From Deltaproteobacteria bacterium (GTDB taxonomy: Bacteria; Desulfobacterota; Desulfomonilia; UBA1062), in contig DSBG01000106.1 in NCBI GenBank assembly GCA_011046135.1, positions 1-40,082 on the forward strand: a stretch of 40,082 nucleotides of DNA, in the 5' to 3' direction. Of the stretch, positions 1-40,082 are shown piece by piece. The translations under genes and the position numbers were made by a program. The notes below the pieces were generated by a model that saw nothing but the letters and a program-made list of their open reading frames with translations, did no database searches and was not told where the DNA came from. Within the stretch, counting starts at the first letter, position 1. Every line of letters starts with the position of its first letter.

Positions 1-74
1 GCCAAAGATACTACCCCACCCTGTTTCAGGAAGACGATCCTCAAGATCCCCTGTTCAGAGAGGTTCTTGAGGTC

Positions 75-524
75 TTACCAGGGTTCAGCAGGCGTTACGA
101 GTTGTTCGTAGCTCTGAATCTTATCCCGCTCTATGGCAGTGTTCAGGAAATAAATCTGTGTGGCAACCAGGACATTATCCCTGATCTCCTCATCGTAGGC
201 GAGCCCACCCTTGGCGAACACCACCCTGCCAACCCTCAAGTCTCTTTTCAGGTACGGTTTTCCCGTGAGATCCAGGAATTCTGTTCGATATTCTCTTCCT
301 GAATAGACTTCGTCAACGAGTAGGATCTTCCTCTCCTGAACGATGATGTAATCACTCCCCACCTCCATAACTCTCCCCTGGATCTCATCCGGATCCCATT
401 GAGCGAGCGCCTTGGAAAGCGACTCTGCCGAACTGGTCTGGAGAGAAAGGAGGCTCATTATACTCACGAGAAACAGGGTTATCAGAAGCTTCCCTGTTCT
501 GACAGCTTGCAGTCGACGACTCAT
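75..524 (-). CDS. Small exported protein of the pilY1 locus, function unknown
   Basis: 149 residues from ATG 524. I chose this start because AAGGTGAAGG precedes it, although the frame is open further upstream into pilY1. Residues 1-35 look like a signal peptide: basic start (MSRRLQAVRTGK), hydrophobic core, and a plausible cleavage after SSA. The mature part of about 115 residues is beta-rich and charged, contains no cysteine and shows no motif I can name. It follows pilY1 by 19 nt, so it is probably co-transcribed and acts in the periplasm or at the pilus. A role as a partner of PilY1 or a minor pilin is inference from position only. Start and coding status are fairly sure; function is unknown. 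Confidence 0.75.
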   Translation of the reverse strand: MSRRLQAVRTGKLLITLFLVSIMSLLSLQTSSAESLSKALAQWDPDEIQGRVMEVGSDYIIVQERKILLVDEVYSGREYRTEFLDLTGKPYLKRDLRVGRVVFAKGGLAYDEEIRDNVLVATQIYFLNTAIERDKIQSYEQLVTPAEPW

Positions 525-543
525 GTCCTTCACCTTCTCTTCC

Positions 544-3500
544 TTACTGCTGGAGCCAGTAGTACCGGTGTATGTGGTCGACATCTCCGGCATCAATGAT
601 GACTGCACCGCCTTCAGTTCCCACTGCCACAAAGGCGCCACGTTCCGTGACCACAAGGACCGGATCTGATGGAATACCGCTTCCTATGCTCAGATAGCGG
701 TCTTCCTTGGTCAGTGTCGTTTCGTCTCCGTCAAAACTTGGAAATACCGCTTCACCTGTCTTGTAGTCAACGGCATAAAGCCTGGCGAAACCAGAACCTG
801 CACCGACGGAGCAGAGATCTTCAGCGGAATAGCCTTCAACAGAGGGACTGAACGTCGTGAAATACACGACCTTGTTGTACACCAAGGGTGTTGAGACCAC
901 TTTTTCTCCAGTGTTTTCAAGCTCGATGAACCATCCAAGACCGGATGCCAGGTTGAGCCGGTAGTCAGCCTTCTCCTGTTCTGTCAAACCAGAAGGTGTT
1001 GAGGTCGTACCCTGGAGAACGTCTGCTGTTTCATCCGAGAGATCGGAATCAGTGATGGGATTGTTGTCATTCCATGTTTCCGGCCAGGTATTCCTGATGG
1101 CATAGAATCGGTTCGTCACCGTGGTGTCATTCGGGTTTTCCCTGTCTCCGCTGCCGATGTAGACGTAATCGCCCAAGAGTTCCTGGGCAATTCCCGGTGC
1201 TGAGTGGAACTTTCTGAGCTTATCCGTGCCTCCATCATCATCTGCCTGGAAGAGCAGCCTCTTTGACCAGATCCCGTCATACGTTCCATCACTCTTTTTT
1301 CTGCTCTCAAAAACAAAGAGGTCTCCTCCCAGGGATGGCGCGTAGATGACATCATCGCAGCCATCGTCATCGTCGTCATAGGTTCTCAGATCAACCATAC
1401 AGTACTTCATCTTGTCATAGGATGCGAAATTAAAATCATTGATGTTGGTTGCGGCGAGGTTCCCTGTCGTCGCCTCCACGGCGAAGATCGCCCGTCCCTT
1501 GGTGTCTGATGCTCCGGGGTCTGCATTGTCCTGGTTCGTGTCGTATCCACCGGCAATGAGGAGCACATCCTGCTCGCTCGCTCCACCACTGAGCTTGATC
1601 CTGCTGAACAGGGGCGTGGACCAGGACTGCCCAAGCTGCTCGGAACTCAGAATATTTTTTGAAATACTGGCTACGAAGCTCGGAGCCTCGTAGTTCGTGA
1701 CATCCAGGATGAAATACTGGTTGTATAGTTCGACCCCGGTTGCAATGTCAGCCCCTCCCCTCCTCAGGCCGAAAACCACGTAGGTGTTTCCCCCGCTCCG
1801 ATATACCACCGGCGATCCATCCACATAGATGTCATGTACAGAGTCTCCGGTTATGTGCTCTGTCGACCCTTCGGGAGGAAGGTGTTTGAGGTTCGGCAGA
1901 AGATCCCATGGAATGAAGGCCCACGCCTCAGTGACCGTGTCATCGCCGATATCCTCCGGCGTCCCTTGATCGTTGTCCACAAAACAGTGCAGAAACCCGT
2001 CGTTTGCCCCCACAAAGATGACGTTTTTGCTGTTTGTGAAATCATAGAGGATTGCTGGTCGAGAATGGAGAATATCTCCCATGATCCACTCACGCGGCCT
2101 TCCATCCGTTCCAGTGTACCCCGGAGCATAGATTCCACTCGCAGTGACAAAGTCCATCAGATCATCTTTCTGGTCAGTTGTGGAAAGTCCGAAATCAGCT
2201 GGGGATATATCACTAGTACTTTTGTCAAAAGAGATGAACCCAGTGCCGTCTTTAAAGGTTCTGAACACTCTGCTGGACTGGGTTTTCAGCACAGCGCCCG
2301 CTCCGCCACGATCGACGGTCAGACCTTCGTATCCGGATACATCATACCACGCTGTTTTCGCACTTTCCTTGATAGCACCGAGAGAATCTGTCGCACTGTT
2401 TCCATTTCGGTCCAGAATTACACCATCTTTGGAAAGCCCGAACTTCTTGAGGTTGCCTTTCCACAAGCCAGGATTGGAACTGTCTGGGGAAAAGATGCCC
2501 AGGTATAGCCCGTTGTCCGCATAGGTCCGGTTCATCCTGCTCACCGGAACCACGGGTGAGACGAAGATCATGTTCGTTTCCATGATCTTGCCCAGGATGT
2601 CTTCAAAGATCTGAGCAAGCGAGACGTCTTCATCGGTGAAGTACTCACCACCTCCGTGGGACGCGGTTGACTCGAGTAACTGGTGTCCCACATCAAATCC
2701 AATGGTATAGGTGATTATGTTCTGATGGGGGAAATCATCACTGTCAAAGGATGTTCCACCCAGGTCAGTGAAAGACCCGTCGAGGAGATCCTCGTCATGG
2801 AGGAACTTGGCCACATCGTCCAGGTAGTCGCTCCCATCGAACGCATATGCGTGCTGTACACAGTCGTCGTCTATCCAATGGAACTGGTCATCTTTCTTAC
2901 AGGGGTCTGCAGCATCAACGTCGCCGATATAATCTCCGATGACCTTACTGTTCAGATAGATCCTGTCCCAGAGCCAGCTGTTTCTGTCATAGGTAGGTTC
3001 ACCGTCGGTCATGATAATATTGTAGTTCTTTTGGCAGCGCCACTGGATGGCCGGATCGAAGTCGGTCAAGTAGTTCACACCTGAATTGAACCATGAAGGC
3101 TGCCTTGCATAGTAGAGTCCCATCTCCGCCAGGGTCTCTGCCAGCGGGGTCCAGGTGGTGGGAGCGATACTGTCGATCTGGGCCTTGAGAATATCCTTCT
3201 CTGCCTGGGTTGTCCTGGTCTGCAGAGGAGAGATGAGCCGTCCTCCCTCGGAATGATTGAAGATGAACAACCCGAATCGAACACCGTCAGTTGTCTGGAC
3301 AAGGTCTTTGATGGTATTCTTGGCAAGATCAATTTTTTGCACTAACCCGATACTCTGCGACGACAAGAAATTGAGGTAATTCCCAGTGGCAAGGGTTCTC
3401 CAGGTCGAGCCACCGCAGTTGTAGGGGGAACCCGTGATCAATCCCCTCCAGAGGCCACTCGTTTCCAGGGAACTTCGCGCAGAGGTGCATGATATATTCG

Positions 3501-3780
3501 TTAACCAGGTGAAACCATACCAGACACCTGTTGACCGCCTCTGGTAATAGACATAATTCCGTGTCCTGCTGCCTGAGTAAACTGTCGCGCTGTTATATCC
3601 AGAAACATCTTGGGCCGGCACCCATTCTTCCATACTACCGGAGTTGTCGAACATGATGAGCACGTTGGGCGGTATGTTGATCACACCTCCACCGAAGATG
3701 TCTGTATCATCGGCCTGCAAAAGAGACGGTACCCCTATCAGAAGCATGATGATGCTCGTCAGAAGACACTTTTTCATCAT
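544..3780 (-). CDS. pilY1: Type IV pilus tip adhesin/assembly protein PilY1
   Basis: 1078 residues, normal size for PilY1. A signal peptide occupies about residues 1-23 (MMKKC, hydrophobic core, LLQA). A von Willebrand A-like domain follows, with the MIDAS motif DNSGS at 45-49, a downstream TWTPLAE threonine and an IIMTDGEPT strand. The C-terminal half is the PilY1 beta-propeller, recognisable by VIFVGANDGFLHCF near residue 600 and an Asp-rich loop (YDDDDDGCDD, about residue 800) that resembles a calcium site. In known systems PilY1 sits at the pilus tip with the minor pilins, primes assembly and mediates adhesion or surface sensing. RBS AAAGGAG precedes ATG 3780. It is the sixth gene of the run comEC-fimT-pilW-pilV-pilX-pilY1, 17 nt after pilX. 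Confidence 0.95.
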   Translation of the reverse strand: MMKKCLLTSIIMLLIGVPSLLQADDTDIFGGGVINIPPNVLIMFDNSGSMEEWVPAQDVSGYNSATVYSGSRTRNYVYYQRRSTGVWYGFTWLTNISCTSARSSLETSGLWRGLITGSPYNCGGSTWRTLATGNYLNFLSSQSIGLVQKIDLAKNTIKDLVQTTDGVRFGLFIFNHSEGGRLISPLQTRTTQAEKDILKAQIDSIAPTTWTPLAETLAEMGLYYARQPSWFNSGVNYLTDFDPAIQWRCQKNYNIIMTDGEPTYDRNSWLWDRIYLNSKVIGDYIGDVDAADPCKKDDQFHWIDDDCVQHAYAFDGSDYLDDVAKFLHDEDLLDGSFTDLGGTSFDSDDFPHQNIITYTIGFDVGHQLLESTASHGGGEYFTDEDVSLAQIFEDILGKIMETNMIFVSPVVPVSRMNRTYADNGLYLGIFSPDSSNPGLWKGNLKKFGLSKDGVILDRNGNSATDSLGAIKESAKTAWYDVSGYEGLTVDRGGAGAVLKTQSSRVFRTFKDGTGFISFDKSTSDISPADFGLSTTDQKDDLMDFVTASGIYAPGYTGTDGRPREWIMGDILHSRPAILYDFTNSKNVIFVGANDGFLHCFVDNDQGTPEDIGDDTVTEAWAFIPWDLLPNLKHLPPEGSTEHITGDSVHDIYVDGSPVVYRSGGNTYVVFGLRRGGADIATGVELYNQYFILDVTNYEAPSFVASISKNILSSEQLGQSWSTPLFSRIKLSGGASEQDVLLIAGGYDTNQDNADPGASDTKGRAIFAVEATTGNLAATNINDFNFASYDKMKYCMVDLRTYDDDDDGCDDVIYAPSLGGDLFVFESRKKSDGTYDGIWSKRLLFQADDDGGTDKLRKFHSAPGIAQELLGDYVYIGSGDRENPNDTTVTNRFYAIRNTWPETWNDNNPITDSDLSDETADVLQGTTSTPSGLTEQEKADYRLNLASGLGWFIELENTGEKVVSTPLVYNKVVYFTTFSPSVEGYSAEDLCSVGAGSGFARLYAVDYKTGEAVFPSFDGDETTLTKEDRYLSIGSGIPSDPVLVVTERGAFVAVGTEGGAVIIDAGDVDHIHRYYWLQQ

Positions 3781-3797
3781 AGTTTTGCTCCTTTTAC

Positions 3798-4241
3798 CTA
3801 GTTTTCCGGAGGAAACGCCTTCCAGGCTCCCACGGACAGGTTCTGGCTGCTGACGCTGGACTCAGCCTCGACCCTGTAGAATCTCGCCTTCTGGCTGGGG
3901 TCGTACCCCCTGCCCTTCGGAGGCTTTGCAATACGGGTAAGTTCCATTGACACATCTGTCTGGGTGATGATCTCGGGGAGGTTCCCGGAAGGGAAGGTAT
4001 AGGATGCACCGATGCTCGTTGCCACAGACCCCAGGGCTGCAGTGTGGGCAATGAGGGCATAGGTGGTTGCACTTTCGAGGTTGTTGAAACTCACGGTGAA
4101 TGCTCGTTCATTTCCCGCGATCCGTGTTTCCAGAGAAGAGGTTCTCATGAGGGTGACCCCGGTGATGATGGCAGCCACGAGCACAATGAGCACCAGCACC
4201 AGTACCATTCCGTTCTGATCGTTCCACCTGGTCTTGTCCAT
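3798..4241 (-). CDS. pilX: Minor pilin PilX-like protein
   Basis: 147 residues. A short basic/polar head (MDKTRWNDQNG) is followed by a hydrophobic helix from MVLVLVLIVLVAAIITGVTL and then an SLETRIAGNERAF segment, which is typical of the PilX N-terminal family. The residue after the Gly of the putative prepilin cleavage site is Met, and there is no canonical Glu at position 5, which is normal for PilX-type pilins. In known systems PilX joins PilV, PilW, FimU and PilY1 in the priming complex at the pilus tip. RBS GGAGCGA lies before ATG 4241. The gene sits 42 nt after pilV and 17 nt before pilY1, in one operon. Confidence 0.88.
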   Translation of the reverse strand: MDKTRWNDQNGMVLVLVLIVLVAAIITGVTLMRTSSLETRIAGNERAFTVSFNNLESATTYALIAHTAALGSVATSIGASYTFPSGNLPEIITQTDVSMELTRIAKPPKGRGYDPSQKARFYRVEAESSVSSQNLSVGAWKAFPPEN

Positions 4242-4283
4242 GATTCTCGCTCCGTTATGTTACCTGCACATGCCTGTTTTCAA

Positions 4284-4670
4284 TCAATTCAACTGATCCC
4301 AGAGTACTTCCAGGCTGATCTGGTGGTTCGTCCCTTTTTCCTGCCACCTGACACTCACCAGCACTTCCCGTGAAGGACGGAATGTTCCGGGATTCACCAC
4401 ACTCCATGAAAGATTGAAGGGAACACCACGATGGATCACCGTCGATGTTGAGTGAACCCCTGTTGACATGGAATCGTGATTGAATGAGAGTCCCCGGAGT
4501 TTCTCCACATGATCCTGGGCAATGTTGACCGCATCAGTGAGTTGCATGCTGTAGCTGTTTGCATGGATGGCCTCGGACTGCATCTTGACAATCCCCATGA
4601 TTCCCAGGGCAAAGATGAAAATGGCCACAACAACCTCGATGAAGGTAAATCCTCTCTTTGTTTCGATCAT
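4284..4670 (-). CDS. pilV: Type IV pilus minor pilin PilV-like
   Basis: 128 residues from ATG 4670, chosen because GGGAAGG lies 6-12 nt upstream; a longer reading from TTG 4691 has no advantage. It starts MIETKRGFTFIEV, a textbook class III signal: prepilin peptidase would cut after Gly8, giving N-terminal Phe with Glu at mature position 5. The hydrophobic helix VVAIFIFALGIMGIVKMQ follows. The AIFIFALGIMGIVKMQSEA pattern matches PilV/GspI pseudopilins. The protein should be processed at the inner membrane and inserted at the pilus tip. It lies between pilW (53-nt gap) and pilX (42-nt gap). Confidence 0.88.
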   Translation of the reverse strand: MIETKRGFTFIEVVVAIFIFALGIMGIVKMQSEAIHANSYSMQLTDAVNIAQDHVEKLRGLSFNHDSMSTGVHSTSTVIHRGVPFNLSWSVVNPGTFRPSREVLVSVRWQEKGTNHQISLEVLWDQLN

Positions 4671-4723
4671 GCACGCCTTCCCTGCACTCAAGATGCCCTG
4701 TCATTTACACTGGCTGTCATGCA

Positions 4724-5374
4724 TCAGTTTCTCCTGCAGACTCTTCTGGTCAAAGTCCGGTCCAGGAAGTTCCCGGTATCGGGATCGACCTGTGCTGTCC
4801 TCATGTCGAGACGCACCTCGATGAACCTCACCTCGCTGGCCTCTGAAGCCGAAAGTGTATTGCCGGGTTCAAAAGGGGGGTTTGTCGACCCCGTTGGCAC
4901 GATTTGATAGATTGTACCAGTTCCAGTCTCCCCAAAATACGAAAGAGCGAACATGGTCACGTTCTGAGCAAGAACCTGAAGCGTGTTGGAAATATGATCA
5001 AACCGTTCGAGGTTTGTTCCATTGAGACGATACGAGATGTCTTCACCGGGGGCCGATATTGATCCATCCTCGTCAATATCCATGGCTATCCTCAGAAAGT
5101 TTGAACCACTTTCGTTTGAGGGTATGCCGACAATGCTTTGGGTAAATGTTGGATCTACCCCAGCATGTCGAATATCCGTTGTGATTATTTCCATTACGGC
5201 CCTGAGATCCTGCTGAACCTGGGTCACCTGAAATTGTACCCGAGAAGTCTTATGCTGAATCTGATAGGCGAGGTAAACTGCAGACATCAGGAGCAGAGAA
5301 AGGACGAGCACGATCATCAGCTCGATGAGGGTGAGACCGTTGTTGCTGGCGACAACCTTTCTTATTGTGATCAT
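4724..5374 (-). CDS. pilW: Type IV pilus minor pilin PilW-like
   Basis: 216 residues. The N-terminus MITIRKVVASNNGLTLIELM is a prepilin signal: cleavage after Gly would leave Leu1 with Glu at position 5. The hydrophobic helix MIVLVLSLLLMSAVYLAYQ follows. The segment VQQDLRAVMEIITTDIRHAG (GspJ/PilW family) is recognisable. The rest is a globular pilin domain with no cysteine pair apart from one Cys near the C-terminus. The start overlaps the fimT stop (ATGA, 5371-5374), so the two are translationally coupled. Expected in the minor pilin complex beneath PilY1. Confidence 0.88.
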   Translation of the reverse strand: MITIRKVVASNNGLTLIELMIVLVLSLLLMSAVYLAYQIQHKTSRVQFQVTQVQQDLRAVMEIITTDIRHAGVDPTFTQSIVGIPSNESGSNFLRIAMDIDEDGSISAPGEDISYRLNGTNLERFDHISNTLQVLAQNVTMFALSYFGETGTGTIYQIVPTGSTNPPFEPGNTLSASEASEVRFIEVRLDMRTAQVDPDTGNFLDRTLTRRVCRRN

Positions 5375-5832
5375 GGCTGTATACTCACACTTCCACCGAG
5401 AGTCAAAGAAACGATTCTCCGGTTATCCGAGATATTTGCTCTTGAGCTGAAGATGGCAATACTGACTGGCTGGGTAGCGAACCCTCTGCTCGTGAGCCCT
5501 GTCGATGTGAGCCCTGTTGACGTAACTACCGTGGTGATGTCGAAAAGTTCAATGCTGGCCGGCATAGTGGTCTGGGGAACAACCATGTTCCCCACGGTAT
5601 CCCGGATATCGTACCAGTCATTGGAGAGATCGATTCTGATTTGTACATCTTTGCTGTCTCGGATAGCCTCGCTCCTGGCAAGCTGAAAATGTGAGAACAT
5701 GGTCCTGGCTACCTCATCCAGCTGTCTTCTGGCAAACCATCCATCCATGTTCGGTATGGCAAGGGCACCCATGACAGCGACTATTACAACAACCATGACA
5801 AGTTCCAGTAGCGTAAACCCTCTGGTATTCAT
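5371..5832 (-). CDS. fimT: FimT/GspH-type pseudopilin
   Basis: 153 residues from ATG 5832, with AGGA six bases upstream; in-frame ATGs at 5850 and 5898 would add 6 or 22 residues ahead of the signal. MNTRGFTLLELVMVV is a canonical class III prepilin signal (cut after Gly5, Glu at mature position 5). The helix and the LDEVARTMFSHFQLARSEAIRDSKDVQI segment are the GspH/FimT hallmark. Known FimT proteins are minor pilins; some bind DNA during uptake, which fits the comEC neighbour. Near the C-terminus there is a small internal repeat, TSTGLTSTGL, encoded by a tandem 15-bp repeat (5492-5521). The stop overlaps the pilW start. Confidence 0.9.
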   Translation of the reverse strand: MNTRGFTLLELVMVVVIVAVMGALAIPNMDGWFARRQLDEVARTMFSHFQLARSEAIRDSKDVQIRIDLSNDWYDIRDTVGNMVVPQTTMPASIELFDITTVVTSTGLTSTGLTSRGFATQPVSIAIFSSRANISDNRRIVSLTLGGSVSIQP

Positions 5833-5842
5833 CTCAATCCTA

Positions 5843-5898
5843 CTTTTCATTCTTTTCCATGCACATGCTTTTCCATACACATGGAGATTCTTTTCCAT
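5843..5898 (-). repeat. Short repeats CTTTTCCAT in the fimT leader
   Basis: In the 87-nt gap between comEC and fimT, the plus strand carries CTTTTCCAT at 5852-5860, 5868-5876 and 5890-5898, plus the near copy CTTTTCAT at 5843-5850. On the transcribed strand each full copy reads ATGGAAAAG, so each offers an ATG and a weak ribosome-binding-like GGAAAAG. The copies at 5876 and 5860 are out of frame with fimT; the ones at 5898 and 5850 are in frame. This makes the fimT start ambiguous and could influence translation. Confidence 0.5.
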
Positions 5899-5919
5899 GT
5901 CCAGATCGTTATCGGCACC

Positions 5920-8187
5920 TCATCTCACCGACTTAACAACAGGGCCGGATCGAGTCGAACTGACCGTGATCTCCCCGTGAATGTCTGTTCTATACACACG
6001 TATTCCCCGTTTTTCCAGCCTGGAAATGGTTGCTTCGTTAGGCTCGTGGTACCGGTTCTTATAGCCACAGGAAATCACTGCGACATCCGGGTGGACCGTA
6101 TCGAGGAAAAGATCGCTACAGGACTGCTTGGATCCGTGGTGCGACACCTTCAGAACGTGTGCCGAGATGTCATCATCGCTGTGAGAAAGGGCCTGTTCAA
6201 TTCTGCCATGTGCATCAGCCATGAAGAGACCTCTCATGGTTTCATCCGATGCAAGTACGACAATCGAATTGGAATCGAGGTCAGTCTTTTCCGTGCGAGA
6301 GGAAAGGAGAACAGATGGGTTCAGCACCTTGATACTCATGCCGTTGATGTTGGTGCCGTCCCCCGAGCACACAGATCTCACTGGTATTGATTTCTTTCTC
6401 GCCGTGGCAAGGATGGCCTGAAAATCTGAATTCCAGTCATCCTCAATGTTTACCCAGATCTCTTTGACGTTGAAATGTTTAACCAGAAAAGGGATCCCGC
6501 CTATATGATCCTTGTGTGAATGGGATATCACGATGAGATCGAGTCGAGTTATCCCCCTCCTGAGAAGATGATGGGCAACAATGTATCTTCCCGTGTCAAA
6601 GCCTGAATACATCCCTCCCCCATCGATGAGAACGGCACTCGTTCCGCGGGTTAGAAGCGTGCAATCTCCATGACCCACGCTGAGGAAATCAAAGGTCAGC
6701 GGCTCCCACGTCCGTGACAACTCTCTATGAAACGGCATGATCACAACACCAATGCAGATCAGTATAAGGATGGCCGACCTCAGGGATGATTGTCGTGAAA
6801 ATAACGCAATGATGAATCCCAGATAACAGAGGAACACCCACATCAGAGGTGGTTTTGGTATCGGGGCGTATGAACCGAAAATCCCGCTGAGATAAAAAAT
6901 CAGGGAAATCCCGGAAACAACATATCCCAGAAACAGCGATGAAAGTGTCTCCGATACCGGAAAGAGAAGAAGTCCTGCTATTCCCAAGGGCATGATGAGA
7001 AAACTGAAAAAGGGTACGATGATGAGATTGAAAATAAACCCCATGAATGAAACATACCCGAACAGGTACGAAACTACCGGTAGGGTAAACACGTTCACCA
7101 CGAACGTTATCGCAAGGAGTTTGATCCACCACGGCCCCTGTTTCAGGTTCATCAGGACACCCGAGATACCGAGAACTGCCGAGAATGAGAGGAGAAAACC
7201 AGCGGAATACAGAGAACGAGGCCAGAGAACCAAGATGATCATTCCTGCAAGGGTAAGTCCTTCGAGAATACATGCCTTCCTGATCAGGAGAAGAGAACCG
7301 AGCACTGTACCCGCCATGATAGTTGCGCGGACTGTGGTAACCGGTGCCCCGACAAAGAGTGTGTAGAAAACTGCGCAACCAAGGCCGACAAAGTGAGAAA
7401 TCCTGACGCTGTCTGTTCTGAGAGAAACCGGAACGATGAACCTCAGAAGTGTCAGAGAAATTCCGTACCCCAGCATGATAATGATCCCCATGTGGAGACC
7501 CGAGATCGCCAGTAAATGAGCAATTCCCAGGGATATGAACGCATCACGGATACTTGGGGTCAATCCTGACCGGTCACCGGTGAGAACAGCCTTGATGACT
7601 TCTGCCTCTGGACGTGACATCTGAGAGAGTTTTCGGGTAAACGACTGCTTCAGGCTACGGGAACACCCCTCCTCGAGGATAGAAATGGAACCAAAGTCTC
7701 TGATAGCACCTCTCAGGGTGATACCTTCATTGAGGAGATATTCGATGTAGTCAAACTCATCCCTGTTTCCGAAACCGGTGTGTGTTTGAACCGCGATTTC
7801 TGATCGAATTCTGCTTCCAGCAGATAGATCCGATACATGTCGGTAAATGCTTATCCGTGCCTTCCCCCTCAGGTTTTCCCCATCAACAGTAACATCGTCG
7901 AGTACAGCCCGGTAGTTTCCCTGTGTGAAACCAGATGAGACAACCCTACCCTGAACAACGTGAGATCCGGCTGGAATCATGGACCACTGAAGAGAACCAG
8001 TCCCCAGAATAACCCCAAGTGCGACACCGACGAGGGCATGGAGAACCCTCTTTCGGGAGACAAGAACTCCAAGCATACACAGGCAAAAGATTACCACAGG
8101 AACATCCAGAAAAACGAGGGACATACCGGTACATGTACCAGTGAACACGACACTCAGGGGCACTTCCCTCCCAATGTGAGTCAGCAT
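5920..8187 (-). CDS. comEC: ComEC/Rec2 DNA-uptake channel
   Basis: 755 residues from ATG 8187, chosen because GGAGAAGG precedes it; a TTG 18 nt upstream has no better signal. Order of parts: N-terminal membrane segments and a soluble OB-like domain (DUF4131 type), then the multi-spanning Competence domain with LLAISGLHMGIIIML and VRATIMAG, and from about residue 490 a metallo-beta-lactamase domain with the HSHKDHIGGI metal motif and DGGG. In known systems ComEC carries single-stranded DNA across the inner membrane, and the lactamase-like domain is proposed to degrade the other strand. It heads the pilus gene run, so uptake by the type IV pilus is a reasonable inference. Full length, no frameshift. 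Confidence 0.93.
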   Translation of the reverse strand: MLTHIGREVPLSVVFTGTCTGMSLVFLDVPVVIFCLCMLGVLVSRKRVLHALVGVALGVILGTGSLQWSMIPAGSHVVQGRVVSSGFTQGNYRAVLDDVTVDGENLRGKARISIYRHVSDLSAGSRIRSEIAVQTHTGFGNRDEFDYIEYLLNEGITLRGAIRDFGSISILEEGCSRSLKQSFTRKLSQMSRPEAEVIKAVLTGDRSGLTPSIRDAFISLGIAHLLAISGLHMGIIIMLGYGISLTLLRFIVPVSLRTDSVRISHFVGLGCAVFYTLFVGAPVTTVRATIMAGTVLGSLLLIRKACILEGLTLAGMIILVLWPRSLYSAGFLLSFSAVLGISGVLMNLKQGPWWIKLLAITFVVNVFTLPVVSYLFGYVSFMGFIFNLIIVPFFSFLIMPLGIAGLLLFPVSETLSSLFLGYVVSGISLIFYLSGIFGSYAPIPKPPLMWVFLCYLGFIIALFSRQSSLRSAILILICIGVVIMPFHRELSRTWEPLTFDFLSVGHGDCTLLTRGTSAVLIDGGGMYSGFDTGRYIVAHHLLRRGITRLDLIVISHSHKDHIGGIPFLVKHFNVKEIWVNIEDDWNSDFQAILATARKKSIPVRSVCSGDGTNINGMSIKVLNPSVLLSSRTEKTDLDSNSIVVLASDETMRGLFMADAHGRIEQALSHSDDDISAHVLKVSHHGSKQSCSDLFLDTVHPDVAVISCGYKNRYHEPNEATISRLEKRGIRVYRTDIHGEITVSSTRSGPVVKSVR

Positions 8188-8273
8188 GCACCTTCTCCGG
8201 GACAAATTTATACAAAGGAGGGGTTTTATGAAGTACGGCGTTTGTGTATTTCACATTCAGACTCATGGGCTTT

Positions 8274-8296
8274 AAAAAAAGGCCCGCCCCGGAGCC
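8274..8296 (-). terminator. Rho-independent terminator after pyrD
   Basis: Read on the minus strand, ten bases past the pyrD stop, GGCTC and GGGCC form a short GC stem (one G-U pair) around CGGGGC, followed at once by seven T. Position and T-run fit the end of the rapZ-to-pyrD transcript and separate it from comEC. Confidence 0.65.
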
Positions 8297-8305
8297 TGAA
8301 AAATT

Positions 8306-9217
8306 CTAAACGATCTCGAGGGTTCCCGTTATCTCACTTACAGAATGCATCCTGAATCTTTCCATATACTCTTCTATTCCTTTAATGATCTCGAGAAAAC
8401 ACAGAGGATTTCTCAAGGATTCACTTCCGATCTCCACTGCCGTGGCTCCGGCGAGGAGAAACTGAATGACATCCCTATACGTGCTTGCACCACCGGATGC
8501 GATGATGGGGACATGTACACTTTGTGATACGTCCCTCACTAACTTGAGAACAACAGGTTTAATAGCAGGACCGGACAGGCCTCCTGTTACATTTCCCAAA
8601 AGAGGCCTGCGGAGATTCTCATCAATGACCATTGCAGGAAAGGTATTGCAGCACGTCAGTACGTCTGCGCCAGCTGAAACCGCAGCCCGGGCGATCACCA
8701 CGATATCGGTTACCAAGGGAGGCAATTTGACGATCAGGGGCTTTTTCGTAACCTCACGCACTTTTTTTACAAGAGTGTGAAGACTTTCAGGGTCCTTGCC
8801 AAACTCGATGCCCCCTCTCTTGATGTTGGGGCAGGAAACATTCATCTCGAGTGCCGCGATTCCCTCGATGCTGAGCATCTCTGCAGCAATGACATAATCA
8901 TCTTCAGTCTCTCCGAAGAAGTTTACCACGACAGGGGTTGAGAACTGGTTCAGATAGGGAAGCTTCTCTTTGAGGAACACCGGGATGCCCACATTTTCGA
9001 GTCCAATGGAATTGATCATTCCACACGGTGTCTCCGCGATACGCGGTGTTGGGTTTCCCCGTTTAGGTCGTATTGAAAGACCCTTGGTAACAAACCCTCC
9101 CAGCACTGAAAGATCAAGGAACTCCGAAAGTTCTTCACCATATGCAGCGGTTCCTGATGCAGTGATAATGGGATTTTTCAATTCAAGATCTTCCCTGATG
9201 CGAACCGCAGTTTTCAT
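8306..9217 (-). CDS. pyrD: Dihydroorotate dehydrogenase B, catalytic subunit
   Basis: 303 residues from ATG 9217 (RBS GGGGGAG), usual length for class 1B PyrD. It oxidises dihydroorotate to orotate in pyrimidine synthesis, in the cytosol, with FMN. Seen in sequence: ELKNPIITASGT at the N-terminus, GGFVTKGLS, ETPCGMINSIGLENVG, and NVSCPNIKRGG, which contains the catalytic Cys that marks class 1 enzymes. IIASGGAS and AVEIGSESL near the C-terminus are the FMN phosphate-binding region. The start overlaps the pyrK stop (ATGA, 9214-9217), so the two subunits are coupled. With PyrK it can pass electrons to NAD, in keeping with an anaerobe. Terminator follows at 8274-8296. Confidence 0.95.
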   Translation of the reverse strand: MKTAVRIREDLELKNPIITASGTAAYGEELSEFLDLSVLGGFVTKGLSIRPKRGNPTPRIAETPCGMINSIGLENVGIPVFLKEKLPYLNQFSTPVVVNFFGETEDDYVIAAEMLSIEGIAALEMNVSCPNIKRGGIEFGKDPESLHTLVKKVREVTKKPLIVKLPPLVTDIVVIARAAVSAGADVLTCCNTFPAMVIDENLRRPLLGNVTGGLSGPAIKPVVLKLVRDVSQSVHVPIIASGGASTYRDVIQFLLAGATAVEIGSESLRNPLCFLEIIKGIEEYMERFRMHSVSEITGTLEIV

Positions 9218-9975
9218 CTGCTCCCCCAGAGAATATCTTGGGCATCGAAAACCGGTCCTTCCCTGCAGACCCTCAGATTCCCCTGTTGTGTTTCCACAAC
9301 ACATCCACTGCATACCCCGAATCCGCACGCCATCCGCTCCTCCAGAGACACTTCACATGGTATCTCTGCGTGTGCAGCGATATTCCAGGTCTGACGCAGC
9401 ATTTCTCTCGGACCACATGCATAGATGCGTGTTGAAGTGGGAAGACTTTTGATGACACGGGAGAGAATCTCCGTGGCGAGCGCCTTGGTCCCGAGCGAAC
9501 CATCTTCAGTGCAAAACAGAGTCTGTATGCCTTCGAGGTTCTGCAGCCTGTTGTGCAGGGGGATCTCGGCCTCTGTTTTGGCGCCGAAAATGAACATCCC
9601 CCTTCCAAGGTGCTCTGCCATTGAGAGAACCGGGGGCAATCCAGCCCCTCCTGCTATGTAGAGGAGATGCTCTCCGGGTGCAGGGTCAGAAAACCCATTT
9701 CCCAGGGGTCCGATGAACGAAACCAGTTCGCCGGTTCGTTTTTCTGCAAGGAGCGCTGTTCCCTCACCCCGCACCGTGAAGAAAATCTCGATCATACGAT
9801 CGCGGCAGCTGAGAATGGCAAGCGGCCTCCTGAGAAACGGCTCATGTGATCTTTGAACCTGCACCATCAGGAACTGGCCGGGTTTTGTTTCCGTAAGATC
9901 CCCTTCGAGTGTCATGAGGTACGTCTTCTCAGCAACCTTGTCGTTCTTGATGATGCGGGTCGTGATATCCTTCAT
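9214..9975 (-). CDS. pyrK: Dihydroorotate dehydrogenase electron transfer subunit PyrK
   Basis: 253 residues. It carries FAD and a [2Fe-2S] cluster and connects PyrD to NAD. Order: FAD-binding barrel (PGQFLMVQV, RRPLAILS), NAD/ferredoxin-reductase domain (HLLYIAGGAGLPPVLSMAE, YACGPREML), then a C-terminal cluster motif CGFGVCSGC with a fourth Cys in LRVC. All four ligands are present. Start ATG 9975 has GAGGAA about 10 nt upstream and overlaps the rimI stop by four bases; its own stop overlaps pyrD. Part of the rapZ operon. It could also serve a different reductase, but the direct coupling to pyrD makes PyrK the natural reading. Confidence 0.94.
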   Translation of the reverse strand: MKDITTRIIKNDKVAEKTYLMTLEGDLTETKPGQFLMVQVQRSHEPFLRRPLAILSCRDRMIEIFFTVRGEGTALLAEKRTGELVSFIGPLGNGFSDPAPGEHLLYIAGGAGLPPVLSMAEHLGRGMFIFGAKTEAEIPLHNRLQNLEGIQTLFCTEDGSLGTKALATEILSRVIKSLPTSTRIYACGPREMLRQTWNIAAHAEIPCEVSLEERMACGFGVCSGCVVETQQGNLRVCREGPVFDAQDILWGSR

Positions 9976-10430
9976 CCAGCGGATTCCTCAATTTTTTTTA
10001 CCATGACATCAGCGTCCTCCCGTGTGTCCGTGTAATACTCGTTCCATGTGCTCACGTGAAGGAACCCCAGAGAGGTATAGAGAAGCCGCGCGGGAATGTT
10101 GGATGGCCTCACTTCAAGAACGACATAGATTCTTTCTCTGGTTTTTGCACAGACGATCATTTCGCTGATCAGACGCTTTGCAACTCCCCTCCTCCTGAAT
10201 TCAGGATGTACGGCCAGATTGAGCACATGGAGCATGTGTTTCATGTCCAGCGATAAACAGTACCCGATGGTTAATCCATCGATTCTTGCAACGTAACAGA
10301 TGCAGCGAGGATCCTCAAGTGTCATGATGAACGTTTCCCGCTCCCAGGGAGACGGGAAGGAACAGTTTTCTATCTCCATGATCGGGGCAAGATCTCCATG
10401 GTACAAATCAGTTATAACTACAGCATCCAT
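9972..10430 (-). CDS. rimI: GNAT acetyltransferase, RimI-like
   Basis: 152 residues from ATG 10430; the open frame continues upstream but there it is only the shadow of EIIC. The N-terminus MDAVVITDLYHGDLAPIMEIENCSFPSPW matches RimI, which acetylates the N-terminal alanine of ribosomal protein S18. GNAT motif A is clear (VLNLAVHPEFRRRGVAKRLI: an acetyl-CoA loop of the R/Q-x-x-G-x-A type), and LLYTSLGFLHVSTWNEYY is the usual end of the fold. The start lies 12 bases inside EIIC and the stop overlaps pyrK, so it is translationally embedded in the PTS-pyr operon. The substrate is inferred from family; related GNAT enzymes differ in target. Confidence 0.85.
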   Translation of the reverse strand: MDAVVITDLYHGDLAPIMEIENCSFPSPWERETFIMTLEDPRCICYVARIDGLTIGYCLSLDMKHMLHVLNLAVHPEFRRRGVAKRLISEMIVCAKTRERIYVVLEVRPSNIPARLLYTSLGFLHVSTWNEYYTDTREDADVMVKKIEESAG

Positions 10431-11092
10431 GTCACTATGACAACGAGGGCCATGCCCAGAACAAACAACCCTGTCTGTCTCGGACGCGGAATCTCCTGGA
10501 CGAGAAGCCCTGCAATTCCAATCACGATACTGGCAAACGGCATGATCGCACACGCAGTAATGACAGGGGTTGGGAGAATATCTTTGAGGATATGCACCAT
10601 GGTGACACCAAAGCCGACAGAACATGACAATCCAATGAGCGCATATCCATACGACCGAAGGAGCGCCTTGGCCATGGCCCTCGGGACGGCAGAGTACATG
10701 TTCTTTTTATCCGTGGGCAGAAGCGTTTCGTTCGCTGTCCTGAGCCGCATGTCAAGCGTCCTTCCCAGCAGAGAGATCGGCAGGCACAGGACCAGGGCAA
10801 GGCCTGCCGCAGCGGCGTCATTCAGGAATGCGGCTGCATACACCGCCACGGGCGCTGCTGTTGCCGCAGTAAAGGAATCGTCATTGGGAAGATATGCACC
10901 CACAGGAGGAGCGTTGAGCCACAGGAGTTCGAGGCTTGCACCCACGAGGAGACCGATCCCAATATTACCCAGGATAAGTCCGAGAACAGAGGCGATGACA
11001 ATTGGACGACTGAGAAACAACTGAAACATAAAGACACGATCGAGCCACAGCATCGAACCGACGAGAACGCTGCAGATTATCCCTGCTATCAT
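10418..11092 (-). CDS. PTS mannose/sorbose-family permease EIIC
   Basis: 224 residues, six or more hydrophobic segments throughout, an inner-membrane protein. The segment GLILGNIGIGLLVGASLELLWLNAPPVGAYLPNDDSF is the mannose-family EIIC signature (sugar-channel subunit). The start overlaps the EIIB stop (ATGA, 11089-11092). In the characterised family, EIIC works with an EIID subunit. No EIID follows here: rimI starts inside the 3' end of this gene. Either EIID is elsewhere or this PTS is not a full transporter. Sugar cannot be predicted. Confidence 0.88.
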   Translation of the reverse strand: MIAGIICSVLVGSMLWLDRVFMFQLFLSRPIVIASVLGLILGNIGIGLLVGASLELLWLNAPPVGAYLPNDDSFTAATAAPVAVYAAAFLNDAAAAGLALVLCLPISLLGRTLDMRLRTANETLLPTDKKNMYSAVPRAMAKALLRSYGYALIGLSCSVGFGVTMVHILKDILPTPVITACAIMPFASIVIGIAGLLVQEIPRPRQTGLFVLGMALVVIVTWML

Positions 11093-11577
11093 ACGCCGCT
11101 CACCGGAATGAGAGACCTCATGTCAACCGGGTGTTCTCTTGGAACTGATTGGAGGAACACCTCAACTCCTTTTGAGATGAGTGCTTTCAGTTTCTCTTCG
11201 TCCTTTTCATGGATCCAGACGGAATATGAGATCTGCCGGGAGCCTTCTGTCGCCCTGTTATTCCCCAGATTCAAGGAAGAAAAGTGAACCCCTGAAGAGT
11301 AAAGCGTGTAGGCGTCCTCGATGTTCGACACGATAACGAGAGTTCTTTTTCCATCAAGGTCGCGATCCTCCATGAGCTGCAGCACATCGGCAACGGGAAT
11401 AATCCTGAGGAGAATCCTGTCGGGGATTGCCATGGACATAATGGTAGTCTGGAACTGGTCTCTCGCCAGAGTATCATTAGCCACGATCACTGACTGCGCC
11501 CTGAGGAAGGGTATCCATGACTCCAGAATCTGCCCATGAATGAATCTGTCATCAATGCGCACAAGAACGATATTCAT
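11089..11577 (-). CDS. PTS mannose/sorbose-family EIIB
   Basis: 162 residues, cytosolic, usual EIIB length. The N-terminus MNIVLVRIDDRFIHGQI holds the phosphorylated His (H14) of the family, which accepts phosphate from EIIA and gives it to the sugar. LVIVSNIEDAYTLY and SLNLGNN are further family landmarks. The start overlaps the EIIA stop and the stop overlaps the EIIC start, so A, B and C are strictly coupled. Whether it phosphorylates a sugar or only signals is open because EIID is missing. Confidence 0.9.
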   Translation of the reverse strand: MNIVLVRIDDRFIHGQILESWIPFLRAQSVIVANDTLARDQFQTTIMSMAIPDRILLRIIPVADVLQLMEDRDLDGKRTLVIVSNIEDAYTLYSSGVHFSSLNLGNNRATEGSRQISYSVWIHEKDEEKLKALISKGVEVFLQSVPREHPVDMRSLIPVSGV

Positions 11578-11987
11578 TTCTGGGAAAGATTTGTTGCGAG
11601 AATCTCAGAGGCTATGTGGATGTTATTCGAACCGCTTTCTTTAAGTGTTTGGGCCAATTCCTGCAAGGATTTACCCTGCCTCTTTGTCAACGCCGTTATG
11701 ACCATGGGAAGATTCACCCCTGTAATGACTTCGACTTTTCCTTCTTCAAGAAATGAAAGAGATATGTTTGAGGGAGTCCCCCCGAACATGTCGGTGAGGA
11801 TGATAACACCGAGACCGTGGTTCACCTCTTTGATAGAGGTCTTGAGCATCTTTCTCAGGTTTTCGACATCACTTCCCTGGCAGAAAGAGCATGCCCGAAA
11901 CCCGTCGATCTGTCCTACGATCATTTCTGCGGTCTCAGCCAGTGCCTGTGCGAGTCTGCCATGTGCAACCACCACAATACCCACCAT
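11574..11987 (-). CDS. PTS mannose-family EIIA
   Basis: 137 residues, a single EIIA-man domain. MVGIVVVAHGRLAQAL carries the phospho-accepting His (H9), and ILTDMFGGTPSNISL is the conserved loop beside it. It would take phosphate from HPr and hand it to EIIB. It begins 15 nt after the rapZ stop and overlaps EIIB. In many deltaproteobacteria EIIA-man genes sit beside rapZ and hprK and are thought to be regulatory as well as transport components; here only rapZ is present in the window. Confidence 0.9.
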   Translation of the reverse strand: MVGIVVVAHGRLAQALAETAEMIVGQIDGFRACSFCQGSDVENLRKMLKTSIKEVNHGLGVIILTDMFGGTPSNISLSFLEEGKVEVITGVNLPMVITALTKRQGKSLQELAQTLKESGSNNIHIASEILATNLSQK

Positions 11988-12002
11988 AGCCCAGAACCCT
12001 CC

Positions 12003-12875
12003 TCAGGAGATATCCCTGTGAGTCAATTTACACGTGTACCCTGCATCCTGAATACTGTTTCTCAGTGCTTCGGCAACGGCTACGGATCTGTGTCTTCCAC
12101 CGGTACAACCGATGGCGATGTTCAGATACGACCTTCCCTCTTTCTTGCATTGGGGGATGAGAAACATGATCATGTCAGTAAATTTTTGCATGAACGTTAC
12201 ATATGTATTGAACGTGCTGAGAAATTTTTTCACCTCGTCGTGAGACCCATTCTTGTCTTTGAGTTCTTCGACGAAATATGGATTCGGCAGATATCGGACA
12301 TCCATCACAATGTCAGAATCCATGGGTATCCCCTTTTTAAACCCGAACGAAGAGATTTCGATGTACATGTCCCGAAACTTGTCCTCTGCAGAGATAAGAT
12401 CCTTTATTCTGCTGACCAGTTCATGCACGTTGAGTTTTGATGAATTAACAACGAAGTCAGCAATTTCTCGCAGGGGCGCCATTATTTCAATTTCTTTCTC
12501 GATTGCATCGAGAAGATTGGGATACCGATCGCTCAGGGGATGTCTCCTCCGGGTTTCCTTGTATCGATTGAGCAGGTGTTCAATCGTTGCTTCCAGGAAG
12601 ATAAGACGAACATTGCTGTTCTGGCTTTTCAGAAGTTGAATGATCCAGGGGCCCTTTTCAGCAAACGTGGGTGACCCGGCCCTGATGTCCATACAAATAC
12701 AGATCTTATGGATATCAAAAGACGCGGAGTCATAGATTTCGATGAACTTGACAAGGAGGTCGATGGGCATGTTGTCCATGCAGAAAAACCCCTCGTCCTC
12801 AATGGCCTTCAGTGCTGTCGACTTACCTGAACCTGATAATCCGGTGATTATGATAAAAAATGGACGGGTCGTCAT
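12003..12875 (-). CDS. rapZ: RapZ/YvcJ nucleotide-binding RNase adapter
   Basis: 290 residues, standard length. Walker A GLSGSGKST is at 12-20, a Walker B-like segment lies near ICICMDIRAG, and the RapZ-specific C-terminal half ends in IGCTGGRHRSVAVAEALR, a phosphate/amino-sugar binding site in the E. coli protein. E. coli RapZ controls glucosamine-6-phosphate synthase through small RNAs and RNase E; in other bacteria the family links to PTS and cell-envelope regulation. It is first gene of the operon and precedes EIIA by 15 nt. ATG 12875 has GAGAG nearby, and a good sigma-70 promoter lies at 12960-12988. Confidence 0.93.
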   Translation of the reverse strand: MTTRPFFIIITGLSGSGKSTALKAIEDEGFFCMDNMPIDLLVKFIEIYDSASFDIHKICICMDIRAGSPTFAEKGPWIIQLLKSQNSNVRLIFLEATIEHLLNRYKETRRRHPLSDRYPNLLDAIEKEIEIMAPLREIADFVVNSSKLNVHELVSRIKDLISAEDKFRDMYIEISSFGFKKGIPMDSDIVMDVRYLPNPYFVEELKDKNGSHDEVKKFLSTFNTYVTFMQKFTDMIMFLIPQCKKEGRSYLNIAIGCTGGRHRSVAVAEALRNSIQDAGYTCKLTHRDIS

Positions 12876-12959
12876 CAGATGCTCTCTTCACGGCTACAAC
12901 AACTGAAAACCCAATCTCAGCACGTATATGATTGTCTCTTCTCTCCGCATGGTCACCAG

Positions 12960-12988
12960 AGGATAGCTATCATTTTCTGCGCTGTCAA
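12960..12988 (-). promoter_or_regulatory. Sigma-70 promoter of the rapZ-PTS-pyr operon
   Basis: On the minus strand, a perfect -35 TTGACA (12983-12988), exactly 17 bases of spacer, and a -10 TATCCT (12960-12965). Transcription should start near 12953, leaving a leader of about 77 nt before rapZ. Confidence 0.7.
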
Positions 12989-13214
12989 TGTGGAGATCTG
13001 AGCATGGGTGTGATCTTGACGGGCTCTTGTTCAGGATGAGTCGATTCCCTTGCCATACGATGTTCACGGCAGCTCTTTTGCGGATGGTTCAGCCCTCGTC
13101 AATTCAGAAGCGAGACAAGCGAGCATCAAGAGATAAATTCATAAAGATAATCACCTCAAATTCCGATGGTTATCGCTGAGATCTAAAAACACGTGCATAA
13201 AAGTAAGCGAGCAC
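12989..13214. other. Intergenic region before the chemotaxis operon
   Basis: The remainder of the 339-base gap between rapZ and the first STAS gene. I see no gene and no strong plus-strand promoter. An FliA-like pair (TCAAATTC, 11 bases, GCTGAGAT, about 13157-13183) matches the sigma-28 consensus in only about 10 of 16 positions, so it is a weak candidate. An A/T-rich stretch at 13131-13155 could hold a -10 element. Confidence 0.3.
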
Positions 13215-13535
13215 ATGGGGAATGAAATGGCTGTTCTCGTATACAACAGAGATGACACTCTCATTGTTAAGGTTACCGGACCGGTAGACACCAATGAGGC
13301 AGAACTGCTCAGAAACGAACTGTACAAAATCATCAAACAAAAGCCTCACAAGGTTGTCATGGACCTCTCTCTGGTTCCCACCATGGGATCATCTGGCATT
13401 GGCAAAATACTGATCTTTTTCAAAGGATTAAACAGCATGGGTTCCCACTTTGAGATCAAGGGGATCCACAAGAATCTCTACGGCGTTTTCAAAGCGGTCA
13501 AACTCGACAAACTCTTTTCCATATCACTGAGGTAA
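13215..13535 (+). CDS. STAS-domain protein (anti-sigma antagonist type) 1
   Basis: 106 residues, one STAS domain. VVMDLSLVPTMGSSGIGKIL is the phosphorylation loop; Ser59/Ser60 match the kinase-target serine of SpoIIAA-like proteins, but the usual Asp before it is Gly. ATG 13227 (four residues shorter) has a better RBS-like GGGGA upstream and may be the true start. It is the first gene of the long chemotaxis operon and would be a natural target of the RsbW-like ATPase and SpoIIE phosphatase at the operon's far end. The stop overlaps the next start by one base. Confidence 0.88.
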   Translation: MGNEMAVLVYNRDDTLIVKVTGPVDTNEAELLRNELYKIIKQKPHKVVMDLSLVPTMGSSGIGKILIFFKGLNSMGSHFEIKGIHKNLYGVFKAVKLDKLFSISLR

Positions 13536-13837
13536 TGTTCATGAAGATCAGCAAAGATGGCTCGGGTGCGATTGTCTGTTCAGGAAACATGGTCATTTCA
13601 GAGATTGAATCTATTCAGTCACAGATGGAAACAATACTCGATGAATGTTCCCACAAGGTGATCATGGATCTGAGCAAGGTGGAAGAGATCGATACATCAG
13701 GCCTCCAGCTTCTCTACTCAATCAAGCAGACCCTGGAACCAGAGGGGGTCTTTCACGTATGTGCCATCTCGGAAGCAGTTAAGGAGACACTGATCATATC
13801 CGGGTACGAACGGTTTTTACAGGAGGTCGTTTCGTGA
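13535..13837 (+). CDS. STAS-domain protein 2
   Basis: 100 residues, one STAS domain with VIMDLSKVEEIDTSGLQLL as the phosphoacceptor loop. The target position carries Thr54 followed by Ser55, so phosphorylation is possible. ATG 13535 overlaps the previous TAA; an internal ATG at 13541 is also possible. The stop overlaps the GTG start of the cheY-like gene. Proteins of this kind are common at the front of chemosensory operons in deltaproteobacteria. Partner is inferred from operon content, not shown by sequence. Confidence 0.88.
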   Translation: MFMKISKDGSGAIVCSGNMVISEIESIQSQMETILDECSHKVIMDLSKVEEIDTSGLQLLYSIKQTLEPEGVFHVCAISEAVKETLIISGYERFLQEVVS

Positions 13838-14211
13838 AGAAAAAAGTCCTGGTTGTAGATGATTCCCCTACCCTGCGCGCCTCGGTACACTATACTCTGA
13901 ATGAAGCCGGATTCGAAACCATAGATGCCATCAATGGGTACGACGGTCTTGAAAAACTCAGCATTGCAATGAACCAGGGAAATCGTATCGGCCTGATCAT
14001 CAGCGACATCAACATGCCTGTCATGGATGGTATCACGTTCATCAAGGAAGTGAAGAAAACCCCGTTCAAATACACCCCGATCCTTGTGCTCACCACGGAA
14101 TCTCAGGACGACATGAAAATGAAGGGAAAGCATGCAGGGGCATCAGGATGGCTGGTAAAGCCGTTTAAACCAGAACAGCTCGTGTATGTCACGAAGAAAT
14201 TCTTGAGGTAA
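13834..14211 (+). CDS. cheY: CheY-type response regulator
   Basis: 125 residues, a receiver domain alone. It starts at GTG 13834, which overlaps the STAS stop by four bases. The acidic pocket is D9-D10, the phosphorylated residue is D58 (IISDINMPVMDG), and VLTTES plus the conserved Lys in LVKPFKP complete the active site. It would be phosphorylated by the adjacent CheA and diffuse to an output, either flagellar motor or type IV pilus; no flagellar gene is present in the window. cheA starts three bases downstream. Confidence 0.93.
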   Translation: MKKKVLVVDDSPTLRASVHYTLNEAGFETIDAINGYDGLEKLSIAMNQGNRIGLIISDINMPVMDGITFIKEVKKTPFKYTPILVLTTESQDDMKMKGKHAGASGWLVKPFKPEQLVYVTKKFLR

Positions 14212-14213
14212 CC

Positions 14214-16307
14214 ATGGCAATTGATGAACTGATACAGGTATTTGTTGAAGAAAGTGAGGAGGAGATTCGGGAATTGGAGGCTGGCCTCATTCGGCTTGAG
14301 GAAGACACCGAGGATGAAGCAACCATCAACAGGGTATTCCGTGCAGCGCATACCATCAAAGGATCAGCAGGACTTGTGGGTTTCGAGTCCGTCAGCATTT
14401 TCACCCATATCATCGAAAACATCCTCGACAGGATACGTGATCACGAGCTTCCCATCACTAAAAACCTCATCTCAACCCTTCTCTCGGCTGTGGACCTCTT
14501 GAAAAGGCTCATCAGCACATCAGTCGAAGGCCGGGAATCAGATGTAGCCGAGATTGAAGCAATGATCACGAGCATGAAGAGGTATGTAACCCCGCACAAA
14601 GAACGAGACCCCATGCCTGAGGGAATGCAAAGAGGGTACGGAGATGGAAGGGTGCGCACTTATTCCGTCAGCATGAAGTTCAGACCTGATATCCTTTCCA
14701 CGGGACAGGACCCCCTGATGCTGATCCGTGAACTTGCTGATCTTGGAGATATCATAGAGCGAAAGGCCTTTCCCAATGCAGTTCCAGATCTCTACACCAT
14801 CTCACCAACTCGCTGTTATACCTCCTGGGACCTCATCATCAAGACGGCTTCTCCCTTGTCTGAACTGAGAAGAGTATTCATCTTTGTCCAGAATGACAAT
14901 GAAATCTCTCTTGAGGACATCTCGTCCCAATACAAGGATGGCATCGACCTGTCTCTTGCTGACAAACCCATCGGGGAAATCCTCGTGGAAAAGGGAATCG
15001 TAAAGGCCCGTGATGTGGAAGAGGCCCTGCGAGACCACAAAACAACGGGGCAAGCCTTGGTTGAACGCGGCAAGGCAAAAAAAGAACTAGTGGAAAAAAT
15101 GGTCCTTGCCCAGTCAGAAAGCAGGAAAGCTGCAAAATCTGCAACAATACGCGTTGATACTGACAAGCTAGACACACTGGTAAACCTCGTAGGAGAGATG
15201 GTCATTTCCGTGGCACGGCTTTCTCAGTTGGCAAGTGAGGTCAGCGAAGAATCATGCGGACGAGGGATCCAGAATGCAACGTCATCGCTGGAAAGAATAT
15301 CGAGGGATCTTCAAGAACAGGTCATGCGGGTACGCATGGTTCCTGTGGAGGGAACATTCAACCGTTTCCGCAGAATCGTACGGGATATGTCCTTCGAACT
15401 CGGGAAGAAGATCGAGATAAAGATGAGCGGCACAGAGACCGAGCTCGACAAAAACGTGATCGAGCAGATCAGCGACCCTCTCAAACACATGATCAGGAAC
15501 GCCATTGATCATGGCATAGAACGCCCCGAAGAAAGACGTATGGCAGGAAAACCGGAGGTTGGGGTCATCTGGCTCAAAGCATACCAGCGCGAAGGAAACA
15601 TCTTGATCGAGATCTCTGATGATGGAAAAGGAATAGACAAGAACAAGATACTCGAGAAAGCCCTCGAGAAAGGGCTTGCAGAGCCGGATAGGAACTATTC
15701 TGACAAGGAACTCTTCGATTTGCTCTTCATTCCCGGCCTCTCTACTGCTGAGAAGGTGAGTGAACTCTCCGGCAGAGGGGTGGGCATGGATGTCGTGAGG
15801 AAGAACATCGAAGATTTGAGGGGGTCGGTTGAGATTTCATCTGAGGTGGGTATCGGCTCGACCTTCACGGTACAACTGCCGCTTACGCTTGCGATTATCG
15901 ATGGGATGATGGTTCGCGTTGGTTCCGAGATACTCACGATCCCGCTCTCCGTCATCGACAAATCAGTACGTCCCACGAAGGCGGAAGTGAAGACTGTTGA
16001 AGGAAAGGGAGAACTCATCGATATCAGAGGTGACTATATTCCCCTGGCAAGATTGAATAATCTCTTTCACATGCCTTCGGAAAAGCACGATCCCACCGAT
16101 GCCCTCGTCATTGTTCTCCAGGGCATGGAAACCAGGTTCGGTATTCTGGTGGATGATGTGCTCGGCCAGACACAGGCGGTTATCAAGAGCCTGGACAAAA
16201 ATTTCAGAAAGATCGAGGGAACCTCCGGGGCCACGATCCTCGGAAACGGAAAGGTTTCTCTCATCGTCGATGTTCACGGGCTGGAATCCATGGCCTTTGG
16301 AGGATAA
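14214..16307 (+). CDS. cheA: Chemotaxis histidine kinase CheA
   Basis: 697 residues. The N-terminal Hpt domain has the phosphorylated His46 in FRAAHTIKGSAGLVG. A middle region (about 145-225) may be a divergent P2 receiver-binding domain. Then comes a segment IGEILVEKGIVKARDVEEAL (about 250-300) that resembles a MshEN repeat. Dimerisation and ATPase domains follow (LVNLVGEMVIS, MIRNAIDHGIE, DDGKGID, GRGVGMDVV), then a CheW-like domain to the end (RVGSEILTIPLSVI, GILVDDVLGQ). All kinase boxes are intact. Three bases after cheY. Known role: autophosphorylates under control of MCP and CheW and phosphorylates CheY and CheB. Confidence 0.95.
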   Translation: MAIDELIQVFVEESEEEIRELEAGLIRLEEDTEDEATINRVFRAAHTIKGSAGLVGFESVSIFTHIIENILDRIRDHELPITKNLISTLLSAVDLLKRLISTSVEGRESDVAEIEAMITSMKRYVTPHKERDPMPEGMQRGYGDGRVRTYSVSMKFRPDILSTGQDPLMLIRELADLGDIIERKAFPNAVPDLYTISPTRCYTSWDLIIKTASPLSELRRVFIFVQNDNEISLEDISSQYKDGIDLSLADKPIGEILVEKGIVKARDVEEALRDHKTTGQALVERGKAKKELVEKMVLAQSESRKAAKSATIRVDTDKLDTLVNLVGEMVISVARLSQLASEVSEESCGRGIQNATSSLERISRDLQEQVMRVRMVPVEGTFNRFRRIVRDMSFELGKKIEIKMSGTETELDKNVIEQISDPLKHMIRNAIDHGIERPEERRMAGKPEVGVIWLKAYQREGNILIEISDDGKGIDKNKILEKALEKGLAEPDRNYSDKELFDLLFIPGLSTAEKVSELSGRGVGMDVVRKNIEDLRGSVEISSEVGIGSTFTVQLPLTLAIIDGMMVRVGSEILTIPLSVIDKSVRPTKAEVKTVEGKGELIDIRGDYIPLARLNNLFHMPSEKHDPTDALVIVLQGMETRFGILVDDVLGQTQAVIKSLDKNFRKIEGTSGATILGNGKVSLIVDVHGLESMAFGG

Positions 16308-16359
16308 GAAGCGTCCAGTTCAAAGGACTCTTCAGAACGTGAGAAAAGAGGAGCATGCC

Positions 16360-17997
16360 ATGAAACTTCAATGGAGATTACGAGAACGGTTGACGCTTTT
16401 CACCCTTGCGGCTGGGTTTATCCCCCTGCTGATGGCAATTGTCTATGTTGGCTACAGAAGCAGTGCCCTGCTCGAGGAGCAGTCTCTGGACTACCTTCGC
16501 GCACGGGTTGAAGGATTCTCACGTATGGTGGAAGTGCGCAATGGTTCCATCGAGGGAAATCTTGATATCATCAGGGAACAGCTGAAAAAGAATCTGAAAG
16601 AAGATCTGATCAGGGAGGCCGCAAGAGAACGATACTTTGAAAGCGGGTACCTTACAATCTTCAATTCAGAGGGTCTCTGCGTGTATCATCCACAGGAACA
16701 GTATCGGAACAACATGACCTTGTACAACAAGCAGGACTATGTTCGTCATGCTGTGAGCCAGAAACACGGATCATTCCGTTACACCTTCGATGAAATAGAC
16801 AAGATGTCCTACCTCTCTTATGTCAAGAGTCTCGACTGGATCATCTGGGCGGGAGTACCAGAAAGCGAAATGCTTGCCAAGGTCAATGCTCTGAAAATTC
16901 AGATGTATCTCTTCCTCCTGGCGATATCGATCATCATTGTCGTTGCAGGAGTCTTCGTATCTCAACGAATCGCGAATCGAGCGAAAGAAATTTCGAACCG
17001 AATGATGGATATCGCCCATGGAGAGGCTGACCTGAGTGTCCGTCTCCCGGTTCTTTCTCAAGACGAAATCGGAGATATTGCCCACTGGTTCAATGTGTTT
17101 GTAGAAAATCTCGAAGAAGTCATTACCAAGGTGAAAAATTCTTCTATTCAGGTGGATCTTGCAACACAGGAGGTTGCAGCTGGATCACTTGGACTGTCAC
17201 AGGCTACCCAGGAACAGGCTTCTTCTATAGAAGAGGTGGCTGCGACCATTGAACAGATGAGCTCATCCATAAAGCACAATGCGACCAATGCTTCAGAGGG
17301 GAGGCAAAAAGCATCTGAGATGGTACAAATGGCTAATATGAGCGGCGAAGCTTCTCATGAACTCATCAGAGGAATGGAAGAGATCTCCGCTGCATCAAAG
17401 AAAATCGGTGATATCATCGTCACCGTGAACGAGGTGGCATTCCAGACAAATTTGCTTGCCCTCAATGCAGCTGTTGAAGCGGCCCGGGCAGGAGAACACG
17501 GGAAGGGGTTTGCCGTGGTGGCCGAAGAGGTTCGTGCTCTGGCTCAGAGATCTGCGGAAGCAGCCCGGCAGATAAAGAGTCTCATCGAAGATACGGTGAA
17601 CAAAATCGACACAGGTGATGAGATGGTGAAAAGATCAGGCCAGTCTCTGGAGCAGATCATACAGAACATCAAGGGACTTTCTCAGACGATGGAAGAGATC
17701 GCTGCAGGATCCAATGAACAGGCAAGCGGTGTTGATGAACTGAACCGCGCCATTTCACAGATTGACACAACGACCCAGCAGAATGCCTCAACGGTGGAAG
17801 AACTCGCGAGCACATCCGACAATCTCAGCAACGAGGCAAGAGAGCTCGCCGATATCGTGGCAAGATTCAGAGTATCTGCCATGGACCCCCCTGAGCGAGC
17901 CTCTCGAAGCATCAACAGCCATACGAAACCCCTAGGAGCGAAACCCGAGGTTGATCTTCCTGCAAGGGGGACATACGATGATTTCGAGGAGTTTTAG
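16360..17997 (+). CDS. Methyl-accepting chemotaxis protein with Cache sensor
   Basis: 545 residues from ATG 16360 (RBS AAGAGGAG); the longer open frame upstream is out of phase with cheA and is discarded. TM1 about 13-32, periplasmic Cache-type domain about 33-180 ([29 protein letters not shown]), TM2 182-201, HAMP about 203-255, then a long coiled signalling domain with the hairpin tip [22 protein letters not shown] and [15 protein letters not shown]. The C-terminus ends in a linker followed by DFEEF, which fits the x-aromatic-x-x-aromatic tether for CheR/CheB. Ligand unknown. Set between cheA and cheW, so it is probably their dedicated receptor. Confidence 0.95.
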
Positions 17998-18010
17998 GAA
18001 GGCAACCATC

Positions 18011-18487
18011 ATGTCAGTTTCATCAGAAAGTGCCCACTCCCTTTCAACACAGTATGTGACCTTTCAGCTTGGAGATGAAACCTACGGAATATCCATTCTG
18101 AAACTCAACGAGATTATTGCAAACCAGAAGTGTACGGGTATTCCCCATGTACCGGACTACATCAAGGGTGTCATAAACTTGAGGGGGACTGTCGTCCCTG
18201 TCATTGACCTGCGGGAACGATTCGGCATGGGTGCAAAAAATGATGATCAGGGCACCGTCATCATCATCCTCGACGTTGCAGGCAGGACCATGGGCCTGAT
18301 CGTTGATGCAGTGAGCGACGTGGTTACCCTGAGTACAGACGACATAAAAACCCCTCCCCCGTTTTTCAACGGCACCAGAACACAATTCATCTCGGCATTG
18401 GGGATACAGGAAAACAGGTTCATTATTCTGCTGGATGTGAACAGGCTCCTCTCCAATGATGAGCTTGAGATGGTGGATGGAGTGTGA
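18011..18487 (+). CDS. cheW: Chemotaxis coupling protein CheW
   Basis: 158 residues from ATG 18011 (AGGAAGG upstream). It is a single CheW domain: YVTFQLGDETYGISILKLNEII at the N-terminus, then IPHVPDYIKGVINLRGTVVPVIDLRERFG, and later GLIVDAVSDVV. It links the MCP to CheA in the receptor array. The upstream in-frame extension overlaps the MCP and is unlikely. The stop overlaps the GTG of cheR (GTGA). Confidence 0.95.
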   Translation: MSVSSESAHSLSTQYVTFQLGDETYGISILKLNEIIANQKCTGIPHVPDYIKGVINLRGTVVPVIDLRERFGMGAKNDDQGTVIIILDVAGRTMGLIVDAVSDVVTLSTDDIKTPPPFFNGTRTQFISALGIQENRFIILLDVNRLLSNDELEMVDGV

Positions 18488-19323
18488 ATGTGCTCCCCTC
18501 CTCCTTCGATCTCTCTGAACAGGAATTCATTCTTTTCAAGGAATTGATACGGCGGGAGACGGGCATTCACCTGTCAGAAACAAAAAGGAAACTCATCGTT
18601 GCCAGACTCTCCAAGAGACTGAGAATGCTGAACCTGGACAACTTTACCCAGTATTACACGTATCTCAGAGCCCATCCAAAAGCTGGTTGTGAAATCGAAC
18701 ACATGGTCAATCGGATCACCACAAACAAAACAGACTTCTTCAGGGAGACCTATCACTTCGATTTCCTCCTCAACGAGGTGTTCCCTGCAAAGATACGTGA
18801 AAGCAGGCTCACGGGTGAACGAGTACTGAGGCTCTGGTCTGCAGGCTGTTCCTCAGGGGAAGAAGCGTACAGTATTGCCATGACCACAGCCCATGCCTTC
18901 AGAAACGAGAAAGGCTGGGATATCAAGGTGCTCGCCACTGATCTGGATACTGATGTTCTGGAGAAGGCGGTCTCTGGTGTGTATCCCACTCAGGTTGTGT
19001 CACCTGTTTCCCGTGACTACCTTGCACGATACTTCATACGGAAACAATCCGGCTACGAGGTGTGCAAGCAGATAAAATCTCTGGTTTTCTTCAGAAAACT
19101 CAACCTCATGGACCCCGCGTTTCCCATGCGTCGCCGTTTCGACGTAATTTTCTGCAGAAATGTGGTCATCTATTTCGACGAGGAGACCAAAAAAGCACTC
19201 TTTGAAAAATTTCACTCTTCTTTGAAGGACAGGGGTTTCATGTTCATCGGACACTCAGAATCACTCATGCAGCTCAGAGAACTCTTCAGGTACCTCAAGC
19301 ATACGATTTATCAAAAGGCATGA
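18484..19323 (+). CDS. cheR: Chemotaxis methyltransferase CheR
   Basis: 279 residues from GTG 18484, overlapping cheW by four bases. The N-terminal all-alpha CheR domain (LSKRLRMLNLDNFTQYY, RITTNKTDFFRETYHF) is followed by the SAM-binding domain (LRLWSAGCSSGEEAYSIAM, VLATDLDTDVLEKA, FDVIFCRNVVIYFD). It methylates glutamates in the MCP helices using S-adenosylmethionine. The neighbouring MCP ends in a possible tethering pentapeptide. cheD starts one base downstream. Confidence 0.95.
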   Translation: MNVLPSSFDLSEQEFILFKELIRRETGIHLSETKRKLIVARLSKRLRMLNLDNFTQYYTYLRAHPKAGCEIEHMVNRITTNKTDFFRETYHFDFLLNEVFPAKIRESRLTGERVLRLWSAGCSSGEEAYSIAMTTAHAFRNEKGWDIKVLATDLDTDVLEKAVSGVYPTQVVSPVSRDYLARYFIRKQSGYEVCKQIKSLVFFRKLNLMDPAFPMRRRFDVIFCRNVVIYFDEETKKALFEKFHSSLKDRGFMFIGHSESLMQLRELFRYLKHTIYQKA

Positions 19324-19324
19324 T

Positions 19325-19927
19325 ATGCTTGCGCGATTCAGCACTGCATTCAATCGAAAAATCGTGGTGATCTATCCGGGTGAATTCTATGTCTCATCCA
19401 CAGACATCATAGCGACGGTACTTGGTTCTTGCATCTCGGTATGCATCAGAGACAAAAAGCATGGAATTGGAGGGTTGAACCATTTCATGCTGCCCGGTGA
19501 TACACGCTGTATTGATCTCTTCATTTCTCCCAGTGCAAAGTACGGGATGTTTGCCATGGAACTCCTCATCAACGAGCTGCTCAAGAAAGGGTGTTCAAAG
19601 AACCATTTCGAGGCAAAGGTATTCGGCGGAGGACATGTTATCAACTTCAGGAAATCATGGGACAGTGTTCCGGAATCAAATATCGACTTCATCATGTCGT
19701 TCTTGAAGATGGAGCAGATCCCTCTGGTGAATTACGACGTGGGCGGTTATGCAGGAAGGAAAATCCTTTTTTTCCCGGATTCGGGAAGGGTCCTGCTGAA
19801 AAAGCTCCCATCAACAGTCGACGCACGGATCATTCAGGAAGAAGAGTCCTACAGAAAGAGAATTTCCAGGGAGAAGGACGTACTTCAGACACTCGGTGGA
19901 GACCTGACCCTGTTTGAAAGAAGCTGA
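19325..19927 (+). CDS. cheD: Chemoreceptor glutamine deamidase CheD
   Basis: 200 residues. The CheD catalytic residues can be placed: Cys36 in LGSCISVCIRD and His53 in GGLNHFMLPG; KVFGGGHVI is the third conserved block. It converts specific MCP glutamines to glutamates and often works with CheB/CheR adaptation. One-base gap after cheR, two-base gap before cheB. The C-terminal 30 residues (RIIQEEESYRKRISREKD) form a charged helix beyond the core. Confidence 0.94.
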   Translation: MLARFSTAFNRKIVVIYPGEFYVSSTDIIATVLGSCISVCIRDKKHGIGGLNHFMLPGDTRCIDLFISPSAKYGMFAMELLINELLKKGCSKNHFEAKVFGGGHVINFRKSWDSVPESNIDFIMSFLKMEQIPLVNYDVGGYAGRKILFFPDSGRVLLKKLPSTVDARIIQEEESYRKRISREKDVLQTLGGDLTLFERS

Positions 19928-19929
19928 TC

Positions 19930-21015
19930 ATGGACAAAATCAAGGTGCTCATTATCGATGATTCCGCTCTGGCACGCAAGCTCCTGAAAGATATTCTCGA
20001 CTCTGATCACGGAATCGAGGTGGTAGGAACCGCACCTGACCCCGTAATTGCCATGAGGAAGATCTCTGCACTCAAACCCCATGTATTGACCCTCGATGTT
20101 GAGATGCCGGTCATGGATGGACTCACCTTTCTGGAGCAGCTTATGAAAGCCCATCCCATGCCCGTCGTCATGTTCTCCTCCCTCACACACAAAGGAGCCG
20201 ATGCTACCCTCAAGGCTCTTTCCCTTGGTGCAATCGATTTCGTGTCCAAACCCCAGTGTAGCCTTTCAGAGGGTATTGAAGACCTCCGGCATGATCTCAT
20301 TGACAAGGTGAAAACAGCTGCCTCTGCAAACATAATGAAACCGTCAGCTGCAATTCTTCCTGTTCCTCCTCGATATGATCTTAATACCGTGATTCAATTT
20401 CATCCATCCAGAAAACCATGGGCTCAGAATCAGCTGGATTACGTTCTGGTCATTGGTGCATCAACAGGAGGCACCGTAGCCATTGAGCAGATCCTGTGTG
20501 CTCTTCCTGAGCAGACACCACCAATCCTGATTGTTCAGCACATGCCGGCATTGTTTACCCAGTCATTTGCCAAGCGCCTTAACTCATTGAGCGCCCTGAC
20601 TGTTGCTGAGGCAAAAAACAATGATGTGCTCAGAAAAGGGCTCGCCCTTATCGCTCCTGGGGGAAAACACATGATGCTCAGCAGATTTTCCCGGGGATAC
20701 TGTGTGCGGGTAAAGGAAGGTCCGCCGGTAAACAGACACATCCCCTCGATAGATGTGATATTCCGTTCAGTCGCAAATGTGGTCGGCCCTCATGCCATTG
20801 GTGTGATCTTGACCGGTATGGGCGATGATGGTGCTCGAGGTCTGAAAGAAATGCACGATGCCGGGGCGTATACCATTGCGCAGGATGAAGAAACGTCAGT
20901 TGTATTCGGCATGCCCAGGGTTGCCATCGCACTGGATGGAGTACGCAAGGTGCTTCCCATAGGATCCATTGCGCCATTCATCGTGAACATGAAGAATACC
21001 GATCAGTCAGCATGA
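19930..21015 (+). CDS. cheB: Chemotaxis methylesterase CheB
   Basis: 361 residues. Receiver domain 1-120 with D10-D11 and phosphorylated D56 (LTLDVEMPVMDG), a linker to about 168, then the methylesterase domain with the catalytic triad Ser178 (GASTGG), His204 (VQHMP) and Asp300 (GMGDDGARG). It removes methyl groups from the MCP and is activated by CheA phosphorylation, giving adaptation. It completes the adaptation set with CheR and CheD. Confidence 0.95.
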   Translation: MDKIKVLIIDDSALARKLLKDILDSDHGIEVVGTAPDPVIAMRKISALKPHVLTLDVEMPVMDGLTFLEQLMKAHPMPVVMFSSLTHKGADATLKALSLGAIDFVSKPQCSLSEGIEDLRHDLIDKVKTAASANIMKPSAAILPVPPRYDLNTVIQFHPSRKPWAQNQLDYVLVIGASTGGTVAIEQILCALPEQTPPILIVQHMPALFTQSFAKRLNSLSALTVAEAKNNDVLRKGLALIAPGGKHMMLSRFSRGYCVRVKEGPPVNRHIPSIDVIFRSVANVVGPHAIGVILTGMGDDGARGLKEMHDAGAYTIAQDEETSVVFGMPRVAIALDGVRKVLPIGSIAPFIVNMKNTDQSA

Positions 21016-21064
21016 AGGACTTCTGAGGCGTATCGGCTGAGAAGACACCAGAGGGTAACAAGAC

Positions 21065-21964
21065 ATGGACAGGCAGGATGATGCACTCCTCATTATCGAC
21101 AACGACCTGGAGACTATTGAATCGCTTTCTGAAGCACTGGTCCATAAAGGGTACTGTGTTTCAAGCACTCTGGATGAAAAGGAGGGCGTGCGAAAATGTG
21201 CTCAAGAAAAACCAGAGTTTGTTCTTCTTGACCTTTCCCATTCCTCCGGCAAGGGGGTATCACTCATCTCTCGGATGCTTTCGGTTCATCCGTTGGCCAA
21301 CATACTCACCACAACATGGCAGGATCATACACAAGATGCCCTGGATTGGATCAGGGCCGGAGCATGTGATTATCTGAAGAAGCCTTTAAAGATTCAAGTG
21401 CTTCTCCGCGCACTGGAACGGACTCGGACCAGGGCACACCAGTTGTTCCTTTCGGACAGCCTGAAAGAATCATGCATCGTGAAGGAACATAAAACCCTGA
21501 TTTTCGGAAATGATCCTGAAAGGGTTTCTTCAGTCATCAACGAGGCTGTGTGTGATACTCGTCTCATCTGCAGGGATATTGACATGTTGAGAATGGCGCT
21601 CAGTGAAATTGTTTTCAACGCCATCGAGCACGGAAACCTGAACATATCCGCTGGAGAAAAAAACCATGCCGTGGAGCGGGGAGATTATCTGCAACTTATT
21701 GAGAAACGCAGGAAGGATCCCCGGTACAGAGACCGTAAGGTCATGATGAAGGTCCTCATTGATCGGGCATCAGGAATCCTCGTGTTTCATGTCATCGATG
21801 AGGGCACTGGCTTTAACTATCGAGCACTGACAGAGGTTCCACCAGGAGGGAACATGGGAAGCGGCCTGGGCATTGAGCTTGCTCGGAATTTTTTCAAAGA
21901 GGTCAGGTATTCAGGCCGGGGAAACAGGGTGAAGCTGGTGTATTGTGAAAACGGGTACTCTTAG
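21065..21964 (+). CDS. Receiver fused to an RsbW-like ATPase domain
   Basis: 299 residues. Residues 1-120 form a receiver: acidic pocket DND in LLIIDNDLETI, probable phospho-Asp in FVLLDLSHSSG, and Lys in YLKKPLK. Residues about 150-299 form a GHKL ATPase: N box LRMALSEIVFNAIEHGNLN, then DEGTGF and GSGLGIELARNFF. There is no HisKA dimerisation domain, so it is not a normal histidine kinase but like the anti-sigma/serine kinase RsbW or SpoIIAB. The spacer between the N box and DEGTGF is long and highly charged. It begins 49 nt after cheB and precedes the SpoIIE phosphatase. Likely substrate: the STAS proteins at 13215-13837 (inference). Confidence 0.88.
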   Translation: MDRQDDALLIIDNDLETIESLSEALVHKGYCVSSTLDEKEGVRKCAQEKPEFVLLDLSHSSGKGVSLISRMLSVHPLANILTTTWQDHTQDALDWIRAGACDYLKKPLKIQVLLRALERTRTRAHQLFLSDSLKESCIVKEHKTLIFGNDPERVSSVINEAVCDTRLICRDIDMLRMALSEIVFNAIEHGNLNISAGEKNHAVERGDYLQLIEKRRKDPRYRDRKVMMKVLIDRASGILVFHVIDEGTGFNYRALTEVPPGGNMGSGLGIELARNFFKEVRYSGRGNRVKLVYCENGYS

Positions 21965-21986
21965 GAAACAGAGGCGAACCACTCCC

Positions 21987-23258
21987 ATGTGGGACGAGAA
22001 ATTCGTTTACCAACTCTCAGACAAGCTCCAATCAGGGCTCCTTGTTCTCGCCCCTGATTTACGGGTGGTACTCTGGAACAAGGTCGCCGAATTGATTACG
22101 GCGATACCTTCCCGTGACGTTATTCACAGACCTCTCAATGCTCTGCCTGAGATTGTCCGGTCGCTCCTTGATGCCCCTCATGAAGAACTCTGTATTCTGA
22201 AGCATGATGGTGTGCGGCGTCTGATTCAAAAGCATCTCTCCACGATGGTTGTAGACGATACGTGCAGCTACACTGTGGTGTCGTTTATCGATGTAACGCA
22301 CTGGTTTTCTCGACAGGATAACCTTGAAGATCTCCTCCTTGATGCACAGAGTGATCGAGGTCTTGGGGGAAAACATGCAGGAGGACCTCTAGTAAGCTCC
22401 GGAGATATCGCAAACACTCAGGAGCGTATTGAAGAGCAGCACCGAACCATGCTCCATCAGATGGATATCGCTGCTCGACTGCAGAGAAGCCTGCTTCCAG
22501 ATATCCACCAGCATTTTAATGGTATTGTTGTTTCATCGAAATTTGTGCCATCCAAACATATTGGCGGAGATCTCTATGATGTAATCGATCTTGGTCATGG
22601 TCTCACCGGAGTCCTCATTGCCGATGTTTCCGGTCACGGTGTTGCTTCAGCCCTGATCTCCTCCATGTTTAAGATGATTTTCCACAGTCTCGCCGAGACC
22701 GTTACAAGTCCCAAGATCCTGTTTCACCTTATCAATCAGGAACTCACCAGTATTCTCCGTGAAGATTTTATCAGCGCATTTTATGTGCTTGTCGATTGCC
22801 GTGCCAAGACGATCACGTTCACCAATGCCGCCCATCCGAATCCCCTGTTGTTCAAAAGAAAAACCTCGGAAATGGTGGAGCTCGACACTGACGGTCTGTT
22901 CCTTGGGATGTTCGAAGATGGGCTCTATGAGGAGCAGTGCATCCAAGGAATTGAGGAGGGTGACGTCCTGCTTCTGTATACAGATTGCATTATTGAGGAA
23001 CAAAATGAACAGGGCACGCCGTATGGAAAATCACGGCTCAAGGACATGTTTTTCAGTATTGTGCAGGAATACGCTGGGCAGGACATCATCGATCTTTTGG
23101 AAGATGATGTACACTGCTTCTGCGGAAGAGAGACTCTTGAGGATGACTTCACCATGCTCGTCCTGGAATTCAATGGGCAGCGCCATGTGGCTTTACCTGA
23201 TGATGACCCCACAGATACCCGGGATGAACTTTCCGAGGATGGTTTTGTATCATTCTGA
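21987..23258 (+). CDS. PAS plus PP2C (SpoIIE/RsbU) serine phosphatase
   Basis: 423 residues from ATG 21987 (GAGG 12 bases upstream); a GTG at 21945 inside the preceding gene would give 437. The N-terminal PAS-like domain (SGLLVLAPDLRVVLWNKVAELI) is followed by a coiled linker and a SpoIIE domain: AARLQRSLLP, KHIGGDLYDVIDL with the metal-binding Asp, GVLIADVSGHGVASALI, FTNAAHPNPLL and LEDDFTMLVL. In known partner-switch systems this class dephosphorylates STAS antagonists. It closes the operon. The C-terminus is a short acidic linker ending in GFVSF, formally like the MCP's pentapeptide. Confidence 0.92.
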   Translation: MWDEKFVYQLSDKLQSGLLVLAPDLRVVLWNKVAELITAIPSRDVIHRPLNALPEIVRSLLDAPHEELCILKHDGVRRLIQKHLSTMVVDDTCSYTVVSFIDVTHWFSRQDNLEDLLLDAQSDRGLGGKHAGGPLVSSGDIANTQERIEEQHRTMLHQMDIAARLQRSLLPDIHQHFNGIVVSSKFVPSKHIGGDLYDVIDLGHGLTGVLIADVSGHGVASALISSMFKMIFHSLAETVTSPKILFHLINQELTSILREDFISAFYVLVDCRAKTITFTNAAHPNPLLFKRKTSEMVELDTDGLFLGMFEDGLYEEQCIQGIEEGDVLLLYTDCIIEEQNEQGTPYGKSRLKDMFFSIVQEYAGQDIIDLLEDDVHCFCGRETLEDDFTMLVLEFNGQRHVALPDDDPTDTRDELSEDGFVSF

Positions 23259-23264
23259 ACGGAA

Positions 23265-23294
23265 CACTGCCTCCTCAGTGGCATCACGGCAGTG
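23265..23294. terminator. Possible hairpin between convergent genes
   Basis: CACTGCC (23265-23271) and GGCAGTG (23288-23294) form a perfect 7-bp stem with 16 bases between. It lies in the 46-base gap between the convergent phosphatase and radical SAM genes, the usual place for a shared terminator. There is no T-run, so it is only a candidate. Confidence 0.3.
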
Positions 23295-23304
23295 AATTCA
23301 GCTG

Positions 23305-24582
23305 CTAGGACATTCCCAGATCCAGATATGGATTGAAGTATCCTGCCCTGACCGGAATCTCGTGTATGAGCCTGGGTATCCCCATTCCTGCAGGAAGTTT
23401 CTGACCGATTGTATCAAGGTAGTGATCCGGATCGATATTGAGATTGCGCCACTGAATCATGTCGATTTTGGCGTCTGAAACAAATCTTTTCAGTGCTTCA
23501 ACCTCCTTTGGTGCATCGGAGAGGCCCGGAAAAACAAACAGGTTAATGGATACAAACCTTTCTCGGCGCTTCATCTCCTGGGCACTTCGGAAGAGTGCAT
23601 CAAAATCATATGATGGTTGAAAATATGCCTCATATGTACTTCTGCGTGCTGAGTTCATACTGATTCTCATGCTGTCCAATCCTGCATCCGCAAGCTCGGC
23701 GACCTTCTCGGGCAGACTCGCATTGGTGTTGAGATTGATCACGCCCTTGGAGGTTTCTTTTCGGATCAGTCTGATGGCATCACGTAGGGTATCTGCAACG
23801 AGGAGGGGCTCACCTTCGCATCCCTGGCCGAAACTGACCACCGGGTTCTGGGCGCTGAATATGTGTTTGAGTGCAACCTCTGCAATTTCCTGTGGACTCG
23901 GGATAAAGTCGATTCTCTGCTGCGGTGAGGGTGGTCTGCACGGATCCTGTTTCGATATACATCCCACACACCTGGCATTACAGAAAGGAGATGCCGGCAG
24001 CGGTGCCTCTTCACGATCCTGGAACAGATTGAGTGCAGCAGGACATTCATAAACCATGGCACAGTGTTGTAGGTGTTCAACAAGTCTATTGTCCGGAAAT
24101 AGTTCTGTAAACGCTCGAATCCCTTGCCTGATTCGATCATGGTGGAAGGTATTCGGGTCCTGTCGAAGGGATGGGTCAGTTCGAATACCCGTGGCCACAA
24201 AACCATCGTGCCAACCAAGTGCGGTATAGGCGAAGAAAGGGAGCTCTGATGAATCACTCCGGCGCTCCCATGATGCGAGGTATGTCTGAGTATAGGCCGC
24301 GGGGAGAAAGGTGGCGACCGCGAAGATCTGTTGAGACTCATCATAGGGATTTCTGGTGAGCACCACCATCTCTCCCGTATGCCTGTCAAACCCCACAGGA
24401 TGTCTCTTGGGCAGGACGTAGAGCTGTGAACCCCGTGGCAGTTCGATCGTTTCTTCACAGGGCATGGGGTAAAAGTAGTCCCCGCTCCGACCCACCATGG
24501 CAAGGCCTTCGAAGTCCATAATGTTTCCTTTGGCATCAGCAAAGACAAGGTTCGGCATCAGCTCTGTCATGCTCAGGCTCAT
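23305..24582 (-). CDS. Radical SAM protein, substrate unknown
   Basis: 425 residues (ATG 24582, or ATG 24570 four codons later; neither has a strong RBS). Residues 1-180 are an uncharacterised N-terminal domain. The radical SAM core starts near residue 200 with CNARCVGC, the C-x3-C-x2-C cluster motif, then VVSFGQGCEGEPLL (GGE-like strand) and INLNTNASLPEKV. Further Cys (HCAMVYEC, KQDPC) flank the motif and could bind another cluster. I do not recognise the product. It is divergent from the formate dehydrogenase operon across a 342-base regulatory region, which suggests but does not prove a link to that enzyme. Confidence 0.85.
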   Translation of the reverse strand: MSLSMTELMPNLVFADAKGNIMDFEGLAMVGRSGDYFYPMPCEETIELPRGSQLYVLPKRHPVGFDRHTGEMVVLTRNPYDESQQIFAVATFLPAAYTQTYLASWERRSDSSELPFFAYTALGWHDGFVATGIRTDPSLRQDPNTFHHDRIRQGIRAFTELFPDNRLVEHLQHCAMVYECPAALNLFQDREEAPLPASPFCNARCVGCISKQDPCRPPSPQQRIDFIPSPQEIAEVALKHIFSAQNPVVSFGQGCEGEPLLVADTLRDAIRLIRKETSKGVINLNTNASLPEKVAELADAGLDSMRISMNSARRSTYEAYFQPSYDFDALFRSAQEMKRRERFVSINLFVFPGLSDAPKEVEALKRFVSDAKIDMIQWRNLNIDPDHYLDTIGQKLPAGMGIPRLIHEIPVRAGYFNPYLDLGMS

Positions 24583-24675
24583 ATGCTATCGGGGAGCGCT
24601 TTGCAAGCCTATCGTACCCTCTGTGTGTGACATATCTCGACTCCTGACACCCATCATCACGAGGTCCGCTCACTG

Positions 24676-24762
24676 CTTTTCCCCGTACGCGGGGCATATC
24701 TTCAGGCAAAGGAGGTCCGCCAGACATTGAAGGCTACTTTTCCCCGTACGCGGGGCATATCT
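24676..24762 (+). repeat. Direct 26-bp repeat, two copies 61 bp apart
   Basis: The 26 bases at 24676-24701 recur identically at 24737-24762. Each begins with CTTTT, continues into the palindrome CCCCGTACGCGGGG and ends with CATATCT. A third palindrome of the same form, CCCCAGCAGTGGGG, follows at 24763-24776. Palindrome centres are 61 and 21 bases apart. Set 90-170 bases upstream of a sigma-54 promoter, they look like binding sites of an enhancer-binding activator. Confidence 0.75.
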
Positions 24763-24851
24763 CCCCAGCAGTGGGGAAAAAAGCCCCCGATCCGTGTTGG
24801 CGACACGGTGTTGAGATATAATTCCATCATGTTTTCAAATAGATAGGTGCC

Positions 24852-24867
24852 TGGTATCAAACTTGCC
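24852..24867 (+). promoter_or_regulatory. Sigma-54 promoter of the formate dehydrogenase operon
   Basis: TGGTATCAAACTTGCC has GG (24853-24854) and GC (24865-24866) with the required 10 bases between, close to TGGCAC-N5-TTGCW. The start of transcription should be near 24877, giving a leader of about 48 nt before the ATG at 24925. Upstream palindromes (24676-24776) would hold the activator. Confidence 0.6.
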
Positions 24868-24924
24868 TGCAGAATGTGACTACTCGGAATGTATGCATAT
24901 TCCATCCTGAAAGGGAGGTTTAAA

Positions 24925-25767
24925 ATGGGAACCATTTCAGACAACATATATAGCCTGCAACCAGTTCAAATTTCTCGAACCCTTCCCCAGATTCGAGATC
25001 ACAGGCTGTTCCAGCTCAAGCTGGAAAATAGGACTGGGTGGGAGGCTTTTGGACACCAACCCGGTCAGTTTGTAGAAGTGTCAATCTTTGGCAAAGGTGA
25101 AGCCCCCATCAGCATATCTTCCCCCCCGACCCGACCTGACAGCCTTGAAATCTGCGTCCGTCGCACCGGAAAACTCACCGATGCCCTGTTTGAGCTGGAA
25201 AAAGGTTCACGCCTCCACATCAGAGGCCCCTATGGCAGGGGCTTCCCCATCGATGTGCTCAGGGGGAAAAAACTCCTCCTCGTCGCGGGGGGTCTCGGCC
25301 TGGCTCCGCTCAGATCTCTTCTCCTGTATGCCCTCGACAAACGTGATGAATTTGACGAGATCATCCTCATGTACGGCACGAACAGTCCTGATAATGTCCT
25401 GTTCAAATACGAACTCCTGAGCTTCTTCGATCGGGACGACATCACCTACCTCTACAGCGTCGACAGGGATGAGGAAGGAATCTGGAAACAATATGTCGGG
25501 GTGGTCACCGGGCTCTTTGACCGGGCTACCCTCTCGCCGAAAGACACCTACGCGGTGCTGTGCGGCCCCCCCATCATGTACCGCTTCGTGGTGGAGAAAC
25601 TCCTCAAGCTCGATTTTCCCAGGGAACACATCTACGTCTCCCTTGAAAGAATGATGAAGTGCGGAGTGGGCAAGTGCGGTCACTGTGCCATTGGGGATAA
25701 ATACTGCTGCACCGACGGCCCTGTCTTCTCCTATCCCGAGATAGAAACAATACAGGAGGCAATCTGA
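24925..25767 (+). CDS. FAD/NAD(P) and 2Fe-2S oxidoreductase subunit (HydG/AsrB type)
   Basis: 280 residues from ATG 24925 (RBS GGGAGG). FAD-binding barrel about 20-110 (HQPGQFVEVS, PISISSPPT), then a NAD(P)-binding domain (LLLVAGGLGLAPLRSLL, YAVLCGPPIMYRFV), and a C-terminal [2Fe-2S] motif with Cys246, Cys251, Cys254 and Cys261/262 (KCGVGKCGHCAIG). This is the gamma subunit architecture of cytosolic NiFe hydrogenases and of anaerobic sulfite reductase. Two bases separate it from the formate dehydrogenase gene, so it probably exchanges electrons between NAD(P)H and that enzyme. Cytosolic; no signal peptide. Confidence 0.9.
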   Translation: MGTISDNIYSLQPVQISRTLPQIRDHRLFQLKLENRTGWEAFGHQPGQFVEVSIFGKGEAPISISSPPTRPDSLEICVRRTGKLTDALFELEKGSRLHIRGPYGRGFPIDVLRGKKLLLVAGGLGLAPLRSLLLYALDKRDEFDEIILMYGTNSPDNVLFKYELLSFFDRDDITYLYSVDRDEEGIWKQYVGVVTGLFDRATLSPKDTYAVLCGPPIMYRFVVEKLLKLDFPREHIYVSLERMMKCGVGKCGHCAIGDKYCCTDGPVFSYPEIETIQEAI

Positions 25768-25769
25768 TC

Positions 25770-27806
25770 ATGGAAAGGATCGCGAGTATATGCCCCTTCT
25801 GCGGATGTGGCTGTCAGTTCTCTCTCGTGACTGAAAACAACAGGGTGATCGGAGTCGAACCAAGCCCGAACAATCCCGTGAACAAGGGCATGCTCTGCAC
25901 GAAGGGATGGAACTCATACGGATTCGTTCACGCTCCTGACAGACTCACCGTCCCTCTGGTGAGAAAAGACGGGGAGCTGGTGGAAAGCTCATGGGATGAA
26001 GCCCTTGACCTCGTCTCATCTCGACTGACAGAGATCGGAAAAAACCATGGGCCGGGATCTCTCGCCTTCCTGAGCTCCGCCAAGGTGAGTAACGAGGAGA
26101 ATTACCTCTTCATGAAGATGGCACGAGCCGTGTTCAAGACAAACAATGTCGATCACTGCGCCAGACTCTGACACAGCGCCACGGTGGCCGGTCTGGCCGC
26201 GACATTTGGATCAGGAGCCATGACGAATTCCATCGGCGAATTTGAAGATGCGGATCTGTTTCTCATCACCGGAACTAATACCACAGCACAACACCCCCTG
26301 ATCGGTTCACGCATCATCAATGCCAAGGAGCGTGGTGCACAGATACTTCTCATTGATCCACGGGAGATTCAACTTGCACACTTCGCTGTCCTGCACCTCA
26401 AGCAAAACATTGGAACCGATGTTGCCGTGCTCAACGGAATGATGAACATCATCATAGAAGAAGAACTCTATGACAAAGAGTTCGTTGAGAAAAGGACAGA
26501 GGGATTTGACGCACTCAAGGCCCTGGTGTCCAGGTACACCCCCAAGATCGTGCAGCTAATCAGCGGCATCAATGCCACCGATCTCGAGCGTGCGGCACGC
26601 ATGTACGCCCAGGCCCCCAAGGCCATGATCCTCTATGCCATGGGAATCACGCAGCATACCACCGGTACGGACAATGTCAAATCCTGCGCAAACCTCGCCA
26701 TGCTCACCGGTCACCTGGGAAAACCCTCCTCAGGCGTCAATCCTTTGAGAGGGCAGAACAATGTTCAGGGGGCCTGTGACATGGGTGGACTTCCGGTCGT
26801 CTACACAGGCTACCAGCGTGTAAACGATCCTGCTGTGAAGAAGAAGTTCGAGGAGGCGTGGGGGGTATCGGATCTCGACGATAAGCCCGGTCTCACCATC
26901 ACCACCATGATGGAGGCGGCACAGAGAGGTGACCTCAAGGCACTCTATGTCATGGGTGAAAACCCCCTGATGAGCGATCCTGATACCACGCACGTGGAGC
27001 TTGCGTTGTCCAACCTAGATTTCCTTGTCGTGCAGGATATCTTTCTCTCGGAAACAGCCCGTCTCGCCGACGTAGTTCTTCCTGCCGCGTGCTTTGCTGA
27101 GAAAGAAGGAACGTACACGAACACTGAACGAAAAGTCCAGCTCTCACGAAAGGCCATCTCTCCTCCGGGGCTGGCTCGATCTGACTGGGAGATCGTGGTG
27201 GATATCTGCCGGCGATGCGGATACGATATGAACTACAAAACCATCGCAGCGATCTTGTCGGAAATAAACAAGGTGACCCCGTCGTATGCAGGAATCACCT
27301 ATGATCGATTACGGACATCATACGGCATTCAGTGGCCCTGTCCCAACGAAGAGCATCCGGGCACGGTTTTCCTGCACAAGGATCAATTTACCAAGGGACT
27401 CGGGACTTTCCTTCCCTGCGAGTTCAAACCTCCTGCAGAGGTTCCGGACAGTGAATACGATTTTATCCTGACCACCGGGCGTGTCTACTACCAGTATCAC
27501 ACGGGAACCATGACCAGGAGAATAGAAATCCTTGAGCGTGAAGCCCCTGAGGCTCTCCTCGAAATCAATCCCGATGATGCGAGACGTCTCGGCATTAAAA
27601 ACAACGACATGGTCGAAGTTGCATCCCGCAGAGGTTCCGTCAGGCTCAAAGCCGAGGTGACCCCACGGGTACCCAGGCGCGTTCTCTTCTCCACGTTCCA
27701 TTTCTCTGAAGCACAGATCAATACCCTTACCAACCCGGCTCATGATCCTGTAGCAGGAATACCCGAGTATAAAGGATGCGCTGTTAACGTGAGGAGGTGT
27801 GAATGA
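25770..27806 (+). CDS. fdhA: Formate dehydrogenase catalytic subunit, selenocysteine (in-frame UGA)
   Basis: 678 residues, read through TGA at 26169-26171 as selenocysteine 134. The flanking residues NNVDHCARL-U-HSATVAGL align with the Sec site of E. coli FdhF, and the frame continues unbroken to 27806. N-terminal [4Fe-4S] motif C8-x2-C11-x3-C15 with Cys43 (MLCTKGW). Molybdopterin-binding segments follow: LITGTNTTAQHPLIGSRI, LRGQNNVQGACDMGG, MGENPLMSDPDTTH, VVLPAACFAEKEGTYTNTERKVQ and, near the end, TTGRVYYQYHTGTMTRR. It oxidises formate or reduces CO2 with a Mo/W-bis-MGD cofactor. No Tat signal, so cytosolic. It overlaps the next gene by four bases. Automatic annotation is likely to split it at the UGA. 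Confidence 0.93.
26169..26206 (+). promoter_or_regulatory. Bacterial SECIS element
   Basis: Directly 3' of the UGA codon, GGCC (26186-26189) and GGCC (26195-26198) pair around the loop GGTCT (26190-26194). E. coli fdhF has the same GGUCU apical loop at a similar distance, where SelB binds. Neighbouring bases (GGT and CGAC) may extend the stem imperfectly. Confidence 0.85.
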
Positions 27807-28825
27807 AGCTGCTTCCCAAAAACAAGCTGGTTCCTATTATATCATCGTGGGCACAACGGTACACAGTTCTCGCTCCGAGCTCAACGGAGCAGGGAGAATG
27901 CGTATTTGACATCTTCAAGGAAGAGACATTCACCCTCGAGTATCGCAAGCCGTCTCTTCCACCAAAATCTCAGCTTCTCCCCCAGAGCGATGTGATCTTT
28001 CGGGTTGAAAAAGGAACGTTCAGAGAAGTCCTGCCAGAAAGGAACGTTCTCATGTTCGGTATCCGCTCCTGTGACCTCATGGGATTGCGGCAATCCTCGA
28101 GTTTCATGAGTCGAGACACCCAGGATATCTATTACCGCAGAAGATCCGATCATTGTCTGAAGGTGGTTATGGCCTGCGCCGGCCCCCAGAATGAGACCTG
28201 TTTCTGTACCACTTCGCGTTCAGGACCCTCTGCAACCACCGGGTTTGATCTCCAGTTCTATGATCTGGGCGATTCCTTCCTGGTAGAATCCGGATCGACA
28301 GAGGGTGATGAACTCCTGAAGGCCGGGAACCTTGCCGACGTTGATGACAAGGACACCGTAGAGCAGGTCAACGCATTGCGGAACAAGGCTGTGGCGGCAA
28401 TTACCGAGGTTCCCGACGTAACCCGCGCCATGGAAATCCTTTCATCACGCGGGGCAAGCGAAGAACTGTGGGAACGCTTTGGAGACAAGTGTATCGTTTG
28501 CGGCGGATGCGTGTACGTGTGTCCAACCTGCACCTGTTTTACCGTGGCCGATTTCCCATCTGGCCCAGATACGGGAGAGCGCATCAGGTCCTGGGATACC
28601 TGTCTCTACGGGGGCTTCACCAAAGAGGCTTCGGGCCACAATCCACGCTCAACACAGGGGTTGCGGTTGAAGAGACGTCATGAACACAAGCTGCTCTACT
28701 ACAATCAGACCGATGTTCAGGAAGCCCTGTGCGGATGTGTTGGATGTGGAAGGTGTTCTGATTATTGCCCTGTGCACATCGGCACCCTCGAGGTCGTGAA
28801 GGCCATTGTAGAGGAACAATCCTGA
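27803..28825 (+). CDS. Two-cluster [4Fe-4S] electron transfer subunit (HydB/AsrA type)
   Basis: 340 residues. The N-terminal two thirds match the HydB/AsrA family: NVLMFGIRSCDLMGL, DIYYRRRSDHCLKVVMAC, ETCFCTT. The C-terminal third has two cluster motifs, CIVCGGCVYVC (with further Cys in PTCTC) and CGCVGCGRCSDYC, enough ligands for two [4Fe-4S]. The family links an oxidoreductase with a flavoprotein such as the 24925 gene. Its start overlaps fdhA by four bases. Together the three genes look like a soluble formate:NAD(P)H oxidoreductase. Polarity in vivo cannot be told from sequence. Confidence 0.9.
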   Translation: MKLLPKNKLVPIISSWAQRYTVLAPSSTEQGECVFDIFKEETFTLEYRKPSLPPKSQLLPQSDVIFRVEKGTFREVLPERNVLMFGIRSCDLMGLRQSSSFMSRDTQDIYYRRRSDHCLKVVMACAGPQNETCFCTTSRSGPSATTGFDLQFYDLGDSFLVESGSTEGDELLKAGNLADVDDKDTVEQVNALRNKAVAAITEVPDVTRAMEILSSRGASEELWERFGDKCIVCGGCVYVCPTCTCFTVADFPSGPDTGERIRSWDTCLYGGFTKEASGHNPRSTQGLRLKRRHEHKLLYYNQTDVQEALCGCVGCGRCSDYCPVHIGTLEVVKAIVEEQS

Positions 28826-28861
28826 TGCTGTAATACATGATGCTTTGACCGGAGGAAAACC

Positions 28862-29269
28862 ATGACTGACGAAAAGAAACGGATCCTCATCATAGACGAC
28901 GACCAAGACTACGGAGATGCCCTCAAGATCGTACTGGAGAACCATGGATACTCGGTGCACCATGCCCTGAATATTGGCGATGGAAAGAAGTCGATCGAAG
29001 AAGACCCACCAGATCTGATCATCCTGGATGTCATGATGGAGAAGCACACGGATGGATTTGACCTGTGTTCAAACCTCAAGAATGACCAGGCCTGCAGCAT
29101 GATTCCCATCCTGATGGTCACTGCGGTCACGGAAAAGACAGGGTTCAAGTTCTCGCCCGAGACAGATGGAGACTACTGTCTCGCCGACGACTATGTTGCG
29201 AAACCTGTCCCCGTTGCCGACTTGCTCTCGCGGGTGAACAATCTCCTGACGAGCGGAAAAACCTGTTAA
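28862..29269 (+). CDS. Single-domain response regulator 1
   Basis: 135 residues, receiver only. Acidic pocket D12-D13-D14, phospho-Asp56 (IILDVMM), and the conserved Lys in YVAKPVPVADLL. The region between beta-4 and beta-5 is longer than usual (TEKTGFKFSPETDGDYCLADD), a feature shared with the second receiver gene at 32908. RBS GGAGG before ATG 28862. It lies 36 nt after the Fe-S subunit gene, so it may be co-transcribed with the formate dehydrogenase, an unusual place for a receiver. Confidence 0.9.
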   Translation: MTDEKKRILIIDDDQDYGDALKIVLENHGYSVHHALNIGDGKKSIEEDPPDLIILDVMMEKHTDGFDLCSNLKNDQACSMIPILMVTAVTEKTGFKFSPETDGDYCLADDYVAKPVPVADLLSRVNNLLTSGKTC

Positions 29270-29352
29270 CAGCGCAGGGGACATACCTGGCCATCGATGT
29301 GTACATATCCCCCTCGACAAGCAGCCAAGGGAAAACACATTGATCCACGTGC

Positions 29353-29382
29353 GTGCTCAATGCTATACTCTCTGTTGAGCAC
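29353..29382. promoter_or_regulatory. Inverted repeat flanking a -10 element before the kinase gene
   Basis: GTGCTCAA (29353-29360) and TTGAGCAC (29375-29382) are perfect inverted arms, 14 bases apart. The spacer holds TATACT (29364-29369), a good -10, and TTGATC at 29340-29345, 18 bases before it, is a reasonable -35. A repressor site overlapping a sigma-70 promoter is the simplest reading. No T-run follows, which argues against a terminator. Confidence 0.5.
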
Positions 29383-29414
29383 CCAGGAGGAGGGCTGGTT
29401 TTGCCCCTTGGATA

Positions 29415-31397
29415 ATGACATTACAGACCCGTCTTTTAATCGGTTTCCTCATAGCGACCTGTCTCACGGGCGCAGTTGCCACGGTGGTGGGAATCACCAT
29501 CATCAATTCCACAACCATTGACGAGGTTCAGCGAAAGGTACAGCAGGACATCAACACCGCAAAACTCATTTACCGGCACAACCTCGAGAGGCTTGAATAC
29601 CAGCTTCAGTTCATCGCACTGAGATCACCTATTCACGAGGCCATCCTCTCCGGTGATCTCTCGCCCCTTGAAGATCTGAGAATTCTGATACGTGAGGGAA
29701 CAGAACAATCGCCCGAACACATGTCCCTTGACATGCTGACACTGGTGGATACCGCGGGCAGGGTCATCTACCGAGCAGCCAATCCTGATGCACGGGGAGA
29801 CATCATCATGTGGGATTCCGTGGTCAGGAGGTGTCTGGAAAAACAGGTCCCCCACTCTTCTGCTGTCACCATGCCCTTTGAGGTGATCATTGCACAGAAT
29901 CCGAAGCTTGAGAGTCGGTTGCGGATTCCTATTGTAAAGACACCCCAGTCCATCGAGATCAGAGAAGAAGTCCTCACCGACGGCATGGTGCTGCGGGCCG
30001 CATACCCCATCAGAGATAAAACCGGCACCCTCCTGGGGGCACTGGTGGGTGGGGTGCTGCTCAACAGGGATTACTCCATCGTTGACACGATCAGGGAGAC
30101 CGTGTATTCCGGCGAAGTGTACCGCGGCCGCCACATGGGGTTTGCGACCATCTTCCTCGGGGGGGTTCGAATCGCCACCAACGTGATCACAACTGACAAC
30201 CAGAGGGCTGTGGGAACCATTGTCTCAAAAGAGGTCTTCGACCAGGTCATCGAACAGGGTCAGGACTGGATAGGCCGCGCCTTTGTGGTGGATGACTGGT
30301 ATATCAGTTCCTACACCCCCATCTGGGACATTGACAACAACAATATCGGCATGCTCTACACCGGAATCCTCGAAGCAAAATACCGTGATATGAAAAGAAA
30401 CACCACGTTGATATTCCTGGGCATAATAACCCTGGGAATGGTTCTCGCCTTTATCATTTCATTTGGTCTCGGTCAGAGTATCATCAAGAGAATCAGGATC
30501 CTGAAGCAGGCCACCGAAGCGATATCGTCCGGGAATCTCGAATACCAGCTGCCCCCGGGACGATCGTCGGGCTTCGACATCATCGACGAGGCATTCAACA
30601 ACATGGCACGATCCCTCAAGGATCGAGATGAGCGGCTGCAGAAGGCGTTCCAGCGAATTACCCGCACCGAGAGGCTCGCATCTCTGGGACTCATGGCAGC
30701 AGGAGTGGCCCACGAGATCAACAACCCCCTGGGAGGCATCCTGCTCTACAGCAACCTCGTACTGGAAGAAATGCCCGCTGACCACACCGCACGTCAGAAT
30801 TTGGAGAAAATCATCTATCAGACCGACCGCTGCAAAAAAATAGTACAGAATCTTCTCGATTTTGCAAGAACCCCTTCTGGAGACCAGTCACCCCTGTCAA
30901 TCAACGATGTCATCCTCACCTCTTTGAACCTCGTGAAAGACCAATCCATGTTCCTCGGTATCGAGTTTAAGACAGAACTGGCTGAAAATCTTCCAAAAAT
31001 CATGGGGGATGCGTCCAGACTTGAAGAGGTTTTCCTCAATCTTTTCATCAATGCATCCGATGCCATGACGGGGTCAGGGACCATGACCATCAGGAGTCGT
31101 CTTTCCAGCACGGGAACGATAAAGATTTCCATTACCGACACCGGTAAAGGGATCGACAAGGCCTATCTCCCCCACATCTTTGAACCGTTTTTCACCACAA
31201 AAGATCCTGGACAGGGAACTGGTCTCGGCCTTTCCATAACCTATGGAATCATCCAGAAACACAACGGGATCATCGATGTCGAATCCGAACCGGGAAAGGG
31301 AACCACGTTTACCATCACGATCCCCCCGACCAGGAGTGACGAATCGACAGAACAACGGCGTTACAGCGCGGCACGAGAGGACAATCCTATTGGCTAG
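29415..31397 (+). CDS. Membrane sensor histidine kinase (Cache-HAMP-HisKA)
   Basis: 660 residues. TM1 about 8-30, extracytoplasmic double-Cache-like domain about 31-328 (TLVDTAGRVIYRA, AAYPIRDKTGTLLGALVGGVLL), TM2 about 331-353, HAMP to about 405, HisKA with His433 in GVAHEINNPLGG, and an ATPase domain (FLNLFINASDAM, ITDTGKGID, FFTTKDPGQGTGLGLS). The sensor, possibly for a small acid such as formate, is not identifiable from sequence. The RBS is weak. The 3' end overlaps the next gene by eight bases, so this kinase and the NtrC-type regulator form a cognate pair. Confidence 0.93.
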   Translation: MTLQTRLLIGFLIATCLTGAVATVVGITIINSTTIDEVQRKVQQDINTAKLIYRHNLERLEYQLQFIALRSPIHEAILSGDLSPLEDLRILIREGTEQSPEHMSLDMLTLVDTAGRVIYRAANPDARGDIIMWDSVVRRCLEKQVPHSSAVTMPFEVIIAQNPKLESRLRIPIVKTPQSIEIREEVLTDGMVLRAAYPIRDKTGTLLGALVGGVLLNRDYSIVDTIRETVYSGEVYRGRHMGFATIFLGGVRIATNVITTDNQRAVGTIVSKEVFDQVIEQGQDWIGRAFVVDDWYISSYTPIWDIDNNNIGMLYTGILEAKYRDMKRNTTLIFLGIITLGMVLAFIISFGLGQSIIKRIRILKQATEAISSGNLEYQLPPGRSSGFDIIDEAFNNMARSLKDRDERLQKAFQRITRTERLASLGLMAAGVAHEINNPLGGILLYSNLVLEEMPADHTARQNLEKIIYQTDRCKKIVQNLLDFARTPSGDQSPLSINDVILTSLNLVKDQSMFLGIEFKTELAENLPKIMGDASRLEEVFLNLFINASDAMTGSGTMTIRSRLSSTGTIKISITDTGKGIDKAYLPHIFEPFFTTKDPGQGTGLGLSITYGIIQKHNGIIDVESEPGKGTTFTITIPPTRSDESTEQRRYSAAREDNPIG

Positions 31398-32745
31398 AAA
31401 GTCCAAACGGGTGCTCATTATCGATGATGAAGAATCGATCCGCGACGGTTGTCAACAGATCCTCACCCGTATGGGTCACGATGCAACAAGCACTGCAGAT
31501 GCAGAAACAGGACTCGAACTTGCTGCTCATGAACACTTCGATCTTGTTCTCCTCGATCTCCGTATGCCAAAAATCGATGGTCTCGAGATCCTGAGGAGAT
31601 TGAAACAGGACCAGAACATAGCCTCGGCGATCATCATCATTACGGGGTATGGAACCATTCCTCTGGCGGTAGAGGCCATGCGGATGGGAGCCGGTAATTT
31701 CCTTACCAAACCGTTTTCTGCCTCTGAACTCAAGAAAGCGATCAAAGATGTCCTTGAACCTGTACAGGCAGTAAAAGAATCGGATACGCTCTCCCTCCTC
31801 ATCGGAGGCAGCGACTACATGAAGGATCTCAAAGACACCATCAGGAGGGTTGCCAGCACTGACAGCACCGTGCTCATCACCGGAGAGAGCGGTACCGGCA
31901 AAGAACTCGTTGCCAGAACAATCCACACACTGAGCAAGAGATCAGAAAAGGCCTTCATTCCCGTTGACTGTTCCTCTCTTGTTCAGAATCTCATGGAGAG
32001 TGAGCTCTTCGGACATACCAGGGGAGCCTTCAGCGGGGCTTCAGAGACCAGGGATGGCCGCTTCCAGGTAGCCGACAAGGGCACCCTGTTTCTGGATGAA
32101 ATATCCAACATCAGTCTGGATACTCAGGCAAAGCTCTTGCGTGTGATTCAGGAACAGGAAGTTCCGCGTGTGGGAAGTTCAATACCTGAAAAGGTAGATG
32201 TGCGGCTTATTACCGCAACGAACAAGGACCTCAGGCAGGAGATCCTCGATGGAACGTTCAGGGAAGACCTGTTCTATCGAATCTCCGTGGTGCCCATTCA
32301 TATCAAATCACTCAGAGAGCACAGGTCGGATATCCCGGAAATTTCTCAGCACTATCTCGAGATCTACTCGGAAAAGCATTCCAGCGTTGCCAGGCGTTTC
32401 AGCCCGGATGCCATGAAATCTCTCATTTCCTACAGTTGGCCTGGAAACATACGAGAATTGAAGAATACCGTAGAGCGCCTGTGTGTGATGTGCGAGCACG
32501 AAGAGGTCACGCTTTCCGATATCCTCTACTATGGTCAGGATACCAAGGCAAAGGCCCCGGTGGTTGACCCCTTTTCAGGCACGATGACCCTGGTGGACGT
32601 GGAAAAAGAACATATCGAGAAAGCCCTGCGTCACTTCAATTTTCACATGAACAAGACTGCAAAATTTCTCGATATCGATCGGAAGACCCTGAGAAACAAG
32701 ATCAGATTGTATGGAATAGAACTTGAAGAGAGGAATGACGAGTAG
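31390..32745 (+). CDS. NtrC-type sigma-54 response regulator
   Basis: 451 residues from TTG 31390 with GAGAGGA before it; a longer reading from 31243 lies within the kinase and is unlikely. Receiver 1-120 (D12-D13, phospho-Asp56, Lys107), AAA+ domain about 137-370 with Walker A GESGTGKE (165-172), GAFSGA loop (212-217) in place of the usual GAFTGA, Walker B LFLDE (233-237) and SWPGNIRELKN, then a C-terminal Fis-type HTH (MNKTAKFLDIDRKTLRNKI). It is an enhancer-binding activator of sigma-54 RNA polymerase. Probable targets: the promoters at 24852 and 32856, which share an upstream motif. Confidence 0.94.
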   Translation: MARKSKRVLIIDDEESIRDGCQQILTRMGHDATSTADAETGLELAAHEHFDLVLLDLRMPKIDGLEILRRLKQDQNIASAIIIITGYGTIPLAVEAMRMGAGNFLTKPFSASELKKAIKDVLEPVQAVKESDTLSLLIGGSDYMKDLKDTIRRVASTDSTVLITGESGTGKELVARTIHTLSKRSEKAFIPVDCSSLVQNLMESELFGHTRGAFSGASETRDGRFQVADKGTLFLDEISNISLDTQAKLLRVIQEQEVPRVGSSIPEKVDVRLITATNKDLRQEILDGTFREDLFYRISVVPIHIKSLREHRSDIPEISQHYLEIYSEKHSSVARRFSPDAMKSLISYSWPGNIRELKNTVERLCVMCEHEEVTLSDILYYGQDTKAKAPVVDPFSGTMTLVDVEKEHIEKALRHFNFHMNKTAKFLDIDRKTLRNKIRLYGIELEERNDE

Positions 32746-32777
32746 CGCTGCATCAAGGGGTTATCTTCCTCACTCAT

Positions 32778-32802
32778 GGGGCATTTCTCCCCTATAGGGA
32801 GA
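32778..32802. promoter_or_regulatory. Putative activator site (UAS) upstream of receiver 2
   Basis: GGGGCATTTCTCCCC (32778-32792) matches 14 of 15 bases of GGGGCATATCTCCCC at 24752-24766 before the formate dehydrogenase operon. It overlaps a second inverted repeat, TCTCCC-CTATA-GGGAGA (32786-32802). The centre lies about 72 bases upstream of the -24 element, a normal distance for an enhancer site. Confidence 0.55.
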
Positions 32803-32855
32803 GCCTCAATTGCCGATTTCTCAATTATCTTTACTTAATTCAATGGGTTATTTTA

Positions 32856-32871
32856 TGGCACCTTCCTTGCT
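32856..32871 (+). promoter_or_regulatory. Sigma-54 promoter of receiver 2
   Basis: TGGCACCTTCCTTGCT equals the sigma-54 consensus TGGCAC-N5-TTGCW exactly; GG (32857-32858) and GC (32869-32870) have the right 10-base separation. Transcription should begin near 32882, 26 bases before ATG 32908, which has RBS AGGAGG. Confidence 0.8.
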
Positions 32872-32907
32872 TCATACAGATAACCATATGAAGAGGAGGA
32901 AGAGACG

Positions 32908-33294
32908 ATGGACTCCAAGAAAAAGGTTCTGCTCATTGACGATGACAAGGACTTCTTGATGGCCACGAAGCTTATCCTGGAAAAAGGGGGGTACGAGGTT
33001 TTTCTCGCCGAGGACGGGAAGAGCGGTGTTGAAATGGCAAAGTCCGTATCTCCCGATCTTGCAATCATAGATATGATGATGGAGAGCTGGAGTGAGGGGT
33101 TCAACGTGGTTTCAAAACTGAGAACATCCGAATCCGGAAAAGAGATTCCCCTGATCATGCTCAGTGCCGTTGATCTCCAGGGGCCATACCAGTCCTTCGA
33201 GCCACCGGATGGGCTTCCCACTGTGGATCTGGTCCTGCATAAACCCATCAAGGCAGATGATCTTCTCAGATATGTGGCACAGCTCCTGAGCTAG
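32908..33294 (+). CDS. Single-domain response regulator 2
   Basis: 128 residues, receiver only: acidic pocket D11-D12-D13, phospho-Asp55 (AIIDMMM), Lys in VLHKPIKADDLL. It shares with the receiver at 28862 the D-x-MME motif, the extended loop after IPLIMLSAV and the ADDLL end, so the two are probably paralogs. It has its own sigma-54 promoter and activator site. RBS GAGGAGGAAGAG. A receiver-kinase gene follows eleven bases downstream. Confidence 0.9.
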   Translation: MDSKKKVLLIDDDKDFLMATKLILEKGGYEVFLAEDGKSGVEMAKSVSPDLAIIDMMMESWSEGFNVVSKLRTSESGKEIPLIMLSAVDLQGPYQSFEPPDGLPTVDLVLHKPIKADDLLRYVAQLLS

Positions 33295-33304
33295 AGCCTG
33301 TGTG

Positions 33305-34414
33305 ATGGATTCGCGTTCTCCTTCAGCTGAAATCCTCATCATCGATGATGAAGAATCAATTATCGATGGATGCAGGCAGGCTCTCGAAAAAACGGGCTAT
33401 TCCGTGATTACGACCATGGACGGAACGACCGGCATCCGCCTGGCACGAGAGAAAAAACCTGATCTGGCCTTTGTTGATCTCAAGATGCCGAACTGCTCTG
33501 GTATGGATATCATTGAGCTGCTCTCAAAGGAAATTCCGGAGCTCGTATTGATCGTGATAACAGGATATGCTTCCATCGTATCAGCGGTGGAAGCAATGAA
33601 AAAGGGTGCGTACGACTACCTGCCCAAACCCTTTACCCCTGATCAGCTCAGGGCTGTCGCTCAACGGGGTCTCGAACACCGGTTCCTGAAGATTGAGGCT
33701 ACAAGGCTCAGGGAAGAAAAAGAGTTCATGGAGCGAAATTTCATTACGTTCGTGAGTCACGAGATGCGCTCTCCCCTGGTGACGATACAGCAGTATATTG
33801 AAAGCCTCAAGGTCATAGCTGATGATGTACTCCCACCCACCGCAAAAGACATCATCGTCCGCTGTGAAAAACGACTGGAGAATCTCCAGGATCTCGTCGA
33901 ACACTGGCTCGATGTCTCCCGCATTGAAAATGGGACATTCTTCAAGACAAGAGAACCGCTGCAACTCAACTCGATCATAGAAAAAAGCATCGAGGAACTG
34001 TCACCCTTGTGCCAGCGGAGAGAATTGACGCTTGGCGCAGACTTGAAAGACTCACTGCCCGGCATTCTTGGTGACCAGGAGAGTCTCCTGAGAGTTTTTA
34101 CGAACATCATCGGGAATGCCACCAAGTATACATCAGCAGGTGGAACCATTTCAGTGAGTACCGATTTCGATGAATACTATGTCATTGCGAAGATATCAGA
34201 TACGGGAATCGGTATTCCAAAAGAAAAGCTTCCATTTATTTTCGAGCCGTTCTACCGGGTTAGAGGCAAAGAGGAGAGACAGAAGGGCTCTGGGCTGGGC
34301 CTGACCTTCAGCAAAAAGATCATTGATGCACATGAAGGGAAGCTCGAGGCATACTCGAAGGAGGGAGAGGGAACCACGTTTGTCCTGAAGTTACCCCGGG
34401 TTCAGGCAGAGTAA
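33305..34414 (+). CDS. Receiver-histidine kinase protein
   Basis: 369 residues from ATG 33305 (GTG 33302 would add one residue). N-terminal receiver 1-125 with D14-D15, phospho-Asp58 (FVDLKMPN) and Lys108, a short helical linker, then HisKA with His152 (FVSHEMRSPLV) and an ATPase domain (FTNIIGNATKYTS, ISDTGIGIP, GSGLGLTFSKKI). No transmembrane segment, so it is cytoplasmic. Its receiver resembles the NtrC-type receiver (DDEESI-DGC at the start in both), suggesting a shared kinase. It may act in a relay with receiver 2, with which it is co-transcribed. Confidence 0.92.
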   Translation: MDSRSPSAEILIIDDEESIIDGCRQALEKTGYSVITTMDGTTGIRLAREKKPDLAFVDLKMPNCSGMDIIELLSKEIPELVLIVITGYASIVSAVEAMKKGAYDYLPKPFTPDQLRAVAQRGLEHRFLKIEATRLREEKEFMERNFITFVSHEMRSPLVTIQQYIESLKVIADDVLPPTAKDIIVRCEKRLENLQDLVEHWLDVSRIENGTFFKTREPLQLNSIIEKSIEELSPLCQRRELTLGADLKDSLPGILGDQESLLRVFTNIIGNATKYTSAGGTISVSTDFDEYYVIAKISDTGIGIPKEKLPFIFEPFYRVRGKEERQKGSGLGLTFSKKIIDAHEGKLEAYSKEGEGTTFVLKLPRVQAE

Positions 34415-34437
34415 CGGTTATTCGCTCCTGCCCTTTT
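34407..34437 (+). terminator. Possible terminator after the receiver-kinase gene
   Basis: GGCAG and CTGCC form a 5-bp stem across 18 bases, followed by CTTTTCTCC. The loop is long and the T-run broken, so this is only a candidate between convergent genes. Confidence 0.3.
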
Positions 34438-34642
34438 CTCCTTCCCAGGGCCTTGTGTTGTCGAGTAGGTAATCGGAGCTGTTATTGACCATGCATTCAC
34501 CGCACATGTGAACCATCTTCATGCTCTCGATCTGGCGGACAATGAAAAGTTTACTGGAATTCTCCTGGCACAGGAAACACTTCTCAACGGTGTCCCTCTC
34601 ATGGAATTCATAACACTTCTCATCCATGTACTTACATTTCAT
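34418..34642 (-). CDS. Small Cys-rich protein, possible zinc-binding
   Basis: 74 residues from ATG 34642 (RBS AAGGGGGA); an upstream start at 34681 would add 13. Six cysteines, arranged C-x6-C near the N-terminus (CKYMDEKC), then CFLC and later CGEC, the last two a pair of C-x2-C knuckles typical of a treble-clef or zinc ribbon. No known family recognised. It is convergent with the receiver-kinase gene and may be transcribed alone. Coding status is supported by the RBS and Cys pattern. Confidence 0.65.
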   Translation of the reverse strand: MKCKYMDEKCYEFHERDTVEKCFLCQENSSKLFIVRQIESMKMVHMCGECMVNNSSDYLLDNTRPWEGEKGRSE

Positions 34643-34928
34643 GGTTGTCCCCCTTGATGCATTTGTACCATATATACTCACCTACAGCAAGATCATGAAC
34701 ACGTGCGACCGCCATTCTTCCAGAGATGAACCTTTCTTCTTCCGAACCTGGGAAAATGCTCTCTGGGTTGAGCGTAAAGGTCGTGAACCCTCAACGACGC
34801 CTGAATCAGCGTGCTCAACAGAGCCCGTGCACCGGAACATCATGCAGCTGATTCCTTGCAGGAAACATTCTGGCAATACCCCTGGATGCATGCTACAACG
34901 ATGGCCATCTCACCACGTGGAGTCGCAC
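34643..34928. other. Intergenic stretch between small Cys-rich protein and Nudix gene
   Basis: 286 bases. On the minus strand TTGCTG, 17 bases, TACAAA (about 34663-34691) is a weak promoter candidate for the small Cys-rich gene. I see no other gene, repeat or clear plus-strand promoter for the Nudix gene. Confidence 0.3.
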
Positions 34929-35477
34929 ATGAAACACTACTGGAAATGCCTTGGCACCAACACTGTCTTCGAAAACAGGATCCTCGCGTTGAGGCAGGAC
35001 ACCTATCATTTTCTCCCCAACGACATCATCAAGGATTTTACCGTGCTCGAGTTCGGCGACTGGGTAAATATCATTCCCATAACATCTCAGGGAGAAGTCG
35101 TCCTCATACGTCAGTATCGTCATGGCATCATGCGAGATACGATCGAAATCCCCGGGGGTCTTCTCTCAGAAACAGACACAAGCCCCATCGATGCCGCCCT
35201 GAGAGAACTGGAGGAGGAAACAGGATATTCCAGTTCGGACATCATCCACATAGGCACAGTAGAGCCGAATCCTGCGATACAGAACAATCGGTGTTACACG
35301 TACCTCGCTCGAAACGCCTATCGGAAATCATCCCAGCGGCTTGATTCCACCGAAGCAATCCATGTGGATGTGATCAAGAAAGAAGAGGTCTATGGTATGA
35401 TCCGCTCGGGACAGATTACCCATGGTCTGGTAATCGCTGCCTTCGCTCATCTCCTGCTCCATGAACAGAGCCCCTGA
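34929..35477 (+). CDS. Nudix hydrolase, ADP-ribose pyrophosphatase-like
   Basis: 182 residues from ATG 34929 (GGAG six bases upstream); the frame is open to 34626, but the first hundred residues do not look like protein. Fold landmarks: WVNIIPITSQGEVVLIRQYRHG, then EIPGGLLSETD and AALRELEEETGY, the Nudix box. The box is one residue longer than the standard G-x5-E-x7-REU-x-EE-x-GU, and the first Glu is replaced by Asp. The REL-EEETGY metal-binding half is intact. ADP-ribose or a similar nucleotide is the usual substrate of this group. Confidence 0.85.
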   Translation: MKHYWKCLGTNTVFENRILALRQDTYHFLPNDIIKDFTVLEFGDWVNIIPITSQGEVVLIRQYRHGIMRDTIEIPGGLLSETDTSPIDAALRELEEETGYSSSDIIHIGTVEPNPAIQNNRCYTYLARNAYRKSSQRLDSTEAIHVDVIKKEEVYGMIRSGQITHGLVIAAFAHLLLHEQSP

Positions 35478-35511
35478 TCAAGGAACCCAACCGTGCATTG
35501 AGCCTTGAACC

Positions 35512-37530
35512 TCAATGACGATACATCTGATCGATACGATCCCTGTATTTCTCTAAAATCATCGTTCGCTTGAGTTTCAAGGTGGGAGTCAGTTCTCCGT
35601 CCTGCTCGGTAAACGGCCTGTTCAGGAGAGTAAAATATTTAATCTGTTCATATCGGGGGAGCGTATCATTGACTGTGTTCAACTCCGCCTGAATCAGATC
35701 GATAATGATCCTGTGACAAACGAGATCCTCCTCCGTTTCATACGGGAGCGAATTCCTGCGTGCAAACGTTTTCATTTCTTTGAAATCCGGTACAATGAGT
35801 GCGGTGAGATAGTTTCTCTGATCACCGATCACGATGGCCTGTTCGATAAAAGGCCTTGCTATCAACGATACTTCAAGGGGATGTGGTGCAATGTTTTTCC
35901 CTCCTGATGTGATGATCAGGTCCTTTTTCCGGTCCGTAATCACGAGAAAGCCTTCTTCATCAAAGGCCCCGATATCTCCGGTTTTGAACCATCCATCTTC
36001 CGTGAAGGACTTTTGTGTTTCCTCGGGCAGTTTCCAGTATCCCTGGAAAACCTGGGGACCCTTGACCAGGATCTCACCATCTGGTGCAATCTTTTCCTGG
36101 GTCCACACTACGGGTCTGCCTACAGTGCCAGGCTTCACCCTGAGTTTATGGAGAAAGGCCATATAGCACAGTCCGAGCTTTGCTGCGGTGAAGAGATTTG
36201 TATACGGAGAGAGACCCTGTGATTGTCGTACGACCATGAGATCAATCGTGGTTTCCATGATCTTCTCTTCAAACCATTTTCGTACGCTCCCGCCAGGGTT
36301 CGATTCCATGATCTCGGGTGAGTTAAAGTTGAGAACAGGACTCGTTTCTGTGAGACCATACCCCTCGCTCAACTGAATATTGAGCGACCGGAAGAAAGAA
36401 CATACTTCTTTCGAAAGCTTCCCTCCCCCTGCCGTTGCAAAGACCAGCCGATCCATTCCGATGATCTTTTTGATTTTCTCGAATACCAGAATATTTGCCA
36501 ATGCGAACTGGTTCAAATGAAAATGGGAGAGCCTGCGACCCGAGGCCATGGCATCCGCATAGAGCTGACCTTTGTCCAGTGCCCAGGAAAAGAGGGTTCT
36601 TGAAAGTCTGTTCTGTTTCGAGACCTGTGACTGAATTGCAGTATAGGTTTTCTCAAAAAAACGGGGAACGGAATTAATGACGTGAGGACGAATTTCGCGA
36701 AGGTCCCGCGCAATGGTGTCGATATTCTCTGCAAAGGCGAGAATACCCCCCAGATACAACCCTCCCACATGGTAATCACTCGATCTGCCGTATGAATGAC
36801 ACAGAGGAAGGTGTACGAGCACCATCAAGTGGAGATCCCGTTCCTTCTGTCTGCGCATCAGCTCAGAGCTTGTGCACTGGAAGATATTTGACACAAAGTT
36901 TGAATGGGAGAGAATAACGCCCTTTGGGATCCCCGTGGTGCCCGAGGTATAGATGATCGAAGCAATATCAGAGGGAATGACCCGCTGAAGACGTTCTTCC
37001 ACTCTCTCGCGCATATGCGCATTCTTTCCAAGGGTTACAATATCGTTAAAGGAGTGGCACTTATCGGGAGGGACCCCTTCCCACGGTCCCATACTGATCA
37101 CCGTGAGCTTTGCCAGCTCTGGAAAACTCTCCCTGAGAACAAGAACTTCGCGGGCTTTGTCTTGAGAGGAGATAATAATGATTTTTGCTTCGCTGTCCTG
37201 GATCATGTACAAGAGGTCTGCTCTCATCAGGGTAGCATAGAGAGGTACACCGATAGCCCCACAGGCTTGTATGGCCTGGTCAGCAATGATCCATCTCGGC
37301 CTGCTCTCTGAGAAGATAATGACCTTGTCGTTTTGCATCAATCCAAGAGATATCAGGCCTGCTGCAAGATCGAGCACCTGCTCCCGTGACCGTTCCCAGG
37401 TAATGGAATGATAAGCAGCGGTTGGTCTTCCTTCATCGTCGAACTTACCCATGAGAAAGGGGTATGAATTTCCATAACGCAGAGCCTGATTGTGGAAGAT
37501 TCCGCACAACGTATCATGCCGATATGACAT
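35512..37530 (-). CDS. Long-chain acyl-CoA synthetase (AMP-forming)
   Basis: 672 residues from ATG 37530 (RBS AAGGAGG); the open frame upstream lacks a better signal. AMP-binding motif YTSGTTGIPKGVILSH, then LSEGYGLTETSPVLNF, and GWFKTGDIGAFDEEGFLVITDRKKDLI, which are the usual order of the adenylation family motifs. The size and TWERSREQVLDLAAGL N-terminus match FAA1/FadD15-type synthetases. It activates fatty acids to acyl-CoA with ATP. Cytosolic or membrane-associated. Single gene, divergent from the EF-like gene and convergent with the Nudix gene. Chain length cannot be predicted. Confidence 0.92.
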   Translation of the reverse strand: MSYRHDTLCGIFHNQALRYGNSYPFLMGKFDDEGRPTAAYHSITWERSREQVLDLAAGLISLGLMQNDKVIIFSESRPRWIIADQAIQACGAIGVPLYATLMRADLLYMIQDSEAKIIIISSQDKAREVLVLRESFPELAKLTVISMGPWEGVPPDKCHSFNDIVTLGKNAHMRERVEERLQRVIPSDIASIIYTSGTTGIPKGVILSHSNFVSNIFQCTSSELMRRQKERDLHLMVLVHLPLCHSYGRSSDYHVGGLYLGGILAFAENIDTIARDLREIRPHVINSVPRFFEKTYTAIQSQVSKQNRLSRTLFSWALDKGQLYADAMASGRRLSHFHLNQFALANILVFEKIKKIIGMDRLVFATAGGGKLSKEVCSFFRSLNIQLSEGYGLTETSPVLNFNSPEIMESNPGGSVRKWFEEKIMETTIDLMVVRQSQGLSPYTNLFTAAKLGLCYMAFLHKLRVKPGTVGRPVVWTQEKIAPDGEILVKGPQVFQGYWKLPEETQKSFTEDGWFKTGDIGAFDEEGFLVITDRKKDLIITSGGKNIAPHPLEVSLIARPFIEQAIVIGDQRNYLTALIVPDFKEMKTFARRNSLPYETEEDLVCHRIIIDLIQAELNTVNDTLPRYEQIKYFTLLNRPFTEQDGELTPTLKLKRTMILEKYRDRIDQMYRH

Positions 37531-37815
37531 CTCGCCCCTCCTTCCTCTACAACAGCCCCTCATACCTGCGAGTTGCTGAATCATAATTCGTGCACTGCCT
37601 GACTTCTCTTTCAGTGGATCAGAGACACATCAAGGTTCCCAGATGTATTCGCTTTTTTCGTATATGTCTAGGGACACCCTACAAGGATACCATCAGCATC
37701 ACAAGGATTCAATCTTTCAGAGAAAATTCCCTTGAGAGAGAACGAGTATGCCCCATTCATACACGACACTGTGTTGTTTCCCCAGGGAGCCACGAGGACA
37801 GAAGTAATATTTCCC
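37531..37815. other. Intergenic region between acyl-CoA synthetase and EF-like gene
   Basis: About 285 bases. I see no open frame with coding character and no strong promoter for the synthetase. The plus-strand promoter for the EF-like gene lies just after it. Confidence 0.3.
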
Positions 37816-37843
37816 TTGAATTTTGAGCTGTTAGGTATATACT
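37816..37843 (+). promoter_or_regulatory. Sigma-70 promoter of the EF-like gene
   Basis: TTGAAT (37816-37821), 16 bases, TATACT (37838-37843). The expected start is near 37850, with RBS GAGGAGG at 37864-37870 and ATG at 37876. Confidence 0.6.
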
Positions 37844-37875
37844 AGGGAGTTATACGTCTGTATGAGGAGGAACTC

Positions 37876-38133
37876 ATGTCAGAGGAGAAAAAACTCATCG
37901 GAAAGGTTACGCACTTCTTCAGCAAGATCAGCGTTGCGGGAATCGAGCTGACCGACACACTCAAAAAAGGAGATGCGATCTCCATTGAAGGTGCCACGAC
38001 ACATTTCGAAGAGACCATTGATTCCATGCAGATCGACAACAACACAGTGAGTGAGGCAAAAGCCGGAGATCTCATTGGCATCAAGGTGAAAGACAGAGTA
38101 AGAGTTGGAGACAATGTCTATCTCTTAGGTTGA
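37876..38133 (+). CDS. Translation elongation factor-like small beta-barrel protein
   Basis: 85 residues. The whole chain resembles domain 2 of EF-Tu/IF2 (KLIGKVTHFFSKISVAGIELTDTL, KKGDAISIEG, SMQIDN, AKAGDLIGIKV, VRVGDNVYLL). The family is annotated as translation elongation factor-like; its role is not settled, and no GTPase domain is present. Strong RBS and its own promoter. It is a single gene. Confidence 0.88.
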   Translation: MSEEKKLIGKVTHFFSKISVAGIELTDTLKKGDAISIEGATTHFEETIDSMQIDNNTVSEAKAGDLIGIKVKDRVRVGDNVYLLG

Positions 38134-38283
38134 GAAGTCCACAGACTCTCTGAGACCACTCATCTCTTCGTGATGTGGGATCAGAGGAGCGTAATCGAGT
38201 GGCATTGTGCCTCTCTGCATCAGATGCATCAGTAAGTATTTTCGGGTGACGTGCGTCAAACAGGGGGACTGTCCGGACGAGCC

Positions 38284-39807
38284 TTATTCACTTGCCTCGG
38301 CAGACACTCTTTCCACCTGCAGGGTGACCCGAACCAGGGGAACAGTCCTGTTTCTGCAACGTATTTCGGGTGGGTAGGTGATCTTGACATCCAGGGTCTG
38401 TGTCGCTGTAAGGGAAGAAATATCGATGGGTTCAGTGGATATCACAACCTTTCCGTTGAGCATTTTTCCCGGCGCGAGGACAGGAATTTTTTCAGGCACG
38501 CTGATAACCGATCTCAACGCGAAATCATCAGGAAGCTTGCCCGTTGTCTTTACATGCACCGGGACATCAATGGGGAAAAGCCTGTAGGCACTGATGGTAA
38601 TTCTGTCAGGCTGCATTCTGACAACGGAAAGATTCGAGGGAAATCTCATCATGGAAGGTGTGAGTAAGATCTCCTGCTTGCCTTCATTGATAGAAGACAG
38701 ATCTATCGAAATCTTCACCGTCGAGGGGTCAAAGAGATTGAATGCCTGAGTAGGCCCACTGAACGTGACGGTGGCAATTTTGTCTCTGGTCTCCTCGATC
38801 TCCCACTCCTGGGATATGTTTCTGTATTCAATGGGTATCAGGAAATCCCGCTGGATGAATTCCTTCTGAAATCCGAAGACGAACCAAAGCCCCAGGGCGA
38901 GTAGAATCGCCACAGCCTTTTCCAGTGAGTTTTTTTGCACCCAGTAGGAAGGGAATCGACTGACATCAGCAGGAGAATCTTCTTCATAGAATTTTTCAAT
39001 GACGCTGGTGAGTTCTGCTGCATTCTTGAGTCTCCTGATATCCCCGTCCCTTACTACTGATATGGTGCCCCGTTCTTCTGAGACAACGATGCACAATGCA
39101 TCACTTCGTTCACTCAACCCCATGGCAGCTGTGTGCCTGAGCCCGTGATCTTCGAATTTATCGCTCTTGAGGGACAGAGGGAGATGGCAACCGAACTTGA
39201 GAACCTGTTCGTTTTTGATAATCACCGCACCGTCATGTCCCAGGGAATGCTTATCGAAAATGCTTTCAAGAAGAGGCTTCGACAATATTCCTTCCAGCGG
39301 GTGTCCACCCCGAAGATGTCTCTCGAGTGGATCTCTTCCGGATAGAACGATAAGGGCTCCCGTTCTCCTTGCAGCGAAATCCGCAACGGTTTCGGTAAGT
39401 ATTGCAATGGTGTTCGGATGGAACTCCCTATTGTTTCTCTTCGTGTTCATTCGCCTTGATCGCCAGGTGGCCAAACGTTCGAAGAATCTCCTGATGTCTT
39501 CTTGAAAGATGACGACGAGGGCTATCAGAAGAATAGCAAAAAAGCCCTGCAATACCATGGATGTGAGGTAGAGATTGAAGATGCGCGCCAAGATATACAC
39601 AACCCCCATGAGACTGATCCCGACAAAGACAAATCTCGATGCGGTTTTCTTGAACCAGATGAGAACGACGTAAATCAAGGATGAGATAATGATAATGTCA
39701 AAAAAATCCTGAATACGGAAACTCTGGATGAATTGGAAAACACTCTCAGTCATACCGAAAAAAGGATATCCCTCCAATTTCCACACGGTAGTTATTGCGT
39801 ATGACAT
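38284..39807 (-). CDS. cdaA: Diadenylate cyclase CdaA fused to YbbR (CdaR-like) domains
   Basis: 507 residues from ATG 39807; ATG 39753 (residue 19, MTESVFQFIQSF) fits the usual CdaA start equally well and neither has a strong RBS. Three N-terminal TM helices (about 35-105), then a DAC domain with DGA at 192-194 (HDGAVII) and RHT at 224-226 where characterised cyclases have RHR. A fourth TM helix is at about 298-313, then YbbR-like beta domains to the end (IPIEYRNIS, VKISIDLSSINEGKQEI, DVPVHVKTTG). It would make c-di-AMP at the membrane. In Firmicutes CdaA and its regulator CdaR are separate proteins, so this looks like a natural fusion of both. No glmM follows in the window. Confidence 0.9.
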   Translation of the reverse strand: MSYAITTVWKLEGYPFFGMTESVFQFIQSFRIQDFFDIIIISSLIYVVLIWFKKTASRFVFVGISLMGVVYILARIFNLYLTSMVLQGFFAILLIALVVIFQEDIRRFFERLATWRSRRMNTKRNNREFHPNTIAILTETVADFAARRTGALIVLSGRDPLERHLRGGHPLEGILSKPLLESIFDKHSLGHDGAVIIKNEQVLKFGCHLPLSLKSDKFEDHGLRHTAAMGLSERSDALCIVVSEERGTISVVRDGDIRRLKNAAELTSVIEKFYEEDSPADVSRFPSYWVQKNSLEKAVAILLALGLWFVFGFQKEFIQRDFLIPIEYRNISQEWEIEETRDKIATVTFSGPTQAFNLFDPSTVKISIDLSSINEGKQEILLTPSMMRFPSNLSVVRMQPDRITISAYRLFPIDVPVHVKTTGKLPDDFALRSVISVPEKIPVLAPGKMLNGKVVISTEPIDISSLTATQTLDVKITYPPEIRCRNRTVPLVRVTLQVERVSAEASE

Positions 39808-39929
39808 AGCTTCTTTTTCAGGAGCTTGTCATCTGTTTTTTTCATGCTACCCAACAGGGCACCTGCTTGAGATACGGGAGCACAAAACCCAGTTCCATGG
39901 CGAGAGACTAAAGCGTTCCGACATTCCAT

Positions 39930-40082
39930 AAAATTTATATCGTTTTTATTGTCCCCTTCGGGGAATGGGAGAAAAACCCTCGCCTTCAGGCGAAGACTTT
40001 AGTAGGCTTGCGGTATGGAGCACTACCGGAAATCGAGCCACACAGTATACGATATCAAGTATCATTTGGTATGGATCACGAA
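39930..40082 (+). mobile_element. Left end of an IS200/IS605-type insertion element (partial)
   Basis: Two hairpins precede the transposase start: TCCCC-TTC-GGGGA at 39952-39964 and TCGCCT-TC-AGGCGA at 39980-39993. IS200/IS605 elements have such subterminal stem-loops instead of inverted terminal repeats. The left boundary is not sure; the right part lies outside the window. Confidence 0.6.
40015..40082 (+). CDS. tnpA: IS200/IS605 transposase TnpA (Y1), 5' end only
   Basis: From ATG 40015 the first 22 codons read MEHYRKSSHTVYDIKYHLVW and continue I-T, cut off by the window edge. SSHTVYDIKYHLVW is the conserved start of the small Y1 HUH transposase, which processes single-stranded DNA ends. 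The HUH motif and catalytic Tyr lie outside the window, so I cannot tell if the gene is intact. Confidence 0.85.
   Translation, partial: MEHYRKSSHTVYDIKYHLVWIT

Follow-up and report, generated by a model that had tools for sequence, protein, structure and literature searches.

The intergenic region in front of a formate dehydrogenase (fdh) operon of a Deltaproteobacteria bacterium very probably serves as the enhancer of a sigma-54 promoter, bound by the NtrC-type regulator encoded at 31390, as judged by comparative sequence analysis of a 40,082-nucleotide (nt) stretch of contig DSBG01000106.1 (this whole stretch is termed the window herein). The predicted operator is a pair of GGGG-N7-CCCC palindromes with centers at 24759 (site 1) and 24780 (site 2). 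Together with a second array behind the regulator gene, it probably represents a new operator and a small regulon of a well-known switch type in Syntrophales.

TABLE 1 Features of the fdh promoter region and neighboring genes in the window
Feature	Position	Strand	Remarks
Distal 29-bp repeat copy	24673–24701		CCCC and GGGG half-sites only (24670–24684, 24691–24705); not common to relatives
Proximal 29-bp repeat copy	24734–24762		Includes part of a partial site (24731–24745, AGGCTACTTTTCCCC) and most of site 1
EBP site 1 (predicted), GGGGCATATCTCCCC	24752–24766		GGGK-N7-CCCC conserved in 31 orthologous promoters
EBP site 2 (predicted), GGGGAAAAAAGCCCC	24773–24787		21 bp from site 1; conserved in the same 31 promoters
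Weak IHF-like site TTTCAAATAGATA	24833–24845	+	7 of 9; relatives carry better ones at this position
Sigma-54 −24/−12 element TGGTATCAAACTTGC of the fdh operon	24852–24866	+	Conserved in 31 promoters
FAD/NAD electron-transfer subunit, first fdh operon gene	24925–25767	+	Likely start 24925, behind GGGAGG
Formate dehydrogenase alpha subunit (FdhA)	25770–27806	+	TIGR01591, 881.9 bits with TGA read as U
Iron-sulfur subunit, sulfhydrogenase-beta-like	27803–28825	+	
Single-domain response regulator in fdh cluster	28862–29269	+	
Cache-domain sensor histidine kinase, presumed EBP partner	29415–31397	+	
NtrC-type response regulator/sigma-54 activator, candidate	31390–32745	+	Receiver, sigma-54 AAA+ with GAFSGA, Fis-type HTH
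Second array, GGGGTTATCTTCCTC and GGGGCATTTCTCCCC	32757–32792		Sites 21 bp apart; same geometry as fdh array
Sigma-54 element TGGCACCTTCCTTGC	32856–32870	+	Upstream of response regulator (32908) and kinase (33302)

Palindromes and a 26-bp repeat upstream of the fdh operon

The original prediction had described three CCCC-N6-GGGG palindromes, spaced by 61 and 21 bp and partly contained in identical 26-bp repeats, as a helically phased, enhancer-like array. The palindromes are indeed present (24681 to 24694, 24742 to 24755, and 24763 to 24776, with centers at 24687.5, 24748.5, and 24769.5), with no further copies in the window, and two of them lie inside the exact repeat CTTTTCCCCGTACGCGGGGCATATCT, whose copies (24676 to 24701 and 24737 to 24762) are offset by 61 bp and lengthen to 29 bp with one mismatch. 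Both features exceed the maxima obtained when the 306-bp intergenic region was dinucleotide shuffled 1,000 times: the longest exact direct repeat was 12 bp (26 bp observed) and no shuffle held more than one palindrome (three observed).

Within the genome, the repeat has no other copies except for three chance-like 3-mismatch matches to its 18-mer core. No repeat was found at the equivalent position in relatives among 148 genomes searched, no exact match was found across 84,980 genomes, and those 3-mismatch matches in other genomes that were inspected appear to sit in unrelated sequence. A dispersed repeat family, which the original prediction had named as an outcome speaking against it, was therefore rejected, only two copies having been found genome-wide.

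A pair of GGGG-N7-CCCC sites is conserved in related promoters

Orthologues of the first fdh gene (78 to 83% identity) were identified in 15 further genomes from the family, and all 16 family promoters contain two 15-bp GGGK-N7-CCCC palindromes and a sigma-54 element, TGG-N8-TTGC, at a fixed distance. A named set of MAGs, mostly labeled Deltaproteobacteria or Syntrophaceae and overlapping partly with the family genomes, gave the same result. In an alignment of 31 fdh promoters (one from the window, the others from Syntrophales MAGs), the sites are mostly spaced by 21 bp from center to center (22 to 23 bp in a few promoters), and the start of site 2 lies 77 to 81 bp before the TGG of the sigma-54 element; at one locus (L134), the site pair is retained, but farther upstream. 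With these 31 promoters anchored at site 2, the mean information was 1.18 bits per column for the sites, 0.15 for the spacer, and 0.02 for the upstream sequence. By this comparative evidence, the operator pair is real and evolutionarily constrained.

The alignment also changes the phase in which the sequence is to be read. Conservation is seen at both GGG-CCC sites but not in the N6 stretch of CCCC-N6-GGGG, and the palindrome alone is not enriched genome-wide (94 occurrences versus 115 for the reversed control). We therefore rejected CCCC-N6-GGGG as the operator; in the conserved phase, it runs from the right half of one site across the spacer into the left half of its neighbor. Instead of the three palindromes originally proposed, the conserved array comprises two sites, and the 26-bp repeat is absent from relatives (no similar sequence precedes site 1 in any of the other 30 promoters) and carries only two half-sites in its distal copy. 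The search upstream of homologous operons that had been suggested along with the prediction thus recovered the GGGK-N7-CCCC pair in 31 promoters but no 26-bp repeat. Placement on one face of the DNA, likewise predicted, holds for the conserved pair, whose 21 bp correspond to two helical turns, but only roughly for the 61-bp offset, which amounts to 5.8 turns.

Many single-mismatch matches to the array are due to chance, as reversed-pattern controls were equally numerous in G+C-rich genomes; therefore, only matches with a sigma-54 element behind them were counted. No arrays at this score were found in related loci without the EBP (about 0.6 Mb), and the three matches in the scan all represent one fdh array in L167, an EBP-bearing genome. 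The possibility that the sites serve the divergent radical-SAM gene was rejected, since they persist at loci where no such gene was found. A possible sigma-70 promoter of that gene (TTGCAA-N17-TATGAG, identified by eye) is located at 24582 to 24640 on the minus strand.

The fdh operon, its sigma-54 promoter, and an IHF-like site

The mechanically called open reading frames of fdhA are broken by an in-frame TGA (26169 to 26171, codon 134), and reading this codon as selenocysteine yields a full-length alpha subunit. Elsewhere in the window, a 1,078-amino-acid ORF without a Pfam match is located on the minus strand (544 to 3780). Ahead of the first fdh gene, a −24/−12 element (GG and GC separated by 10 nt) was found, from which the fdh transcript is predicted to start near 24878. 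The genome encodes rpoN (PF04552, E = 7.5e-63, contig C1).

An IHF site between the enhancer and the sigma-54 promoter is common, not obligatory. In 21 of the 31 promoters, a WATCARNNNNTTR-like sequence begins 19 to 20 bp before the TGG, and the best IHF-like match reaches 8 or 9 of 9 positions in 17/31 spacers, compared to about 13% of shuffled spacers and 6/31 upstream control stretches. Relatives thus show enrichment of the match at a fixed position, and the match is weak in the window itself, which may point to IHF-assisted looping; such a bend may also be the reason for the narrow range of distances between sites and promoter.

The 31390 gene encodes the likely activator

A nearby gene, at 31390, encodes the domains of an EBP (receiver, AAA+ with a GAFTGA-type loop, and HTH). 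Its orthologues (65 to 77% identity) usually follow the fdh operon in the same gene order, and the core of the recognition helix, DRKTLR, is invariant in those orthologues that cover the helix; paralogues (41 to 44% identity) have VNRTTLVEK or VERSNLHRK in its place. In six genomes whose available sequence contains no EBP orthologue (L160 to L165; first-gene identity, 76% in L160 and 52 to 64% in L161 to L165), both sites and the sigma-54 element are missing at the fdh promoter; L160 keeps the genes for the iron-sulfur subunit and response regulator and lacks those for the kinase and the EBP. Across the phylum, a match to the EBP at E ≤ 1e-150 was obtained in 10 of 297 sampled genomes, of which nine belong to the family. 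Since two genomes, G003 and G022, keep the EBP but have no gene closely orthologous to the first one of the fdh operon, the EBP is not tied exclusively to fdh. Although the co-occurrence of EBP and sites is partly due to common descent, the 31390 regulator is likely the activator acting at the array.

A second array and further potential targets

The second array of the window directly follows the 31390 gene, and its sigma-54 element starts 78 bp past the start of the proximal site. Many relatives keep this array, some of them in a form whose distal site is degenerate; in a few, it was not found. At ≤1 mismatch, the window's genome contains only these two arrays and one chance-like match. The original assignment of the region as a sigma-54 enhancer array is thus strongly supported by site conservation, the fixed distance to the −24/−12 element, co-occurrence with the EBP, and this second target promoter, in the form of the revised pair of sites.

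In genus g4, an array is also found ahead of a NuoE/NuoF-like operon, again with a response regulator. At L116, L117, L121, L122, and L123, the operon behind the array is NuoE/NuoF-like and, as in the fdh operon, includes a single-domain response regulator of its own. At L120 (one genome), the array precedes a FAD-dependent oxidoreductase, named from the sequence by eye. At L118 (G017:C3, about 2384 to 2420, minus strand), a good tandem array and a sigma-54 element are not directly followed by a long ORF; the gene behind them may be broken, or sigma-54 may drive a small RNA there.

Alternative explanations

The enhancer might be bound by another EBP instead of the 31390 regulator, as the genome encodes many other EBPs, including NtrC-type ones (two more above 1e-100 in G000). 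We consider this unlikely: the sites track the 31390 orthologue, being present with it and missing in the six genomes without it, the second array lies directly behind the 31390 gene, and the recognition helices of the paralogues differ. The 26-bp repeat is most economically read as a partial, local duplication of the array. That the conserved pair alone matters, the repeat being a neutral relic of this duplication without regulatory effect, is the view toward which we lean slightly, given that the repeat is found in this genome only, that the distal copy has lost its outer half-sites (TCAC and TCAG), and that the 61-bp offset is a noninteger number of turns; however, the identity of the copies at 26/26 bases fits either recent origin or selection, and the added half-sites may modestly strengthen binding.

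Since type I-E CRISPR arrays have 29-nt repeats and 32-nt spacers, the geometry observed here, we also tested whether the repeat is a two-repeat type I-E-like mini-array or encodes a CRISPR-derived guide RNA. The period is exactly 61 bp, the repeat forms a hairpin, and the genome has CRISPR systems, with two cas1 genes and array repeats GTCGCCCCCCACGCGGGGGCGTGGATTGAAAC (contig C117) and GTCTCAATCCCTTCTATCAGGTCGTGGAATCAATC (contig C160). However, these repeats are unrelated to the 26-bp repeat, no further copy of the latter occurs in this or other genomes, half of it is accounted for by the conserved operator, and no match to Cas6e was obtained in the genome (a model positive in only 2 of 14 control genomes), which leaves this explanation with a practically negligible probability, and we rejected it. 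The two CRISPR loci themselves (C117 and C160 of G000) differ in repeat, and the 32-nt repeat of C117 resembles type I-C. Very improbable as well are RNA hairpins acting in the transcript as an attenuator or terminator: the minus strand from 24730 to 24790 folds better than shuffles (z, −2.8), but the sites precede the sigma-54 promoter and fall outside the predicted fdh transcript, they are kept at loci in which the divergent radical-SAM gene was not found, and the hairpin region gave neither an Rfam match nor a terminator. A phage origin was rejected as well, with no phage match.

Proposed mechanism and implications

According to the preferred reading, that of an enhancer bound by the 31390 regulator, two regulator dimers would occupy the two palindromes on the same helix face, two turns apart. 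Phosphorylation, probably by the adjoining Cache-domain kinase encoded at 29415, would convert these dimers into an active ATPase assembly, and DNA looping, aided by an IHF bend in most relatives, would bring the activator to the sigma-54 polymerase at 24852 to 24866. The regulator probably also drives the second promoter at 32856, which precedes the response regulator and kinase genes.

Syntrophic bacteria dispose of electrons as formate and hydrogen, and, to our knowledge, little is known about how the enzymes involved are regulated in them. We tentatively suggest, as a possibility, an undescribed Syntrophales regulon, defined by the GGGG-N7-CCCC pair and a 31390-type regulator, that coordinates the cytosolic formate dehydrogenase, NADH-linked NuoE/NuoF-type complexes, and a second phosphorelay; if true, such a regulon would be a circuit dedicated to controlling the flux of formate and hydrogen between species. 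What the analysis offers is a specific operator that can be tested, one candidate each, identified by name, for the activator and the kinase, and two promoters of the window as predicted targets; the operator can be used across Syntrophales genomes for regulon prediction and in the search for the signal.

Comparison with known systems

The arrangement resembles NtrC-type upstream activating sequences, with paired short palindromes in helical phase before a −24/−12 element, a possible IHF-like bend between sites and promoter, and regulator and kinase genes nearby; it differs in its GGGG/CCCC half-sites with N7. We know of no described EBP with a GGGG-N7-CCCC site, and the motif was not found in a comparison covering the running text of the literature; the operator sequence is probably novel. 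In Escherichia coli, formate metabolism is under sigma-54 enhancer control by FhlA, which senses formate directly via its GAF domains. Such control is shared with the system proposed here, whereas the candidate 31390 is a receiver-domain response regulator and the sites differ.

The fdnG operon of Geobacter sulfurreducens is an RpoN-dependent selenocysteine formate dehydrogenase operon whose promoter was mapped by primer extension (PMC2725144). It differs from the fdh operon in encoding a membrane-type Fdn enzyme, with no EBP or enhancer named in the available portion of that paper, and is like it in combining a sigma-54 promoter with a selenocysteine-containing enzyme (PMC2725144). For Desulfovibrio vulgaris, the available text of the 2015 regulome study, compared by its wording, names no formate dehydrogenase target (PMC4641369). 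According to the accessible parts of two reports, small EBP-adjacent regulons are usual in this organism, and EBP sites are mostly inverted repeats of 4 to 6 bp with 3 to 8 bp between them (PMC4641369, PMC3333781); the regulon proposed here is alike in being small, in lying next to its EBP gene, and in having short inverted-repeat sites.
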